Origin: Chitinophagales bacterium
Lineage (GTDB): Bacteria > Bacteroidota > Bacteroidia > Chitinophagales > Chitinophagaceae
Assembly: GCA_030832085.1 (NCBI GenBank)
Contig: JAURJU010000076.1
Coordinates: 1-64,000 of the forward strand
Reading direction: 5' to 3'
Length of the DNA stretch: 64,000 nt
The position numbers and the translations under genes were made by a program. Below the pieces are notes generated by a model. It ran no database searches. It was not told where the DNA came from and worked only from the letters and a program-made list of their open reading frames with translations. Shown in pieces: positions 1 to 64,000 of this stretch; within the stretch, counting starts at the first letter, position 1, and each line of letters starts with the position of its first letter.

Positions 1-33
1 AAACATTCAATCGAACAAATACAATAAACATCT

Positions 34-414
34 ATGGCCCGTATCGCAGGTATTGATTTGCCAAAGAACAAAAGGGGAGAAATCGGTCTCACTTACATCT
101 ATGGTATCGGAGTGTCAACTGCCCAGTACATTTTGGGAAAGGCAGGAATTGACGTAAATAAAAAGGTAAACCAGTGGGATGACGATGAACTGAATGCGAT
201 CAGGACCATCATTACCAGCGAGTTCAAGGTTGAAGGCCAGTTGCGTTCAGAAACACAGATGTCCATCAAGCGCTTGCTTGATATCGCCTGTTACCGCGGG
301 CTTCGTCACCGCAAAGGACTTCCTGTAAGAGGTCAGCGTACCAAAACAAACGCACGCACCAGGAAAGGAAAGAGGAAGACAGTTGCAGGAAAGAAAAAGG
401 CAGCCAAGAAATAA
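34..414 (+). CDS. rpsM: 30S ribosomal protein S13
   Basis: Small-subunit head protein that contacts 16S rRNA, the P-site tRNA and the 50S bridge. The 126-residue product starts with the typical [10 protein letters not shown], has the helical core in residues 10-80, and ends with the family's basic tail ([15 protein letters not shown], then [11 protein letters not shown]) plus a Lys/Ala-rich extension. The length is close to the usual 118-126. It opens the distal alpha-operon block rpsM-rpsK-rpsD-rpoA-rplQ. The 33 bases before it look like an ordinary A-rich intergenic spacer, so the promoter is presumably upstream of the window. Confidence 0.98.
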
Positions 415-423
415 TTGACATGG

Positions 424-445
424 AAAAGTGGCAGTTGCCGCTTTT
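424..445 (+). promoter_or_regulatory. Hairpin in the rpsM-rpsK spacer
   Basis: Bases 424-432 (AAAAGTGGC) pair with 437-445 (GCCGCTTTT) through nine pairs, one of them G-T, around an AGTT loop. No T-tract follows, so it does not look like an intrinsic terminator. The 147-bp spacer is unusually long for this operon. It also contains a GAAA-capped mini-hairpin (517-528) and a possible long-range pairing of 461-465 with 494-498. A role in mRNA processing or ribosomal-protein feedback is inference. Confidence 0.45.
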
Positions 446-561
446 CTGTTATAATACTTCGCACCGTTCATTGCTGTTCATCGCCGGAGATTGGGTGCTA
501 TTTAGGGTTGAACAGGGTCTGAAAAGACTACAGATTTTTTGAGTACCTATTTTTAAAAATT

Positions 562-966
562 ATGGCAAAAGCACAACAAAACAGCGCAAAAGCAGCTGCA
601 AAGAAAAGAGTGGTAAAAGTGGACAGTTTTGGGGATGCCCATATCAATGCCACTTTTAACAACCTTATCATCAGTTTAACAAACAAGTCAGGACAGGTAA
701 TCTCATGGAGCAGTGCCGGTAAAATGGGCTTCAGGGGTTCCAAAAAGAACACTCCTTACGCAGCACAAATGGCTGCACAGGATGCTTCCCGTGTTGCTTT
801 AGAGGCCGGGTTGAAGCGGGTTGATGTTTACGTAAAAGGACCTGGAGCAGGAAGGGAAGGTGCGATTCGTGCGCTTGCCAATTCTGGAATCGAGGTTGTG
901 ATGATCAAGGACATTACTCCACTTCCACACAATGGTTGCCGTCCTCCCAAAAAACGTCGCGTATAA
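562..966 (+). CDS. rpsK: 30S ribosomal protein S11
   Basis: Platform protein of the 30S subunit, near the mRNA exit and the 3' end of 16S rRNA. It has 134 residues with a Lys/Ala-rich N-terminus, then the diagnostic blocks INATFNN (about residues 30-36), [30 protein letters not shown] and the C-terminal [13 protein letters not shown]. The start is the first ATG after an AT-rich spacer. It lies between rpsM and rpsD as expected for the alpha operon. Nothing is missing or truncated. Confidence 0.98.
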
Positions 967-982
967 TTTTTTACAACAATAG

Positions 983-1039
983 GGCAGGAGATTCAGTTTT
1001 ATGATTTTTTAATAATCCCCTGTCATTTCTTAAAAAATC
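983..1039 (+). promoter_or_regulatory. Structured leader (possible pseudoknot) before rpsD
   Basis: Two stems can form in the 86-bp rpsK-rpsD spacer. Stem A pairs 983-993 with 1014-1024 (10 of 11 positions, including one G-T). Stem B pairs 1003-1012 (GATTTTTTAA) with 1030-1039 (TTAAAAAATC), a perfect ten. The 5' arm of B lies inside the loop of A, so the two either form an H-type pseudoknot or compete. Stem B ends 13 bases before the rpsD ATG, well placed to affect initiation. E. coli S4 represses the alpha operon through an mRNA pseudoknot; that this RNA does the same is inference. Confidence 0.45.
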
Positions 1040-1052
1040 ACAACAATTTACA

Positions 1053-1658
1053 ATGGCACGTTACACAGGTCCAAAAACAAAAATCTGCAGGAAATTCGGT
1101 GAACCGATCCTCGGAAATGGAAAGTATCTCGACAAAAACAGCGTCCCTCCGGGACAGCACGGTGCTACACGCAAACGCAAGGCGCCGAGCGAGTATTCCA
1201 TTCAGTTGAAAGAGAAACAAAAGGCAAAGTACACCTATGGTCTTTTGGAACGCCAGTTCCGCAAAACATTTGACGAAGCTGCCCGCATAAAGGGTGTTAC
1301 AGGTGAAAACCTGATCATCTTGCTCGAGGCTCGTCTTGATAACACAGTATACCGTATGGGTATTTCCCCATCCAGGCCTGCTGCACGTCAGCTTGTTTCA
1401 CACAAGCACGTCATGGTCAATGATGTTGTGGTCAACATTCCGTCATATCAATTGAAGCCAGGCGACGTAATCACCATTGCAGACAAGAGCAAGGGAAGCG
1501 AAAGCATCAAGTCTTTGATGAGACCCAAAAATCCAAAAATTGGATGGGTGGATTTCAGCGAAGCCCAAATGTCTGGAACCTTCATTGCATTTCCTGTGAG
1601 GGAAAATATACCTGAAAACATCAGGGAGCAATTGATCGTTGAATTGTATTCTAAGTAA
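1053..1658 (+). CDS. rpsD: 30S ribosomal protein S4
   Basis: Primary 16S rRNA-binding assembly protein of the 30S body. In E. coli it is also the translational repressor of this operon. The 201-residue product begins MARYTGPKTKICRKFGEP, and the S4 RNA-binding domain spans about residues 93-155 (RLDNTVYRMGISPSRPAARQ). It has a single cysteine (C12) in the N-terminal part where zinc-binding forms carry four, so it is the zinc-independent type. The ATG follows the structured spacer described separately. Confidence 0.98.
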   Translation: MARYTGPKTKICRKFGEPILGNGKYLDKNSVPPGQHGATRKRKAPSEYSIQLKEKQKAKYTYGLLERQFRKTFDEAARIKGVTGENLIILLEARLDNTVYRMGISPSRPAARQLVSHKHVMVNDVVVNIPSYQLKPGDVITIADKSKGSESIKSLMRPKNPKIGWVDFSEAQMSGTFIAFPVRENIPENIREQLIVELYSK

Positions 1659-1662
1659 TCTG

Positions 1663-1688
1663 CCAGATGCCTGCGGGCATCCGGTTTT
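1663..1688 (+). promoter_or_regulatory. Hairpin with short T-tract between rpsD and rpoA
   Basis: Bases 1663-1671 pair with 1676-1684 around a TGCG loop (eight of nine positions; A1665/C1682 is a mismatch), followed by TTTT at 1685-1688. It starts four bases after the rpsD stop codon. The T-tract is too short for efficient termination. A partial attenuator or an RNA-processing site that sets the ratio of rpoA to ribosomal-protein mRNA is possible but only inferred. Confidence 0.4.
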
Positions 1689-1744
1689 CATATCACCCGT
1701 TTTACCCATACAATTGGGATTTAACAAATAAAAGGAATTTAAAT

Positions 1745-2746
1745 ATGGCCATTTTAAATTTCCAGCAGCCGGACAAGATTGTCCTCCAGAAAGCAACCGA
1801 TTTCGAAGCACAATTCGAGTTCCGTCCGCTTGAACCAGGATATGGTGTTACCATCGGTAATGCCCTTCGCAGGGTTCTTTTGAATTCTCTCGAAGGATAT
1901 GCCATCACTGGAATCGTTATTGAAGGTGCTGACCACGAATTCGCTACATTGAAAGGTGTTGTAGAAGACGTTACAGAAATAATCCTGAACCTGAAGCAAA
2001 TCAGGTTCAAAAAAATCCTGGACCATGATGTTCAGACAGAGAAGCTCTCTCTTTCCATCAAGGGAAAGTCTGACTTCACTGCTGGCATGATTGATGAAGT
2101 TACCGGAACTTTCCAGGTAATGAATCCTGAATTGCTGATCTGCACCATGGATCCTTCCGCCAAACTCAACATTGAGTTGCACATTTCTAAAGGAAGGGGA
2201 TATGTTCCATCCGAAGACAACAGGCAGAAAGAGGCTCCATTTGGATTCATTCCAATTGACTCAATCCATACACCCATCAAAAATGTAAAGTATGCGATTG
2301 AAAACACCCGTGTTGAGCAACGTACTGACTTCGAAAAATTGTTACTTGATGTGGTTACTGATGGTACCATTCACCCTGAGGAAGCTGTTAAGCAGGCATC
2401 CAGGATTCTGATCCAGCACCTGATGATCATTACAGATGAGAACATCACTTTCGATAACAAGGAAGAAAAGAAGGAAGACCTGGTTGACGAGCAGACACTT
2501 CAGTTGAGGAAAGTGCTCAAAACACCTTTGGAAGACCTGGACCTTTCTGTTCGCGCGTTCAACTGTCTTAAGGCAGCCAAAATCAACAGCCTCAGCCAAC
2601 TCGTTCAGTATGAGCAGGAAGACCTCATGAAGTTCAGGAATTTTGGACAAAAGTCATTGTCTGAAATTGAACAGGTACTTCAGGAAAGAGGCCTTCATTT
2701 CGGAATGGACCTGGCAAAACTTGGTATCGATATCGACGAATTTTAA
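1745..2746 (+). CDS. rpoA: DNA-directed RNA polymerase subunit alpha
   Basis: Dimerises to nucleate assembly of RNA polymerase; its C-terminal domain contacts promoter DNA and activators. I place the start at 1745 (MAILNFQQPDKIVLQ), which gives 333 residues. An in-frame upstream extension to 1667 lies over the rpsD-rpoA hairpin and has no family resemblance. The N-terminal dimerisation domain holds GYGVTIGNALRRVLLNSLEG (about residues 36-55). The alpha-CTD holds LDLSVRAFNCLK and KFRNFGQKSLSEI near the end. Classic position between rpsD and rplQ. Confidence 0.98.
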   Translation: MAILNFQQPDKIVLQKATDFEAQFEFRPLEPGYGVTIGNALRRVLLNSLEGYAITGIVIEGADHEFATLKGVVEDVTEIILNLKQIRFKKILDHDVQTEKLSLSIKGKSDFTAGMIDEVTGTFQVMNPELLICTMDPSAKLNIELHISKGRGYVPSEDNRQKEAPFGFIPIDSIHTPIKNVKYAIENTRVEQRTDFEKLLLDVVTDGTIHPEEAVKQASRILIQHLMIITDENITFDNKEEKKEDLVDEQTLQLRKVLKTPLEDLDLSVRAFNCLKAAKINSLSQLVQYEQEDLMKFRNFGQKSLSEIEQVLQERGLHFGMDLAKLGIDIDEF

Positions 2747-2810
2747 ATAGGGAATCCCATTTTTAACAGGCTGTAATTCCTGACACGGTACAGCTTTAAA
2801 CACAACAGTC

Positions 2811-3335
2811 ATGCGTCACGGAGACAAAATCAACAATCTAGGCCGTAAAAAGGCACACCGCGAGGCCCTCATGTCCAACATGGCCAGCCAGCTTATCATG
2901 CACAAGCGTATTGTAACTACACATGCCAAGGCCAAAGCACTGCGTACCTACATCGAGCCATTGATTACCAAGACCAAAAAGGTGGAGAGCAAAGAGCAAA
3001 TCATGCACAACCACCGCATTGTTTTCTCATACCTGCAAGACAAGACTGCAGTAAAGGAGCTGTTCACAGAAATCGCTCCCAAGGTTGCATCACGTCCAGG
3101 CGGATACACCAGGATCATCAAGCTTGGCATACGTCATGGTGACAATGCTGAAAGGGCAATGATTGAATTGGTTGACTACAATGAGATTTACGGAAAAGGT
3201 GTTGCTGCTGCTGCTGAACCAGCCAAGAAAACAAGAAGAAGTGGTGGTGCCAAGAAAAAATCCGCTGCAACTGAAGTCGCTCCAGCTGCTGAAACCGAAC
3301 AGCCCACTTCCGAAGAATCAACTGCATCTGAATAA
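2811..3335 (+). CDS. rplQ: 50S ribosomal protein L17 with acidic/Ala-rich tail
   Basis: Large-subunit protein near the peptide exit tunnel. The core (residues 1-125) shows the family start [19 protein letters not shown] and the block [12 protein letters not shown]. Residues from about 130 to 174 are a low-complexity Ala/Lys/Glu/Thr extension that bacterial L17 of about 120-127 residues lacks; such tails are common in Bacteroidota. It is the last gene of the operon and a strong terminator follows. Confidence 0.97.
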
Positions 3336-3362
3336 GTAAAATGTTGATAAATTATTTCTTTT

Positions 3363-3392
3363 AAAGGCAGGTCTTTTGGTCCTGCCTTTTTT
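3363..3392 (+). terminator. Intrinsic terminator after rplQ
   Basis: AAAGGCAGG (3363-3371) pairs perfectly with CCTGCCTTT (3381-3389), loop TCTTTTGGT, followed by a T-run to 3392. It lies 28 bases after the rplQ stop and closes the alpha operon. The carA start codon is only 24 bases further on. A TATTTTG sequence directly after the T-run could serve as a degenerate -7 box for carA. Confidence 0.9.
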
Positions 3393-3415
3393 ATTTTGCA
3401 TTCAAATTTCGCTTC

Positions 3416-4525
3416 ATGCCAACACAAGAAATCAATTCAGTCCCTGCACTTCTTATACTTGAAGATGGAATGGTATTTCATGGCCGTTCATTTGGAAAAA
3501 TAGGTACCGCATCCGGCGAGCTTTGTTTCAATACCGGTATGACAGGTTACCAGGAAGTATTTACCGATCCAAGCTACTATGGTCAGGTGCTGATCATGAA
3601 CAATGTTCATACTGGCAACTATGGTGTGAAGCCCGAGGATGTTGAAAGTGAAACCGTCAAAATAAAAGGTCTTATAGGCCGAAACCTGGAAGAGCGATAC
3701 AGCAGAATGATGGCCAGTGATTCATTGCAGAATTACCTCTTGCAACAGCATGTTGTTGCAATCGAAGACATTGATACAAGGGCTTTGGTTACGCATATTC
3801 GTGAAAAGGGTGCCATGAATTGCATCATTTCCTCTGAAACCACTGATATAGCATCATTGAAGGAAACACTGAAAAATGTGCCTTCCATGGATGGCTTGGA
3901 GCTGGCTTCTGTAGTCACAACCCCTGAGGTATATCATGTTGGAAATCCCGATGCAAGCATACGCATCGCCGTGTTGGACTTCGGCGTAAAAAGAAATATT
4001 GTTCAGTGCATGGCTGACCGCGGGGCTTATGTACGTGTTCATCCCGCCAAGACAAGTTTTGAAGAACTCCTGGCCTTTGAACCTGATGGATTTTTCATCT
4101 CCAATGGGCCTGGTGATCCATCATCCATGGGATATGCAGTGGATACTGTCAAAAAGATACTCGAAACACGGAAACCAGTATTCGGCATATGCCTGGGTCA
4201 TCAACTCCTGGCTTTGGCCAATGGCATCAAAACATTTAAAATGCACCATGGGCACAGGGGATTGAACCATCCAGTGAAAAACCTGATGACAGGTCTTTGT
4301 GAAATCACGACACAAAATCATGGATTTGCAGTAGATGCCGATGCGGTTAGAAATGCAGATCAGATAGAAGTGACGCACGTGAACCTCAACGATGATTCCA
4401 TTGAAGGAATCCGTCTCAAGGATCGTCCAGCATTTTCAGTGCAGTATCATCCTGAAGCCACACCCGGTCCTCATGACAGCCGTTACCTTTTTGATGATTT
4501 TATCAACCTCATCAACAAGAATTGA
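3416..4525 (+). CDS. carA: Carbamoyl-phosphate synthase small subunit (glutaminase)
   Basis: Hydrolyses glutamine and passes ammonia to CarB for carbamoyl phosphate synthesis (arginine and pyrimidines). The 369 residues comprise the N-terminal CPSase small-chain domain (residues 10-140) and a class I glutamine amidotransferase domain with SNGPGDP, the nucleophile elbow FGICLGHQ (Cys259), and the catalytic pair His345/Glu347 in YHPEATPGP. All catalytic residues are present. carB is not in the window. The rplQ-carA neighbourhood is common in Bacteroidota. Confidence 0.96.
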   Translation: MPTQEINSVPALLILEDGMVFHGRSFGKIGTASGELCFNTGMTGYQEVFTDPSYYGQVLIMNNVHTGNYGVKPEDVESETVKIKGLIGRNLEERYSRMMASDSLQNYLLQQHVVAIEDIDTRALVTHIREKGAMNCIISSETTDIASLKETLKNVPSMDGLELASVVTTPEVYHVGNPDASIRIAVLDFGVKRNIVQCMADRGAYVRVHPAKTSFEELLAFEPDGFFISNGPGDPSSMGYAVDTVKKILETRKPVFGICLGHQLLALANGIKTFKMHHGHRGLNHPVKNLMTGLCEITTQNHGFAVDADAVRNADQIEVTHVNLNDDSIEGIRLKDRPAFSVQYHPEATPGPHDSRYLFDDFINLINKN

Positions 4526-4599
4526 TTGACATCCATTCGGGTTTAAATTGGATGTTTTTGTCAGGATGCAAGGAAAAATTAATTTCTTAACTTGCCTGC

Positions 4600-5022
4600 A
4601 TGAAAAAGATAACCATCATCAATGGTCCAAACCTTAACCTTTTGGGTAAGCGCGAGCCTGGCATATATGGCCCAGAGGACTTTGAAACCTTTTTTGTAAA
4701 ATTACAACAGGCCAATCCAGACCTGAATTTCGAATATTTTCAATCCAACATTGAAGGTGAATTGATTGATGCCATCCAAAAAAACGGATTTTCTTCCGAT
4801 GGAATCATCCTTAATCCTGGGGGGTACACCCATACCTCTGTTGCAATAGGTGATGCAATTGCTTCCATCACAAGTCCCGTTATCGAAGTGCACATTTCCA
4901 ACGTTCATGCCAGGGAGGAATTTAGAAAGATCTCCCATGTATCTGCAAAAGCCAGGGGCACGATTTGCGGGCTTGGCCTTGCAGGCTATGAACTTGCTGT
5001 CCAGTACTTCAGAGGGCTTTAA
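4600..5022 (+). CDS. aroQ: 3-dehydroquinate dehydratase, type II
   Basis: Third step of the shikimate pathway: dehydration of 3-dehydroquinate to 3-dehydroshikimate. At 140 residues it matches the small dodecameric type II enzymes. Visible signatures are INGPNLNLLGKREPGIYG with the catalytic Tyr23, NPGGYTHTSVAIGDAI, and VIEVHISNVHAREEFR with the catalytic His. The ATG lies five bases after an imperfect -7 box (TAACTTG), so the mRNA may have almost no leader. It converges with the next gene with only five bases between stop codons. Confidence 0.96.
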   Translation: MKKITIINGPNLNLLGKREPGIYGPEDFETFFVKLQQANPDLNFEYFQSNIEGELIDAIQKNGFSSDGIILNPGGYTHTSVAIGDAIASITSPVIEVHISNVHAREEFRKISHVSAKARGTICGLGLAGYELAVQYFRGL

Positions 5023-5027
5023 AACAG

Positions 5028-7358
5028 TTATTGGGCCACTTTCTGAACCATTTTCTGTAGAAGATCAAGCTTTCCTATATAAAGGCTTCTCCCATGTGTA
5101 CCCAAAATGATTTCATTGTCCCTTTCTTGGATGGCAATGTCATGTACAGGTATTGCTTTGGGTAGGTTATTGGTGAATTGTGCAAAAGTCGATCCTCTGT
5201 CAATGCTGCCATATGCACCACCATCTGTACCCAGGTAAAGGATGTTTTCTGATTTGGGATCTTCACGGATAACATTGACCGGTTCCATGGGCAAGCCATT
5301 TCCTAATTTTTTCCAGCTTGAACCAAAGTCGTCACTGCAGTAAACATAAGCATCATAGTGGTCATCCCTGTAACCGTTCAGTGTTACGTAGACACGACTC
5401 TGCAAGTGGGTCGATGCTACAATCCTGCTGACGTACAAATTCTGGGGTAGGCCTGAAAGCCTTTTCCAGCTGGCACCGCCGTCTTTTGAAACTGATACCA
5501 CTCCGTCATCAGTTCCCGTGTAAATCAATCCAAATTTCAGTGGGGATTCACTGATGCAGGTCATCGTTCCGAAAGGAACATCACCCGTTTTTTTGCCATT
5601 GGAAAGGTCTTCACTGATGCGTTCGAAATCATCGCCCTTGTTCATGCTCCTGAAGAGTGAATTTCCACCCATATAAAGGATATCCGGGTTGTGCTTTGAC
5701 AACAAAATGGGGGTTTGCCAATTGAACCTTGGTTTTTCATCCTTGGAATTTTGTGGAACAGGCCTCAAGAATTTTGCTCCAGGATTTTGTTTGTTGATGC
5801 GCATATAGGCGCCGAACTGTGAGCCTGTATATACGGTATTGTGGTCTCTCGGATCGATTTGAACCTGCATGCCGTCACCGCCACCCATGCGTTTGAAACC
5901 GTACTGGCCTTCATCCGTCCAGTCAATGGATTCCTTGTTTGTTGATTTTCCGTACCATGAACCATTGTCTTGTAGCCCACCATAAACATGATATGGCTTT
6001 TCATTGTCAACATTGATGGCATAAAATTGACCAACAGCAGGGGAGTTGGCCTTGAACCAGTTTTTACCTTCGTCATAACTGACGTTGCAGCCACCATCAT
6101 TTCCTGCAACCATGTGGCTGTCCCTTTTGGGATTGATCCACAGTGCATGCCAATCGGCATGGGTGTTTCCCTTGTCCATTGATGCGAAGGATTTTCCCCC
6201 ATCTTTTGAGAGAAGTGCATTTGTACCAAGGATGACAATTTTTTCGGGATTGACTGGGGAAATAAAAATTTTACCAAAGTAATATCCAAAAGTGTTGTAG
6301 ATCTCAATGTTCTTTTGGTTGGTTTTAGTCCATTGCTTTCCTCCATCAAGGCTTTTGTACACCTCGCAGCCATAAATCTGGTTGGCCGCAGGACCTGCAC
6401 CTGTATTGGGTTTGGGGGTCTTTGAAGTGTCAGGCTTGAGGTTGTAGTTGTCAACAACCGCATAAACAACTGATGGGTTTTGAGGGTAGATGGCAAGGCC
6501 GATTCTTCCTATCCCATCACCTTGTGGGAATCCAGAGCCATTTGTGGTCAAAAGTTTCCAGTTGTTTCCACCATCGGAACTTTTGTAAATGCCGGATGAT
6601 TTTCCGCCTTCGGTAAAATCCCATGCTTTTCTTATCCTGTGCCAGGTTGCGGCATAGAGTTCATTGGGGTTTCTCGGATTGATGTCCATTTCAACTGCAC
6701 CTGTGTTCTCATCAACAAACAGGGTATGTTTCCATGATTTACCACCATCAGTGGTTTTGAATACACCCCTTTCCTTGTTGACACTGTACAAATGTCCCAA
6801 TACTGCGACCCATGCTATTTCAGGGTTGTAAGGGTGAAGGACAATCTTGCCAATGTGGTGAGACTCTGGCAGACCCAAGTAGGTCCAGCTTTTTCCATTG
6901 TCGTTGCTTTTGTAGACACCAATGCCTGCGTAAGAAGAGCGGCTGCTGTTCACCTCACCTGTCCCCACCCAGATGGTACGGGTCTTCCAGTTGATGGCAA
7001 TGTCTCCAATGCCAATGACAGCTTCATTGTCAAATATCGGATCAAAGCTTTGTCCGTTGTTGGTGGTATGCCATAGTCCTCCAGTGGCATAAGCGACATA
7101 AAATTCTGTAGGGTCGTTGGGGTTCACTTCGATATCATCCACCCTGCCGCTCATCACGGTTGGTCCAATATTTCTGAATGCAATATCTTTCATGGCATTG
7201 TTTTCTGCCTTTTTTGATTTCGCTTCTAAGCTGGCCATTCTGATTTCTCCCGGTGTTGGTTTTACTTGTGCTTGAATTGTTGGAACCCTCAAGATGAATG
7301 TCATTGAAAGCACCATACATCCGTAAAAGAAATTATTCTGAAAACCTTTGAAATTCAT
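5028..7358 (-). CDS. Secreted multi-bladed beta-propeller protein (VPS10/BNR type)
   Basis: An N-terminal hydrophobic stretch (about residues 10-30) predicts export. The rest of the 776 residues is a series of Asp-box repeats, for example SNDNGKSW, TTDGGKSW, SSDGGNNW, SLDGGKQW, SKDGGKSF, SKDGGASW, SDDFGSSW and SIDRGSTF. This arrangement is typical of the sortilin/VPS10-like ten-bladed or double seven-bladed propellers that databases label glycosyl hydrolase BNR repeat. No catalytic residues can be assigned, so enzymatic activity is not claimed. There is no obvious C-terminal type IX sorting domain. It is apparently monocistronic. Confidence 0.8.
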   Translation of the reverse strand: MNFKGFQNNFFYGCMVLSMTFILRVPTIQAQVKPTPGEIRMASLEAKSKKAENNAMKDIAFRNIGPTVMSGRVDDIEVNPNDPTEFYVAYATGGLWHTTNNGQSFDPIFDNEAVIGIGDIAINWKTRTIWVGTGEVNSSRSSYAGIGVYKSNDNGKSWTYLGLPESHHIGKIVLHPYNPEIAWVAVLGHLYSVNKERGVFKTTDGGKSWKHTLFVDENTGAVEMDINPRNPNELYAATWHRIRKAWDFTEGGKSSGIYKSSDGGNNWKLLTTNGSGFPQGDGIGRIGLAIYPQNPSVVYAVVDNYNLKPDTSKTPKPNTGAGPAANQIYGCEVYKSLDGGKQWTKTNQKNIEIYNTFGYYFGKIFISPVNPEKIVILGTNALLSKDGGKSFASMDKGNTHADWHALWINPKRDSHMVAGNDGGCNVSYDEGKNWFKANSPAVGQFYAINVDNEKPYHVYGGLQDNGSWYGKSTNKESIDWTDEGQYGFKRMGGGDGMQVQIDPRDHNTVYTGSQFGAYMRINKQNPGAKFLRPVPQNSKDEKPRFNWQTPILLSKHNPDILYMGGNSLFRSMNKGDDFERISEDLSNGKKTGDVPFGTMTCISESPLKFGLIYTGTDDGVVSVSKDGGASWKRLSGLPQNLYVSRIVASTHLQSRVYVTLNGYRDDHYDAYVYCSDDFGSSWKKLGNGLPMEPVNVIREDPKSENILYLGTDGGAYGSIDRGSTFAQFTNNLPKAIPVHDIAIQERDNEIILGTHGRSLYIGKLDLLQKMVQKVAQ

Positions 7359-7386
7359 ATCACGCTATTTTGATAAATTTATACCC

Positions 7387-8079
7387 ATGCAATATAAAAA
7401 TTCTATGCTTAACCCCGGGAGCATTCTCCAAACAACTTTACTGCTTTTGCTGGCATGTTGTTCCTTTTCTTCAAAGGCCCAGCCCTGGATCAGTTATAAG
7501 CTTACGCCAAGGGGGGATACCATCAACCGGCTTGACCAGCAAAAAATGAAACAAGGTCCATGGGTGTTGCGTTTTGAGACATTGCGTGGAGAACCAGGAT
7601 GTGAGGAAGAGGGATATTTTTTGAATGACAAGAAGGATGGTGCATGGAGGCGCTTCAGCCTGATGGGAGACCTGATTGCAAGAGAAAACTACAAAGGAGG
7701 ATACCGTGACGGCAAGCAACTGTACTACACGCAGATGGGAGACCTGCTGAGGGAAGAAAGTTACAAGGCTGTCGATCCGAAAAATCCGTATGATACCATC
7801 ATCGTGCCAGATTTGGATCATCCCGACAGGATGTTGGAGAAAGTGATCAAGCATGAGGCTGCTGAAGTCAAAAATGGTACATGGACCTATTATGACCCCA
7901 TGATGGGGACAGTGGTAAAAACTGAACGATTTGTTTTTGGGCAGCCAGAAAAAAAACTGCAGCAGCCCATTCGGCCCAATCTAACAGTTCCTCAAAAAGA
8001 TACAACAACAAAGTCCAAAAAGCCACTGCCCCAAGCCGTTCAGGATTGGGAAAAGAAAAAAAAGAAAGGGAAAGGTTGA
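7387..8079 (+). CDS. Secreted MORN/YwqK-like repeat protein
   Basis: About 230 residues from the ATG at 7387 (or 224 from 7405). An earlier in-frame ATG at 7348 would overlap the divergent gene and precede the signal peptide. Residues 10-32 form a signal peptide (TTLLLLLACCSFSSKAQ). The mature part contains repeated W/G/Y units such as MKQGPWVLRFE, KKDGAWRRF, YRDGKQLYY and KNGTWTYYD, the spacing seen in MORN-like YwqK-family proteins. The C-terminus is Lys-rich. Function is unknown; it is probably exported to the periplasm or surface. Confidence 0.7.
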   Translation: MQYKNSMLNPGSILQTTLLLLLACCSFSSKAQPWISYKLTPRGDTINRLDQQKMKQGPWVLRFETLRGEPGCEEEGYFLNDKKDGAWRRFSLMGDLIARENYKGGYRDGKQLYYTQMGDLLREESYKAVDPKNPYDTIIVPDLDHPDRMLEKVIKHEAAEVKNGTWTYYDPMMGTVVKTERFVFGQPEKKLQQPIRPNLTVPQKDTTTKSKKPLPQAVQDWEKKKKKGKG

Positions 8080-8093
8080 TGGCCTTTCCCTTT
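8065..8093 (-). terminator. Convergent terminator, acn and MORN-like gene
   Basis: AAAGGGAAAGG (8065-8075) pairs perfectly with CCTTTCCCTTT (8083-8093). On the minus strand the stem is followed by a long T-rich tract (complement of 8048-8063), making it a strong terminator for the aconitase transcript. The hairpin overlaps the last codons of the plus-strand gene. Confidence 0.8.
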
Positions 8094-8115
8094 GGTATGA
8101 ACTGGATATCTTTCT

Positions 8116-10380
8116 TTATTTGCTGTTCGCTCTGATAACATTCAGTGCTCCTCCTGCCTTGAACCATTCGATTTGTTGGGCATTGTAGCTGTGGTTGGCT
8201 TCAATCACTTCAACAGTTCCGTCAGCATGATTGAGGACCACTTTCAATGGTTGCCCGGATGTAAACGAAGTCAGACCAACAACATCAATGTTGTCATTTT
8301 CCTGGATCTTGTTATAATCTTCCTTGTTGGCAAAGGTCAAAGCAAGCATACCTTGCTTTTTAAGGTTGGTTTCATGAATCCTTGCAAAGGATTTTACCAT
8401 CACCACCCTCACGCCGAGATGACGGGGCTCCATGGCGGCATGCTCTCTGGAAGATCCTTCACCATAGTTTTCATCACCCACAACAATGCTGCCAACATTT
8501 GCAGCCTTGTATGCCCGTTGTGTTGCAGGCACTGTTCCATATTCGCCAGTAAGCTGATTCTTTACATTGTCTGTTTTGTCATTGAAAAAGTTCTGTGCAC
8601 CAATCAACATGTTGTTGCTGATATTGTCAAGGTGCCCCCTGAATTTCAACCATGGGCCTGCCATGGAAATATGGTCGGTGGTGCATTTTCCCTTTGCCTT
8701 GATCAGGAGTTTCAAACCTTTCAGATCAGTGCCTTCCCATGCTGCGAAGGGGTATAGCAGTTGAAGGCGCTTGCTGTCAGGCTTAACACTTATTTGTACA
8801 CCGCTGCCATCTTCAGCAGGTGCCTGGTAGCCGGCATCTTCCACATCAAAACCCCTGGTTGGAAGTTCATCGCCACCAGGAGGGTCAAGTTTTACCGCTT
8901 CTCCTTTTTCATTGATGAGGGTATCGGTCAATGGGTTGAAGGTAAGGTCTCCTGCAATGGCCAATGCTGTGACTATTTCAGGACTGGCTACAAATGCAAG
9001 TGTATTGGGATTGCCATCTGCACGTTTGGCAAAGTTTCTGTTGAAGGAGTGTACTATCGTGTTTCTTTCTTGTTTTTCGGCACCCATTCTATCCCACATA
9101 CCGATACATGGACCGCAAGCATTGGCAAACACGGTTGCACCGATTTGGGCAAATGTATCCAAGAACCCATCTCTTTCAATGGTATAACGCACCAGCTCAC
9201 TTCCTGGTGTAATCGTGAATTCAGCCTTGGTTTTTAAGCCCTTTTCTGCCACCTGCTTTGCAAGGCTAACCGCGCGGCTGATGTCTTCGTATGAAGAGTT
9301 GGTGCAACTGCCAATCAATCCAACTTCAACCTTGGTAGGCCAGTTGTTTTTTGCCGCAGCTTCTTTCATTTGAGAAATCGGCGTGGCAAGATCTGGTGTG
9401 AAGGGTCCGTTCAGGTGGGGCTCCAGTTCACTCAGGTTGATCTCAATGACCTTGTCAAAATATTTTTCGGGATTGGCATATACTTCTTCGTCGCCAGTCA
9501 AATATGATTTGACTGCATCAGCTGCAGCTGCAACTTCAGCCCTTCCGGTTGAACGCAGGTAACGCGCCATGCTTTCATCGTATCCGAAGGTAGAAGTAGT
9601 GGCGCCGATTTCAGCACCCATGTTACAGATTGTGCCTTTTCCGGTACAACTCATGCTGGTAGCGCCCTCACCAAAATATTCAACAATTGCATTGGTCCCG
9701 CCTTTAACGGTGAGTATGCCCGCAACTTTAAGAATAACATCTTTGGGGGATGTCCATCCGTTCAATTTTCCAGTCAATTTTACGCCAATCAATTTAGGCA
9801 TCAGGAGTTCCCAGCTAAGGCCAGCCATTACATCACATGCATCTGCACCTCCAACGCCAATTGCCACCATGCCCAGTCCTCCTGCATTTACAGTATGGGA
9901 GTCAGTTCCAATCATCATCCCGCCAGGGAATGCATAGTTTTCCAATACAACCTGGTGGATGATACCTGCTCCTGGTTTCCAGAAACCAATCCCATATTTA
10001 TTGGAGATGGAGGATAGAAATTCATAGACTTCCTCGTTTTCAGTCACTGCCTTCTGGAGGTCAGTCTTGCTCTCGTTTTTGGCAACAATCAAATGGTCAC
10101 AATGTACAGTTGAGGGAACAGCAACTTTTTTGCGTCCGGTGGTATCAAATTGAAGAAGTGCCATTTGTGCCGTTGCATCTTGCATGGCAACCCTGTCTGG
10201 TGCAAAATCGACATAGGCTTTTCCCCGCTCAAAATCAGTTGTTTCAACACCTTTCCAGAGATGAGAATACAGTATTTTTTCCGCAAGCGTGAGGGGGCGA
10301 CCCAGCGCAGCCCTTGCTGCATCAACTTTTGCGGGCATTTCATTGTAGGTCTTCCTAATAAGGTCGAGATCGAATACCAT
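8116..10380 (-). CDS. Aconitate hydratase (mitochondrial-type)
   Basis: TCA-cycle enzyme that isomerises citrate to isocitrate using a [4Fe-4S] cluster. The 754 residues resemble the mitochondrial aconitase branch rather than AcnA or AcnB. The cluster ligands are Cys359 ([10 protein letters not shown]), Cys422 and Cys425 ([11 protein letters not shown]), almost the numbering of mature mammalian aconitase. The C-terminal swivel domain has [12 protein letters not shown] and the substrate-binding arginines. It has its own promoter (-33 TTTG, 20-bp spacer, -7 TAATTTTG), a leader of about 60 bases, and a strong terminator, so it appears monocistronic. Confidence 0.96.
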
Positions 10381-10443
10381 GGCTTTTGATTTTTACTATT
10401 TTTTGGTAAATGTCACCCTGATTCCCAAGGGGGCAAGGCGTTG

Positions 10444-10475
10444 CAAAATTAATTAAATAAGGGCCGCTTACCAAA
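10444..10475 (-). promoter_or_regulatory. Promoter of the aconitase gene
   Basis: On the minus strand TTTG (10475-10472), a 20-base spacer and TAATTTTG (10451-10444) match the Bacteroidota consensus TTTG-N19-21-TAnnTTTG exactly. The start codon lies about 64 bases downstream. The -33 element abuts that of the divergent PspC-like gene. Confidence 0.75.
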
Positions 10476-10499
10476 CTTGATGGAATAAAGCGGATTATT

Positions 10500-10507
10500 T
10501 ATATTTG
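10500..10507 (+). promoter_or_regulatory. -7 box of the PspC-like gene
   Basis: TATATTTG matches TAnnTTTG, with CTTG (10476-10479) twenty bases upstream as an imperfect -33 element. Only four bases separate the box from the ATG at 10512, so transcription should start at or within a base or two of the start codon. Confidence 0.65.
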
Positions 10508-10511
10508 AGGT

Positions 10512-10733
10512 ATGGAAAAACTCCGAAATTTCATCGAATGGCAACTTTTTGGTGTCTGTACCAGGATAGGAGAAAAGATGGGTATATCCACTTTTACCAT
10601 CAGAAAATATTTCATGTACATCTCCTGCCTTACGTTGGGTTCTCCGGTTGTATTTTATTTCATCCTGGCTTTTTGGATGAACCTTAAGCGCTATATTTTT
10701 CAGTCCAAGCGAAACCCCGTCAGGTACAGTTAA
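10512..10733 (+). CDS. Small PspC-like membrane protein
   Basis: 73 residues: a short cytoplasmic N-terminus with the PspC-type block FGVCTRIGEKMGISTFTIRK, one transmembrane helix (about residues 36-57), and a basic tail. PspC-domain proteins bind the inner membrane and in enterobacteria take part in the phage-shock envelope response. Here the protein stands alone with no pspA or pspB. It is divergent from aconitase and its stop codon overlaps the last bases of kdsA by four. The family call is moderately sure; the function is not known. Confidence 0.7.
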   Translation: MEKLRNFIEWQLFGVCTRIGEKMGISTFTIRKYFMYISCLTLGSPVVFYFILAFWMNLKRYIFQSKRNPVRYS

Positions 10734-11551
10734 ACGACTGCTTTCCTTATCCTCAACAACGCTTTCAACAAATCTTCCAACAGGTCCAAGTGCAGCATGT
10801 TGGCTCCATCACTCAATGCTTTTGAGGGCTCAGGATGTGTTTCGATGAACAATCCGTTGGCGCCAACTGCGACAGCCGCCTTTGCGATGGTGCCTATCAT
10901 TTTGGGATTCCCCCCAGTTACTCCTGCAGCCTGGTTGGGTTGTTGCAGCGCGTGGGTACAATCCATCACAACCGGTACACCGTGAGACTGCATGATGGGA
11001 ATATTCCTGTAATCAACAATCAGGTCCTGGTATCCAAAAGTGGTTCCCCGTTCAGTAAGCATGATGTTTTGGTTCCCGGTTTTCCTTACTTTGTCTACTG
11101 CAAACCTCATGGCATCTCCACTTACGAATTGCCCCTTTTTAATATTGACGATATTGCCGGTTTCCCCTGCTGCAACCAGCAGGTCAGTTTGCCTGCAAAG
11201 GAAGGCAGGAATCTGTAGGATGTCAGCAAAGGGTGCAGCCATGGCAGCTTCATCTGCAGCATGGATATCCGTGGTGGTGGGCAATGAAAACCGATTCCCG
11301 GTCTTTCTCAATAGATCAAGTCCTGTTGCATCACCAACACCTGTAAATGAGGAAGCGCTTGTCCTGTTGGCCTTTCTGTAAGAAGCCTTGAAAACATAGG
11401 GAATTCCCAATTGGTTGCAGATCTGGGAAACTCTTTTGGCTACAGTATCCAGAACATCCTTGCTTTCAATTACACAGGGACCTGCAATCAGGAAAAAATT
11501 ATTTTCATCATAGGACTGTCCTGTAAACAGGTCTTTAAGAAATTTTTCCAT
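10730..11551 (-). CDS. kdsA: 3-deoxy-8-phosphooctulonate synthase
   Basis: Condenses phosphoenolpyruvate with arabinose 5-phosphate to KDO 8-phosphate for the LPS inner core. The 273 residues show FKASYRKANRTS, DIHAADEA, ILQIPAFLCRQTDLL and TERGTTFGYQ. The N-terminal AGPCVIES puts a cysteine (Cys26) where E. coli KdsA has the non-metal Asn26, so this is the metal-dependent class as in Aquifex. It has its own promoter, whose -7 box is four bases before the ATG. Confidence 0.96.
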   Translation of the reverse strand: MEKFLKDLFTGQSYDENNFFLIAGPCVIESKDVLDTVAKRVSQICNQLGIPYVFKASYRKANRTSASSFTGVGDATGLDLLRKTGNRFSLPTTTDIHAADEAAMAAPFADILQIPAFLCRQTDLLVAAGETGNIVNIKKGQFVSGDAMRFAVDKVRKTGNQNIMLTERGTTFGYQDLIVDYRNIPIMQSHGVPVVMDCTHALQQPNQAAGVTGGNPKMIGTIAKAAVAVGANGLFIETHPEPSKALSDGANMLHLDLLEDLLKALLRIRKAVV

Positions 11552-11555
11552 CCCG

Positions 11556-11563
11556 CAAAGATA
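11556..11563 (-). promoter_or_regulatory. -7 box of kdsA
   Basis: TATCTTTG on the minus strand, four bases (CGGG) before the kdsA ATG at 11551. No clear -33 TTTG is found at the expected distance. The spacing implies a leaderless or near-leaderless kdsA mRNA. Confidence 0.6.
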
Positions 11564-11576
11564 CAGTCACTTGTCT

Positions 11577-11584
11577 TATGTTTG
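11577..11584 (+). promoter_or_regulatory. -7 box of the threonine-dehydrogenase-like gene
   Basis: TATGTTTG on the plus strand, 23 bases before the ATG at 11608. It sits back-to-back with the kdsA -7 box, only 13 bases away, so the two divergent promoters must share or compete for the same DNA. Confidence 0.6.
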
Positions 11585-11607
11585 CATATTCAAACAACGC
11601 AGGTCAT

Positions 11608-12564
11608 ATGAAAAAAGAGAAAATACTTGTTATCGGTGCTAGTGGTCAGATCGGAGTAGAACTTACGCTTGCGTTGCGAAAAATATATGGTGGTTCTAAT
11701 GTTGTGGCATCTGACCTGCGGGAGGAAAACGAGCTCCTCAAGGGATCTGGTCCTTATGTGAGTTTGGATGTTATGAACAAGGAAATGCTGCACGTGCAAA
11801 TCATTCGCCAAAACATTACCCAGGTATATCTTTTGGCTGCAATCCTTTCGGCAACCGGTGAAAAGAATCCTCCTTTGGCCTGGCACTTGAACATGCAGTC
11901 ATTGTTGAATGTGTTGGACATTGCCAAGGAAGAAAAACTCACCAAAGTGTATTGGCCGAGCAGCATCGCCGTTTTTGGACCTACATCCCCCAAGCTCAAT
12001 TGTCCCCAACATACCATCATCGAACCCACTACCGTTTATGGCATCAGTAAATACGCCGGTGAATTCTGGTGCAATTATTTTCACCAGCGCTATGGGGTGG
12101 ATGTCAGAAGCTTGCGTTATCCTGGCTTGATCAGCTACAAGTCATCACCGGGTGGTGGTACTACGGATTATGCCGTAGAGATATTTCATGCTGCAAAGGA
12201 AAAGCAAAAATATACCAGCTTCCTGAATGCGGATACCCATTTGCCGATGATGTACATGCCCGATGCCATCAGGGCTACCATTGAACTGATGGAGGCTCCT
12301 GCAGAAAAAATCAAGATCAGGACTTCGTATAACCTTTCTGGCATGAGTTTTTCTCCACAGGAAATAGGAGAGGAGATCAAAAAACACATTCCAAATTTTC
12401 AGTTGGATTTCAAACCGGATTATCGCCAGCAGATTGCAGACAGCTGGCCCAAAAGCATTGATGATTCAAGGGCCAACGAAGACTGGGGATGGAAGCCTGC
12501 ATTTGATCTTGAAAAAATGACTGGCGACATGTTGTTGAACCTGGATGGTGGCGTTGTGAATTAA
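11608..12564 (+). CDS. SDR-type L-threonine 3-dehydrogenase-like epimerase
   Basis: 318 residues from the ATG at 11608. An earlier in-frame ATG at 11578 falls inside the promoter -7 box and is rejected. It is a Rossmann-fold extended SDR with VIGASGQIG near the N-terminus and the catalytic YGISKYAGE (YxxxK). The downstream RYPGLISY and GGGTTDYAVEIFH blocks are characteristic of the short-chain NAD-dependent threonine dehydrogenases that oxidise L-threonine to 2-amino-3-ketobutyrate. No kbl partner is adjacent. A sugar epimerase is the alternative, but the GTTDYA block favours threonine dehydrogenase. Confidence 0.8.
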   Translation: MKKEKILVIGASGQIGVELTLALRKIYGGSNVVASDLREENELLKGSGPYVSLDVMNKEMLHVQIIRQNITQVYLLAAILSATGEKNPPLAWHLNMQSLLNVLDIAKEEKLTKVYWPSSIAVFGPTSPKLNCPQHTIIEPTTVYGISKYAGEFWCNYFHQRYGVDVRSLRYPGLISYKSSPGGGTTDYAVEIFHAAKEKQKYTSFLNADTHLPMMYMPDAIRATIELMEAPAEKIKIRTSYNLSGMSFSPQEIGEEIKKHIPNFQLDFKPDYRQQIADSWPKSIDDSRANEDWGWKPAFDLEKMTGDMLLNLDGGVVN

Positions 12565-12576
12565 GGGTTTCTCCGC

Positions 12577-13047
12577 TCATCGAATGAGCGCCACAATTTT
12601 TTCGAGAAATGTTGCATCTACAGCATCGAATGTGTCGTAATCGCTGCTGTCGACATCCAACACACCAATCACAAGGTTGTTTTTGATGATGGGCACCACA
12701 ATCTCACTTTTGGATGCACTGTTGCATGCAATATGTCCTGGAAATTTCTCAACATCAGGAACGATGATGGTTTTTGCCCTTTCCCATGATGTTCCGCAAA
12801 CGCCGCGTCCTCTGCCAATTCTTGTGCAGGCAACTGGTCCTTGAAACGGGGCAAGTACCAGTACGTCATTTTTGACCAGGTAAAAACCTACCCAAAAAAA
12901 ATTGAACTGTTCCTTCAGCGCCGCAGCAATATTGGCAAGATTGGCGGTAAGGTCGGGTTCACCTTCTATCAATCCTTTTATTTGGGGAATCAGGGAAAGG
13001 TACTGCTCCTCTTTGCTGCCATGCCCTATGTTCAGGTCTTCTGCCAT
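12577..13047 (-). CDS. Free methionine-(R)-sulfoxide reductase (GAF domain)
   Basis: Single GAF-domain enzyme reducing free Met-R-sulfoxide. Starting at 13047 (MAEDLNIGHG) it has 156 residues; a start at 13077 would overlap rrf2. The three redox cysteines Cys74 (VACTRIG), Cys84 (GVCGTSW) and Cys108 (HIACNS) have spacings 10 and 24, identical to Cys84/94/118 of the E. coli enzyme. The WVGFYL and VPI blocks complete the family match. It is the last gene of the parA-parB-DUF5683-dapB-rrf2 series, seven bases after rrf2. Confidence 0.9.
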   Translation of the reverse strand: MAEDLNIGHGSKEEQYLSLIPQIKGLIEGEPDLTANLANIAAALKEQFNFFWVGFYLVKNDVLVLAPFQGPVACTRIGRGRGVCGTSWERAKTIIVPDVEKFPGHIACNSASKSEIVVPIIKNNLVIGVLDVDSSDYDTFDAVDATFLEKIVALIR

Positions 13048-13054
13048 GTTTGCA

Positions 13055-13465
13055 TTATTTGCTGATGAGATCAGCAACTGTTTTATTCTCCAGTATTTTC
13101 AATGTGGCGTCCCGGACCAGGATCATTGTGTCGTGCAGGCCACAATTTTTTTCATCGCAGTTTTTGCAGCGCTCATAAAAATAAAGGCTTGCACAGGGAA
13201 GCATGGCAATGGGGCCGTCAATTTTACGGATGACCTCTGCCAATGCGATTCGATCTGGAGAGGTTTTGATGAAGTATCCACCTCCTTTGCCCTTTTTGCT
13301 TTCAAGGATTCCTGCCTTTCTGAGCTCCAGCAGGATGTTTTCCAGGAATTTAAGCGGAATTTTCTTTTTTTGGGCTATGTCGGCAATCAAGACTGGGCCA
13401 TCGTCCTTGTGTTCTGCGAGGTACATAAGGGCCTGAAATGCATACTGTGTTTTCTTGTTCAACAT
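13055..13465 (-). CDS. Rrf2-family iron-sulfur transcriptional regulator
   Basis: 136 residues with an N-terminal winged helix (recognition region about residues 26-50, then the wing GKGGGYFI). The C-terminal part has four cysteines (Cys91, Cys100, Cys103, Cys108), enough to bind an Fe-S cluster as in IscR/NsrR. This suggests redox or NO sensing, but the regulon cannot be read from sequence. It lies six bases after dapB and seven before the methionine-sulfoxide reductase, so it is probably cotranscribed with both. Confidence 0.9.
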   Translation of the reverse strand: MLNKKTQYAFQALMYLAEHKDDGPVLIADIAQKKKIPLKFLENILLELRKAGILESKKGKGGGYFIKTSPDRIALAEVIRKIDGPIAMLPCASLYFYERCKNCDEKNCGLHDTMILVRDATLKILENKTVADLISK

Positions 13466-13471
13466 GGCAAA

Positions 13472-14194
13472 CTAGTTTCCAAATCCAAGTACATCTTTCA
13501 TGGTGAAAATTCCTTTTTTACCGTGAATGAATTCTGCAGCCAAAACTGCACCAAGGGCGAACCCATTGCGGCTGTGTGCATTGTGGATGATCTGGATATC
13601 ATCAATTGCAGAACTGTATTTTACTTCGTGAAAGCCGGGGTAGGGGTCAATTCTTTCGCTTTTGATCAACAATTCATGGTCCTCAAACGGTTCGCTGTTG
13701 ACCCATGCTGTTTTGGCGCTGTTGTTGGCCAATACCTGTTCAGCCAGTGTTATAGCTGTTCCGCTGGGTGCATCTTTTTTTTGTGTATGGTGGATTTCAG
13801 TGATGCTGATGTCATAATGGCGTTGGCCTTCCATCAGTTGTGCAAGTTTTTTGTTTACCTCAAAAAAAATGTTAACCCCAACACTGAAATTGCTGGCATA
13901 CATGAAGCTGCCATTGTATTCAGTGCATTTTTGCTCTACCTGAGCAAGGTTTTCCAGCCAACCGGTTGATCCGCATACGATGGGTGTACCGAATTCTATG
14001 CATTTCAATACATTTTGAAAGGCGGTATGTGGCCCAGTAAATTCTATTGCAGCATCAATGGCAGAAAAGTTGTCAAAATTGAAGTCATCAAGGTTGCTGA
14101 TGTCAATCTTTAGACCAACCCTATGACCTCGGGCGAGTGCCACTTCCTCAATGATTTTGCCCATCTTACCGTATCCCACCAAAGCAATGTTCAT
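13472..14194 (-). CDS. dapB: 4-hydroxy-tetrahydrodipicolinate reductase
   Basis: NAD(P)H-dependent step of the diaminopimelate/lysine pathway. The 240 residues include the N-terminal VGYGKMGK nucleotide loop, CGSTGW (residues 74-79), and the active-site block EIHHTQKKDAPSGTA with His135/His136 and Lys140. It is shorter than the about 270-residue enterobacterial enzyme but typical of Bacteroidota. Neighbours upstream are parA, parB and a DUF5683 gene. Confidence 0.95.
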   Translation of the reverse strand: MNIALVGYGKMGKIIEEVALARGHRVGLKIDISNLDDFNFDNFSAIDAAIEFTGPHTAFQNVLKCIEFGTPIVCGSTGWLENLAQVEQKCTEYNGSFMYASNFSVGVNIFFEVNKKLAQLMEGQRHYDISITEIHHTQKKDAPSGTAITLAEQVLANNSAKTAWVNSEPFEDHELLIKSERIDPYPGFHEVKYSSAIDDIQIIHNAHSRNGFALGAVLAAEFIHGKKGIFTMKDVLGFGN

Positions 14195-14229
14195 GGCCGC
14201 TTTTTTTGTGAAGTTAATTTTTTTATGTG

Positions 14230-14889
14230 CTAAAATGAAATGGATTTGGTTGATTTGGGCTTTCCAAAATGAAACGAGGCAGTGAAACCCATTTGACCCG
14301 TCCTGCCTGATGAAAAATTCGGTTTGATTCCCAAGCTCAAATCATCGGAAATATCAAAGGTTTTCAGGTGCCCGTCCACTGCTGCATCAGCAATGTTCAA
14401 CCCCCACAATACAAGCAAACCAAGTATGGAAAAATCCATTCCTTTTCTGAACTCATTTCTGTAAAGCTTCAGCGATTCTTTCGCCAGCGGCTTCAGTTCA
14501 GGCGCAATCAGCAAGTCATTGGTGGTATCCTTGTCTGACCTGGCCGCATAGGCAAAACGTGTTTTTTTGTACCAGGTGCTGTTATAGCTAAATGTGCTCA
14601 CAGGTATTGCCAGGATTCCATAGACAATGGGCACTTTCCAATATTTTTTATTGTATACCTGGCCTAATCCGGGCAAGATTGCTGACCTGAGTGATGCTTT
14701 TGCGGCGTTGGACCTGACTTTTTTTACCGTGTCTTTGAATGCTGTTCTGATGGCAGTATCAGCTGAAGATAAGAATTGCTTTTTTTTGAGGGATGGTTTT
14801 GGGATACTGTCCTGCGCAAAGATGGTGTTTGCGCTGAAGAGCAGCAGGATCAGTGAAAAATACCATTTATTGGGCAGCAGAAACATCAA
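14230..14889 (-). CDS. DUF5683 membrane protein
   Basis: 219 residues with an N-terminal signal or anchor (about residues 8-26), then the family hallmark RSAILPGLGQVYNKKYWK followed by a hydrophobic segment (about residues 88-105) and another near residue 160. It belongs to the Bacteroidota family DUF5683, whose function is unknown. Its start overlaps the parB stop by four bases, so translation is coupled to parB. The conserved position between parB and dapB is known in this phylum, but no role in segregation has been shown. Confidence 0.85.
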   Translation of the reverse strand: MMFLLPNKWYFSLILLLFSANTIFAQDSIPKPSLKKKQFLSSADTAIRTAFKDTVKKVRSNAAKASLRSAILPGLGQVYNKKYWKVPIVYGILAIPVSTFSYNSTWYKKTRFAYAARSDKDTTNDLLIAPELKPLAKESLKLYRNEFRKGMDFSILGLLVLWGLNIADAAVDGHLKTFDISDDLSLGIKPNFSSGRTGQMGFTASFHFGKPKSTKSISF

Positions 14890-15803
14890 TGGATGTTGAC
14901 ATTCATTTTTTCAAGCAGTCCGTTCAATTCCTCCAAAGAATAATATTCCAGGGAGATTTTACCCTTTCCCGTTTTTTGGTGCTCCAGTTTTACCTTGGTG
15001 CCAAAAAAAGAGGAGAGCTGGTCCTGAATTTTATTGAATTGACCTTGCGGCTTTTCCTTTGTTTCATTTTTCCCCTTGGATGGCTTGTACAATTGTTTGA
15101 CAAGTTCTTCCGTTTGCCTTACTGATAATTTTTTTGCTTGAATAGCGTTGAAAACATACAGTTGCTTGTCAACTTCCCCAGCATTGATCAGTGCCCTTGC
15201 ATGCCCCATGGACAACAAGCCTTTTCTCACTGCAACCACAATGTCAGGAGGAAGTTTCAGCATCCTGATATAATTGGATACCGTGCTTCGGTCCATGCCC
15301 ATCCTTGAAGCAACATCTTCTTGGGTCATTGCACACTCATCCATCAGACGCTGGTAGCTGAGGCCTATTTCTATCGCATTGAGGTTCTCACGCTGGAGGT
15401 TTTCAAGCAAGCCCAATTCAAGGGTCTGCTTGTCATCAACTTCGCGGAGGTATACAGGCACATCCTTGATTCCTGCGAGCTTGGCAGCACGCCATCTTCT
15501 TTCTCCTGCGATCAATTTGTATTTGCCGGAAGGGAGCTGTGCAACAGTCAATGGTTGTATGATATCGTGCTGTCGAATGGATTGGGCCAACTCTTCGAGG
15601 GCTTTTGCATCAAAGTCTTGGCGTGGTTGCTTTGCATTGGGAACAATGTCTTCCAGGGGTATCCTTGACACTGATGTGGCCTTGGCAACCACCTCAGCTT
15701 TGAGCGCTCCTGCGGGGGTCTTCATTTCTGCGTCAATGCTACCCAACAGGGACCGTATACCCCTGTTCAATGCATCTTTCTTGTTGCTGGAATTATTGCT
15801 CAT
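14886..15803 (-). CDS. parB: Chromosome-partitioning protein ParB
   Basis: CTP-dependent DNA clamp that loads at parS and spreads to organise the origin region. The 305 residues show the N-terminal ParB/Srx domain (IVPNAKQPRQDFD), the CTP-binding GERRWRAAKLAG at about residue 117, and a helix-turn-helix (MTQEDVASRMGMDRSTVSNY). The Lys-rich linker and C-terminal dimerisation helix are present. Its start overlaps the parA stop by 11 bases. I found no convincing parS site in the window. Confidence 0.96.
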   Translation of the reverse strand: MSNNSSNKKDALNRGIRSLLGSIDAEMKTPAGALKAEVVAKATSVSRIPLEDIVPNAKQPRQDFDAKALEELAQSIRQHDIIQPLTVAQLPSGKYKLIAGERRWRAAKLAGIKDVPVYLREVDDKQTLELGLLENLQRENLNAIEIGLSYQRLMDECAMTQEDVASRMGMDRSTVSNYIRMLKLPPDIVVAVRKGLLSMGHARALINAGEVDKQLYVFNAIQAKKLSVRQTEELVKQLYKPSKGKNETKEKPQGQFNKIQDQLSSFFGTKVKLEHQKTGKGKISLEYYSLEELNGLLEKMNVNIH

Positions 15804-16608
15804 TCTCTGGATTTATTGTGCGTTCGGCTTCCTTTATTTTTGTCATGTTGTTCTTCTGCAGGATTTCCTTTGCAAGGTTAAGGTAATTGACAGCCCCCTT
15901 GCTTTCTGCATCATAGAGGATGGCTGGTTTTCCTACACTTGGAGCCTCGCTCAGCTTTGTGTTCCTGTGAATAATGGAGTCAAATACCATGTCTTCAAAA
16001 TGTCTTCTGATCTCGTTGACAATCTGGTTGCAAAGGCGCAACCTGCTGTCGTACATGGTCATGAGAATGCCTTCAATGGCAAGAGCGGTATTGAGCCTGC
16101 TTTGTACAATTTTGATGGTATTCAGTAATTTTCCCAATCCCTCCAATGCAAAAAATTCGGCTTGAACGGGGATCACAACGGAGTCTGCCGCAACCAATGC
16201 ATTTACCGTGATAAGGCCGAGCGAAGGGGAGCAGTCTATGATGATAAAATCGTACTCTTCCCTTATTTCTTCCAACAGCGCCTTGATGACATTTTCCCTG
16301 TTGGGATAATTGATCATTTCAAGTTCAGCCCCAACGAGGTCAATGTGAGAGGGGATCAAATCGAGGTTGGGAATTTCTGTTTTTAAGATGGAATCTTTTG
16401 CTTTTGCATCACCAACCATACAATCGTAAATACTTTGCTGCACATTCTGGAGGTCAAATCCTACACCGGATGTACTATTGGCCTGTGGATCGGCATCAAG
16501 CAACAGCGTTTTGTATTCCAAAACAGCAAGGCTGGCTGCCAGATTGATTGCGGTGGTTGTTTTACCAACTCCACCTTTTTGATTTGCTACACCAATAATC
16601 CGGGCCAT
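15793..16608 (-). CDS. parA: Chromosome-partitioning ATPase ParA
   Basis: Deviant Walker-A ATPase (Soj/ParA) that binds DNA nonspecifically and moves ParB-parS complexes. The 271 residues begin MARIIGVANQKGGVGKTT, with the signature lysine at residue 11 and KGGVGKT at 11-17. LLDADPQANST (Walker A') and FIIIDCSPSLG (Walker B) follow. It is the first gene of the minus-strand operon parA-parB-DUF5683-dapB-rrf2-fRMsr and is divergent from the FMN reductase gene. Confidence 0.96.
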   Translation of the reverse strand: MARIIGVANQKGGVGKTTTAINLAASLAVLEYKTLLLDADPQANSTSGVGFDLQNVQQSIYDCMVGDAKAKDSILKTEIPNLDLIPSHIDLVGAELEMINYPNRENVIKALLEEIREEYDFIIIDCSPSLGLITVNALVAADSVVIPVQAEFFALEGLGKLLNTIKIVQSRLNTALAIEGILMTMYDSRLRLCNQIVNEIRRHFEDMVFDSIIHRNTKLSEAPSVGKPAILYDAESKGAVNYLNLAKEILQKNNMTKIKEAERTINPENEQ

Positions 16609-16704
16609 GTTTTTTTAATGATTTGTTGAGAATGACAGGATGACAAATTTACAATTTCGGTACCATTTTAGGGAACATTATGCATAAAATAATGTTAGTG
16701 TTGC

Positions 16705-17217
16705 ATGAAGGCTGAAATTTACAGGATTATTGTCGGTACAAACAGGACAGGAAGCAACTCTGCGAAGGTTGGCAACGGGTATTTAAAAGCGCTGAAGGAA
16801 AAAGGGCTTGATGCTCAAATGGTTACAATGGAAGGCCTGAGCCTGGACCCGTCTTCAGTTGCGTTCAAGGAGTTTCAGGAAAACCACTTGAGGCAGGCTA
16901 CAAAATTCATCTTTCTTTTGCCCGAATACAACGGCAGCTATCCAGGAGTTTTCAAAAGCATGATTGACATTTCCGATATCAAGACCTGTTGGCCAGGCAA
17001 AAAAGCATTGCTAGTGGGCATTGCAACCGGAAAGGGTGGAAACATCAGGGGATTGGAGCATGTAACCGGGGTTCTCAACTATTTGAAAGTATTCGTGCAT
17101 CCCAATCGCCTTCCCATCTCAGCAGTTGATAAACTGATGGATGCGACAGGAGAAATTACGGATCCGACCACGCTCAAACTCATTGAACAACAAATTGAGG
17201 AATTCATTTACTTTTAG
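16705..17217 (+). CDS. NADPH-dependent FMN reductase-like flavoprotein
   Basis: 170 residues with the flavodoxin-like fold of the NADPH-dependent FMN reductase family: phosphate loop GTNRTGSNSAKVG near the start and the LLPEYNGSYPGVFKSMID block (about residues 72-89) that holds the isoalloxazine ring. Substrate unknown (quinone, azo or FMN). The ATG is one base after a TAGTGTTG sequence resembling a -7 box, suggesting a leaderless message. Only three bases separate it from the downstream phosphoesterase gene. Confidence 0.85.
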   Translation: MKAEIYRIIVGTNRTGSNSAKVGNGYLKALKEKGLDAQMVTMEGLSLDPSSVAFKEFQENHLRQATKFIFLLPEYNGSYPGVFKSMIDISDIKTCWPGKKALLVGIATGKGGNIRGLEHVTGVLNYLKVFVHPNRLPISAVDKLMDATGEITDPTTLKLIEQQIEEFIYF

Positions 17218-17220
17218 CAC

Positions 17221-18465
17221 ATGAAGCGAATGCTGGGCTCCTGGGTTTTCATTGTAATCATGCTTGCGGTTGACTTTTATGTTTTTCAGTCGCTCCGTAT
17301 CGTCACTTCTTCGTTGTCCCCCAAAGCCAAGTTGACCATTCACCTGGCCTATTGGTCATTCACTGCAGTGGCCCTTTTGCTGTTTGCCACCATGACTTTT
17401 GTTCGGTTTGAGCGCATGCCCCAGTTGGTAAGAAGTTTCGTATTTCCCATTGTGATTGGCTTTTTCATTGCCAAAATCGTTGCTGCACTGTTCTTTTTGC
17501 TGGACGATGCACGCAGGATTTTTCAGTGGGGAGGAAGCAAGGCGATCTCGGTCATCAATGGTTCGGTCACCAGCCCTGAGGGCATTACCAGGTCTGTCTT
17601 CTTGTCCTGGCTTGGCATAGGGGTTGGAGGCGGGCTTTTTGGAACTTTGCTGTATGGTTTTGGTAACAAATACAAGTACAGGGTTGAAAAAGTAAAGTTG
17701 AAATTTGAGAATCTTCCAAATGCGTTTAAAGGGCTCAAAATCATACACATATCAGATATACATTCAGGAAGTCTTGAGGATAGAAGGGCTGTTGAAAGGG
17801 GGGTGGCCAAATTGATGGAACAGCAGCCTGACCTTGTCTTTTTCACGGGTGATCTTGTAAACAATGTAGCTACTGAAATGGACGGCCTTATCGAGGTATT
17901 CTCCAACATCAAGGCACCCCTGGGTGTTTACAGCATCTTGGGAAACCATGATTATGGTGATTATGTGCAATGGCCGGGTAAGCCGGAAAAAGAAGCCAAT
18001 CTTCAACGCCTAAAATCAATTCATGGTGAGATGGGCTGGCGCCTTCTTTTGAATGAAAACGTTACCATAGAAAAAGATGGGGACAGGATTGGTTTGATTG
18101 GTATTGAAAATTGGGGAGCAAAAGGAAATTTCAGCCGCTATGGCGACCTAAAAAGGGCCTATCAGGGAGCTGAATCGCATGCATTCAAAATACTCCTGAG
18201 CCATGATCCCAGCCACTGGGAAGCGCAGGTTTGCAAAGATTTCAAGGATATTGACCTGATGTGTTCCGGACACACACATGGTATGCAGTTTGGTTTGGAA
18301 ATTCCAGGTTTCAGGTGGAGCCCCGTTCAATACATGTACAAGCAATGGGCCGGCCTTTACAGGAACAGCCATCAAAAGCTATATGTCAACCGGGGTTTTG
18401 GATTTTTAGGATATCCAGGAAGGGTAGGAATCCTTCCTGAGATTACGCTCATAGAATTGGCGTAG
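17221..18465 (+). CDS. Membrane-anchored calcineurin-like metallophosphoesterase
   Basis: 414 residues. The N-terminal third has four transmembrane helices (about residues 6-25, 40-60, 68-92 and 124-145). The C-terminal domain carries every calcineurin-like metal motif: HISDIHSG (Asp179, His181), TGDLVNN, GNHDYGD, SHDPSHW and SGHTHGMQ. Relatives include YkuE/YpbG-type enzymes, some acting on UDP-diacylglucosamine or other phospholipid-linked substrates; the substrate here is unknown. Cotranscribed with the flavoprotein gene three bases upstream. Confidence 0.88.
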   Translation: MKRMLGSWVFIVIMLAVDFYVFQSLRIVTSSLSPKAKLTIHLAYWSFTAVALLLFATMTFVRFERMPQLVRSFVFPIVIGFFIAKIVAALFFLLDDARRIFQWGGSKAISVINGSVTSPEGITRSVFLSWLGIGVGGGLFGTLLYGFGNKYKYRVEKVKLKFENLPNAFKGLKIIHISDIHSGSLEDRRAVERGVAKLMEQQPDLVFFTGDLVNNVATEMDGLIEVFSNIKAPLGVYSILGNHDYGDYVQWPGKPEKEANLQRLKSIHGEMGWRLLLNENVTIEKDGDRIGLIGIENWGAKGNFSRYGDLKRAYQGAESHAFKILLSHDPSHWEAQVCKDFKDIDLMCSGHTHGMQFGLEIPGFRWSPVQYMYKQWAGLYRNSHQKLYVNRGFGFLGYPGRVGILPEITLIELA

Positions 18466-18545
18466 AATTTAACACTCGGTTTCAATTTTTCCTGTTATTT
18501 TACGTTGTCATTTTAGCATGACACATATCAACCAAAACAGACGCA

Positions 18546-19562
18546 ATGGGTCAGGTCCTGAGGCAATTTTTATATATTTTTTTTCTCTCGATTGCAACAT
18601 CAGCAAGCTGCGCACAGGTTCAACAGTTGGATACTGCAGTATTAAAGGCTGATCTGGCTTCCATGCAAAGTGACAGCCTTGTCCTGGAATTGAGAAAAAT
18701 GCTTGATTCAAGCGGGCAGGCTGAAAGTTTTTTTTCTGTAAATTTATCCGCCAGCAACAGCCTGTTCAGCACCAAAAACAATGCATTCAATGCACAACAG
18801 TCGAATGCTGGCGTAACCGCTTTTCTCCCCTCAGTATCGTATTTTCACAAATCGGGTTTCGGCCTGTCTGCTACAGGATTTGTAAGGACAATTGATGCAT
18901 CTCCTTCATTGTACCAGCTGGCTTTGAGCCCGTCCTACGATTATATTGGGAAGTCAATCATGTATGGGGTCTCTTATACCCGATACCAAAAGAAAAAAGG
19001 ACTTTCCTCCGCCATGACACCTTATGACAATGAAATATATGCCTATCTGCAAGGTAGAAAAACCTGGTTGAGGCCTTCATTGGCATTGGGTTGGGCAGAG
19101 GGAAAATACCAGGATATTTCCAGGGTTCCGGAAAGGCTGAATGGGAATTATTACTGGATAGTGGATACTTCAAATGTGTCGCTCAATGACCTGTCACTGA
19201 ATGGTTCAGTTTCCCATTCATTTGTCTTCAATGATTTTTTCACGAAAAATGACATGATCTCCATCGTGCCACAATTGAGCCTGATAGGGGGAATGCAAAG
19301 CTATTCCACCGTTTCGAGATCCACGGTGGTGGGGATCAGGAGCCGGGAAGTCGAGCTGGACCGGATCAGGAAATTGTACAACATCTCGAACACCCAAGTG
19401 TCCAATTTTACGCTGCAAACCGCGGCTTTTTCCACCAGTATTTCATGGTATAGAAAGGCTTTTTCTGTATCTGTTGGATACTTTATGGGTTACTATTTTG
19501 ACACCAACCTGGTGAACAGGACATCTCACATATTCAATATCAGCATGGGGATGACATTTTAG
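18546..19562 (+). CDS. Putative outer-membrane beta-barrel protein, unknown family
   Basis: 338 residues not assigned to a named family. A signal peptide is evident (residues 1-24, ending SASCAQ). The remainder is rich in alternating aromatic/hydrophobic and Ser/Asn/Gly residues, as in beta-barrels, and the chain ends in phenylalanine (ISMGMTF), a common outer-membrane insertion signature. It follows the phosphoesterase by 80 bases and precedes a second small barrel gene, so an envelope role is likely; no ligand or activity can be inferred. Confidence 0.6.
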   Translation: MGQVLRQFLYIFFLSIATSASCAQVQQLDTAVLKADLASMQSDSLVLELRKMLDSSGQAESFFSVNLSASNSLFSTKNNAFNAQQSNAGVTAFLPSVSYFHKSGFGLSATGFVRTIDASPSLYQLALSPSYDYIGKSIMYGVSYTRYQKKKGLSSAMTPYDNEIYAYLQGRKTWLRPSLALGWAEGKYQDISRVPERLNGNYYWIVDTSNVSLNDLSLNGSVSHSFVFNDFFTKNDMISIVPQLSLIGGMQSYSTVSRSTVVGIRSREVELDRIRKLYNISNTQVSNFTLQTAAFSTSISWYRKAFSVSVGYFMGYYFDTNLVNRTSHIFNISMGMTF

Positions 19563-19649
19563 TATTTATTTACAACCCAAACATTGGATTTGACAGTTCG
19601 TAGGGTTATTTTCATGCTCAAAATCCATCACCTCACCTCAATCAGCAAC

Positions 19650-20231
19650 ATGAAAAAAATGATTTTGACAGCGGCAACCGCCCTAATGGTCTCTGGACTG
19701 CTTGCACAAGGATTTAAAATTGGCATCAAGGCAGGGTCTAACATGACTGGTGTTACCGGCCTGCAATTCAAGGATGGGTTCAACTACGGTTACCATGCAG
19801 GATTGTTTTCTGAGATCATGTTTTCTAAATACATTGGTATCCAACCTGAAGCACTCTGGAGCCAAACCAACCTCACCCGCGCAACAAGCATTGAAACGGT
19901 CTATCAGCCTTCACTGGGAACACTCACCAGCATTGAACTTACATACTTGACCATTCCAGTGCTGTTGAACATTCGACCTGTAAAACTGATTACCCTCCAG
20001 GCAGGTCCCCAATATGGTATTTTGGTGGACAAAACACAGACCATGTCTGCCAATGCTGGAAATGCGTTCAAAAGCGGAGACTTTTCAATGGTAGGAGGCA
20101 TCCAGTTCAACTTGTTTAAATTGAAGTTTTATGGAAGATATCTTGCAGGCCTGAACAACATCAATGACATCAACAAGCAGGACCAGTGGAAGAGTCGGAC
20201 CATTCAGCTCGGCGCATCACTCGCTTTATAA
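19650..20231 (+). CDS. PorT-like outer-membrane beta-barrel protein
   Basis: 193 residues starting at the ATG at 19650 (MKKMILTAATALMVSGLLAQ), which begins a clean signal peptide; the in-frame ATGs further upstream lack one. The mature protein begins GFKIGIKAGSNMTGV, the usual opening of the Bacteroidota outer-membrane beta-barrel (PorT-like) family. It continues in amphipathic strands and ends QLGASLAL. Likely an eight-stranded barrel of unknown function. A perfect terminator follows. Confidence 0.75.
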   Translation: MKKMILTAATALMVSGLLAQGFKIGIKAGSNMTGVTGLQFKDGFNYGYHAGLFSEIMFSKYIGIQPEALWSQTNLTRATSIETVYQPSLGTLTSIELTYLTIPVLLNIRPVKLITLQAGPQYGILVDKTQTMSANAGNAFKSGDFSMVGGIQFNLFKLKFYGRYLAGLNNINDINKQDQWKSRTIQLGASLAL

Positions 20232-20248
20232 CTGCATTTTTCATCGTG

Positions 20249-20277
20249 AAAATCCTGGTCCATGACCGGGATTTTTT
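20249..20277 (+). terminator. Intrinsic terminator after the PorT-like gene
   Basis: AAAATCCTGGTC (20249-20260) pairs with GACCGGGATTTT (20264-20275; one T-G pair) around a CAT loop and is followed by further T residues. It isolates lon from the upstream genes. Confidence 0.9.
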
Positions 20278-20367
20278 ATTGGCATCAAAGTTGAGCTACA
20301 TAGGTAATACCCCTAAAAACCAGGTTGTGTGAGGGGGAATGTGTCATTTTGTCGTAAATGAATTTGA

Positions 20368-22770
20368 ATGGAAATGAAAATGAATTTTTTGCAACAGGAG
20401 GATGAGGTTGACTTCATGCCCATTATACCTTTTAATGAAAATGAAGGAGATGGCGCCGAAGAAACTCCCATCCCCAAAGAGTTGCCTTTGCTCCCATTGA
20501 GAAATACAGTCCTTTTTCCGGGTGTTGTGATCCCGATCACGGTTGGGCGTGACAAGTCAATCAAGGCGATTGCGGAGTCCTACAAGACAGACAAATTGGT
20601 GGGAGTACTTTCCCAAAAAGACAGCAATATCGAGGACCCTGCAGTTGGAGATTTGGTGACGGTCGGGACTGTTGCCAAGATCATCAAGCTCATTAAAATG
20701 CCTGATGGGGGAACAACTGCCATTCTTCAGGGTAAAAAAAGGTTCTCACTCGTCAGGGTCACCTCCGAGGATCCTTATTTCAAGGGTGAAGTTGCTGTGA
20801 TTGAAGAGGAAGTGATCAAGGATGATCAGTCCTTTGATGCTTCGGTGGCCTCCATCAAGGATTTGGCCGGTCAAATCATCCAGTTGTCTCTCAATATTCC
20901 GACAGAAGCTTCCATCATTCTCCGGAATATTGAAAATCCCTCTTTCCTTGTTCACTTTGTGGGCAGCAACCTGAATTGTGACCTTCCTGAAAAGCAACAA
21001 CTGCTTGAAATGAGTGATATGCGCCAACGCGCAGAGATGTTGCTGAACTTGTTACAGAAAGAACTGCAGTTTGTTGAGTTGAAAAACAAGGTCACGACCA
21101 AGACCAAGACAGAACTGGATAAGCAGCAGCGAGATTATTTTCTTCAACAGCAATTGAAAAGCATCAAGGAAGAACTTGGCGGTGATTCAAACGACAGGGA
21201 GATCCAGGAAATGAAGAAAAAAGCGGAGCTGAAAAAGTGGTCACCAGCTGCAAAGGAGCTTTTTCAAAAAGAGATCGAGAAATTGGAGAGAATGCACTCG
21301 AGCACACCTGATTATTCCACGGTTTACAACCATGTTGACTTGATGCTTGACCTGCCATGGGAGGAGTATACGGAAGACAGCTATGATCTTAAAAAGGCCA
21401 AGAAAGTACTGGACAAGGATCATTATGGGATGCACAAGATCAAGGAACGCATCCTGGAATACCTTGCGGTGCTCAAGTTGAAAGGTGACATGAAAAGTCC
21501 GATCCTGTGTTTTGTTGGCCCTCCAGGTATTGGTAAAACATCCTTGGGCAAAAGCATTGCCAATGCCATTGGCAGGAAATATGTCAGGTTCAGCCTTGGA
21601 GGAATGCATGACGAAAGTGAAATCAGAGGTCACCGTAAAACCTATATTGGTGCAATGCCAGGGCGGATATTGCAATCCATCAGAAAGGTAAAATCATCCA
21701 ACCCTGTCATGATCCTTGATGAGATTGACAAGGTCGGAAAAGACCATAGGGGAGACCCGTCTTCAGCCTTGCTCGAGGTATTGGATCCGGAGCAGAACAA
21801 CAGTTTTTATGACAACTACCTGGAGCTTGAATATGATCTCAGCAAGGTTTTGTTCATTGCCACGGCCAATGATATCCAAAGCATTCAACCTGCACTGCGT
21901 GACAGGCTCGAGATCATTGATCTTTCTGGATATGCAGTAGAGGAAAAGGAGAAAATTGCACAAACCCATCTGCTGCCAAAGCAGAAGGAGTTGCACGGCT
22001 TGAAAGCATATAACTTGAAGGTAAGTTCTGCCGTTATGACCTTCATCATAGAAAACTTCACCCGTGAAAGTGGCGTGAGGGAGCTGGACAGGCAATTGGC
22101 CAGCATCATGAGGAGTCTTGCCAAGGATGTGGCACTCAAAGGTAAAATGAAGTCCAGATTGACACAGCATGATGTCACCAGGATTTTGGGAAAACCCAGG
22201 TACAGCAATGATATCTATAAAACGGTAAACATGCCTGGAGTGGCAGTTGGCCTTGCCTGGACCTATGTCGGGGGCGACATCCTGTTCATTGAAACCACCA
22301 TCAGCGAAGGCAAAGGGGAACTTCAACTCACCGGAAACCTGGGAAACGTAATGAAGGAGAGTGCCAGCACGGCATTGACCTACCTGAGGGCAAACGCCAA
22401 AAAAAATGGCATCGACCCTTCTATTTTCAATACCAAGAGCATTCATATCCATGTGCCGGAAGGGGCCGTTCCCAAAGACGGTCCTAGTGCGGGCATCACC
22501 ATGTTGTCTGCATTGACCTCTGCTTTTACCGGCAGAAGGGTCAAGCCCTATTTGGCAATGACCGGAGAAATTACCCTGAGGGGGCAGGTGCTGCCTGTTG
22601 GCGGCATCAAGGAAAAGGTGCTTGCAGCCAAGCGTGCCGGCCTGAAAGAAATCATTCTGTGTTGGCAAAATGAAAAGGATGTGCTGGAAATCAATCCTGA
22701 ATTCATCAAAGGGATGAATTTTCATTATGTAAAAACCATGCAACAGGTTTTGGAATTGGCCTTGGTTTAA
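20368..22770 (+). CDS. lon: ATP-dependent protease Lon
   Basis: Hexameric cytosolic AAA+ serine protease that degrades misfolded and regulatory proteins. The 800 residues comprise the N-terminal LON substrate domain (from about residue 35, LPLLPLRNTVLFPG), a coiled-coil, the AAA module with Walker A GPPGIGKTS near residue 385 and Walker B VMILDEIDKV, and the protease domain with the Ser707 (PKDGPSAG) / Lys750 (GGIKEK) dyad. Three in-frame ATGs lie within 13 bases; the first follows a -7-like TGAATTTG by one base. No heat-shock element was recognised. Confidence 0.96.
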   Translation: MEMKMNFLQQEDEVDFMPIIPFNENEGDGAEETPIPKELPLLPLRNTVLFPGVVIPITVGRDKSIKAIAESYKTDKLVGVLSQKDSNIEDPAVGDLVTVGTVAKIIKLIKMPDGGTTAILQGKKRFSLVRVTSEDPYFKGEVAVIEEEVIKDDQSFDASVASIKDLAGQIIQLSLNIPTEASIILRNIENPSFLVHFVGSNLNCDLPEKQQLLEMSDMRQRAEMLLNLLQKELQFVELKNKVTTKTKTELDKQQRDYFLQQQLKSIKEELGGDSNDREIQEMKKKAELKKWSPAAKELFQKEIEKLERMHSSTPDYSTVYNHVDLMLDLPWEEYTEDSYDLKKAKKVLDKDHYGMHKIKERILEYLAVLKLKGDMKSPILCFVGPPGIGKTSLGKSIANAIGRKYVRFSLGGMHDESEIRGHRKTYIGAMPGRILQSIRKVKSSNPVMILDEIDKVGKDHRGDPSSALLEVLDPEQNNSFYDNYLELEYDLSKVLFIATANDIQSIQPALRDRLEIIDLSGYAVEEKEKIAQTHLLPKQKELHGLKAYNLKVSSAVMTFIIENFTRESGVRELDRQLASIMRSLAKDVALKGKMKSRLTQHDVTRILGKPRYSNDIYKTVNMPGVAVGLAWTYVGGDILFIETTISEGKGELQLTGNLGNVMKESASTALTYLRANAKKNGIDPSIFNTKSIHIHVPEGAVPKDGPSAGITMLSALTSAFTGRRVKPYLAMTGEITLRGQVLPVGGIKEKVLAAKRAGLKEIILCWQNEKDVLEINPEFIKGMNFHYVKTMQQVLELALV

Positions 22771-22872
22771 ATTTTTTTGAAAATTGACTAAACATTTTTT
22801 CAATAAGATTTGTTAGAAAGTCGATTAAGAGCAATTCACTCTTATGTTGGTTGTTTTAAGGGTTAAAGAACT

Positions 22873-22900
22873 TCCCCCATTTTCATGGGGGATTTTCATT
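22873..22900 (+). terminator. Terminator after lon
   Basis: TCCCCCAT (22873-22880) pairs with ATGGGGGA (22885-22892) around TTTC and is followed by a broken T-tract (TTTTCATT). The 157-bp lon-porQ gap otherwise holds only a weak AGAG/CTCT inverted repeat near 22829-22842. Confidence 0.75.
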
Positions 22901-22916
22901 TGTGGGAACCGATGGC

Positions 22917-22924
22917 TAATTTAG
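22917..22924 (+). promoter_or_regulatory. Probable -7 box of porQ (one mismatch)
   Basis: TAATTTAG differs from TAnnTTTG at one base. It lies three bases before the porQ ATG at 22928, the same tight spacing as at three exact boxes in this window. Confidence 0.4.
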
Positions 22925-22927
22925 CGT

Positions 22928-23956
22928 ATGATTGCAAGAACCGCCTTTGTTGGATTTTGTCTGATGACCGGCATTGCGGCATTCGGACAAACACTGGGTG
23001 GCTCTGCCGTGTACAACTTCATGCGCCTTCAATTGCATCCACAGGCCGGGGCTTTGGGAGGAAGAAATGTTTCAGATTTGAAGGTTGATCCAGGGATGAT
23101 CAGCGAAAACCCCGCCTTGCTGAGGAAACTGCACCATGCATCGGTATCTGCAAATTTCACTTCACTCGCCCCAACCATAACCGGACTTTTTGCAGTGGGG
23201 GCCTATCATTTGAAAAAACCTTCAACAACCGTTGCACTCGGTGTAACCCATCTTTTGTATGGCGAACAAGCGGAAACAGATGCCGCTGGAAATGTTTTAG
23301 GCCAGTTCAGGGCCTATGATCAAATGATCGGAATTACAGCCTCAAGGCAATACAGCCAACATTGGTTTTACGGTGCGGGTTTAAAATTCATCAATTCCAA
23401 ATATGGGGCTTTCACAAGTCTTGGTCTGGCCTTGGATGTTGGCTTGAATTACCTGAATGAAGAGAAAATGATTCAGTTTGGGTTTGCCGCTAAAAACATG
23501 GGAACACAATTGAAGGCCTATACAAATGCAAAAGAAGACCTTCCATTTGACCTGGTGTTGGGTGTGACCAAACAACTGGACAAAGCTCCAATTCGTTTTT
23601 CTATCACTGCACAACGGTTGCACCAGTTTGACATTTTATACAATGACACCCTGTTCATGGAAAATAATTTTGGTGTCCGCAGCAAGACGGGTTTTGGCAC
23701 AAAGCTGCTCAGTCATTTCATACTAGGGACAGACTTGCTGGTGGGTGACAAACTTGTTTTGACGATGGGATACAACGTCTTGCGAAGAAGGGAATTGAAG
23801 ATACAAAATGTAGCCACAGGCCTGACAGGATTCAGCTATGGCTGTGCTTTGCAACTGGAAAGGCTACGGTTATATTATGCGAGAACACATTACCAATCTG
23901 CCCTTTCTCATCACCAAATCTCTTTCTCTTTTGGGCTGGCCCGCAAAGAAAACTAA
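22928..23956 (+). CDS. porQ: Type IX secretion system protein PorQ
   Basis: 342 residues with a signal peptide (residues 1-20) and the PorQ opening GGSAVYNFMRLQLHPQAGALGGRNVSD, followed by a predicted outer-membrane barrel. In Porphyromonas gingivalis PorQ works with PorU, PorV and PorZ in the attachment complex that processes and anchors T9SS cargo. Its presence indicates this organism has a type IX system. The last four bases overlap the M42 peptidase gene on the opposite strand. Confidence 0.85.
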   Translation: MIARTAFVGFCLMTGIAAFGQTLGGSAVYNFMRLQLHPQAGALGGRNVSDLKVDPGMISENPALLRKLHHASVSANFTSLAPTITGLFAVGAYHLKKPSTTVALGVTHLLYGEQAETDAAGNVLGQFRAYDQMIGITASRQYSQHWFYGAGLKFINSKYGAFTSLGLALDVGLNYLNEEKMIQFGFAAKNMGTQLKAYTNAKEDLPFDLVLGVTKQLDKAPIRFSITAQRLHQFDILYNDTLFMENNFGVRSKTGFGTKLLSHFILGTDLLVGDKLVLTMGYNVLRRRELKIQNVATGLTGFSYGCALQLERLRLYYARTHYQSALSHHQISFSFGLARKEN

Positions 23957-25065
23957 AAATAGCTGAGTTTGGTTTTAGGGCTCAAGGCCAACAGCGTTTC
24001 ATACATCAAATGGATGGTATGTTCGATATCGTCCTTGTGGATCATCTCCACCGTAGTATGCATATACCTCAAGGGTATGGATATCAAAACTGAAGGACAT
24101 CCATCGTTTGCATAGGCAAATGAATCAGTATCTGTTCCGGTACTGCGGCTGACGGTCCTCATCTGAACGGGAATCTTCTTTTTTTCTGCAACATCTTCTA
24201 CAACAGAAAGCAGTTTGTTGTGCACTGCAGGACCAAATGCAAGTGATGGTCCTTTACCACAGGCCACATCCCCCTCAATGATCTTGTTGATCATGGGGGT
24301 TGTTGTATCATGGGTAACATCCGTGATGATGGCAACATCAGGCTTGATCCTTCGTGCAATCATTTCAGCTCCGCGAAGGCCAATTTCTTCTTGGACAGCG
24401 TTCACCACATACAAGGCATAGGGGAGTTTCTTTTTGTTTTCTTTCAACATGCGGGCAACTTCCGCAATCATGAAACCTCCAATCCTGTTGTCCAAAGCCC
24501 TGCCAATGATATAATCATATGCAAGCTCATCGTATCCCTCTTCATAGGTGGCAACTGCACCAATATGAATCCCCAGGGCTTCTACTTCTTTCCTGTTTTT
24601 AGCACCACAATCCAGGAAGAGGTTTTCCACAGATGGTTGTGGATCCTTTCGTTCATTACCGCCTATGCGTGTGTGTATAGCAGGCCAGCCGAATACAGCT
24701 TTAACTGTTCCTTTTTTTCCATGAATCAAAACGCGTTTTGCTGGGGCAATCTGATGGTCAACACCGCCATTTCTTTTAACATAGATAAGCCCAGTATCCG
24801 ATATGTAATTCACAAACCAACTGATCTCATCCGCGTGTGCCTCGATGACTACCTTGAATTTTTCAGTGGGGTTGATGATGCCCGCTACAGAGCCGTATGA
24901 ATCTGTAAAAATCTCATCCACATGGGGCTTGATGTGGTCCATCCACAATTTTTGTCCACCTGACTCAAAGCCGGTAGGAGATGGGGTATTGATGTACTTC
25001 TTGAGAAATGCATAGGAAGCTTCAGAAAGTATCTTCTTTGATTTTGCCTTTGTTGCTTTTGCCAT
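23953..25065 (-). CDS. M42-family (glutamyl/deblocking) aminopeptidase
   Basis: Cytosolic dimetal aminopeptidase of the tetrahedral TET family. The 370 residues contain EAHADEISWF (first metal His), GRALDNRIGG (bridging Asp), QEEIGLRGAE (catalytic Glu pair), TDVTHD and SRSTGTDTDSFAYA. A short Lys-rich N-terminus precedes the domain. It lies 29 bases after the small lipoprotein gene on the same strand, so the two may be cotranscribed. The preferred N-terminal residue cannot be predicted. Confidence 0.92.
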   Translation of the reverse strand: MAKATKAKSKKILSEASYAFLKKYINTPSPTGFESGGQKLWMDHIKPHVDEIFTDSYGSVAGIINPTEKFKVVIEAHADEISWFVNYISDTGLIYVKRNGGVDHQIAPAKRVLIHGKKGTVKAVFGWPAIHTRIGGNERKDPQPSVENLFLDCGAKNRKEVEALGIHIGAVATYEEGYDELAYDYIIGRALDNRIGGFMIAEVARMLKENKKKLPYALYVVNAVQEEIGLRGAEMIARRIKPDVAIITDVTHDTTTPMINKIIEGDVACGKGPSLAFGPAVHNKLLSVVEDVAEKKKIPVQMRTVSRSTGTDTDSFAYANDGCPSVLISIPLRYMHTTVEMIHKDDIEHTIHLMYETLLALSPKTKLSYF

Positions 25066-25094
25066 TGATGTTCAATTGTTTTATATCGTGCACC

Positions 25095-25526
25095 TTATCT
25101 GCGGATGATGATGGGCTGTGTCTTCGCTGTATCGCTTTTGTTGCCCTTTTTATCTTTCATCCAAAAGCTGAAAGTGGCAGTGTCGTTTCTGTTGCACCTT
25201 GGCTGAAGTTCAATTGCATAGGTGAAGGTCACCAACACCTCTCCATCAAAATTTCTGGTTCTTGGTGTTTCAGCGGGTATGCGGTAAAGGAACGAGTCAA
25301 CAAAATTGCTTTGTGTACAACGGGTGGTTGATTTTCTTACCCAAATCGTATCCACGAAATCACCTTCCTTATCGGTAAGGCGCATGTTGATCATCAAATC
25401 ACTTCCGGGCGAAACCAGTGCTGAACTGATGCTCTTTATGGACAATGAAGGTTTGGACTGGAAGGTCTCTTTCCCGCAAGCCATCATAAACAGCAAGAAC
25501 AGTAGAACGATGAACTGTTTTGTCAT
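25095..25526 (-). CDS. Putative lipoprotein of unknown function
   Basis: 143 residues with a type II signal peptide: hydrophobic residues 5-16, then the lipobox MMACGK with the lipidated Cys17. The mature part looks like an immunoglobulin- or fibronectin-type beta sandwich (for example LSIKSISSALVSPGSDLMIN, and later VTFTYAIEL), with two further cysteines. No family recognised. The absence of negatively charged residues right after the cysteine gives no clear surface-export signal. Its own promoter lies 17 bases upstream. Confidence 0.65.
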   Translation of the reverse strand: MTKQFIVLLFLLFMMACGKETFQSKPSLSIKSISSALVSPGSDLMINMRLTDKEGDFVDTIWVRKSTTRCTQSNFVDSFLYRIPAETPRTRNFDGEVLVTFTYAIELQPRCNRNDTATFSFWMKDKKGNKSDTAKTQPIIIRR

Positions 25527-25527
25527 G

Positions 25528-25535
25528 TACCTTTG
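25528..25535 (+). promoter_or_regulatory. -7 box of the LuxE-like gene
   Basis: TACCTTTG on the plus strand. It overlaps the first possible TTG codon of the reading frame, which argues that translation starts downstream, most plausibly at the TTG at 25563. Confidence 0.5.
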
Positions 25536-25543
25536 TTGTGTTT

Positions 25544-25551
25544 CAAAATTA
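25544..25551 (-). promoter_or_regulatory. -7 box of the small lipoprotein gene
   Basis: TAATTTTG on the minus strand, 17 bases before the ATG at 25526. It interdigitates with the plus-strand promoter of the LuxE-like gene, so the two divergent transcripts overlap at their 5' ends. Confidence 0.55.
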
Positions 25552-25562
25552 ACCGTTTCAAG

Positions 25563-26573
25563 TTGAAAAACCTATTTGGGCAGGGTCATTTTACAGAACA
25601 TTTAACCACTGGAGGTAACCTGGATTTTGCAAGCCAGGCTATTCTTGTTTTTAAGCACCAAAGCAGCAAAAATCCTGTTTATTCTGCCTATTTGCATCAT
25701 TTGAATGTCGATGGCAATGCAATAAATTCCCTGCGGGAGATTCCTTTTCTCCCCATTTCCTTCTTCAAATCCTACCAAATCAAAACGGGTGAATTCAAGG
25801 AAGAATGTGTTTTTGAAAGCAGTGGTACAACAGGAAGTATCAATAGCCAACACTTTATCCGTGATCTATCGTCTTACTTGACCAATGCTGAAAACAATTT
25901 CAGGGAGCGGTATGGTGCTCCTTCACAATATTGCTTTCTCGCACTATTGCCATCCTACCTGGAAAAGGGAAATTCATCTCTTGTGGCCATGGCGGATCAC
26001 CTGATCAAACGCAGCAATCATCCGCTGGGTGGATTTTTTTTGCATGACGCTGATTGTTTGCATGCAACCTTGAAACAACTGGAAGAGGATGGCCAGTCCG
26101 TTGTTTTATTGGGTGTAACCTATGCGCTGATTGATTTTGCGGCGCAGTACCCAATGAACCTGACACATACCATTGTGATGGAAACCGGTGGAATGAAAGG
26201 ACGAAAAAAAGAAATTACCCGTGTTGAACTGCATGCCTATTTGCAATCACGGCTTGGTGTGAAAACCATCCATGCAGAATATGGAATGACTGAACTGCAG
26301 TCCCAGGCCTATTCCGATGGAAATGGAATTTTCATGCCATCCTCCACCATGAAAGTTGTGTTAAGGTCTCCTGATGATCCATTTGAAATCTGGGAGTCAC
26401 ACGAGCACCACATGAGGACAGGAGTCATCAACATCATTGACTTGGCAAATGTGGACACCATTTCTTTCATCGCAACTGATGACCTCGGTAGATTTACTGC
26501 GGATGGAAGGTTTGAAATATTGGGTCGGATGGACAATGCAGACATAAGGGGCTGCAGCCTGCTCTCGGTTTAA
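25563..26573 (+). CDS. LuxE-like acyl-protein synthetase/acyltransferase
   Basis: About 336 residues from the TTG at 25563; no ATG is available near the N-terminus. It resembles the LuxE/acyl-protein synthetase branch of adenylate-forming enzymes: FESSGTTGSINSQH (phosphate-binding loop), HAEYGMTELQSQAY (adenine motif) and TDDLGRF (hinge) are clear. LuxE activates fatty acids for the luciferase fatty-acid reductase, but no luxC, luxD or luciferase genes are nearby, so the substrate is unknown. Similar orphan genes occur widely in Bacteroidota. Confidence 0.75.
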   Translation: MKNLFGQGHFTEHLTTGGNLDFASQAILVFKHQSSKNPVYSAYLHHLNVDGNAINSLREIPFLPISFFKSYQIKTGEFKEECVFESSGTTGSINSQHFIRDLSSYLTNAENNFRERYGAPSQYCFLALLPSYLEKGNSSLVAMADHLIKRSNHPLGGFFLHDADCLHATLKQLEEDGQSVVLLGVTYALIDFAAQYPMNLTHTIVMETGGMKGRKKEITRVELHAYLQSRLGVKTIHAEYGMTELQSQAYSDGNGIFMPSSTMKVVLRSPDDPFEIWESHEHHMRTGVINIIDLANVDTISFIATDDLGRFTADGRFEILGRMDNADIRGCSLLSV

Positions 26574-26626
26574 CAAAAAGCACATTTTGTTGTTGTAAAT
26601 TCTACTATCACACCAATACATTGATC

Positions 26627-26794
26627 ATGGGAGTACTCAAACAGCTTGCAACATACCTTTATCTCAGGAAAAAAGATCCCAACACGCCCGATTCTCAGTG
26701 GGTGAAGTATATGCATGGCATCAACAGAATATCCTTGCTGCTTTTTGTTTTTGTCATCCTTGTGATGATCGTGAAGTTTTTTATAAAAAAATAG
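26627..26794 (+). CDS. 55-residue single-pass membrane protein
   Basis: Short gene: a charged N-terminal half (LKQLATYLYLRKKDPNTPDS, then QWVKYMHGINR) followed by one transmembrane helix (about residues 35-52) and a Lys tail. The composition and the YLYLRKKDP / KYMHGINRIS blocks resemble a small family found in Chitinophagaceae-type genomes (I believe DUF6728, not verified). The function is unknown. It lies 53 bases after the LuxE-like gene and converges on lpxB with a 15-base gap. Confidence 0.65.
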   Translation: MGVLKQLATYLYLRKKDPNTPDSQWVKYMHGINRISLLLFVFVILVMIVKFFIKK

Positions 26795-26809
26795 TTGTTT
26801 CAGGATCCC

Positions 26810-27934
26810 TTACTGCAGCATCGATTGAATGATGGAAGCAGCTTTTTCCGATGCTTTTCCACCAGCTTGAAGAAGCTCGCTCAGCTGATGGTAATCCAAC
26901 TCCATTTGACGGATGGTTGGTTCGTCAGAAAGAATTTTTTCAAGTGACTTGCTGATGTTTTCTGCAGTGAGTCTATGCTGTATCAATTCTGTAACAACGG
27001 GCTTGTCCATGATCAAGTTGACCAGTGATATGTATTTTATCTTGATGATTCTTTTTGCAATGGCATAGGAGATGGGTGAACCAAGGTAGCAGACCACTTC
27101 CGGCACCCCAAAAAGTGCAGTTTCCAGGGTTGCCGTTCCGGAGGTGACAATTGCAGCGTCAGCAATGGAAAGCAATCCATAGGTATTACCTTTCAACACC
27201 TTGATGTTGCTGAACTTTCCAGTAAACTGAGTGATCATTTCATCGGCTATTCCTGGTGCTTGTCCAACAATAAATACATGTTCTGGAAACCTTGCCGCTG
27301 CTTCCAGCATGATGGGAAGTTTTTTGAGGATCTCTTGTTTTCGGGAACCCGGCAGAAGTGCAATGGTCTTTTTTCCTGTTCCAATGCCAAGCTGGTTTTT
27401 GACAAGGCCAGGGGCGCTGTTCATGCTGTAATCTTCAATGATTTCAATCAGCGGATGCCCCACATATTCCACTGGATAATTCCATTTTTCGTAGAAAGAT
27501 TTTTCAAAGGGAAGGATAACCATCATCTTGTCCACGGCCCTTTTCAAGGTATTGACCCTGCTCTCTTTCCACGCCCATACCTGAGGGGAAATGTAATACG
27601 CGGTTTTGAAACCTTTTGATTTGGCGAAAGAAGCAATGGGTATGTTGAATCCAGGATAATCCACGAAAATGACCAGATCAGGTTGGTATTGTAGGATATC
27701 TTTTTTGCAAAACCGCATATTGCCCAGTATGGTGGGCAGGTTGCTGATGACTTCGGCAAAACCCATGAATGCAAGATCCCGGTAATGCCGCACGATGTCA
27801 GCACCTTCCTGCTGCATCAGGTCACCTCCCCATGCACGAAACATGGCGTTTTTGTCATTTTCTTTTATAGCCCTGATCAACCTGCTGGCATGCAGGTCCC
27901 CCGACGCTTCACCTGCTATGATATAATATTTCAT
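26810..27934 (-). CDS. lpxB: Lipid-A-disaccharide synthase
   Basis: GT19 glycosyltransferase joining UDP-diacylglucosamine to lipid X at the inner membrane, an essential lipid A step. The 374 residues start with the diagnostic IIAGEASGDLHASRL and include FVDYPGFNIP, YISPQVWAWKE, VGHPLIE, LLPGSRKQEI and TSGTATLE. It is the last gene of the surE-membrane protein-lpxB operon on the minus strand, a combination seen in other Bacteroidota. Confidence 0.96.
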   Translation of the reverse strand: MKYYIIAGEASGDLHASRLIRAIKENDKNAMFRAWGGDLMQQEGADIVRHYRDLAFMGFAEVISNLPTILGNMRFCKKDILQYQPDLVIFVDYPGFNIPIASFAKSKGFKTAYYISPQVWAWKESRVNTLKRAVDKMMVILPFEKSFYEKWNYPVEYVGHPLIEIIEDYSMNSAPGLVKNQLGIGTGKKTIALLPGSRKQEILKKLPIMLEAAARFPEHVFIVGQAPGIADEMITQFTGKFSNIKVLKGNTYGLLSIADAAIVTSGTATLETALFGVPEVVCYLGSPISYAIAKRIIKIKYISLVNLIMDKPVVTELIQHRLTAENISKSLEKILSDEPTIRQMELDYHQLSELLQAGGKASEKAASIIQSMLQ

Positions 27935-27954
27935 GTGGGGATGTGGTTTGTTGC

Positions 27955-28254
27955 TCAGCCAAAAAACTTGAAAACCAGTGCCGAAACGGCATATATCAGT
28001 GTTACTGTGAAAATCCCTTTCGCTGTTTTGTCGCGCTGACCGTTGATGTGCAAGGTGAACAGTACAATATTGAGCAGCAGGCAGGGAATTGTTATTGCGG
28101 TAATCAGCTGTTTGTTTCCTTGCAGGGCATGAATGAAATCACCAAAAGTGAACAGGCTGAATTTCCAATAGTAGTACCCGAAGAAGCTCAATACAGGAAC
28201 AACCAGTCCAGTGAAAATACCGTATGCGAAATTGTCTTTTTTCAGGACTTCCAT
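27955..28254 (-). CDS. Small membrane protein between surE and lpxB
   Basis: 99 residues with three predicted transmembrane segments (about residues 11-30, 50-69 and 79-97) and few charged residues. I recognise no named family. It overlaps the end of surE by 13 bases and lies 20 bases before lpxB, so all three are likely one transcript. The position next to lpxB suggests an envelope role, which is inference only. Confidence 0.65.
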   Translation of the reverse strand: MEVLKKDNFAYGIFTGLVVPVLSFFGYYYWKFSLFTFGDFIHALQGNKQLITAITIPCLLLNIVLFTLHINGQRDKTAKGIFTVTLIYAVSALVFKFFG

Positions 28255-29051
28255 GAATAGTCTTTTTCAATTTTATTTCTAAGTGCATAATTGGTCAGGT
28301 CATACTGAACCGGTACAACACTCACATAATTGTTTTCCAGTGCCCACACATCGGTATCCTTGCTTTTTTCGAGATTTTGAAACATCCCGGTAAGCCAATA
28401 GTATTTTTTACCAGATGGATCTTTCCTTTCCTCAAACTCTTCCTCATATTTGGCGTAGGCTTGTCTGCAAACTTTGACCCCTTTGATCAGGTGTGCATCT
28501 CCCTTGGGTATGTTGACATTAAGACAGAGGTGCTTGTCTGCCTTTTTTGAAAGTACCTTTTCAACCAATATTCTTGCATATTGCTGTGCGCCATTGAAAT
28601 CAGCTTCAAGGCTATAATCCATGAGCGAAAATCCAATAGACGGAATATTTTCTATTGACGCCTCCACTGCAGCACTCATGGTGCCAGAATAGATTACGTT
28701 GATGGAATGGTTGGCGCCATGGTTGATGCCACTCAGGCAAATGTCTGGCTTCTGGTGAAGAATCTTGTCAACTGCAAGTTTCACGCAATCAACAGGTGTT
28801 CCGCTACAAGACCAGGCTTCAATGCCATCCATGATATGAACTTTGTGCAGACGCAGGGGATAGCCAATGGTAATGGCATGCCCCATGCCCGACTGGGGCT
28901 TGTCTGGCGCAACGACCACAATCCTTCCCAGGTCCTTCACTGCTTCAATCAGGTGGCGAATGCCGGGTGCGGTATAGCCATCGTCGTTGGTAATGAGGAT
29001 GACAGGTATTTTTTTTGTCTTTTTGTTGCTGCTGCTCTTTTTCGTAGCCAT
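28242..29051 (-). CDS. surE: 5'/3'-nucleotidase SurE
   Basis: Metal-dependent nucleotidase and exopolyphosphatase for stress survival. The 269 residues have a Lys/Ser-rich N-terminus, then LITNDDGYTAPGI (metal ligands Asp23, Asp24), GTPVDCVKLA, and the SGINHGANHSINVIYSGTM block with the metal-binding Asn. The tail (residues 225-269) is typical of the Bacteroidota homologues. It is the first gene of the surE-membrane protein-lpxB operon. Confidence 0.95.
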   Translation of the reverse strand: MATKKSSSNKKTKKIPVILITNDDGYTAPGIRHLIEAVKDLGRIVVVAPDKPQSGMGHAITIGYPLRLHKVHIMDGIEAWSCSGTPVDCVKLAVDKILHQKPDICLSGINHGANHSINVIYSGTMSAAVEASIENIPSIGFSLMDYSLEADFNGAQQYARILVEKVLSKKADKHLCLNVNIPKGDAHLIKGVKVCRQAYAKYEEEFEERKDPSGKKYYWLTGMFQNLEKSKDTDVWALENNYVSVVPVQYDLTNYALRNKIEKDYSWKS

Positions 29052-29178
29052 ATGAAGGGTAAAAATAGCACTTATTTCAGTTCTGCTTTTGTTGTGGTAT
29101 GTTGGTCAATGAAAAAAAGTTTAGCAAAAAATATATTGAAAACTAAATAATTTAGTATATTGCCCCAAAATCATTAGT

Positions 29179-29934
29179 ATGTCACAGTCATATGCAGGCC
29201 AAAACCTCAAGTATTTGCGTAAGCTGAAGGGACTTACCCAGGAGGAATTTGCCAACAAGTTACAGATCAAACGTTCCCTTCTTGGTGCTTACGAGGAAGA
29301 GCGGGCAGAGCCGCGAATTGATGTGTTGGAAATCATCAGCGATCAATTTGGCATCAGTCTGGATGAGCTGTTGCGCCGAGACCTGAGCGAGTCCAATGTC
29401 AGCTATCTATCCAGGAGAAGGCAACAAAAGCTTGGTTCTGAAAACAACCAAATTCATTTTGTGCCCATAAAGGCCGCCGCTGGTTATCTTGCAGGATATG
29501 CGGATGAAGAATTCATTGATGAGTTGAATACTTTTACCCTCCCGATGCTGGGAAGCGGGCAGTATCGCGCCTTTGAGATCATCGGTGACAGCATGTTGCC
29601 AACGCCAACCGGTTCAATCATTGTTGGCCAGAAACTGGAGTCGCTGGAAGACATTAAACAAGATATGGCTTGCATTGTGGTCAGTCGCAACGAAGGAATT
29701 GTCTACAAGCGGCTTTCAAGAAATCCCAAAGCAAAGAGCAAAGTAACGCTTACCAGTGACAACCCTTCCTATCAGCCATATCAAGTCAATGCAGAGGATA
29801 TTCTGGAAATGTGGCAGGCGCAAATCGTCATCACAAAGGTGGCACAACAGCAACGTTGGGATGTTGGGCAGTTGGCTAACCTGGTAACGAACCTTCAGGA
29901 GCAGGTAAGCACCATGAAAAAACGGATGAATTGA
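29179..29934 (+). CDS. XRE-family repressor with LexA/S24-like autoprotease domain
   Basis: 251 residues: an XRE helix-turn-helix (residues 8-62), a linker, and an S24 peptidase-like domain. The key geometry of LexA is present: a candidate Ala101-Gly102 cleavage bond, Ser138 in IIGDSMLP and Lys177 in GIVYKRLS. In E. coli LexA the corresponding positions are Ala84-Gly85, Ser119 and Lys156, so the spacings (37 and 39 here, 35 and 37 there) are nearly equal. This supports a self-cleaving, stress-responsive repressor. The regulon is unknown. A short coiled-coil ends the protein. Confidence 0.85.
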   Translation: MSQSYAGQNLKYLRKLKGLTQEEFANKLQIKRSLLGAYEEERAEPRIDVLEIISDQFGISLDELLRRDLSESNVSYLSRRRQQKLGSENNQIHFVPIKAAAGYLAGYADEEFIDELNTFTLPMLGSGQYRAFEIIGDSMLPTPTGSIIVGQKLESLEDIKQDMACIVVSRNEGIVYKRLSRNPKAKSKVTLTSDNPSYQPYQVNAEDILEMWQAQIVITKVAQQQRWDVGQLANLVTNLQEQVSTMKKRMN

Positions 29935-29944
29935 TCTGTTCCCG

Positions 29945-29984
29945 TCAACACGGGGTCAAAACCCATTTATTAACACCCCGTTGA
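29945..29984. repeat. Imperfect inverted repeat between the XRE gene and parE
   Basis: TCAAC-AC-GGGGT (29945-29956) is complementary to ACCCCGTTGA (29975-29984), ten pairs with a two-base bulge and an 18-base loop. No T-tract follows, so it is not an obvious terminator. It lies about 35 bases upstream of the parE -7 box and could equally be an operator. Confidence 0.4.
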
Positions 29985-30017
29985 TAAACTGCCCGGAAGG
30001 GGGATAGGTCATTCTAT

Positions 30018-30025
30018 TATCTTTG
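30018..30025 (+). promoter_or_regulatory. -7 box for the parE operon
   Basis: TATCTTTG matches TAnnTTTG and lies 55 bases before the parE ATG. No clear TTTG at -33 was found. Confidence 0.55.
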
Positions 30026-30080
30026 ACAGCCAGGATATTGTGCAATTAGGAAGGTTTTACAATTAAACGAGTGAAGCAGC

Positions 30081-31976
30081 ATGTCTAAGCAAACGGAAAA
30101 CAACATCTTTGAGTACAACGAAGATTCGATAAGGAGCCTGGATTGGAAGGAGCATATCCGTCTCCGTCCGGGGATGTACATTGGCAAGTTGGGTGATGGG
30201 AGTAGCCAGGACGATGGTATTTATGTCCTCCTGAAAGAGGTCATGGACAATTGCATCGATGAACACATGATGGGATATGGCAAGCACATTGAGCTTGTCC
30301 TGAACAGCAGGGAGGTGATGATCCGAGATTATGGACGTGGCATTCCCCTGGGGAAACTCGTGGATGTTGTCAGCAAAATCAATACCGGAGCAAAATACGA
30401 CAGCAAGGTTTTTCAGAAAAGTGTTGGTTTGAATGGTGTGGGTACAAAGGCGGTAAATGCATTGAGTGAGTATTTCAAAGTGACCGCCTACCGTGATGGG
30501 AGAGAGCGGACAGCAGAGTTCAAAAGGGGTGAATTGGTCAAGGAGCACAAGGAGATTGCCTCCTCGGAATCCAATGGTACACAGGTTGTATTTGTTCCAG
30601 ACGAAGGCATCTTTCGAAACTATCATTTCATCTCGGATTACATCGACAAGCAACTCTGGAATTATTGCTACCTGAATGCTGGCCTGGTCATCAACTACAA
30701 CGGAAGGAAATTTGTGAGCAAAAACGGCCTGTTGGATTTGCTTCACCGCAATGCCAATGAGGATGAACTCCGATATCCTGTCATTCACCTAAAAGGGGAG
30801 GACATTGAGGTTGCACTTTCCCATAACAATGAATATGGCGAGGACATTTACAGTTTTGTCAATGGACAGTATACCACCCAGGGCGGAACCCATGTGGTTG
30901 CCTTCCGGGAAGCTTTTGTAAAAACAATCAGGGACTTTTTCAAAAAGGATTACGATACTTCTGACATCCGTCAAAGCATTGTAGCGGCCGTGGCCGTAAG
31001 GGTTCAAGAGCCCGTGTTTGAATCACAGACCAAGACCAAGCTCGGTTCCCAGTACATTGCAGAGGGCGGGCCATCCATGAAGAATTTCATGTTGGAATTC
31101 TTCTCAAGGGAACTCGACAATTATTTGCACAAGCACCCAGCTGTCGCAGAGGCAATGAAAAAACGCATTGAGCAAAGCGAGCGAGAGCGAAAGGAACTGG
31201 CGGGCATCAAAAAGTTGGCCAACGAACGCGCAAAAAAAGCCAATCTCCACAACAAGAAGTTAAGGGATTGCCGCATACACCTCAACGCAGAACCCCCAGC
31301 CAAAGGCAAGGAGGAATACATCGCGAAGCAATTGCTCAGTACCATTTTTATCACTGAGGGAGATTCTGCAAGTGGTTCCATTACCAAATCCCGTGATGTT
31401 GAAACACAGGCCGTTTTCAGTTTACGTGGTAAGCCATTGAATTCATTTGGTCTTACCAAAAAGGTTGTTTACGAGAATGAGGAATTCAACCTGCTTCAGC
31501 ATGCCTTGAACATTGAAGATGGAATGGATGACTTGCGGTACAACAACATCATCATCGCCACAGATGCAGATGTCGATGGCATGCACATTCGATTGCTGCT
31601 GATGACTTTCTTCTTGCAGTTCTTTCCTGACCTGGTTCGGGATGGCCATGTGTATATCCTTGAAACTCCTTTGTTCAGGGTCCGCAACAAGCAGGAGACC
31701 ATCTATTGCTACTCGGACATTGAAAAACAGGCGGCAATCCGCAAAATAGGGGCCAAGGCAGAGATCACAAGATTCAAGGGCCTTGGTGAAATTTCACCAG
31801 AAGAATTCAAACGTTTCATTGGTGCCGACATGAGGAAATCGCCAGTGATATTGGAATCCCAAATTCATATCCAGCAGTTGTTGGAATATTATATGGGGAA
31901 GAATACCCAGGAAAGACAGGATTTTATTGTTTCAAATCTTCGTGTCGAATTGGATGCGGTCGAGGATTCAATCTGA
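30081..31976 (+). CDS. parE: DNA topoisomerase IV subunit B
   Basis: ATPase subunit of the type IIA topoisomerase that decatenates daughter chromosomes. The 631 residues (E. coli ParE has 630) contain the GHKL ATPase motifs ([32 protein letters not shown]), the transducer domain, and the Toprim domain with EGDSASGSI and DADVDGMHI. The short length, lacking the GyrB insert, together with the partner gene downstream, supports ParE over GyrB. It heads the parE-DUF1835-parC operon. Confidence 0.92.
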
Positions 31977-31982
31977 TTGATC

Positions 31983-32810
31983 ATGATACATGTAGTTTTT
32001 AATGAACCTGATGTAGCGGTAATTGAGCAGGCAATCGCATTGGATGAGTCCATGTCAGGACCTGTCATGTTGATCCGTGATGATTATGCTGTAGGCCCTT
32101 TGGTGAACATTTATTCTCCGGAAGGTGAGGCTGAAAGAAAGGAGTGGTGGAGAATGATTTTTTCAGGCAGTGACCGGGATGGTATTGTGGATGAAGGAAA
32201 AGTAAACGATGGTCAGGTTGTATTGGATATCCGGGAAGCACTTGCCAATGATGAAAACCAGGTCGTTTGGATCTGGGCTGCACAAAACAAACACGATGTA
32301 TGTGGATATTATTGGTTGATCAGTCAACTCGCAGACCTTCAGGGCAAAATTGAAATCCTTTACCTGAACAACCTCCCCTTTATCAATGAAAAGGGAAATA
32401 TATTTTACCCCGATTGGCTCAGTCAGATTCAGCCCAAGGAATTTCTGAAGGCAAAGAAACTTGCAAGGCCAGTTACTACCAGTGAATTTGAGGTGGATGC
32501 TGATGAATGGAATAAAATTTGTGCCGCAGGCCAAATGGTAAGGCTGCTGGAGGGAGGAAAGAAAATCATCCAAAAGGATGTGGATTATTATGATGGCGAT
32601 CTGGTGAAATACATTGGTCCTGAAGCACAGAAAGCCAACAAGGTCATTCAAGCTTTTTTGACAAAAAACAAGGAAACAACAGGGGATGCATTTCTGCTAT
32701 GGCGCTTGAAAGGCCTTGCAGAACAACCTGCATTTGAAGCCCAGGGCATTTTGAAGGGCATGAAGGATTTTGATATCAAAAAGAGGACTGCTGCAGAAGC
32801 TGCAGAATAA
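31983..32810 (+). CDS. DUF1835 domain protein between topoisomerase IV subunits
   Basis: 275 residues from the ATG at 31983; a TTG two codons earlier is less likely. The N-terminal part (MIHVVFNEPDVAVIEQA, then the VVWIWAAQNKHDVCGYYWL region) fits DUF1835 and the C-terminal half fits the DUF3658 partner domain. Both are of unknown function. The gene lies six bases after parE and ten before parC, so it is almost certainly cotranscribed with topoisomerase IV. A link to DNA topology is guilt by association only. Confidence 0.8.
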   Translation: MIHVVFNEPDVAVIEQAIALDESMSGPVMLIRDDYAVGPLVNIYSPEGEAERKEWWRMIFSGSDRDGIVDEGKVNDGQVVLDIREALANDENQVVWIWAAQNKHDVCGYYWLISQLADLQGKIEILYLNNLPFINEKGNIFYPDWLSQIQPKEFLKAKKLARPVTTSEFEVDADEWNKICAAGQMVRLLEGGKKIIQKDVDYYDGDLVKYIGPEAQKANKVIQAFLTKNKETTGDAFLLWRLKGLAEQPAFEAQGILKGMKDFDIKKRTAAEAAE

Positions 32811-32820
32811 AAAGAGAACA

Positions 32821-35328
32821 ATGTCGAAGGCAAAATTTGTAATAGATCATGACAATGACTCGGGCGTATCCGGACAATACAAAAGCTGGTTTCTGGATTA
32901 TGCGTCCTATGTGATTCTTGAGCGTGCAGTTCCCGGTGTTGTGGACGGTCTCAAGCCGGTACAACGAAGAATCTTGCATTCCATGAAGGAAATGGACGAT
33001 GGTCGATTGAACAAGGCGGCCAACATCATTGGTCAGACCATGCAATACCATCCGCACGGGGATGCCAGTATACAGGATGCGCTGGTCAATTTGGGTCAAA
33101 AGGATCTCCTTGTCGACACTCAGGGAAATTGGGGTGATGTCCGCACGGGGGACGATGCTGCAGCAGCCCGATACATTGAAGCCCGTTTGAGCAAATTTGC
33201 TTTGGATGTTGCTTTCAATGCCAAGACGACCCAGTGGCAACTGAGTTATGACGGAAGAAAAAAAGAACCCATTGACCTTCCCATGAAATTTCCGATGCTG
33301 TTGGCACAAGGTGCTGAGGGAATTGCAGTGGGATTGTCAACGAAAATTCTTCCGCACAATTTTATTGAACTTATTGAGGCTTCCATCAAATACTTGAAAG
33401 GGAAAAAGTTTGAACTCATTCCCGATTTTCAGACCGGAGGAATGATAGATGCAAGCAACTACAACGATGGCAAGCGTGGTGGAAGGATCCGTTGCCGGGC
33501 ACATATTTTTGAAGTGGACAAGAAGTCATTGGTCATCAAGGATGTACCTTATGGTGTAACCACAACCCAGTTGATGGAATCCATTGTAAAGGCCAATGAC
33601 CAGGGCAAGATCAAGATCAAAAAAGTGACCGATAACACTGCCGCAGAGGTGGAAATCATGGTGGAATTGGCTCCGGGTATTTCATCTGACATTACCATTG
33701 ATGCATTGTATGCATTTACTGATTGTGAGGTAAGCATTGCTCCCAACGCCTGCGTAATTGTTGATCAGAAACCTTTGTTTCTGTCTGTCACTGAACTCCT
33801 GAGGATATCTGCAGACAATACAAGGGATCTCCTGAAAGCAGAGTTGGAAATCAGGCTTTCCGAACTTTCAGAAAAATGGCATTTCACTTCATTGGAGAGA
33901 ATATTTTTTGAGGAAAAGATTTACAAGGAGCTTGAAAAAAAGCATGAGGATTGGGAAAAGGTATTGGTAGCCATCCAAAAAGGGTTTGATCCCTTCAAGA
34001 AGCTGTTCAAAAGGGATATTACCAGAGAAGACATTGTAAAACTAACTGAAAAGCCCGTCAGGCGTATTTACAAGTTGGACATTGATGAATTGAACATGCA
34101 AATCAAGGGGATTGAAGACGAGATCAAACAGGTGAACCATCACCTTGAAAAACTTACTGATTATGCTGTTGCCTATTACCAGGGGCTTTTGGAGAAGTAC
34201 GGCAAAGGGAGGGAGCGAAAGACAGAGATCAAGCCTTTTGATGTTATACAGGCAAGGCACGTGGCCATTGCCAATGTGCGCCTTTATTTGAACCGTGCAG
34301 AAGGATTCATCGGAACGAGCTTGAAAAAGGATGAATTTGTTACCGAATGTTCTGATCTCGACGATATCATCGTGTTTACACGAAGGGGAATCATGAAAGT
34401 GGTAAAGGTGGATGACAAGGTATATATTGGAAAGGATATCATCTATGCTGCCATTTTCCAAAAAAATGATGAACGGACCACCTACAACATGATCTACACA
34501 GACGGGGCAACAGGAATTTCTTATGCCAAACGGTTTAATGTGACTGGTGTAACCCGTGACAAAGAATATGACCTCACAAAGGGCAGTGAAAAGTCCAAAC
34601 TGAATTACTTCACTGCCAATGCTAATGGAGAAGCGGAATCGGTCTCCATTGCATTGAGTCCCAATTGCAGCGCAAGGAACAAGCAATTGGATTTTTATTT
34701 TGAGACATTGGACATCAAGGGCAGAAGCTCTGTCGGCAACCAGGTTACAAAATATCCAATCAAGAGCGTGAAACTCAAGGAGGCTGGCAAGTCAACATTG
34801 GGTGGCAGGGAGATATGGTTTGATGATGTGTTTGGACGCCTGAATGTCGACGGCAAGGGAAGGTTGTTGGGAAGTTTTCAGCCTGATGACCTCTTGTTGG
34901 CAGTATTCAGGCAGGGCTACTATGAACTTGTGAACATTGAGCTAACCCAACGGTTTGATGTCGACCAGTTGCTCAAAATTGAAAAATTTGATTCCAGGAA
35001 AATCGTCACTGCCATCTACCTTGACCATGAAAAGCTGCAATTCAATGTGAAGCGTTTCAAAATTGAAACAACTACCCTGAATAACAAATTCCAGTTTATG
35101 AGGGAGGCGGAAGGGAACCGTGTTGAGGCCGTTTCAACTGAGTTGAGCCCGGTAGTCATCATCAGGTCCGGAAAGGGAGCACAACTGAAGGAATCAAGGG
35201 TTCGTGTGGCAGATTTTGTTGAAGTGATGGGATGGAAGGCCGTCGGAAACAAGCTGACGGACTTTACCAAGAGTACTGAAATTGAGTGGTTGGATACGGA
35301 AGGTAACAAGCAAACTGCATTGTTTTGA
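32821..35328 (+). CDS. parC: DNA topoisomerase IV subunit A
   Basis: DNA breakage-reunion subunit of topoisomerase IV. The 835 residues start at the ATG at 32821 (MSKAKFVIDHDND); the in-frame extension to 32770 overlaps the previous gene. The active-site Tyr118 lies in ARYIEARLS, with the winged-helix region VDGLKPVQRRILH before it. The C-terminal beta-pinwheel (from about residue 490) lacks a clear GyrA box, which favours ParC. It closes the parE-DUF1835-parC unit. Confidence 0.92.
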   Translation: MSKAKFVIDHDNDSGVSGQYKSWFLDYASYVILERAVPGVVDGLKPVQRRILHSMKEMDDGRLNKAANIIGQTMQYHPHGDASIQDALVNLGQKDLLVDTQGNWGDVRTGDDAAAARYIEARLSKFALDVAFNAKTTQWQLSYDGRKKEPIDLPMKFPMLLAQGAEGIAVGLSTKILPHNFIELIEASIKYLKGKKFELIPDFQTGGMIDASNYNDGKRGGRIRCRAHIFEVDKKSLVIKDVPYGVTTTQLMESIVKANDQGKIKIKKVTDNTAAEVEIMVELAPGISSDITIDALYAFTDCEVSIAPNACVIVDQKPLFLSVTELLRISADNTRDLLKAELEIRLSELSEKWHFTSLERIFFEEKIYKELEKKHEDWEKVLVAIQKGFDPFKKLFKRDITREDIVKLTEKPVRRIYKLDIDELNMQIKGIEDEIKQVNHHLEKLTDYAVAYYQGLLEKYGKGRERKTEIKPFDVIQARHVAIANVRLYLNRAEGFIGTSLKKDEFVTECSDLDDIIVFTRRGIMKVVKVDDKVYIGKDIIYAAIFQKNDERTTYNMIYTDGATGISYAKRFNVTGVTRDKEYDLTKGSEKSKLNYFTANANGEAESVSIALSPNCSARNKQLDFYFETLDIKGRSSVGNQVTKYPIKSVKLKEAGKSTLGGREIWFDDVFGRLNVDGKGRLLGSFQPDDLLLAVFRQGYYELVNIELTQRFDVDQLLKIEKFDSRKIVTAIYLDHEKLQFNVKRFKIETTTLNNKFQFMREAEGNRVEAVSTELSPVVIIRSGKGAQLKESRVRVADFVEVMGWKAVGNKLTDFTKSTEIEWLDTEGNKQTALF

Positions 35329-35380
35329 TACCAATTTACAGCTTAAGGGGCCTTGGGTCGTCCAAATGCAACGGATGGCA

Positions 35381-35388
35381 TATATTTG
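35381..35388 (+). promoter_or_regulatory. -7 box of accD
   Basis: TATATTTG, an exact TAnnTTTG match 24 bases before the accD ATG. Confidence 0.6.
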
Positions 35389-35412
35389 TGATTCGAACAA
35401 CAACCGTTACCA

Positions 35413-36330
35413 ATGCCTCTTAAAAGAGAAGAAGATTTCAACGCACAGCTATCCGGATCAATGTCGGAACAGGAAACCAGTTCCAACAGTTGGTTCAAAA
35501 GGCGAAAGAAAGGCATCAATACCTCTACTGCTGAAAAAAAGGAAGCGCCAGATGGTCTTTGGACAAAGTGCCCAGCGTGCAAGTATACCAGCACCAGCGT
35601 AGAATTGAAAGAAAATCTCTCTGTATGTCCGCACTGCCAGTATCATCACAGGATTGGTAGCGCTGAGTATTTTGATATACTTTTTGATGATCAGCATTAT
35701 GAGGAAATGTTTGCTGAGGTCCGTTCCATTGATTTTTTGGGATTCAATGATTTGAAACCCTACAAGAAGCGCCTCAATGAAGCCTATGAAAAAACGGGTC
35801 TGCATGATTCCATTACTGCCGCCCACGGAAAAGTAAATGGCCATGACCTTGTGGTCTGTTGCATGGATTTTAATTTCATAGGAGGTTCACTTGGCAGTGT
35901 AATGGGAGAAAAAATTGCCCGTTCTGCAGATTACTGCTTGAAACGCAGGATACCTTTCATGATCATCAGCAAAAGTGGTGGAGCAAGAATGATGGAGAGT
36001 GCATTTTCCCTTATGCAACTCCCCAAAACAATAGGTAAACTCAGCAGACTTGCAGTAGCAGGCATTCCATACATTTCCTTGTGTACAGATCCAACCTACG
36101 GAGGCACGACTGCATCATTTGCCATGGTAGGGGATATCAATATTGGTGAGCCCAAGGCCATGATTGGTTTTGCGGGTCCACGCGTCATCAAGGAAACCAT
36201 CAAGCGCGATCTACCAGAGGGGTTTCAGACCGCTGAATTTGTGATGGACCATGGGTTTCTCGACATGATTGTAGCCCGCAAGGAGCTTAAGGAACGCATA
36301 TCCACTTTGCTCGGTCTCTTCGCCAATTAA
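35413..36330 (+). CDS. accD: Acetyl-CoA carboxylase carboxyltransferase subunit beta
   Basis: Transfers the carboxyl group from biotin to acetyl-CoA to make malonyl-CoA. The 305 residues have an N-terminal C4 zinc finger (Cys53, Cys56, Cys72, Cys75), then the crotonase-like carboxyltransferase domain with GGSLGSVMGEKI, SGGARMMESAFSLMQ and TDPTYGGTTASFAM. accA is not adjacent. Separately promoted from the topoisomerase operon; smpB follows 38 bases later. Confidence 0.95.
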   Translation: MPLKREEDFNAQLSGSMSEQETSSNSWFKRRKKGINTSTAEKKEAPDGLWTKCPACKYTSTSVELKENLSVCPHCQYHHRIGSAEYFDILFDDQHYEEMFAEVRSIDFLGFNDLKPYKKRLNEAYEKTGLHDSITAAHGKVNGHDLVVCCMDFNFIGGSLGSVMGEKIARSADYCLKRRIPFMIISKSGGARMMESAFSLMQLPKTIGKLSRLAVAGIPYISLCTDPTYGGTTASFAMVGDINIGEPKAMIGFAGPRVIKETIKRDLPEGFQTAEFVMDHGFLDMIVARKELKERISTLLGLFAN

Positions 36331-36368
36331 ATTTGTTTTTAAAAAGAATTGCGTGCGCTCAACCAACA

Positions 36369-36803
36369 ATGGAACTGAGAAACAAATCCGCCACTTTCGA
36401 GTATTTCATCGAAGACAAGTTCGATGCGGGGATGGTTTTGACAGGAACAGAAGTGAAAGCAATACGCGATGGGCGTGTCAGTTTCAGCGACAGTTATTGC
36501 CTGATTGACCATGGTGAATTGTACGTAAAAGGGCTCCATATTTCGCATTATGAGTTTGGTAGTTATGCAAATCATCCCCCAGTTCGCGATAGGAAATTGC
36601 TCTTGAAAAAAAAGGAGATTACACGCATCATCCAAAAAATGAAGGACAAGGGGTTCACCATCATTCCCCTGAAAATCTATTTTAATGAACGCGGTTATGC
36701 CAAGATGCAGATTGGATTGGCAAAAGGCAAAAAATTGCATGACAAGCGCGAGTCTGTAAAGCAACGTGAGTCAGAGCGGGAAATCAAAAGATATTTGGGT
36801 TGA
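36369..36803 (+). CDS. smpB: SsrA-binding protein SmpB
   Basis: Binds tmRNA and delivers it to stalled ribosomes for trans-translation. The 144 residues from the ATG at 36369 begin MELRNKSATFEYFIEDKFDAG; the upstream TTG-started extension is not family-like. GTEVKAIRDGRVSFSDSY, the VPLKIYF-like IIPLKIYFNERGYAKMQI, and the basic tail KRESVKQRESEREIKRYL identify it. I found no ssrA gene in the window. Confidence 0.96.
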   Translation: MELRNKSATFEYFIEDKFDAGMVLTGTEVKAIRDGRVSFSDSYCLIDHGELYVKGLHISHYEFGSYANHPPVRDRKLLLKKKEITRIIQKMKDKGFTIIPLKIYFNERGYAKMQIGLAKGKKLHDKRESVKQRESEREIKRYLG

Positions 36804-36849
36804 AAAATCAATCATTTGCCCCACATTATTTATCCGTTTTTGTCAATTT

Positions 36850-36881
36850 TTTGGAATTATTGAAGTTTTTCATCAAATTTG
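36850..36881 (+). promoter_or_regulatory. Promoter of the trp operon leader
   Basis: TTTG (36850-36853), a 20-base spacer and CAAATTTG (36874-36881), one mismatch from TTTG-N19-21-TAnnTTTG. The leader-peptide ATG follows five bases later, so the transcript should begin almost at that codon. Confidence 0.6.
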
Positions 36882-36886
36882 TTCAA

Positions 36887-36940
36887 ATGAAAAGAAATTA
36901 TACAATCAATGGTTGGCATGCTGTCTCAGACGAGGGGTAG
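36887..36940 (+). CDS. trpL: Putative trp leader peptide
   Basis: 17 codons encoding MKRNYTINGWHAVSDEG, with one Trp codon (TGG 36914-36916). It lies directly after a promoter and 25 bases before the terminator in front of trpE. The stop codon region (GAGGGGTAG) includes the GGGGT that can pair with the terminator's 5' arm, so a ribosome reaching the stop would mask the antiterminator, whereas one stalled at the Trp codon would leave it free. This is the standard geometry of ribosome-mediated attenuation. Expression is not proven; chance occurrence of a short frame is the alternative. Confidence 0.55.
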   Translation: MKRNYTINGWHAVSDEG

Positions 36941-36973
36941 TCACTTGATGTATATTCATATAACCAAGGCCCC
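36934..36973 (+). promoter_or_regulatory. Candidate antiterminator of the trp leader
   Basis: GGGGT (36934-36938) can pair with GCCCC (36969-36973), CTTG (36944-36947) with CAAG (36965-36968), and TATA (36951-36954) with TATA (36959-36962). The composite hairpin sequesters the 5' arm of the terminator and is mutually exclusive with it. Confidence 0.45.
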
Positions 36974-36996
36974 GATTTTTCGGGGCTTTTATTTTT
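36966..36996 (+). terminator. Terminator/attenuator upstream of trpE
   Basis: AAGGCCCCGA (36966-36975) pairs with TCGGGGCTTT (36980-36989; one G-T pair) around a TTTT loop, followed by a T-rich tract to 36996. It is a strong intrinsic terminator lying 14 bases before the trpE ATG and downstream of its own promoter. It may also terminate smpB transcripts. Confidence 0.9.
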
Positions 36997-37010
36997 AAAT
37001 CAATCACTGC

Positions 37011-38474
37011 ATGGAAAAAATGAACAAGGTTGGGTTAAAGACGACATTTCGCAAAATGGCGGCTGATCTCTACACTCCTGTTGGAATTTACCTGCGACTG
37101 CGGGACAAGTTTCGGGATACCATTTTGTTGGAAAGTACCGATCACCATACTTCTGAAAACAGTTTTTCCTTCATTGCCATCAATGCCATTGGTGGGATTG
37201 AAATCACTGCGACCAATCTTGTTGAGTTCAAGTATCCTGGTGACCTGCCAAAGCAGATTTCGTTGGATGAAAATGCAGTTCCTGATCTTGTTTGGAACTA
37301 CATGCAAGGATATGAGGTTGAGGCAGGTGTGAAGGAGCTCAAGTTTGCACAAGGGCTGTATGGATACACCGCATATGACGCCATCCCATTTTTTGAAACC
37401 ATCCGGTTCAAAGACAAGCCCTATGCCGCAGACAAAGCCGGGAAAATGGCACCCGATCATTTGACCGATGCCATACCCATTATGCGCTACAGGTTATATC
37501 AATATGTCATCGCCATAGATCATTTTAAGGATGAGCTGTATCTGTTGGAGAATCATATTGCTGGTGTAGATGGAGACAAGCAGTTGATTGAAAATATCAT
37601 CTGTGGAAGGGATTTGCCCTTGTTCCCTTTTGAATCTTCCGGTGAAGAAAGATCCAATCTGACCGATGAGGAATACATTGATATTGTCAAAAAAGGAATA
37701 TCACATTGTTACCGGGGAGATGTTTTTCAAATCGTTTTGAGCAGGCGCTTTGAACAGTCATTCAAGGGAGATGAATTCAATGTTTACAGGGCCTTGCGCA
37801 TGATCAATCCCTCGCCCTATCTTTTCTTTTTTGATTATGGTGAATACAGGCTGATGGGATCCTCTCCTGAAAGCCAGCTGATCATCGCCAACGGGCAGGC
37901 GGTTGTTCATCCCATTGCTGGAACGTTTAAAAGAACGGGAGACGACGCAACTGACCGAAAAGAGGCCGAACGGCTTTTACAAGATCCCAAGGAAAATGCG
38001 GAACATGTAATGTTGGTTGACCTTGCAAGAAATGACCTCGGCAGGGTTTGCGATCATGTCAAGGTGGCCCATTACAGACAGGTCAAGTATTATTCCCATG
38101 TCATCCATTTGGTCAGTGAGGTGGTGGCGTCAACCAGAAAGGATGCCAATCCATTCTTGTTGATGGCAAAAACATTTCCTGCTGGAACCCTGAGTGGTGC
38201 GCCCAAATTCAGGGCCATGCAATTGATTGATGAATATGAAACGACAAAACGTTCTTTTTATGGTGGGGCCATTGGGTTCACCGGATTTGATGGGTCTTGC
38301 AACCAGGCCATCCTCATCAGGAGTTTCTTGAGTCGCAACAATACACTCTACTATCAGGCGGGTGCTGGCATTGTAGCTTCAAGTGTTCCAGAAAGCGAGT
38401 TGCAGGAAGTGAACAACAAGTTGGGCGCATTGAAGAAAGCAGTGTTGTTCGCCAATGAGATTAACAAAAAATAA
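37011..38474 (+). CDS. trpE: Anthranilate synthase component I
   Basis: Makes anthranilate from chorismate, with ammonia from TrpG. The 487 residues have the N-terminal tryptophan-binding motif LLES (in TILLESTDHH), indicating feedback inhibition, and the chorismate-binding C-terminal domain with SSPESQL, HPIAGTFKR, DLARNDLGRVC, AGTLSGAPKFRAM and AGAGIVASSVPE. It is the first structural gene of a full trp operon (E-G-D-C-F-B-A), with a putative attenuator directly upstream. Confidence 0.96.
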   Translation: MEKMNKVGLKTTFRKMAADLYTPVGIYLRLRDKFRDTILLESTDHHTSENSFSFIAINAIGGIEITATNLVEFKYPGDLPKQISLDENAVPDLVWNYMQGYEVEAGVKELKFAQGLYGYTAYDAIPFFETIRFKDKPYAADKAGKMAPDHLTDAIPIMRYRLYQYVIAIDHFKDELYLLENHIAGVDGDKQLIENIICGRDLPLFPFESSGEERSNLTDEEYIDIVKKGISHCYRGDVFQIVLSRRFEQSFKGDEFNVYRALRMINPSPYLFFFDYGEYRLMGSSPESQLIIANGQAVVHPIAGTFKRTGDDATDRKEAERLLQDPKENAEHVMLVDLARNDLGRVCDHVKVAHYRQVKYYSHVIHLVSEVVASTRKDANPFLLMAKTFPAGTLSGAPKFRAMQLIDEYETTKRSFYGGAIGFTGFDGSCNQAILIRSFLSRNNTLYYQAGAGIVASSVPESELQEVNNKLGALKKAVLFANEINKK

Positions 38475-38489
38475 AATCAATCAAATCCC

Positions 38490-39086
38490 TTGAAACGACT
38501 ACTGGTACTGGACAATTACGATTCATTCACGTACAATCTTGTACAACTGGCCATTGAAATACTGGGTGAGGAAATTGACGTATTCCGCAACGACCAAATA
38601 TCCATTGAAGCAGCAGGCCAGTATGAAAAGATATTGCTTTCACCCGGCCCAGGTATTCCGGAAGAGGCTGGCATTTTACTCCCATTAATAAAGACCTATG
38701 CACCTACCCATTCCCTGTTTGGGGTTTGTCTTGGTCAACAAGCGATTGGTCAGGCGTTTGGCGGACAATTGGTCAACCTCTCCACTGTGTTTCATGGCGT
38801 TGCGACACCTGTTCATCTGTTGCCCGATACCCATCCATCTGCCTTTGGAAATGATTGGTTCAATGGTTTGGAGCCTACACTTGAAGTGGGCAGATACCAC
38901 AGTTGGGTTGTACAACAAGAAAATTTTCCCGAAGTACTTGAGGTTACCTCTATCGATGAAAATGGCATGGTCATGTCGCTGCGCCACAGGAATTTCGACG
39001 TGCAGGGTGTTCAATTCCATCCTGAAAGTGTTTTGACACCCAAAGGAAAAAAAATGCTTGAAAACTGGCTCCTCAGCAGGCCATAA
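38490..39086 (+). CDS. trpG: Anthranilate synthase component II (glutamine amidotransferase)
   Basis: Supplies ammonia to TrpE. 198 residues starting at a TTG codon; the product KRLLVLDNYDSFTYN begins exactly where the family begins and no ATG lies nearby. Class I amidotransferase residues are intact: SPGPGIP, nucleophile Cys80 (FGVCLGQQ), and His177/Glu179 (QFHPES). It is a separate protein, not fused to TrpD as in enterobacteria. It could also serve 4-amino-4-deoxychorismate synthase. Confidence 0.94.
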   Translation: MKRLLVLDNYDSFTYNLVQLAIEILGEEIDVFRNDQISIEAAGQYEKILLSPGPGIPEEAGILLPLIKTYAPTHSLFGVCLGQQAIGQAFGGQLVNLSTVFHGVATPVHLLPDTHPSAFGNDWFNGLEPTLEVGRYHSWVVQQENFPEVLEVTSIDENGMVMSLRHRNFDVQGVQFHPESVLTPKGKKMLENWLLSRP

Positions 39087-39102
39087 CATAAAAAATTCAT
39101 GG

Positions 39103-40098
39103 ATGAAACAGACACTGAATTATCTTTTTGAACACAAGACATTGTCAAGAGACAATGCCAAGTCTATTTTGCTGGACCTGGGCCGGGGCGCATACAATGA
39201 ACACGAGCTGAGTGCATTCATGACCGTTTATCTTATGCGAACCATCACCATCGAGGAACTCATGGGCTTCAGGGATGCATTGCTGGAACTCTGTGTTCCA
39301 GTTGATTTTGAAGACCGAAAACTGATGGATATCGTTGGAACAGGTGGGGACGGAAAGAATACCTTCAACATTTCTACCTTGTCCTGCTTCATTGTAGCCG
39401 GTGCCGGGCAGGCTGTAGCCAAACACGGCAGCTATGGTGCGAGTTCCATCAGCGGGGCATCCAACCTCATGGAATCTCTTGGATACCGGTTCAAGAACGA
39501 CCAAGGTCAGCTGCGCAAAGAACTTGATAAGACCAACATGTGTTTCCTTCATGCCCCGGTATTTCACCCTGCATTGAAGGCGGTGGGACCCATCCGAAAA
39601 AACCTGCGGGTAAGGACTTTCTTTAACATGCTTGGGCCAATGGTAAACCCTTCCAATCCTGCCTTTCAGATGGTAGGGGTTTACAACTTAGAGATTGCGA
39701 GGATTTACAATTACTTGCTTCAGGGTCAACAACGTAATTTTTCAATTGTCCATTCCCTTGATGGTTACGATGAGATTTCACTTACATCGGATGTGAAAGT
39801 AATCACTGAAGATGGTGAAAAAATATTTACACCTGAGCAGCTTGGAGGTATGCAGATTGATGGAAATGAAATCTGGGGAGGTGACACAGTTGAAGATGCT
39901 GCTGCAATTTTCATGCGCATTCTCAAGGGTGAGGGCACGGTGGCGCAAAATGCTGTTGTAACTGCCAATGCTGCCATGGCATTGTTCATGACGCCCGGTT
40001 ATTCTGATTATCCAACCGCATTTGCTGCAGCAAAGGAAAGCCTTGAAAGTGGAAAGGCATTGCAAACCCTGCAGTCACTGATTGCAATACAATCCTGA
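39103..40098 (+). CDS. trpD: Anthranilate phosphoribosyltransferase
   Basis: Transfers phosphoribose from PRPP to anthranilate. 331 residues from the ATG at 39103 (MKQTLNYLFEHKTLS); the reading frame remains open upstream into trpG but without family similarity. The PRPP loop GTGGDGKNTFNIST (residues 79-92), KHGSYGASSISGASN and LGPMVNPSNP are diagnostic. It lies 16 bases after trpG. Confidence 0.95.
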   Translation: MKQTLNYLFEHKTLSRDNAKSILLDLGRGAYNEHELSAFMTVYLMRTITIEELMGFRDALLELCVPVDFEDRKLMDIVGTGGDGKNTFNISTLSCFIVAGAGQAVAKHGSYGASSISGASNLMESLGYRFKNDQGQLRKELDKTNMCFLHAPVFHPALKAVGPIRKNLRVRTFFNMLGPMVNPSNPAFQMVGVYNLEIARIYNYLLQGQQRNFSIVHSLDGYDEISLTSDVKVITEDGEKIFTPEQLGGMQIDGNEIWGGDTVEDAAAIFMRILKGEGTVAQNAVVTANAAMALFMTPGYSDYPTAFAAAKESLESGKALQTLQSLIAIQS

Positions 40099-40103
40099 AC
40101 CCG

Positions 40104-40895
40104 ATGAATATTTTAGATACCATTGTTGCAAGAAAAAAAGTGGAAGTTGCCCAGAGGAAGCAAATGATGGGCCTGTCTGAAATACAAGACATTCCTCAAT
40201 ATTCCCGTCAGCCCATTTCCTTGGTGAAATGCTTGTCTTTGCCTGGTGCATCTGGAATCATAGCCGAATTCAAACGCAAGTCGCCATCCAAAGGCATCAT
40301 CAATGACAGCGTGGATCCTGTAGACGTGGTAAAAGCCTACCAGAATGCAGGAGCGTCGGCCATTTCAATACTCACCGACGAATACTTTTTCGGTGGTGCT
40401 GACCTCGACCTTGAAAGGGCAAGGCCTTTTTTGGATATTCCCATCCTGAGAAAGGATTTCATGGTAGATGAATACCAGGTGCATGAAGCAAAGGCATTGG
40501 GTGCTGACATGATATTGCTGATTGCAGCCTGTCTGAGCCCTGAAGAGGTGGTTCGGTTTTCAACATTGTCCAGGTCCTTGGGGATGGAAGTACTGCTTGA
40601 ACTGCATGACGAGGATGAGCTGTCCCATGTTTGTGAGACGGTTGATCTGGTGGGCATCAACAACCGCAGCCTCAAAACCTTCGATGTGAACATCGAAAGG
40701 AGTTTGAAGATGGCCGCCCAACTTCCCAAAGGAAAGTTGAAAGTGGCTGAAAGTGGTATCGATGACCCTGCACAGGTCAAGTTGTTCCGTGAAAATGGAT
40801 ACAATGCTTTTTTGATTGGAGAAAATTTCATGAAAACAAATGAGCCGGGTGTGGCGTTAAGTTCTTTCATAAAAGAAATACAATTGTTGGGATGA
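40104..40895 (+). CDS. trpC: Indole-3-glycerol-phosphate synthase
   Basis: (beta/alpha)8-barrel enzyme that closes the indole ring. The 263 residues carry the active-site blocks IIAEFKRKSPSKGI (about residues 52-65), SILTDEYFFGG, ILRKDFMVDEYQ, LVGINNRSLKTF and VAESGID. It is monofunctional; in E. coli it is fused to TrpF. The final codons overlap the trpF start by four bases. Confidence 0.96.
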   Translation: MNILDTIVARKKVEVAQRKQMMGLSEIQDIPQYSRQPISLVKCLSLPGASGIIAEFKRKSPSKGIINDSVDPVDVVKAYQNAGASAISILTDEYFFGGADLDLERARPFLDIPILRKDFMVDEYQVHEAKALGADMILLIAACLSPEEVVRFSTLSRSLGMEVLLELHDEDELSHVCETVDLVGINNRSLKTFDVNIERSLKMAAQLPKGKLKVAESGIDDPAQVKLFRENGYNAFLIGENFMKTNEPGVALSSFIKEIQLLG

Positions 40896-41530
40896 GACTA
40901 AAGGTATGTGGCATGACTAGTATTTTACAGCTGAAGGAACTCGAGTCCATCGGTATCGATTTTGCAGGGTTGATATTCTATCCACAGTCACCGAGGTATG
41001 CTACAAAAGCCGGGCTGACTCCCGATTTGGTCAAAAAGGAAAATTTACGCATCAACAGGGTAGGGGTATTTGTGAACGAGGAGGCGGATACCGTTTTGAG
41101 AACGGTGGACAAATGGAAATTGGATATGGTGCAATTGCATGGTGATGAGTCTCCAAGCTATTGTGAACGCATCTCGCAACATATAAATACCATCAAGGCG
41201 TTCAGGGTTGGTGAAAATGAAAATATACCCTATAAAACTTTTTCCTTCAACGATGCTGTTGATTTGTATCTTTTCGATACGATGGGAAAGCAATATGGTG
41301 GAACCGGTGAACAATTCAAGTGGGATTTGCTCAGCCATGCACCCGTCCCCAAGCCCTATTTTCTCAGTGGTGGAATAGGACCAGATGATATTGATCGGTT
41401 GACAGCATTTTCCAACAATGGGCAAAAGCTCTTTGCGGTTGATGTCAACAGCAAATTTGAATCAGCACCGGGAATAAAGGATATGGAAAAAGTGGCCAAT
41501 TTTTTTAACGCTATTAAAATGATTAACTGA
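40892..41530 (+). CDS. trpF: Phosphoribosylanthranilate isomerase
   Basis: Amadori rearrangement of phosphoribosylanthranilate. The 212 residues include LKVCGMTS with the catalytic Cys near the start, DFAGLIFYPQSPRY, VQLHGDESPSYC, FDTMGKQYGGTG and FLSGGIGPDDI. The catalytic Asp is in LYLFDTMG. Start overlaps trpC (ATGA); trpB follows with one base between. Confidence 0.95.
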   Translation: MRLKVCGMTSILQLKELESIGIDFAGLIFYPQSPRYATKAGLTPDLVKKENLRINRVGVFVNEEADTVLRTVDKWKLDMVQLHGDESPSYCERISQHINTIKAFRVGENENIPYKTFSFNDAVDLYLFDTMGKQYGGTGEQFKWDLLSHAPVPKPYFLSGGIGPDDIDRLTAFSNNGQKLFAVDVNSKFESAPGIKDMEKVANFFNAIKMIN

Positions 41531-41531
41531 C

Positions 41532-42725
41532 ATGATAACAAGTTTTTCAAAACCAACAGAGCAAGGATATTATGGCGATTTTGGTGGGGCATACATACCC
41601 GAAATGTTGTTTCAAAATGTAGAGCATCTTCGTGAAAATTATCTATCCATTTCCAACGATCCTCTTTTTCAACTTGAGTTCAATGCATTGTTGAAAGATT
41701 ATGTCGGAAGACCTACGCCACTTTTTTTGGCAGAAAGGTTGAGTGATCAATTTGGCTCCACCATCTACCTCAAACGGGAAGACCTTTGTCATACCGGTGC
41801 ACACAAGATCAACAACACCATCGGTCAGATTCTTCTTGCCCAACGCCTCGGCAAAAAGCGAATCATTGCAGAGACAGGTGCAGGTCAGCATGGGGTTGCC
41901 ACCGCCACCGTATGTGCCTTGAAAGGAATTGAATGCATTGTATATATGGGCGAAAAAGACATCCAGCGCCAGGCGCCCAATGTAGCAAGGATGAAAATGC
42001 TGGGGGCAAAAGTGATTCCGGCCACCAGTGGTAGCAAGACCCTCAAGGATGCCACCAACGAAGCCATCCGCGATTGGATCAACAATCCAACAGACACCCA
42101 CTATATCATCGGATCGGTTGTTGGTCCTCATCCATATCCCGACATGGTGTCCAGGTTTCAAGCTGTGATCAGCAAGGAAATGCGTGCTCAACTGTTGGAG
42201 AAAACAGGATCTGAGTTGCCAAAACGCGTCATAGCCTGTGTCGGTGGTGGAAGCAATGCTGCAGGTGCCTTTTATCATTTTTTGGACGAACCCAAGGTTG
42301 ATATTGTTGCAGTGGAAGCTGCAGGACATGGCGTGAACACGGGAATGAGTGCAGCCACTACACAGCTGGGTGTTCCAGGAATCCTGCATGGCAGCAAAAG
42401 CATCGTGATGCAAACAGCCGATGGCCAGGTTGTAGAACCACACAGCATTTCAGCAGGGTTGGATTATCCAGGTATCGGTCCCATGCATGCAAATCTTTAT
42501 GCCAGCGGTCGCGCCATTTTCATGAGTGCAACAGATGAGGAAGCCCTGAAATGGGCCTTTGAAATTTCGCGCGTGGAAGGCATTATACCTGCCCTGGAAA
42601 CTGCCCATGCCTTTGCAGTCTTGAGCAAATTGGGGATGAAAAAAGATGAGGTTTCAGTGATTTGCCTCAGTGGCCGTGGGGACAAAGATTTGGGCACCTA
42701 CATGAACGCAATGAACGAACAATAA
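41532..42725 (+). CDS. trpB: Tryptophan synthase beta chain
   Basis: PLP enzyme condensing indole with serine. The 397 residues contain the Schiff-base Lys92 in CHTGAHKINN, AETGAGQHGVATAT, the phosphate-binding CVGGGSNAAGAF, and SAGLDYPGIGPMHA. This is the regular TrpB1 type with a partner trpA directly after, so indole would be channelled. Confidence 0.97.
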   Translation: MITSFSKPTEQGYYGDFGGAYIPEMLFQNVEHLRENYLSISNDPLFQLEFNALLKDYVGRPTPLFLAERLSDQFGSTIYLKREDLCHTGAHKINNTIGQILLAQRLGKKRIIAETGAGQHGVATATVCALKGIECIVYMGEKDIQRQAPNVARMKMLGAKVIPATSGSKTLKDATNEAIRDWINNPTDTHYIIGSVVGPHPYPDMVSRFQAVISKEMRAQLLEKTGSELPKRVIACVGGGSNAAGAFYHFLDEPKVDIVAVEAAGHGVNTGMSAATTQLGVPGILHGSKSIVMQTADGQVVEPHSISAGLDYPGIGPMHANLYASGRAIFMSATDEEALKWAFEISRVEGIIPALETAHAFAVLSKLGMKKDEVSVICLSGRGDKDLGTYMNAMNEQ

Positions 42726-42736
42726 AAGGGAAGGAC

Positions 42737-43507
42737 ATGAGCAGAATAAAAGAGTTGTTTGCAATGAAATCAAAGGGTGTGTTGAACGTGTATTTTACAG
42801 CAGGTTATCCAACCCTCACCAGTACGTTGGAAATCATGCAGTCTTTGCAACATGCAGGGGTTGATTTGATTGAATTGGGAATGCCCTACAGTGATCCCTT
42901 GGCTGATGGGCCTGTAATCCAGGAAAGCAGTCTTGCAGCCCTTGAGAATGGGATGACCATTGCCAAACTTTTTGAGCAATTGAAAGGGTTCAGAGAGAAG
43001 ATCCATGTTCCCGTGGTATTGATGGGGTACATGAACCCTGTTTTGCAGTATGGCTTTGAAAAGTTTTGCTCTGATGCAGCTGCGGCGGGCATAGATGGCC
43101 TCATCCTTCCAGACCTTCCTGCGCTTGAATTTGAGCAATCATATGGCCAGGTTGTAAGGCATCATGGTTTGGATTTTGTGTTCCTGGTTACACCGGAAAC
43201 CAGCGAGGAAAGGGTGAGGAAACTCGACGCACTCAGCACTGGTTTTCTGTATGCCGTTTCGTCTTCGTCCACAACTGGAAAGGAAAAGAATTTTGATCAT
43301 GTCATTGCCTATCTCAAAAGGTTGCAATCTTATGGACTCTCCAATCCTGTATTGGTGGGCTTTGGCATCAAGGACAAGGAAACATTTGAAACTGTTGCGC
43401 CATATGCCAATGGTGCCATCATTGGTTCCGCTTTTATAAAGGCCCTGACACCGGAAAAGAGTCCTGCAGCTTCAACAACATCTTTCATCAATGCCGTACT
43501 CAATTGA
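42737..43507 (+). CDS. trpA: Tryptophan synthase alpha chain
   Basis: Cleaves indole-3-glycerol phosphate to indole and glyceraldehyde 3-phosphate. 256 residues from the ATG at 42737, preceded by a purine-rich AAGGGAAGG; the longer in-frame start overlaps trpB. Catalytic Glu46 (LIELGMPYSD) and Asp57 (PLADGP) have the same 11-residue spacing as the Salmonella enzyme's Glu49/Asp60. Its TGA overlaps the first hisH ATG (TGATG). Confidence 0.96.
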   Translation: MSRIKELFAMKSKGVLNVYFTAGYPTLTSTLEIMQSLQHAGVDLIELGMPYSDPLADGPVIQESSLAALENGMTIAKLFEQLKGFREKIHVPVVLMGYMNPVLQYGFEKFCSDAAAAGIDGLILPDLPALEFEQSYGQVVRHHGLDFVFLVTPETSEERVRKLDALSTGFLYAVSSSSTTGKEKNFDHVIAYLKRLQSYGLSNPVLVGFGIKDKETFETVAPYANGAIIGSAFIKALTPEKSPAASTTSFINAVLN

Positions 43508-44106
43508 TGTCCATGAAAACTGTGGTGATCAAATACAATGCTGGAAATGTGCGGTCGGTTCAATTCGCTTTGGAGCGATTGGGTGTTGAGCCCTTGCTGA
43601 CAGACGATCCTGTGGAAATATTGTCTGCTGACAGGATCATTTTTCCCGGGGTTGGCGAAGCCAGTTCTGCAATGGCTTACCTCAAACAGCGTGGTTTGGA
43701 CAAGACCATTTTGGAAGCAAAACAACCTTTTCTGGGCATTTGCCTGGGCATGCAACTCATGTGCGCGCATTCCGAAGAAAATGACACTTCTTGTTTAGGC
43801 GTTTTTCAGGAAAAGGTAAAGCGATTTGTAGCAGACGGATCTGTACAAAAAATTCCACAGATCGGATGGAATACCATCCACGGGTTGAAGTCCAACCTGT
43901 TCAAGGATGTTCCCGAAAATAGTCACTGTTATTTTGTACACAGCTATTGTGCTCAGCTGGGTCAACATACCATCGCTACTGCAGATTATTGTGGGCTGTT
44001 CAGTGCTGCCTTGCAAACAAAAAATTATTACGGCGTTCAATTTCACCCTGAAAAAAGTGCAAGATTGGGGGCAACCATCATTGAAAACTTTTTAAACATC
44101 GTCTGA
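43507..44106 (+). CDS. hisH: Imidazole glycerol phosphate synthase subunit HisH
   Basis: Glutaminase that feeds ammonia to HisF. About 199 residues from the ATG at 43507, or 197 from 43513. Class I amidotransferase features: KYNAGNVRSVQFALERLG, FPGVGEA, nucleophile Cys in FLGICLGMQLMC, and FHPEKSARLG near the end. The start overlaps the trpA stop, coupling histidine genes to the trp operon, which is unusual. Confidence 0.95.
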   Translation: MSMKTVVIKYNAGNVRSVQFALERLGVEPLLTDDPVEILSADRIIFPGVGEASSAMAYLKQRGLDKTILEAKQPFLGICLGMQLMCAHSEENDTSCLGVFQEKVKRFVADGSVQKIPQIGWNTIHGLKSNLFKDVPENSHCYFVHSYCAQLGQHTIATADYCGLFSAALQTKNYYGVQFHPEKSARLGATIIENFLNIV

Positions 44107-44109
44107 CGG

Positions 44110-44841
44110 ATGCAAATTATCCCTGCCATAGATATCATTGATGGTAAATGCGTTCGGCTTACGGAGGGCGATTACCTGCAGAAAACTGAATATTCAGCAT
44201 CCCCCCTGGAGATGGCGAAAATATATGAGGACAATGGCATCAGCCGACTCCATTTGGTGGATCTGGATGGTGCAAGGTCGGGAAAGGTAATCAATTGGAA
44301 AGTTGCAGAACAAATTTCAAGCCATACCAACCTTGTTGTCGACTTTGGTGGTGGGGTGAAGACCCGCAAGGAAGTTGAGCGTATCATCGATATGGGAATT
44401 GCTTATGTAACAGTGGGCAGCGTTGCAGCAAAACAACCAGATATCTTCAAGGAATGGATCGATAATTTTGGACCATCCCGCTTTATGTTGGGTGCCGACG
44501 TAAAGGATGAAATGATCATGGTAAACGGCTGGTTTGAAGCATCATCCATCAGATTGCTGCCCTTCATCGCATCTTACATGGAGATGGGCATCAGGAATGT
44601 TTTTTGTACAGACATCAGCAAAGACGGACGCTTGGAAGGGCCATCCACTGCTTTGTACACCAAGATCAAACTGCAGTTCCCAGATCTTTTTCTCATTGCC
44701 AGTGGCGGCGTTGCCAAGATGGATGACCTGTTCGACCTCTCAGCCGCAGGATGCGATGCTGCCATTGTTGGAAAAGCCATTTACGAGAATAGGATATCAA
44801 TTGAAGCATTGAAAACATTTATACAATCAACACCACATTGA
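44110..44841 (+). CDS. hisA: ProFAR isomerase HisA
   Basis: Phosphoribosylformimino-AICAR ribotide isomerase, a (beta/alpha)8 barrel. The 243 residues show the half-barrel symmetry with catalytic Asp8 (PAIDIIDGKCVRL) and the second Asp in LGADVKDEMI, plus VDFGGGVKTR and ASGGVAKMDDL for phosphate binding. Three bases after hisH and contiguous with hisF. Confidence 0.95.
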   Translation: MQIIPAIDIIDGKCVRLTEGDYLQKTEYSASPLEMAKIYEDNGISRLHLVDLDGARSGKVINWKVAEQISSHTNLVVDFGGGVKTRKEVERIIDMGIAYVTVGSVAAKQPDIFKEWIDNFGPSRFMLGADVKDEMIMVNGWFEASSIRLLPFIASYMEMGIRNVFCTDISKDGRLEGPSTALYTKIKLQFPDLFLIASGGVAKMDDLFDLSAAGCDAAIVGKAIYENRISIEALKTFIQSTPH

Positions 44842-45594
44842 ATGCTCACCAAGCGCATCATACCCTGTCTCGACATCAAAGATGGCCGTACTGTAAAAGG
44901 CACAAATTTCGTTGACCTGCGCGATGCAGGAGACCCCGTTGAGTTGGCTGCGCTATATGCAGAAAAAGGAGCAGATGAACTGGTGTTTCTCGACATCACG
45001 GCAACGAACGAAAAGAGAAAGACTTTGGCTGCTCTTGTAGACAGGATTGCACACAGAATCAATATTCCATTCACTGTGGGAGGTGGCATTTCCTCAGTTG
45101 AGGATGTCAGGGTGCTATTGGACAGTGGGGCAGACAAGATCTCAGTCAATACTTCTGCGTTCAAAGATCCCGAATTGATCAACCGGCTTTCAGCTGAGTT
45201 TGGAAGCCAATGCATTGTGCTGGCCATTGATGCCAAAAAAGGGGAGGACGGGGAATGGTATGTTTACTTGAATGGTGGGCGGTTGGCAACAGAAAAAAAA
45301 TGCCTGGATTGGGCGATAGAAGCAGTGCAAAGGGGTGCAGGTGAAATCCTGTTGACATCGATGGACCATGATGGAACAAAGGCCGGATTTGCCAAGGAGA
45401 TCACAGGTCTGGTTTCCCGATCAGTGAACGTGCCTGTTATTGCATCCGGCGGAGGTGGGACCCCCATCCACTTTTACGATATTTTGGACAGACATGCGGA
45501 TGCAGCCCTTGCTGCCAGCATTTTTCACTTCGGTGAAATATCCATTCCCGAACTCAAGGCATTCCTTAAACAAAAGGGAATTCCGGTCAGATGA
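44842..45594 (+). CDS. hisF: Imidazole glycerol phosphate synthase subunit HisF
   Basis: Cyclase that makes imidazole glycerol phosphate and AICAR with HisH. The 250 residues have catalytic Asp11 ([15 protein letters not shown]) and Asp130 (VLAIDAKK), with TVGGGISS and ASGGGGTP as phosphate loops. Starts on the base after the hisA stop codon. Confidence 0.96.
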
Positions 45595-45607
45595 CCGGTA
45601 TATTGAT

Positions 45608-45615
45608 TAATTTTG
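45608..45615 (+). promoter_or_regulatory. -7 box inside the his segment, before hisIE
   Basis: TAATTTTG, exact match, seven bases before the hisIE ATG. Suggests an internal promoter for hisIE and the following thioredoxin-like gene. Confidence 0.45.
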
Positions 45616-45622
45616 CAATGAA

Positions 45623-46225
45623 ATGGAGTTGAACATGGATTTTAAGAAATTTTCTGATGGACTCATGCCTGCCATCATACAGGACCTGAATACCGGGAAA
45701 GTATTGATGCTGGGGTACATGAACCTTGACGCCTTCAATGAAACCATGACAACCGGAAAAATTACATTTTTCAGCCGCTCCAAAAACCGTCTTTGGACCA
45801 AGGGTGAAGAAAGCGGAAACTTTCTTTACCTGAAATCTTACGCCCTGGATTGTGACCAGGACGCATTGCTTTTCAAGGTATCACCTGTTGGTCCTGTCTG
45901 CCATACCGGCGCAGACACCTGCTGGAATGAGGTAAATGCCTCTGATGATTTCCTTCAGCACCTGGAATCCATCATCGACCTCCGAAAAAGCAGTGACGAT
46001 GAGAATTCTTACGTACGGTCACTCTTCAAAAAGGGAATCAATAAAATTGCACAGAAAGTGGGAGAGGAAGCAGTTGAAGTCATTATCGAAGCAAAGGACA
46101 ACGACGATGACAAGTTTCTCAATGAATCAGCAGACCTGCTTTTTCACTATTTGCTTTTGCTTAACAGCAAAGGCTTTAATTTAGACAATATAAAAGACAT
46201 TCTCAAGCAACGCCATCAACAATGA
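45623..46225 (+). CDS. hisIE: Bifunctional phosphoribosyl-AMP cyclohydrolase/phosphoribosyl-ATP pyrophosphatase
   Basis: Second and third steps of histidine synthesis in one 200-residue chain. The HisI domain (residues 1-105) has the metal-binding FFSRSKNRLWTKGEESGN and CHTGADTCW. The HisE domain (residues 115-200) has the helical SYVRSLFKKGINKIAQK and GEEAVEVIIEAKD. In E. coli the order of domains is the same. hisG, hisD, hisC and hisB are not in the window. The stop overlaps the next ATG (ATGA). Confidence 0.95.
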   Translation: MELNMDFKKFSDGLMPAIIQDLNTGKVLMLGYMNLDAFNETMTTGKITFFSRSKNRLWTKGEESGNFLYLKSYALDCDQDALLFKVSPVGPVCHTGADTCWNEVNASDDFLQHLESIIDLRKSSDDENSYVRSLFKKGINKIAQKVGEEAVEVIIEAKDNDDDKFLNESADLLFHYLLLLNSKGFNLDNIKDILKQRHQQ

Positions 46226-47301
46226 AAAAAATCATCATCATACTGCTGACCCTTCCTGCTCTTGTTTTTGCCCAAGAAGGAAACTATTCCATCAAGGGAA
46301 TGTTCAAGGGCATGCCTGATAAAACTGAACTTGTATTGAAGAATGAGGAAGTCAGTCCAGAACCACTGGCCACCTTTGTTTCAAAGGGAGAGCAGTTTCA
46401 AGTTGCTGGAAAGCTAAAGGAACCAGGTCTCTACCAGCTTTCTGCAAAAAATGGGCAACAGAAAATGTTCATATTTCTAGACGCCTCTAACGTAAACATT
46501 GTTGGTGATTTTGCCGTAATGCAAAATGCTACACTTACCGGATCCAAGACCCACGATGATTTCATCGCTTTCAATAATACATTCAATCCACTGTTTGCCA
46601 AGCTTTCATCATTTGCACAACAGCTCAACCAGGGCGCAAAGGATGAGAACAATGCCATCAAAAAGGGATATGCCGATGTGGTTGCAGAAGTAAACGTCCA
46701 GGCGGAAAAATTTGTTAGCACCCACACCAATTCTCCGGTATCTCCCTTTTTATTGCTGGTGCTGATGCAGCTCAATGATGACCCGAACATCATGGAAGCA
46801 AGGCTTGCCAAAATTACACCTGCAGCAAAAGACAATTATTTTGGAAGGACAGCCAGCAAGGTGGTTGCAGATGCCAGGTTCGGGTCCATCGGCAGTCCTG
46901 CTCCCGACTTCACACAGCAAGACGTTGATGGAAAGGATGTCAAACTCTCCTCATTCAAGGGTAAATATGTGTTGATAGATTTTTGGGCCAGCTGGTGTGG
47001 TCCTTGCCGCCAGGAAAATCCCAACGTAGTCAACGCATTCAACAAGTTCAAGGCAAAAAATTTCACCGTTTTGGGGGTTTCACTCGACAGGGCAAGAGAC
47101 AAGTGGCTGGAAGCGATCAAAGCCGATAACCTGGCATGGACACAGGTCAGTGACCTGAAATTCTGGAGCAATGCTGTTGCGGTTCAATATAAAATCCAGA
47201 GCATTCCACAGAACTATCTGGTGGATCCGAATGGTATAATCATCGCTAAAAATCTACGTGGTGAGGAACTGCAATCAAGGCTGGCTTCCCTCTTGAAATA
47301 G
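46222..47301 (+). CDS. DUF4369/TlpA-like thioredoxin-family protein
   Basis: 359 residues: signal peptide (residues 1-17), a DUF4369 beta-domain (about 20-120), a helical linker, and a C-terminal AhpC/TSA-TlpA thioredoxin fold with the redox motif WASWCGPCRQEN (Cys259, Cys262). Predicted periplasmic disulfide reductase of a Bacteroidota-specific architecture; the client protein is unknown. Its start overlaps the hisIE stop by four bases although no metabolic link to histidine is evident. Confidence 0.88.
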   Translation: MKKIIIILLTLPALVFAQEGNYSIKGMFKGMPDKTELVLKNEEVSPEPLATFVSKGEQFQVAGKLKEPGLYQLSAKNGQQKMFIFLDASNVNIVGDFAVMQNATLTGSKTHDDFIAFNNTFNPLFAKLSSFAQQLNQGAKDENNAIKKGYADVVAEVNVQAEKFVSTHTNSPVSPFLLLVLMQLNDDPNIMEARLAKITPAAKDNYFGRTASKVVADARFGSIGSPAPDFTQQDVDGKDVKLSSFKGKYVLIDFWASWCGPCRQENPNVVNAFNKFKAKNFTVLGVSLDRARDKWLEAIKADNLAWTQVSDLKFWSNAVAVQYKIQSIPQNYLVDPNGIIIAKNLRGEELQSRLASLLK

Positions 47302-47305
47302 GTAT

Positions 47306-47662
47306 TTAAAAATACACATCCTCAATCAGGAAAAAACTTGGTTTGTCGCTTTCGTCAAGGCTGATGGAAAGGATATCATACCTGACCCATTTATGTCCCC
47401 TGTTGAGCATGATGTATGCGCTGCCGGCCGAAATAAAGTACCTCATTTTGTTCCTGTCTACCAGTCGCTCTGGATGTCCAAAAATGCTGCTTCTTCTTGT
47501 TTTTACCTCAAAAAAATGAAGGCGTCCCTCCTTTGTTGCCACAAGGTCAATTTCCCAGTGTCCATACCGCCAGTTTTGTGCCCTGATCTCGTATCCGTTT
47601 TCTTCTGCCCAATTGCGTGCCAACTGCTCTCCCAATCTCCCTGTCTCATTGTGTCTTGCCAT
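47306..47662 (-). CDS. YraN/UPF0102 nuclease-fold protein
   Basis: 118 residues from the ATG at 47662 (MARHNETGRLGEQLARNWA). The core GHWEIDLVATKEGRLHFFEVKTR carries the D...ExK signature of the restriction-endonuclease-like fold. The family is widely conserved and of uncertain function, sometimes linked to Holliday-junction or DNA-uptake genes, none of which are here. Divergent from manA. Confidence 0.9.
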   Translation of the reverse strand: MARHNETGRLGEQLARNWAEENGYEIRAQNWRYGHWEIDLVATKEGRLHFFEVKTRRSSIFGHPERLVDRNKMRYFISAGSAYIMLNRGHKWVRYDILSISLDESDKPSFFLIEDVYF

Positions 47663-47687
47663 AAAGCTTGATTGATTTAACTTTGAA

Positions 47688-47695
47688 TGCACAAA
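47688..47695 (+). promoter_or_regulatory. -7 box of manA
   Basis: TAACTTTG, exact match, 50 bases before the manA ATG at 47746. Confidence 0.55.
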
Positions 47696-47745
47696 GGTTA
47701 ATCCAACTTCAAAATTCTCTCAGTAACCAATACAATCAATGGGAT

Positions 47746-48930
47746 ATGCACAGCTTAAATGGTAGAATTCAACCATATTCCTGGGGTGGAAATACATTTA
47801 TTCCATCGCTTTTTCAGATGCCGGCTGCCAACCAACCTGCGGCAGAATATTGGTTGGGCATACATGGCGGAGGCCCGTCCCAGGTGTTGCTTGGGCAAGG
47901 TGCACACACCAGTTTGCAGGCCTTGATCGGTTCAGACAAGACCAGGTACCTGGGTAAAGCCGTGAACACACGTTTTGGAAACCTTCCTTTTTTGCTGAAG
48001 ATCCTTGATGTGAAAGATATGCTGTCGATTCAGGTACATCCCAACAAGCACGCAGCAGAGGAAGGATTCAAGAAAGAGAATGCATTGGCAATACCACTGA
48101 CGGCTTCTAACCGAAATTATAAGGATGACAACCACAAGCCTGAGATGATGGTAGCGCTCAGTGATTTCTGGTTGCTGCATGGGTTCTCTCCTGCCATTGC
48201 AAGTCATCTTGAGATGTACGAAATATTAAAACCCTTTTCCCAAACATTCTATCAGGGGGGCATTAAAGGGCTATACAAGGAACTCATGGAGCTGCCACAA
48301 GACCATGTGGATGCCCTTCTGGCTCCACATGCAAAGAACATCATCCCAGCCTATGAAAAGGGACTTTTGCCCAAGACATCGCCTGATTTTTGGGCAGCGA
48401 GGGCAATAAAAACCTTTTGTGTTGATGGTCATTACGACAGGGGGATTTTTTCAATCTATCTTTTCAACATCCTCAATCTTAAACCCGGAGAAGGTATTTT
48501 TCAAGGCGCAGGTTTGCCCCATGCCTACCTGGAAGGCCAGAACATTGAGTTGATGTCCAATTCAGACAATGTGTTGCGTGCGGGGTTGACCCCGAAGTAC
48601 GTGGACATACAGGAGTTGCTGGCGAATACCGAATTTGTTGTGACAAATCCTGCAATAATTCACGGATCTTTAAACAAAGGCATCCAACATTACCCTTGCC
48701 CGATAGAGGATTTTGAATTGACTGGGTATTTTTTGCGCCCCGGAGAAACGGTGGTATTGAATGTCCAATCGCCCAGTATTTTTCTGATGCTCAATGGAAA
48801 GGTCCACTGGAAAGGCAGTACCGATAAGCTGCTTGGCGGAGCAGATGCTTTTTTTTCAGCGCCTGGTGAACAGCTGATTGCAGAAGCTTTGGAGGAAACC
48901 AGCTTGTTTTGGGCTGCTGTTCCCCTTTGA
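47746..48930 (+). CDS. manA: Mannose-6-phosphate isomerase, class I
   Basis: Zinc enzyme interconverting mannose 6-phosphate and fructose 6-phosphate. 394 residues from the ATG at 47746 (MHSLNGRIQPYSWGG), which matches the family N-terminus; the reading frame stays open upstream through the promoter. Metal-ligand motifs are QVHPNKHAAEEGF, HKPEMMVAL and GLPHAYLEG. It supplies GDP-mannose precursors or feeds mannose to glycolysis. No sugar-nucleotide genes are adjacent. Confidence 0.94.
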   Translation: MHSLNGRIQPYSWGGNTFIPSLFQMPAANQPAAEYWLGIHGGGPSQVLLGQGAHTSLQALIGSDKTRYLGKAVNTRFGNLPFLLKILDVKDMLSIQVHPNKHAAEEGFKKENALAIPLTASNRNYKDDNHKPEMMVALSDFWLLHGFSPAIASHLEMYEILKPFSQTFYQGGIKGLYKELMELPQDHVDALLAPHAKNIIPAYEKGLLPKTSPDFWAARAIKTFCVDGHYDRGIFSIYLFNILNLKPGEGIFQGAGLPHAYLEGQNIELMSNSDNVLRAGLTPKYVDIQELLANTEFVVTNPAIIHGSLNKGIQHYPCPIEDFELTGYFLRPGETVVLNVQSPSIFLMLNGKVHWKGSTDKLLGGADAFFSAPGEQLIAEALEETSLFWAAVPL

Positions 48931-48998
48931 TTTCCTCCGCTATACACATCATGAGGATAACTGTATGGGCATTTTCTTTAACAGCAATATTAATTCAT

Positions 48999-49006
48999 TA
49001 ATTTTG
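48999..49006 (+). promoter_or_regulatory. -7 box of the DUF6580 gene
   Basis: TAATTTTG, exact match, 14 bases before the ATG at 49021; it implies a leader of about ten bases. Confidence 0.55.
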
Positions 49007-49020
49007 TTAAAATTGATTCC

Positions 49021-49581
49021 ATGAAAGTTTCGAAATACACCTTGTTTTCATTTCTCATGTTGGTGGTTGTAGCCGCTGCATACCGCGCGATACCTGGACG
49101 ACCATGGGGATTTGCTCCTCAGTTTGCCATGGCAATTTTTGGAGGATCTGTTATCAAGGACAAGAAACTAGCTTTTTTGTTGCCACTGTTGTCATTGTTG
49201 ATTTCTGATGTTTTTTATGAGATTCTTTATATCAACGGAATTTTCGATATCAAGGGATTTTACTCCGGCATGTGGATGAACTATCTGTTGTTTGGCGCTT
49301 TGACCATTGTTGGATTTTTCATCAATGCGGAGAAGCCAATCTCCATTGCAAAAGGGGCTGTCGCTGCACCTACCATTTTCTTTTTTGCATCCAACTTTGT
49401 GACATGGTTGGGAAATGGAGGTTACAGCAGGCCTAAAACCATAACAGGTTTATCACAGACCTTGATTGATGGAATTCCCTTTTATACCAATAGCCTTATA
49501 GCCACTTTCGTTTTTGGAACTGTACTTTTTGGGGGATTTTATCTGCTTGGTAAATCGGCATTGGGCCGGCAGGCAGCCTAA
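49021..49581 (+). CDS. DUF6580-type integral membrane protein
   Basis: 186 residues with about five transmembrane helices, starting with an N-terminal hydrophobic segment. The blocks YRAIPGRPWGFAPQFAMAIFGG and FASNFVTWLGNGGY resemble the DUF6580 family of Bacteroidota membrane proteins, possibly related to S-component-like transporters. No substrate can be inferred. Its end overlaps the rnhA end on the opposite strand by four bases. Confidence 0.75.
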   Translation: MKVSKYTLFSFLMLVVVAAAYRAIPGRPWGFAPQFAMAIFGGSVIKDKKLAFLLPLLSLLISDVFYEILYINGIFDIKGFYSGMWMNYLLFGALTIVGFFINAEKPISIAKGAVAAPTIFFFASNFVTWLGNGGYSRPKTITGLSQTLIDGIPFYTNSLIATFVFGTVLFGGFYLLGKSALGRQAA

Positions 49582-50042
49582 CCTTCATATCCCAAATCTT
49601 CAACGAGATTTCCTCCATCTGCAGCTGCTGTAGCCAGCTCATCACAGCGCTGGTTGTATGGGTTGGAAGCGTGTCCTTTAACCCAGATGAATTTTATGGT
49701 ATGTTGTCTTGAAATCTTGTAATACCGCCTCCAAAGATCGCTGTTCTTTTTCCCCCCTTTGAAGTCACTTGCCATCCATTTGTCAAGCCAACGCTCCATC
49801 ACCGCTTGCACCACGTATTTGCTGTCTGAATACACTTCAATATTCAGTCCAGTCCGGTTGAGCGCCTCCAGTGCTGCTATTACAGACATCAGCTCCATTC
49901 TGTTGTTGGTGGTATGCCTGTATCCTTTGGACAGCTCCTTGCTTTTGCCACCCCATATCAGGATAGCGCCATAACCGCCTCTACCGGGATTTCCCCTGGC
50001 GGAGCCATCTGTATAAATAGTGAGTCCGTTTGCGTTAATCAT
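49578..50042 (-). CDS. rnhA: Ribonuclease HI
   Basis: Degrades RNA in RNA-DNA hybrids (primer removal, R-loops). At 154 residues it matches E. coli RNase HI (155). All five catalytic residues are at equivalent positions: Asp12 (IYTDGSARGNPG), Glu50 (NNRMELM), Asp73 (YSDSKYVV), His124 (VKGHASNPYNQ) and Asp134. It begins on the base after the pyk stop codon, so it is read from the pyk transcript. Confidence 0.96.
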   Translation of the reverse strand: MINANGLTIYTDGSARGNPGRGGYGAILIWGGKSKELSKGYRHTTNNRMELMSVIAALEALNRTGLNIEVYSDSKYVVQAVMERWLDKWMASDFKGGKKNSDLWRRYYKISRQHTIKFIWVKGHASNPYNQRCDELATAAADGGNLVEDLGYEG

Positions 50043-51533
50043 TTATTGAACAACCGTAACCTTGATGGTATTGGTAGGGAGGTGCAGCTCAATGGGCGTA
50101 CTACCTGTATTGACCACCACTTCACCTTCCCTGATGAAGCCCCTTTCTTTTAGAATCTTGATCTGGTCTGCAATGATTTCGTCCAGGCTCACTTCTTCGT
50201 CATAAAAGAATGCCCTGATTCCCCAACTCAGGCTCAGCTGGTTGACCAACGATCTTTCTTTTGTGAAGATGTAAAGGTTCGATTTTGGACGAAAACAACT
50301 CAGCATAAAAGCGGTATATCCAGTTTGGGTCATACCAATCAACGCATCCGCATTTGTGTTTTGAGAAAGTTTACATGCCGTCAGGCATACTGCATCACTG
50401 ATGAATGTTGGTGAATGGGGAAGGGGTTTGATGTCTTCGTCCCTGTTGTACCGGTATTCTGATTTTTCCGCTTCAATGATAATTTTGCGCATGGTTTCCA
50501 CTACCAAGGCAGGGTGCATGCCTGTTGCAGTTTCACCGCTGAGCATCACTGCATCGGCGCCTTCCAGCACGGCATTCGCCACGTCAGTGCTTTCACTCCT
50601 GTTGGGTTTGACCCGATCAATCATGCTTTCCATCATTTGCGTGGCAACGATAACTGGTTTACCCCTGTGAAGACATTTTCTGATGATCTGCCTTTGGATC
50701 AAAGGAACCTTTTCGATGGGAACCTCCACTCCGAGGTCGCCGCGCGCGACCATGATGCCATCAGATTCCAGGATGATTTCCCTGAGGTTTTCCAATGCTT
50801 CAGGCATTTCAATCTTGGAAATTACCTTTAGTTTACTTTTGTTGTCACGAAGTATTTTTTTAATGCCAACAATGTCTTCTACTTTCCTGACGAAAGAAAG
50901 TGCCACCCAGTCAAGGTTTTCCCTGATGATAAAATCCAGGTCCATCAAATCTTTCTCTGTCAGTGCGGGCAGTGAAATCTTGGTGTCCGGTAGGTTCAGC
51001 CCTTTCTTTGAAGAAATGATGCCACCAAGTTTAACCCTGACTTTTACATCACCATTGCCCATGATTTCCTTTACGACCACCTCAATTTTTCCATCGTCAA
51101 TCATGATGGTATTTCCAACCAATACATCACCTGCGAGATTGGGGTAGGAGACATATATTTTCTCCATGGTTCCCACCATTTTTTCATTGGTGAAAGTCAG
51201 GACATCGCCTTCTTTTACATGGAGTGCATTGTTTTCAATTTCACCTACCCTAAGCTTAGGTCCCTGGAGGTCGCCTAAAATGGCAATGTTATATGGTTCT
51301 GTGGCACTGATTTTTCTTATGCTGTCAATGATTCTTTTCTTGTCTTCATGAGCACCGTGTGAAAAATTCAGCCTAAAAACATTTACACCAGCCTTGACCA
51401 ACTCAAGCAATTTTTCATGGGAGTCGCATGCAGGACCAACTGTAGCAACAATTTTTGTTCTGTGTGTTGCATGTTCTTGTGCGGCATTGTTGTCCATATC
51501 CTGGTGAAAGTATTTGCCAATATTTTTACTCAT
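50043..51533 (-). CDS. pyk: Pyruvate kinase
   Basis: Last step of glycolysis, phosphoenolpyruvate to pyruvate with ATP formation. The 496 residues have a short N-terminal extension, then TKIVATVGPACDS, RLNFSHGAHEDK, GDLQGPKLRVG, MVARGDLGVEVP and IVATQMMESM. The C-terminal allosteric domain is present. An internal in-frame ATG (MDNNAAQEH) is an alternative start 12 codons later. It lies downstream of pfkA but is separated from it by a terminator. Confidence 0.96.
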   Translation of the reverse strand: MSKNIGKYFHQDMDNNAAQEHATHRTKIVATVGPACDSHEKLLELVKAGVNVFRLNFSHGAHEDKKRIIDSIRKISATEPYNIAILGDLQGPKLRVGEIENNALHVKEGDVLTFTNEKMVGTMEKIYVSYPNLAGDVLVGNTIMIDDGKIEVVVKEIMGNGDVKVRVKLGGIISSKKGLNLPDTKISLPALTEKDLMDLDFIIRENLDWVALSFVRKVEDIVGIKKILRDNKSKLKVISKIEMPEALENLREIILESDGIMVARGDLGVEVPIEKVPLIQRQIIRKCLHRGKPVIVATQMMESMIDRVKPNRSESTDVANAVLEGADAVMLSGETATGMHPALVVETMRKIIIEAEKSEYRYNRDEDIKPLPHSPTFISDAVCLTACKLSQNTNADALIGMTQTGYTAFMLSCFRPKSNLYIFTKERSLVNQLSLSWGIRAFFYDEEVSLDEIIADQIKILKERGFIREGEVVVNTGSTPIELHLPTNTIKVTVVQ

Positions 51534-51554
51534 AGTTCTAGTTTTGTTTTGTTT

Positions 51555-51589
51555 AAAATAAAAAACAGCAGATTGGGTTCTGCTGTTTT
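51555..51589 (-). terminator. Terminator after pfkA
   Basis: AAAACAGCAGA (51562-51572) pairs perfectly with TCTGCTGTTTT (51579-51589) around a six-base loop; on the minus strand a TTTTTTATTTT tract follows. It separates pfkA from pyk. Confidence 0.9.
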
Positions 51590-51593
51590 CGCA

Positions 51594-52577
51594 TTAGCTG
51601 GCGAGGATCTTAACAATCTTCATCCATTCGTCGCTTATTTTTTGTTTTGCCTTGACTGCATTGTCCAGTAGAGTATAATGCATTTTGTTGTTCATGATGC
51701 CAACCATAACATTGTTCCGTCCTTCCAGCAGGCATTCTACTGCAGCATATCCCATGCGGCTTGCAATCAACCGGTCCATGCTGGTTGGCGCTCCCCCGCG
51801 TTGGATATGTCCCAGAATGGCTACCCGGATATCAAATCCAGGAATCCTTTCTTTCACTACTGCAGCAAGGTGGTTGGCGCCTCCAAAATCGTCACCTTCG
51901 GCCACTACAACAATGTTTACGAGTTTCTTTCTTCTTTCCTTTTCCTGCAATGAGCCCAAGACTGCCTCTACATCGGTTTTCTTTTCAGGAATAAGGATAT
52001 GCTCTGCTCCAGTTCCAATACCACTGTGCAAGGCAATGTAGCCGGCATCTCTTCCCATCACTTCAATGATGAAAAGCCTGTCGTGAGCATCAGCAGTATC
52101 CCTGATTTTGTCGATGGCTTCAACTGCAGTGTTGACTGCAGTATCAAAACCTATGGTAAAATCAGTGCCTGCAATATCCTTGTCAATGGTTCCGGGAATC
52201 CCGATGCAGGGGATATCAAATTCATTTGAAAAAATCTGTGCCCCTTTGAATGATCCATCTCCGCCGATGATGATCAAACCATTGATGCCGTGTTTTTTTA
52301 GGTTTTCGTATGCTTTTTTTCTGCCTTCCGGTGTCATGAATTCCTTGCACCTGGCAGTTTTCAGGATGGTACCACCCCTTTGAATGATGTTGGCCACACT
52401 TCTGGAATCCATCTGGTGGATATCATCATCGATCATGCCGGCATATCCCCTGGTAATTCCAAAAACTTCAAGATTGTGGTACAGGCCAGTCCTTACTACA
52501 GCCCTTATGCAGGCATTCATTCCTGGGGAGTCCCCCCCTGAGGTCATGACACCAATCTTGGTAACTTTTTTTTCCAT
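51594..52577 (-). CDS. pfkA: ATP-dependent 6-phosphofructokinase
   Basis: Committed glycolytic step. The 327 residues show GVMTSGGDSPGMNA (ATP/Mg), IIIGGDGSFKG with the Gly typical of ATP use rather than pyrophosphate, and GTIDKDIAGTD with catalytic Asp132 and Asp134. Most bacterial enzymes read TIDND there; Lys133 replaces the Asn. VEVMGR-like IEVMGRDAGY and HIQRGGAPT are also present. It has its own promoter and a strong terminator. Confidence 0.95.
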   Translation of the reverse strand: MEKKVTKIGVMTSGGDSPGMNACIRAVVRTGLYHNLEVFGITRGYAGMIDDDIHQMDSRSVANIIQRGGTILKTARCKEFMTPEGRKKAYENLKKHGINGLIIIGGDGSFKGAQIFSNEFDIPCIGIPGTIDKDIAGTDFTIGFDTAVNTAVEAIDKIRDTADAHDRLFIIEVMGRDAGYIALHSGIGTGAEHILIPEKKTDVEAVLGSLQEKERRKKLVNIVVVAEGDDFGGANHLAAVVKERIPGFDIRVAILGHIQRGGAPTSMDRLIASRMGYAAVECLLEGRNNVMVGIMNNKMHYTLLDNAVKAKQKISDEWMKIVKILAS

Positions 52578-52647
52578 GTTCTACTTGGTCGGGTTAATGG
52601 GTCGGGCTGCAGGCAACATGTTGCTGGCACATTGCCCTCTGTGGTCG

Positions 52648-52655
52648 CAAATTTA
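52648..52655 (-). promoter_or_regulatory. -7 box of pfkA
   Basis: TAAATTTG on the minus strand, an exact match, with a leader of about 70 bases before the pfkA ATG at 52577. The leader has no obvious terminator-like fold. Confidence 0.55.
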
Positions 52656-52710
52656 ACATTTTTCGGCCAATTTTCCACTGCCAATGTAGCATGTGCAAGT
52701 AACTTGTGGA

Positions 52711-53412
52711 TCAAATGATGGATTGTCCAATTACCCTAAAGCGCAGGAACATCTCCTCGCTGTACCAGCTTTCTTTTCTGGTTCTTCTGATAACATCCTG
52801 GTGTGCCATTTTTTTATATGCAAAGGCCTTCATGTCTTCAAGCGATTCCCAGATGCTGAATGTGGCTTGTTTCACAAGTGGGATTTCTCCAATGCCAATA
52901 GAATAGATGAACCCCTTGTTTTCCTCTAACTTTTCAGCAGTGGCGGGTACTGCCTTCCAAAATTGACTCAACTTGCTTAGCCGAATGCTTGCACGGGTAA
53001 GTACTGCAATTTTACCCTCCGGATCAGGATTCTTTTCTTTTGGATCAACAAAGCGTTGTCCGTCCCAGCTGCCATGTCCGGCATAGGGTTCCAAAAGGAA
53101 AACCTGGGTTTTGACTTTGAAGAATGCCCACCATCCCATGATGAATTTTCCAGCCAGCATCCTGGATAGAAGGCCAGTTTCCTTTTCCGGAAATGCACTT
53201 GCATTAAAAAAAAGCATCACTGCCCATTGGTTGAAATCTGGCCAAATGTCAAAAGTTCCGTTTTTCCCTGACCCCATCAACTTGTAGAAACGGAGTTTTT
53301 TGTTCAGGAAAAGCGGCAAATGAAAAATGGCCATTGAAAGAAACGCAAAAGGAATATACCGGTTGCGATAATGGTTGACAAAGAGCAGCGTATGCAGTTT
53401 ATTGTGTTCCAA
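52711..53412 (-). CDS. CrtA (spheroidene monooxygenase)-like protein
   Basis: 233 residues. The C-terminal part has the CrtA-family pattern AVLTRASIRLSKLSQFW, IGIGEIPLVKQATFSIWES and SWYSEEMFLRFRV. True CrtA inserts a keto group in carotenoids of phototrophs, but no carotenoid genes are nearby and non-phototrophic Bacteroidota often carry a homologue. Function here is therefore uncertain. It follows dcd by 24 bases on the same strand. Confidence 0.75.
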   Translation of the reverse strand: MEHNKLHTLLFVNHYRNRYIPFAFLSMAIFHLPLFLNKKLRFYKLMGSGKNGTFDIWPDFNQWAVMLFFNASAFPEKETGLLSRMLAGKFIMGWWAFFKVKTQVFLLEPYAGHGSWDGQRFVDPKEKNPDPEGKIAVLTRASIRLSKLSQFWKAVPATAEKLEENKGFIYSIGIGEIPLVKQATFSIWESLEDMKAFAYKKMAHQDVIRRTRKESWYSEEMFLRFRVIGQSII

Positions 53413-53436
53413 TAACTTTAATTGCTTGCCAGGGAT

Positions 53437-53973
53437 TTAAAACTTGTTTTTCCACATCATGCTTTCAATCGGACGGTCTGGCTGTCCGCTGTACTTGGCA
53501 TTTGATTTCTGGTTGTATTTAACTTCAATTTCGCCCTCAACTGGAAAATAAATCAATTGGCCGATTGGCATTCCATGGTAAACCTTCACGGGCTGCTTAA
53601 CAGAAATTTCCAGGGTCCAGTTGCCGCAAAATCCGACATCACCCTTTCCTGCGGTGGCGTGAATGTCAATACCCAAGCGGCCTGTAGAGGATTTGCCTTC
53701 GAGAAAAGGAACATGCTCATGTGTTTCGGTGTACTCTTGTGTTACCCCCAAGTAAAAGACATGGGGATACAGTACAAACCCATCATCCGGTATGTCAAAA
53801 TACTCGATTTCATTGTGTGCCTTTGCGTCAAGCACATGATTTTTGTAGGTGGCAAGACATTTTCCAAGGTGCACATCGTACGAATTGCTGCCCAGACAGG
53901 ATTTCACGAAGGGCACAATCCTGATGGTTCCCTTGTCCATTTCTTCTAAAATTCGTTTGTCGGAGAGGATCAT
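53437..53973 (-). CDS. dcd: dCTP deaminase
   Basis: Converts dCTP to dUTP for dTMP synthesis. The 178 residues include SCLGSNSYDVHLG, EGKSSTGRLGIDIHATAG and GDVGFCGNWTLEI with the catalytic Glu in the trimeric dUTPase-like fold. Length is typical of the Bacteroidota proteins. It could be the bifunctional dCTP deaminase/dUTPase, which sequence alone does not settle. Confidence 0.92.
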   Translation of the reverse strand: MILSDKRILEEMDKGTIRIVPFVKSCLGSNSYDVHLGKCLATYKNHVLDAKAHNEIEYFDIPDDGFVLYPHVFYLGVTQEYTETHEHVPFLEGKSSTGRLGIDIHATAGKGDVGFCGNWTLEISVKQPVKVYHGMPIGQLIYFPVEGEIEVKYNQKSNAKYSGQPDRPIESMMWKNKF

Positions 53974-54060
53974 TGCATGCTGGTTTTCTGTCTTCGAAAT
54001 TCGTCATTGGGACCAAGCTTAGAAAGATATTTTTTCAACAAACTGTGAACAGGTAGAACC

Positions 54061-54068
54061 TATCTTTG
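54061..54068 (+). promoter_or_regulatory. -7 box of the phosphopantetheinyl transferase gene
   Basis: TATCTTTG, exact match, four bases (CGTC) before the ATG at 54073. The spacing implies a leaderless mRNA. Confidence 0.6.
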
Positions 54069-54072
54069 CGTC

Positions 54073-54699
54073 ATGCCAATGTTGCTCAATTCAACCCATG
54101 ATCGTGCTTTGTTGGGGATTTGGGAAATATCCGAATCCGTTGTTTTTTTTGAGGAGGCAATTGATTACAGGTCTCATGCCTCCAACCCTGGAAAGCGGTT
54201 GCAGCAATTGGCTTCAAGGATGATTCTTGATGTGCTGCAACCTGGTTTTCCTTTCAGTCAAATAACATTGAACCCTGCTGGGAAACCCATCATCGAGACG
54301 GGAACAACCCATTTTTCCATTTCCCATACCATTGGATTTGCGGCGGCCATCATAGCAAGTGAAGTCCCTGTTGGCATTGACATTGAACACATATCACCAA
54401 GGGTACTTAAGGTTGAAAGGAAGTTTCTGAATGAGCACGAATTTTCGTTGCTCAGTCCGTTTTCATTGCCAGACAGGATTGCCTATGCATCCCTGTTTTG
54501 GAGCATAAAAGAGACGGTATACAAATGCAAGGGCAAGGGTGGGGTTGATATCTCGCATGACATCAGCATCATCTCATTTTTGCAAGCAGAAAAAGGAGTT
54601 GCCCAGGTCAAAGTTGGAAAGCAAGAGGGCATTTACCCTGTCCATTATCAGCGGGTGAATGAGGTATGGTTCAGCCATATGCAGGCCATCATCCAATAA
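54073..54699 (+). CDS. 4'-phosphopantetheinyl transferase (Sfp type)
   Basis: Attaches the phosphopantetheine arm of CoA to carrier-protein domains. The 208 residues have the core Mg-binding motifs VGIDIEHIS (Asp103, Glu105) and FWSIKETVYKCKGKG (Lys146, Glu147, Lys151). The Sfp-type size suggests broad carrier specificity; no PKS or NRPS genes are nearby. It ends at a bidirectional terminator shared with the DUF2911 gene. Confidence 0.9.
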   Translation: MPMLLNSTHDRALLGIWEISESVVFFEEAIDYRSHASNPGKRLQQLASRMILDVLQPGFPFSQITLNPAGKPIIETGTTHFSISHTIGFAAAIIASEVPVGIDIEHISPRVLKVERKFLNEHEFSLLSPFSLPDRIAYASLFWSIKETVYKCKGKGGVDISHDISIISFLQAEKGVAQVKVGKQEGIYPVHYQRVNEVWFSHMQAIIQ

Positions 54700-54700
54700 A

Positions 54701-54735
54701 AAACTCCCCCGATTGCCCAGGGGAGTTGCTTTTAT
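54701..54735. terminator. Bidirectional terminator between PPTase and DUF2911 genes
   Basis: AACTCCCC (54702-54709) pairs with GGGGAGTT (54720-54727) around a ten-base loop. T-rich tracts follow on the plus strand (GCTTTTATT) and, more strongly, on the minus strand (complement of the A-run at 54696-54703). Confidence 0.85.
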
Positions 54736-54747
54736 TGTTGCAGTCTC

Positions 54748-55581
54748 TTACTTGAGGGTTGACTGTAGTTTTTCGTTCAGGGTTACATAGTCTGGATTTT
54801 TTCCAGCCTTCGCCAGTTCCATGGATTTTGCTGAGGCCGCCATGGCATCCGCTTTCTTACCCAGTTGGGCCAGGCATCTTGCCTTTTGGTACCAAACCCA
54901 ATAGGCGCTGGGCGTTTGGGCAGTAGCCTTGTCAAGCCAAGCTGCAGCCTGGTTCAGGTCCTTGTTGTTGTCCATATAATACATCGCTGCATTGTAATAA
55001 GGCTTGTTGTCCTTGTTCATGAGGTTGTCGATCTGCCCCATGATTTTGCCGTCGATATCCGCTTTTATGGGAAGATTCACCATGGTCTTGTCCCAAACAA
55101 TGTTCAATTCAATTTCGTTGTTCTTGACATTGTCGAAAAGAATCATGAAAGTTTCTGTAGCAAAAGGCATGGCAACGGCTGGTGCAGATACCCTGACCAC
55201 ATCCATTTCAGGCTTGTATGCCGATGGTGAAGTGACATCAGTTTGCTTGGTGATGATGATGGTCCACGCGCTAGCACCGGGGATGGTGAGCAGGCCATAT
55301 TTTCCAGCTGCAATTTTCTTTCCGCCAATCATCACTTCGTCGCTGAAGTTTAGTGTTGTTGCACTGTTTGCGCCAGTGCGCCATACTGCACCATAAGGAA
55401 CAAGGTCTCCAAATATGGTCCTTCCCTTGGCATTGGGCCTTGAGTAGGAGAGCTCAATGGAACCCAATCCAAATTCCTGTTTTACGTTTTGCGTAGTAGA
55501 TGGTGCTGGAGTTTTAAGGCTTTGCGCATTTGTATGGATAACAAATGCCAATGAAAGCAAGGCCAGGAATGTTTTTTTCAT
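54748..55581 (-). CDS. Secreted DUF2911 protein with C-terminal helical repeat
   Basis: 277 residues from the ATG at 55581 (MKKTFLALLSLAFV), which starts a signal peptide ending at NAQ; the longer frame adds an unrelated leader. DUF2911 core: LGSIELSYSRPNAKGRTIFG, VWRTGANSATTLNFS and KIAAGKYGLLTIPG. A TPR-like helical segment (residues about 195-277) follows. Function unknown. Last gene of the xerD-DUF3817-DUF2911 run. Confidence 0.85.
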   Translation of the reverse strand: MKKTFLALLSLAFVIHTNAQSLKTPAPSTTQNVKQEFGLGSIELSYSRPNAKGRTIFGDLVPYGAVWRTGANSATTLNFSDEVMIGGKKIAAGKYGLLTIPGASAWTIIITKQTDVTSPSAYKPEMDVVRVSAPAVAMPFATETFMILFDNVKNNEIELNIVWDKTMVNLPIKADIDGKIMGQIDNLMNKDNKPYYNAAMYYMDNNKDLNQAAAWLDKATAQTPSAYWVWYQKARCLAQLGKKADAMAASAKSMELAKAGKNPDYVTLNEKLQSTLK

Positions 55582-55612
55582 ATTGCTTGTTTTTTGCGAA
55601 ATTATGCAATTT

Positions 55613-55927
55613 TCAGTGCAAGCCTGATGCAATTCTTTGTTCTTCAATTTTCAAACGCCCATCAAAGAAGAAGGTTCCCAGTGGCAGCCAGGCAGCAGCA
55701 AAAGCCAATAGAAATCGCTTGAACGGCCAGTTGTACACTTCTCTTGCATAATAAGCCAACCCAACATATGCTACAAACAACAAGCCGTGAATGGATCCTG
55801 TATATTTTACCGCGAGGGGCATTTTGAAGTAATATTTCAAGGGCATGGCGATCAGCAACAGTATCAGAAAGGATGCGCCTTCGGCAATGCCAACTTTTCT
55901 CAATAGCCTAATGGGGGCTGCATTCAT
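55613..55927 (-). CDS. DUF3817 integral membrane protein
   Basis: 104 residues with three transmembrane helices (about residues 13-32, 43-64 and 76-95). The blocks AEGASFLILLLIAMPLKYY and GSIHGLLFVAYV are the DUF3817/YdzA-like signature. Function unknown. Twenty-one bases after xerD and 31 before the DUF2911 gene on the same strand. Confidence 0.8.
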   Translation of the reverse strand: MNAAPIRLLRKVGIAEGASFLILLLIAMPLKYYFKMPLAVKYTGSIHGLLFVAYVGLAYYAREVYNWPFKRFLLAFAAAWLPLGTFFFDGRLKIEEQRIASGLH

Positions 55928-55948
55928 GTCAAATGGTTTTTGGTAAAA

Positions 55949-56863
55949 TTAAGGTGTTTTCTGTGGATGGAATCCAGGATGGAACCTGTTCAGGGTATCA
56001 CGCAGGAAGTTCCTGTCCAAGTGTGTATAGATTTCTGTAGTGGTGATGCTTTCATGCCCCAACATTTCTTGTACAGCCCTCAGGTCTGCACCTCCTTCCA
56101 CGAGGTGTGTTGCAAACGAATGCCTGAAGGTATGGGGTGAAATGCTTTTCTGGATATTGGCTTTCAGTGCAAGGTCCTTGATGATATAAAATACCATCAC
56201 CCTGGAGAGTTTACCACCACGCCTGTTGAGAAATAGGATGTCTTCACAGCCTTTTTTTTCTGGCACATGTACCCGTATCTGCTGAAGGTAAATTTGAATG
56301 TATTTGGCCGCATCGGTACCTATGGGTATCAGTCTTTCCTTGTCACCCTTTCCAATCACCCGGACAAAACCAATGTCGAGATAGAGGTGAGATCTTTTCA
56401 TGTTGATGATTTCACTGACCCGTAACCCACAGCTGTAAAGGGTTTCGAGCATTGCCTTGTTCCTTCCTCCCTCTTGTTTGCTTTGGTCAATCTGTGCAAT
56501 GAGCAACTCAATCTCTTCAAAGGTCAGTGTGTCGGGCAAGGTTTTTTTCAGCTTGGGTGCAGACAACAAGGCAGTCGGGTCGTTTTTGGTGATTTCCTCT
56601 TGTGCACAATACTTATAAAATGCCTTTATGCCTGAAATGATCCTTGCCTGAGACCGCTCACCCATGCCCAGTTCTGCAATCCATTTGATGTAATCCTGAA
56701 GATTTTTTAAGGTGATGTCTTCCGGGCTTGCTTTTATGCCTGTCAGTTGCAAGAATTGGGTAAGCATTTCCAGGTCATGCAAATATGCTTCAATCGTATT
56801 GGAAGAAAGCGATTTTTCCAACTGGAGGTGTACTTCAAAACCTTTTTTGAACGCATCCCACAT
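55949..56863 (-). CDS. xerD: Site-specific tyrosine recombinase XerD
   Basis: Resolves chromosome dimers at dif together with a XerC-type partner. The 304 residues have a SAM-like N-terminal domain (1-105) and the catalytic domain with Arg148, Lys172, His244, Arg247, His270 and nucleophile Tyr279, the same numbering as E. coli XerD. It is not next to mobile-element features, so it is the chromosomal enzyme. No dif site is recognisable here. Confidence 0.93.
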   Translation of the reverse strand: MWDAFKKGFEVHLQLEKSLSSNTIEAYLHDLEMLTQFLQLTGIKASPEDITLKNLQDYIKWIAELGMGERSQARIISGIKAFYKYCAQEEITKNDPTALLSAPKLKKTLPDTLTFEEIELLIAQIDQSKQEGGRNKAMLETLYSCGLRVSEIINMKRSHLYLDIGFVRVIGKGDKERLIPIGTDAAKYIQIYLQQIRVHVPEKKGCEDILFLNRRGGKLSRVMVFYIIKDLALKANIQKSISPHTFRHSFATHLVEGGADLRAVQEMLGHESITTTEIYTHLDRNFLRDTLNRFHPGFHPQKTP

Positions 56864-56952
56864 GTTTCTTTATTTTAGGTACATTGAAGAAGAATATTTA
56901 ATTCCATTAAATTCGCAATCAGTAAAACACATTCAATCAGCAATCGCACACC

Positions 56953-57459
56953 ATGGAACCTATCAATCTTCGGTCTTTCAAAGTCAAGGTAAGCAAGAAC
57001 AAGCGCAAAATGAAACTCTTTCTTTCGCGGCTCGAAAAGAATCCTCCACGGAGGCTGGACAAGGTTGCAGAGGAAGTGGACAAGGAGGTTTGGCAGGAGG
57101 TGGATTGCCTTACCTGTTCAAATTGTTGCAGGTCGATGACGCCTACATTTACCAAAAAGGATACAGAGCGCATTGCGGCACACTTCAACCAGACACCTGA
57201 TGAATTCAGGGAAAAATGGCTTTACTTGGATAAAAAAGGGGATTGGATGAATACCAAGACTCCATGCCAGTTCCTTGACCTCAAAACCAACATGTGTTCG
57301 ATATATGAAATCCGTCCGGAAGACTGTGCAGGGTTTCCACACCTGGCAAAGAAAAAAATGACGGATTATATTCATGTCCACAAACAAAACATTGAGTATT
57401 GCCCTGCCACCTTTAAGATGGTGGAGAAAATGCAGTTGAGGTTTGCTGGTAAATTGTAA
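56953..57459 (+). CDS. YkgJ-family cysteine-cluster protein
   Basis: 168 residues with a Lys-rich N-terminal half followed by the cysteine-cluster domain (CLTCSNCCRSM, then CQFLDLKTNMCSIYEIRPEDC and a last Cys in IEYCPATF). The pattern fits the YkgJ/UPF0153 putative zinc- or iron-chelating family; neither the metal nor the function is established. Convergent with tamL, ten bases between stops. Confidence 0.88.
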   Translation: MEPINLRSFKVKVSKNKRKMKLFLSRLEKNPPRRLDKVAEEVDKEVWQEVDCLTCSNCCRSMTPTFTKKDTERIAAHFNQTPDEFREKWLYLDKKGDWMNTKTPCQFLDLKTNMCSIYEIRPEDCAGFPHLAKKKMTDYIHVHKQNIEYCPATFKMVEKMQLRFAGKL

Positions 57460-57469
57460 TGGACATGCT

Positions 57470-59863
57470 TTAAAACGGGTAGCCTATCGCAAACTGAAAT
57501 GCAGGTTTGTTCCAAACTTGGTTGGCAAACCAACCTCCAGACCTGTTGGAATAGTACCTTTCAATGTTCGGATTTCCCTTGTTCTCAGGTCCGTACCTGG
57601 GGTCTTTGATGGGGAAACCGAGGTCAAAGCGCAAGAGAAAATAACTGAAATCAACCCTTGCTCCCAAACCACTCGCAACTGCAATATCCTTGCCCAAACG
57701 GTTTAGGCGGAACCCTGCATTTTTCAATGTGTTGTCGAGGTCGTTTCTGAACCAGATGTTCCCAATGTCAGTAAATGCTGCGCCCCGCATCCAAAATCCA
57801 TAAAACTGGAAGAGGTTGAACCGGTACTCAATGTTCGCCTCCAATTGAACATCTGCATATTTGTCGTTGAACGTTCCTGCGGCAACTGTATCGTAAAAAA
57901 CATTGGATCCTATGCCCAGTTTTCGGATGGCCCAACCTCGCATGCTGTTCGGCCCGCCTGCGATGAAGCTTTTGAAAAACGGCAAGGTTACTTCCCCTTT
58001 TTTTGAGCCTGTTGTCAGTGCCAACCCTGCACCCGCAAACGCACGCAAATGAAGGCTGCTGCTCTTGTGTGTAACAATGTGCTTGAATTCAACATCCATT
58101 TTAATGAACCTGTAAAGGTCTTCCAAAATTTTGCCCTTCTTGGTTTGGTTGTACAACAAAGCACCGGTCGTAAGTCCGCTTTCTTCTGCAAATATTTTCA
58201 ACAAATTGATTCTCTTGCTGCTGCTGGGTGTGAGGTTCTTGTTGAACATGGCATTTGCCCCAATGATCAGGCCATTGTTATAGGTATACAGCAGGAGGGG
58301 GAAATTTCTGATCGATTCCAGAAACAGGCTGTCTGCCCTGAAGCGTGTGTTTTCAAAATTGATCGGCCGAAACTGCCACGAAGTATGCGGGTTAGGCTTC
58401 CATTCATATCCAAGAAAAGTATTGAAGGTATTCAGTTTGAAAAACCGGAACCTGTCAATGTAAGAATAGTCTGCTGATGCAACGGTTTTCGCTTGTTGGA
58501 AATAGGATTTGATCCTGTTGCTGACAGGGGCTACAAGCCAGGGGAATGTGAGGCGGTTGGTCAATGTTATTTCTCCGGAAAGGATTTTCTTGAAGTTGTT
58601 GAATTCAATACCTGTTCTGAGGTTGTTTTCCAATTGAATGGCCCGCTTTCCGATGTTCCTGTTCCTCAACGTAAAATTGGTGGCCAAACCAACGCGTCCA
58701 CTGCCCACCTGAATCAACTGAGAGGTATTGATGATGCTGCTTCCTTCAAGGTCAATGCTGAAAAATTGTCGTTTTGCAGGTTGAAGCTTCAATACGTGGT
58801 TGATCTCTTTTTTTTGTTCATCGGCATCAGTGCTAATGTTGATGTTTTGCCAGGCCCCAAGCTTGTTGAAATTGTTCAGGGTTTTGCTATAGTCGTCCCT
58901 TTTGTAAAGTGCTCCAGGCGTCATTAGAATATTTTTCCTTATGAATGCATGGTTGAATGTATTGTGCCATGAATGGATTGTTATGCCGCTGGAATCCTTG
59001 GTGATGTTGGCGTCGGTAGAATCACCGTTTTCCGTTTTTTGATCAGTATAAACCACCAGTTCTCCAATCCTGTATGGCGTGAAATGAGAACTATCCCGGT
59101 TTGCCCTCAACCGCAAGTAAAGTTCTACACCGGGTTGTTTTGATTTCAATGCTGCTTTGGCCATCCTGCTTGCATATTCAAAAGGGTCGATTGTTGCATC
59201 AAAAAGTTCTGTGTAATTGGTGTCAACTTCTGCAATGATGTCTTCCTTTGAAATTTTAAAATACCCCTGGTTTTGAAATATATCCGTGAGCCTGCTGATC
59301 TCCTGGTCGATGGAGGCATAATCAAATGCATTGCCCTTCTTGAGAAAGGAGCTGTTGGAGGATTGATGCGCAATACGCTGCAAGGTTGAATCTTGGAACG
59401 CATACATCAGGGTGTCGATGGTATACCTGGGTCCTGTATGGACAGTAAAGTTGGAAATGACCCTTTGCTGTTTCTTTTTGGTGACAATATTGGTATCATA
59501 CTCAACCTGGCTTCTTCGGAATCCGATACTGCCCATCAGGTTTTTCATATTGAAAGCCGATTGCCGCAAGTATTCATCATTGTAGGCGGTCGGATATTCC
59601 ATTACCGAAACAGGAATGAAAAAGGGGAAAGAAGGCCAAGGTATTTTGGATGCAACCCTGATTTGCGCACTATCGTCCAGTTGGGTAAAAAGTTTGGATT
59701 TTATTTCGGCCTTTTCATCCCTTGAAAGATTTCCTTCAATATTTATGTTATTTTCGAAATGAAACGGTCTGTCTTGCGGAAATTTTCTTACAACCGTACA
59801 TGCAGTGCCCGCAATGGCAAGGAAAGCCAAGGCTGTGAAAATATATAGGAGTAATCTATACAA
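57470..59863 (-). CDS. tamL: Lipidated BamA/TamA-family outer-membrane protein TamL
   Basis: 797 residues starting at a TTG (no in-frame ATG precedes the signal sequence). The N-terminus MYRLLLYIFTALAFLAIAGT leads to a lipobox cysteine (Cys22, AGTAC). POTRA-like regions (about residues 40-330) precede a surface-antigen D15 barrel ending GYPF. The combination of lipoprotein signal with an Omp85 barrel is the Bacteroidota TamL type, thought to work with TamB in envelope lipid or protein transfer. tamB is not adjacent on the readable side. Confidence 0.85.
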   Translation of the reverse strand: MYRLLLYIFTALAFLAIAGTACTVVRKFPQDRPFHFENNINIEGNLSRDEKAEIKSKLFTQLDDSAQIRVASKIPWPSFPFFIPVSVMEYPTAYNDEYLRQSAFNMKNLMGSIGFRRSQVEYDTNIVTKKKQQRVISNFTVHTGPRYTIDTLMYAFQDSTLQRIAHQSSNSSFLKKGNAFDYASIDQEISRLTDIFQNQGYFKISKEDIIAEVDTNYTELFDATIDPFEYASRMAKAALKSKQPGVELYLRLRANRDSSHFTPYRIGELVVYTDQKTENGDSTDANITKDSSGITIHSWHNTFNHAFIRKNILMTPGALYKRDDYSKTLNNFNKLGAWQNINISTDADEQKKEINHVLKLQPAKRQFFSIDLEGSSIINTSQLIQVGSGRVGLATNFTLRNRNIGKRAIQLENNLRTGIEFNNFKKILSGEITLTNRLTFPWLVAPVSNRIKSYFQQAKTVASADYSYIDRFRFFKLNTFNTFLGYEWKPNPHTSWQFRPINFENTRFRADSLFLESIRNFPLLLYTYNNGLIIGANAMFNKNLTPSSSKRINLLKIFAEESGLTTGALLYNQTKKGKILEDLYRFIKMDVEFKHIVTHKSSSLHLRAFAGAGLALTTGSKKGEVTLPFFKSFIAGGPNSMRGWAIRKLGIGSNVFYDTVAAGTFNDKYADVQLEANIEYRFNLFQFYGFWMRGAAFTDIGNIWFRNDLDNTLKNAGFRLNRLGKDIAVASGLGARVDFSYFLLRFDLGFPIKDPRYGPENKGNPNIERYYSNRSGGWFANQVWNKPAFQFAIGYPF

Positions 59864-59889
59864 CAGGATTGCATTTAAAATTGAACAAA

Positions 59890-60639
59890 ATGATCGCCAA
59901 AGCGGAAGTCAAATATATTCAAAGTTTAGCCCATAAAAAATTCAGGGAAAAGGAGCAGCTGTATGTAGTGGAAGGGTTGAAAATGGTGGAAGAACTCATA
60001 GCGGAAAATCCATCCGGCATCAAAAGACTTTATGCTGTTGATGAATGGTTAGGGCAGCACGCTTCATCCCTCCCCAAAGCAATCAGGGTGCAGGCTGTGG
60101 AGCATTTTGAGTTGGAAAAAATTTCAGGACTAAAATCACCGGATGGCCTGCTTGCCTTGGTTGAAATACCTGCCCTTCAACTTTCTGCTTTTGTACCAAA
60201 AGGCATAACAGTGGTCCTTGACCATATACAGGATCCGGGAAACCTGGGTACCATCATCAGGTCCTGCGACTGGTTTGGAATTGAAAACCTGGTATGTTCT
60301 TCTGATACCGTTGATGCCTACAATCCCAAGGTTGTACAGTCTGCAAAGGGCAGCTTACCACGGGTCAATGTTTTTTATGCGGATTTGAAAGAATTTCTTG
60401 CCGCACATCATCAACTTCCAGTATATGCCGCGGTGTTGGATGGTCAATCCATTCACACAGTCGATTTCATTTTTCCCTGCATGCTTCTGGTGGGAAATGA
60501 GTCGAACGGGATATCTCCGGATGCAAGATCGTTTGCTACCCATGCAATAACGATTCCCAGCAGGGGCAGGGCTGAATCGCTCAATGCTGGTGTCGCAACA
60601 TCCATCATTCTATCATCAATGACACGTACGCTCATTTGA
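59890..60639 (+). CDS. SpoU-type RNA 2'-O-methyltransferase (TrmH family)
   Basis: 249 residues from the ATG at 59890. The N-terminal L30e-like substrate domain (residues 1-95) is followed by the SPOUT knot: LDHIQDPGNLGTIIRSCDWFG, VVQSAKGSLPRV, LVGNESNGIS and IPSRGRAESLNAGVA. Likely methylates a ribose in rRNA or tRNA; the site cannot be read from sequence. Divergent from tamL, a pairing seen in other Bacteroidota, with 26 bases between starts. Confidence 0.9.
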   Translation: MIAKAEVKYIQSLAHKKFREKEQLYVVEGLKMVEELIAENPSGIKRLYAVDEWLGQHASSLPKAIRVQAVEHFELEKISGLKSPDGLLALVEIPALQLSAFVPKGITVVLDHIQDPGNLGTIIRSCDWFGIENLVCSSDTVDAYNPKVVQSAKGSLPRVNVFYADLKEFLAAHHQLPVYAAVLDGQSIHTVDFIFPCMLLVGNESNGISPDARSFATHAITIPSRGRAESLNAGVATSIILSSMTRTLI

Positions 60640-61864
60640 ATTGCAATGCCTTCGACGGATTGATTTTTCTGCTGATCATGGAAGGGAGGATGAGGATCAG
60701 CATGGATATCAGAAAAGTGCCAGTCATGATCATTGCAACCTGTCCAAAATGCACATCAACCGGGGCAGTGCGCACATAATAGGCCTCCTCATTGAGTTTG
60801 ATCAACCCACCATATTGTTGAAGGTAACACAGCGAAAGGCCTATAACACAGCCCAAAACAATGCCGATGCCCGCTATCCATGTGCCATACATGATGAAGA
60901 TCCTTTGAATGACGCCATCCCTTGCGCCAATTGATTTCAACAGTGCAATCATGGGTGTTCTTTCCAACAAGAGGATGATCAGACAGGTAATCAGGTTGAT
61001 GATGGCGATGATAACCATCACTGTGATCAAGATATACTTGTTGGTATTTTGAAGGTTCAGCCAGTCAAAAATTTCAGGTGATATTTCCTTCAAGGTAAGG
61101 GCATTCCATCCCGTTGGGATGAAGTTGAAAACCGCAGCTGCCGTGGAATCCATGGTTTCTGGATCTTTGAGGTCCACTTCATATCCCCCAATTTGAGACT
61201 TGTCCCAATCATTTAACTTTTGAATCATTTGTATGTCACCGATGGCATAGACCTTATCGTACACATCAATCCCCGTCCTGTAAATGCCTGATACGACCAG
61301 TTTTCGGGTTCTTGGCGAAGATCCATTTTCCTGAATAAAATAAATCAACAAGTTCTTACCGGTATCAATGCCCAGCTGATTGGCGGTATATTCAGACAAT
61401 ACAACCTGGTTGTTTTGGATGGAATCATTCAGGGATGGCCAAGTACCCCTCACAAGAAACCTGTTGAGTTTATTGAACGGATACGATGCTGTCACACCCT
61501 TGATCATCACCCCTTCAATGGTACCATTGGCATTCAGTATGGCAGATCTTGTGGCAAAAGTACTTGCTGCAGCAATGTTGGGATGGGACATCATTTTTAA
61601 CTCAACTGTATCATTCCTGTTGATGGGTACCTCTTCTGCAATGGTTGACCGGATGGGTTCGTAGTGCTGTATGCGCATATGCCCCCAAAAGCCAAAAACC
61701 TTTTCGGCAACAATTTTCTGGAAACCATTGATAAAGGAAAGGGCAACAATCATTGCTGCAACACTGACAGTGGTAGCCATGATTGAAATGCGCATGATAA
61801 AGGTTGAAAAGGCCTTTTTTCTGCCTGAAACGAGTTTTTTTGCTATGCGAAATGGAAGATTCAA
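60632..61864 (-). CDS. LolC/LolE-like ABC transporter permease (FtsX domain)
   Basis: 410 residues starting at a TTG; the frame before it has no ATG and MNLPFRIAKKLV is the typical family N-terminus. A MacB-like periplasmic domain (about residues 50-260) lies between the first transmembrane helix and a C-terminal FtsX domain with three helices (around residues 275, 320 and 378). Probably part of an inner-membrane lipoprotein-release or similar ABC system; the ATPase gene is not adjacent. Overlaps the convergent methyltransferase gene by eight bases. Confidence 0.88.
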   Translation of the reverse strand: MNLPFRIAKKLVSGRKKAFSTFIMRISIMATTVSVAAMIVALSFINGFQKIVAEKVFGFWGHMRIQHYEPIRSTIAEEVPINRNDTVELKMMSHPNIAAASTFATRSAILNANGTIEGVMIKGVTASYPFNKLNRFLVRGTWPSLNDSIQNNQVVLSEYTANQLGIDTGKNLLIYFIQENGSSPRTRKLVVSGIYRTGIDVYDKVYAIGDIQMIQKLNDWDKSQIGGYEVDLKDPETMDSTAAAVFNFIPTGWNALTLKEISPEIFDWLNLQNTNKYILITVMVIIAIINLITCLIILLLERTPMIALLKSIGARDGVIQRIFIMYGTWIAGIGIVLGCVIGLSLCYLQQYGGLIKLNEEAYYVRTAPVDVHFGQVAMIMTGTFLISMLILILPSMISRKINPSKALQFK

Positions 61865-61905
61865 GGGTTCTGCTTCTTCCGTAAAAATACAAATGAATTA
61901 TTGAT

Positions 61906-61913
61906 TAAATTTG
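61906..61913 (+). promoter_or_regulatory. -7 box of the DUF5103 gene
   Basis: TAAATTTG, exact match, 16 bases before the ATG at 61930. Confidence 0.55.
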
Positions 61914-61929
61914 TCAAACAATCAACCCC

Positions 61930-63216
61930 ATGAAGAAAGCACTGTTAATGTTGCTTTTCATTTCAATTGTTGGAGTACCGGCTTTTTCCCAACGCCAGCC
62001 TGATAAGGTGTTTCAATCTTCCATCAAAACCATCAAGCTGACAAGATTTGGAGATCCTGTTTCTTATCCAGTCATCAACCTCAATTCCCCAGACCTTTTG
62101 GAGCTGCACTTTGATGACATGGCGGGTGGGGTTAAAAATTACTTCTACACTTTTGTATTGTGCAATGCAGACTGGACGCCTGCTCAGCTGAGTTATTTCG
62201 ATTATGTAAAAGGATATACACAGGTAAGGATTTCAACCTACCGCAATTCTTCCATCTCCTTTACACGGTATACCCATTACCAGGCAAATCTTCCAGACAA
62301 AAATTGCATCCCCACCAAATCCGGAAATTACCTTCTGAAAGTTTTTCTGAATGGAGATACCAGCAAGTTGGCTTTTACAAAACGTTTTCTGGTGGTGAAC
62401 CAAAGCATCAGCATGGCTGCACAGGTTTTGCAACCTTTTAGCCAGCAATATTACATGACCCATCATCGTTTACAAGTGCAATTGGATACCAAAAACCTGG
62501 ATATCCGATATCCTCAGCAACAGGTAAAGGTTCAAATCCTGCAAAACTACCGTTGGGACAACCAATTGGTGTTGACTTCTCCAACCTTCGTCAAACAAGA
62601 CATGCTCCAGTACAGCAATGAAAATGAAATGGTCATGGCGGCAGGAAAGGAATTCCGATGGCTGAACCTGAGGAGCTTCAGGTTGTTGGGCGACCGTGTG
62701 AGAAGGCAGGAAAATACAGACAGCAGTTTCAGTCTTTTTGTGAAAGAGGATCAGCCAAGATTGCCCCGGCAGTATTTTTTTTACAGGGACATCAACGGAC
62801 TCTCCATCAATGAAACCATTGAGAACATCAACCCTATGTGGAATGCTGATTACGCCAAAGTTCATTTTACCTATATACCACCCGGTGGGCTTGCTTTAAG
62901 AAACGGTGATTTGGTCATCGTAGGAGAGTTGTCCAATCAAGGGAAAGACCCTTCCGCTACAATGATTTATAACCCTGAGACAGGACGATATGAAACCAGC
63001 ATGATCCTGAAGCAAGGGTATTATGATTACCAATATGCCATCAGGGAAAGGGTCGAGGGAAAGGAAAAGATCAGCGCTACTCCAACAGAAAATGATGCGT
63101 GGGAAACCGAAAATGCCTACATGATTTTGGTTTATTTCAGACCACTCGGAGGACGCTATGACGAACTGATTGGAATCAGGCAATTCAACAGCCAATTCAA
63201 TCGGTCACTTCGATAA
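61930..63216 (+). CDS. DUF5103 / type IX secretion plug-domain protein
   Basis: 428 residues with a signal peptide (residues 1-20, ending FSQ). The family blocks IKTIKLTRFGDPVSYPVINL, LELHFDDMAGGVKNYFYTF and MTHHRLQVQLDT are those of DUF5103, annotated as the T9SS plug domain because a relative caps the Sov/SprA translocon channel. Together with porQ it supports an active type IX system. It is followed by the SRP RNA gene. Confidence 0.85.
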   Translation: MKKALLMLLFISIVGVPAFSQRQPDKVFQSSIKTIKLTRFGDPVSYPVINLNSPDLLELHFDDMAGGVKNYFYTFVLCNADWTPAQLSYFDYVKGYTQVRISTYRNSSISFTRYTHYQANLPDKNCIPTKSGNYLLKVFLNGDTSKLAFTKRFLVVNQSISMAAQVLQPFSQQYYMTHHRLQVQLDTKNLDIRYPQQQVKVQILQNYRWDNQLVLTSPTFVKQDMLQYSNENEMVMAAGKEFRWLNLRSFRLLGDRVRRQENTDSSFSLFVKEDQPRLPRQYFFYRDINGLSINETIENINPMWNADYAKVHFTYIPPGGLALRNGDLVIVGELSNQGKDPSATMIYNPETGRYETSMILKQGYYDYQYAIRERVEGKEKISATPTENDAWETENAYMILVYFRPLGGRYDELIGIRQFNSQFNRSLR

Positions 63217-63222
63217 AAGTCG

Positions 63223-63230
63223 TATATTTG
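63223..63230 (+). promoter_or_regulatory. -7 box of ffs
   Basis: TATATTTG, exact match, four to five bases before the first paired base of the SRP RNA, consistent with transcription starting at the RNA's mature 5' end. Confidence 0.65.
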
Positions 63231-63233
63231 CAC

Positions 63234-63335
63234 CGGCAGGTCTTACACGACCAGCTCCTGCTGACTCCCCCAGGACCGGAAGGTAGCAAGGGTAGGTGGT
63301 TGAGCGGTGCGATGTAATCAACCTGCCATTTTTTT
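63234..63335 (+). ncRNA. ffs: Signal recognition particle RNA, small bacterial type (4.5S)
   Basis: About 95-100 nt hairpin RNA that with Ffh targets nascent membrane proteins. GGCAGGT (63235-63241) pairs with ACCTGCC (63321-63327) to close the stem. The conserved apical domain is present: CAGGACCGGAAGGTAGCAAG (63271-63290), with the GGAA tetraloop and the asymmetric internal loop that binds Ffh. A T-run (63330-63336) terminates it. The exact 3' end is approximate. Confidence 0.93.
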
Positions 63336-63395
63336 TACGCTTCATTCGGCAACTGGATGCATCCTTTCATTATCTTGCCGTTTCAAATACAACAC

Positions 63396-64000
63396 ATGAA
63401 ATTTTTTGTCGATACCGCAAACCTCTCTCACATCAAGGAAGCTGCTGATCTTGGAATCCTGGATGGTGTCACAACCAATCCATCATTGATGGCCAAAGAA
63501 GGCATCAAGGGCAATGAGAACATCCTCAAGCACTATGCCGACATATGTGCATTGGTGGATGGGGATGTGAGTGCGGAGGTATTGTCTACGGATTTTGAAT
63601 CCATGGTTGCAGAAGGAAAGGCCCTGGCTGCCATTCATCCAAATATTGTGGTCAAAGTTCCCATGATCAAGGATGGTATCAAAGCCATCAAATGGTTCAC
63701 CGACAATGGCATCAGGACCAACTGTACATTGGTCTTTTCAGCAGGCCAGGCCATTCTTGCTGCCAAGGCCGGTGCATCCTATGTGTCACCATTCCTGGGT
63801 CGTATCGATGACAGCAGCTGGGATGGTGTTCAGTTGATTGAGCAGTTGGCCCATATTTTCATGGTGCAGGGATTTGAAACAGAAATTCTTGCTGCATCCA
63901 TAAGAAATCCACTGCACATTGTGCGTGCTGCTGAGGCTGGTGCACACATCTGTACTTGCCCATTGAGCTCCATACTTGGATTGTTGAAGCATCCCTTGAC
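63396..64000 (+). CDS. Transaldolase (FSA/TalC type), partial at window end
   Basis: The gene starts at the ATG at 63396 and is cut by the window edge after 201 codons; the full family length is about 215-220. [23 protein letters not shown] and the Schiff-base lysine Lys87 in IVVKVPM identify the small fructose-6-phosphate aldolase/transaldolase family of the pentose phosphate pathway. A later [15 protein letters not shown] block matches too. Whether it acts as transaldolase or aldolase is not decidable here. A TATCTTG at 63371 may be its -7 box. Confidence 0.92.

Follow-up and report, generated by a model that had tools for sequence, protein, structure and literature searches.

In trp attenuators of the E. 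coli type, represented in Rfam by the Trp_leader family (RF00513), a leader peptide with Trp codons is combined with the mutually exclusive hairpins 1:2, 2:3 and 3:4. Classical attenuators of this kind have been found by comparison in Corynebacterium and Streptomyces, where the leaders carry double or triple UGG codons (PMC1262725). In Sinorhizobium meliloti, the leader ATG forms the very beginning of the trpL transcript, which contains several consecutive Trp codons and controls only trpE(G) (PMC7298713). Within the Bacteroidota, the Bacteroid-trp RNA (Rfam RF01692; Weinberg 2010, PMC2864571) lies upstream of the trp operon of F. psychrophilum (PMC6414381), and clues to leader peptides have been reported upstream of amino acid operons in this species (PMC9723704). 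Among the matches listed in a search of titles and abstract beginnings of open-licence papers, none described a Trp-plus-His attenuator, a trp-his superoperon, a leader with a single Trp codon or leaders of the Chitinophagaceae.

The locus described here lies on the forward strand of a 64,000-nucleotide stretch of Chitinophagaceae DNA, in the following referred to as the window, between the end of smpB (36803) and trpE (37011–38474). It begins with a promoter-like element, consisting of TTTG (36850–36853), a spacer of 20 nucleotides and a −7-like box, CAAATTTG (36874–36881). After five further bases, TTCAA, follows the ATG (36887–36889) of a leader frame, MKRNYTINGWHAVSDEG (codons 36887–36937, stop TAG 36938–36940), which contains a single Trp codon, TGG (36914–36916), directly followed by a His codon, CAT (36917–36919). 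The four G of segment 2 (36934–36937) immediately precede the stop codon, so that the antiterminator 5′ arm GGGGT (36934–36938) reaches its first base. Its partner, GCCCC (segment 3, 36969–36973), also belongs to an intrinsic terminator of 10 pairs (stem 36966–36989), whose T-rich tail extends to 36996, only 14 bases upstream of trpE. On reading the sequence again, we found the promoter boxes, the 17-codon frame, the Trp codon, the GGGGT/GCCCC arms and the terminator exactly where a preliminary description of this DNA had placed them; its account of the leader was accurate as far as it went, and overlooked both the His codon after the Trp codon and the distal his genes. In the window, trpE is followed by trpG, trpD, trpC, trpF, trpB and trpA (38490–43507) and then, without a break, by hisH, hisA, hisF and hisIE (43513–46225).

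Taken alone, the window sequence provides modest evidence for regulation. Of 200 dinucleotide shuffles, 195 fold less well than its 131-nucleotide leader (z −2.45), but the stretch before the 3′ arm of the terminator is not unusually stable: up to 36978, it is matched by 106 of 200 shuffles (z 0.16). The argument is therefore carried by its relatives. In the same genus, a TrpE match was obtained in 35 of 41 genomes, and all 35 upstream regions contain a leader with one (24), two (3) or three (8) Trp codons, along with a G-run and a terminator-like hairpin. A covariance model built from 11 multi-Trp leaders of the genus (R1) matches 159 of 194 genomes of the family at E 0.01 or better, many of them weakly. 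From these matches, we fetched 106 places, down to about E 2.5e-5 and a few beyond, and added two from R2, whose second and third matches in the window's genome we rejected as ordinary terminators after genes. The leader is present in 106 of the 108 places, the exceptions being L188, which has none, and L185, which has an unlikely frame only. The short frame of the preliminary description is thus conserved in genus and family alike, and this conservation puts the arrangement beyond chance. Of 135 tabulated leaders, 122 have a TrpE start downstream, and the remaining 13 loci, about 500 nucleotides long, are too short for the TrpE search used. The usual leader of the family reads WWWH (91 of 107 frames, picked by script). 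In a quick tree of 95 TrpE proteins, with SH-aLRT as its only support measure, 21 of the 22 single-Trp rows, including the window, form a single clade (SH-aLRT 99), from which only G359, with the leader WRQH, stands apart.

Leaders with WW or WWW are also common upstream of trpE among 80 named relatives from the Bacteroidota, by script-picked and partly checked frames, with arms that are specific to each lineage. Six relatives (L184, L216, L220, L221, L224 and L228) have lost the G-run; by eye, other arms seem to serve instead, such as TGTGTCG with CGACACA or GCTGTGT with ACACAGC. The survey of the named relatives bears on a further alternative, namely that the hairpin is a plain terminator of smpB, the frame a product of chance, and trpE expressed from a promoter of its own. 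The end of smpB at 36803 and the position of the terminator upstream of trpE fit such a reading, yet smpB precedes trpE only in L189 and L190 of the 80 named loci while the leaders recur, and the T-rich tail ends a mere 14 bases before trpE; we consider this alternative highly improbable.

Predicted structures point in the same direction. In folds of 33 distinct leaders of the genus, hairpin 2:3 (GGGG:CCCC) and the terminator 3:4 are found throughout, together with a hairpin 1:2 of varying strength on the Trp and His codons; in the window, folding places it at 36914–36943 (outer pairs UGGC/GUCA, inner pairs UCUC/GAGG). As MAFFT misplaced the G-run between groups when all leaders of the genus were aligned, leaving the terminator as the only RNAalifold consensus, we split the alignment into groups. 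When pairs of hairpin 1:2 and the terminator are counted in the multi-Trp group, none of 500 shuffles reaches the observed value in any of five measures, and seven pairs are changed on both sides. The single-Trp group is weaker: 2 of 500 shuffles reach its score, and 75 of 500 reach its count of doubly changed pairs. Inside the genus, the GGGG:CCCC pairing is almost invariant and shows no covariation. Across the family, matched 2:3 arms form better duplexes (mean −14.39) than arms permuted between species (−13.59, sd 0.17), and none of 5000 permutations of 122 distinct leaders is as good; when each genus contributes a single row, between 0 and 17 of 1000 permutations are, over 20 draws. Five of the 135 leaders are absent from this comparison, since the script detected no terminator in them. 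By this sequence test, the two arms coevolve across the family. The pairing proposed in the preliminary description is thereby supported, and compensatory changes, which it had named as a form of support, are seen as GAGGC with GCCTC in L153 and L158. It had further recognized the logic of E. coli-type attenuation, which is supported, but had missed hairpin 1:2; together with 2:3 and 3:4, this hairpin completes the set known from E. coli. As judged from sequence and folding, antiterminator and terminator are mutually exclusive, with the T-rich tail on the terminator, and the last Trp codon precedes the G-run by 16–20 nucleotides in 126 of 130 leaders.

A TTTG or TTCG ends 3–9 nucleotides upstream of the leader start in 127 of 135 leaders (7 nucleotides in 68). 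Of 5228 control ATGs from these loci, 440 (8%) have such a box at this distance. Words resembling a Shine-Dalgarno sequence precede the leader start in just two of 135. Translation of the leader is putatively near-leaderless, comparable to S. meliloti trpL, which is from another phylum. Within the phylum, leaderless mRNAs are rare, accounting for 5.5% in F. psychrophilum (PMC9723704), and 5′ UTRs shorter than 10 nucleotides account for about 3.7% in B. thetaiotaomicron (PMC7366714).

From these parts, their conservation and the coevolution of their arms, we infer the transcription start, the ribosome positions, the pairing in the cell and the response to Trp. Transcription would begin at the leader ATG or a few bases upstream of it. 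Under Trp shortage, a ribosome whose A site is stalled on the Trp codon would cover segment 1 and leave the G-run, 20 nucleotides downstream, free to pair as GGGGT with GCCCC, so that the polymerase would read through. A ribosome at the leader stop codon would instead cover the G-run and allow the terminator to form; without a ribosome, hairpin 1:2 would sequester the G-run, with the same outcome. These positions follow from general ribosome footprint lengths. A single Trp codon counts against such a device, since theory predicts that high sensitivity with just one regulatory codon requires very low read-through (PMC1183508). Nevertheless, we regard it as very probable that the leader is a ribosome-mediated transcription attenuator of the trpEGDCFBA-hisHAF-hisIE operon, a judgement that leaves the role of His aside. 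In place of charged tRNA, free Trp could be sensed by a nascent arrest peptide, in the manner of TnaC. Such a peptide is compatible with the conservation of Asn ahead of the Trp run and of His behind it, but the number of Trp codons, the residue that follows them and the C-terminal residues all vary, the frame ends directly after a Ser codon in several leaders (L013, L015 and L019), and pairing accounts for much of the conservation. We rejected arrest on this variability of the peptide, and the smpB terminator on the recurrence of leaders without smpB; the chance of a TnaC-like mode is very slim. The Asn, at position −3 of the Trp run, is shared by 74 of the 80 leaders with a linked hisH and by 17 of the 24 without (linkage as defined below); the window has Ile at −3 and Asn at −2.

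While the general kind of attenuator is known, the variant found here appears uncatalogued. It resembles the E. coli type in its Trp-codon leader peptide and its alternative hairpins, and differs in having one Trp codon, no ribosome-binding site and a putatively near-leaderless start; RF00513 scores 18 bits in the window against a cut-off of 41. At gathering scores, Rfam yields no leader match at 20 loci (three from the genus, including the window, and 17 from the wider family), and we rejected a riboswitch at the window leader on these grounds. Elsewhere in the window, Rfam places a Bacteroidales small SRP RNA (RF04183) at 63227–63332. RF01692 gives no match above its cut-off in 41 genomes of the genus (five have sub-threshold matches, E up to 1), nor in the seven genomes of the family, including the window's, within a 148-genome sample of the phylum, of which it matches 11, all from one other family. 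The matches that we inspected resemble our leaders in that a WWW frame is followed by a terminator, within which, by eye, an arm at the leader's stop can pair; they differ in having their own sequences and arms, CGTCGTGA with TCACGAC.

The position of hisH downstream of trpA raises the question of the His codon, which lies 17 nucleotides upstream of the G-run. In a less certain extension of the scheme, it may serve as another control codon, through which His shortage, too, would open the operon for its distal his genes. We examined where hisH lies with respect to the leader in 135 genomes and scored it as linked if the best HisH match, and only this one, lies on the same contig and strand within less than 16 kb downstream. 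By this definition, 80 are linked (G289, at 14.2 kb, doubtfully so), 24 unlinked and three probably unlinked, and 28 received no call because their contigs end; omitted were L049 (same genome as L026), L185, L188 and, from the genus, G022, G027, G036, G038 and G026. His directly follows the Trp run in 79 of 80 linked genomes, the sole exception being G359, compared with 17 of 24 unlinked ones, or 18 of 27 with the probable cases (Fisher's p 1.1e-4 and 1.1e-5, respectively). Counted by genus, any non-His residue is seen in 1 of 36 genera with a linked hisH and in 4 of 15 without (p 0.02), or in 6 of 16 once the probable cases are added (p 0.002). Among the named loci, Arachidicoccus L223 is a counterexample, with WWWQ, and thus Gln, despite a linked hisH. 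Since the His idea arose from named loci that share assemblies with the test set, the test is not fully independent.

The competing view holds that the attenuator responds to Trp only, and that the His codon is kept by the pairing of hairpin 1:2 alone, or by ancestry. In its favour, hairpin 1:2 of the multi-Trp leaders includes the CA of CAY in its 5′ arm, and those 17 of 24 unlinked genomes retain the codon. Asn at −3 (p 0.01) and Ser at +4 (p 0.02) likewise lean with hisH linkage, a sign of shared ancestry that speaks against the His step, and there are 12 independent pairs on all branches but three on supported ones, too few for the independent-pairs test to reach significance or to back the link to hisH. 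On the other hand, the third base of the linked codons is T (72) or C (7), never A or G, though C, too, presumably fails to form the U-A pair, while CAN codons in unlinked genomes include CAA (2) and CAG (3). Furthermore, neighbouring positions such as Thr at +2 (56/80 linked, 17/24 unlinked; p 1) and Asn at +3 (p 0.08) show no comparable association, and codon simulation on the TrpE tree, with 51 linked and 24 unlinked rows, yields P values of 0.003–0.008, or of 0–0.0015 with the probable cases. We rate the Trp-only view at a little under an even chance. A two-input attenuator responding to Trp or His is suggestive, and for us the odds that it exists are level.

Leaders with fewer than three Trp codons are hisH-linked in 20 cases, without a call in nine and unlinked in none; for the single-Trp clade of the window, the respective numbers are 13, eight and none. 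On the two-input reading, this clade may have pared its leader down to one Trp and one His codon, a proposal that could go either way. Interleaved Trp/His leaders (WHWHH) are found upstream of trpE in Carboxylicivirga and Marinilabiliaceae records (L241 and L244), in the former (L241) with a hisH start about 2.3 kb beyond that of trpA. The WHWHH pattern itself occurs in 53 of 392 genomes, and at none of 30 fetched loci did we see a nearby trp or his gene of the window type, or a leader-like frame.

The remaining his genes of the window's genome, hisG, hisD, hisC and hisB, lie about 135 kb away on the same contig. Upstream of hisGDCB, and outside the window, we noted a frame read as MLANGHIHHHHNLP (L339 1220–1325, about G000:C48:172235–172340), which is His-rich, near-leaderless, starts four nucleotides after TTTG and is followed by a terminator hairpin; it looks like a His attenuator, with a fold that is not exceptional (z −1.40). 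An upstream frame with at least three His codons is found at 26 of 30 scanned hisG loci, and among the four misses, L360 has almost no upstream DNA. In 14 of 33 hisH-linked genomes tested, hisG precedes the trp leader on its strand by less than 12 kb, and by these positions of hisG and hisH, trp lies between his genes. Of the 27 genomes scored as unlinked or probably so, 25 could be compared, and in 20 of these, hisG is found within 7 kb of hisH on one strand (G323 and G267 have no match, and the HisG match of G351 holds many stops). Where trp lies inside his genes, a switch that responds only to Trp would cut off the distal his genes when Trp is plentiful.

With these results, trp attenuation comes to include a large family in whose sampled genomes the Rfam model tested finds no member, and the leader of the window provides a natural example of an attenuator with a single Trp codon, a case treated by theory (PMC1183508). 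They also reveal an operon whose trp genes continue into hisHAF-hisIE, with hisGDCB far away and preceded by a separate His-rich leader. Sensing of both Trp and His is a new idea and suggestive. If it is true, a single His codon behind the Trp codons solves the shut-off of the distal his genes; and should the His codon matter, the locus would illustrate the adaptation of a switch to an operon that has come to lie within that of another pathway.
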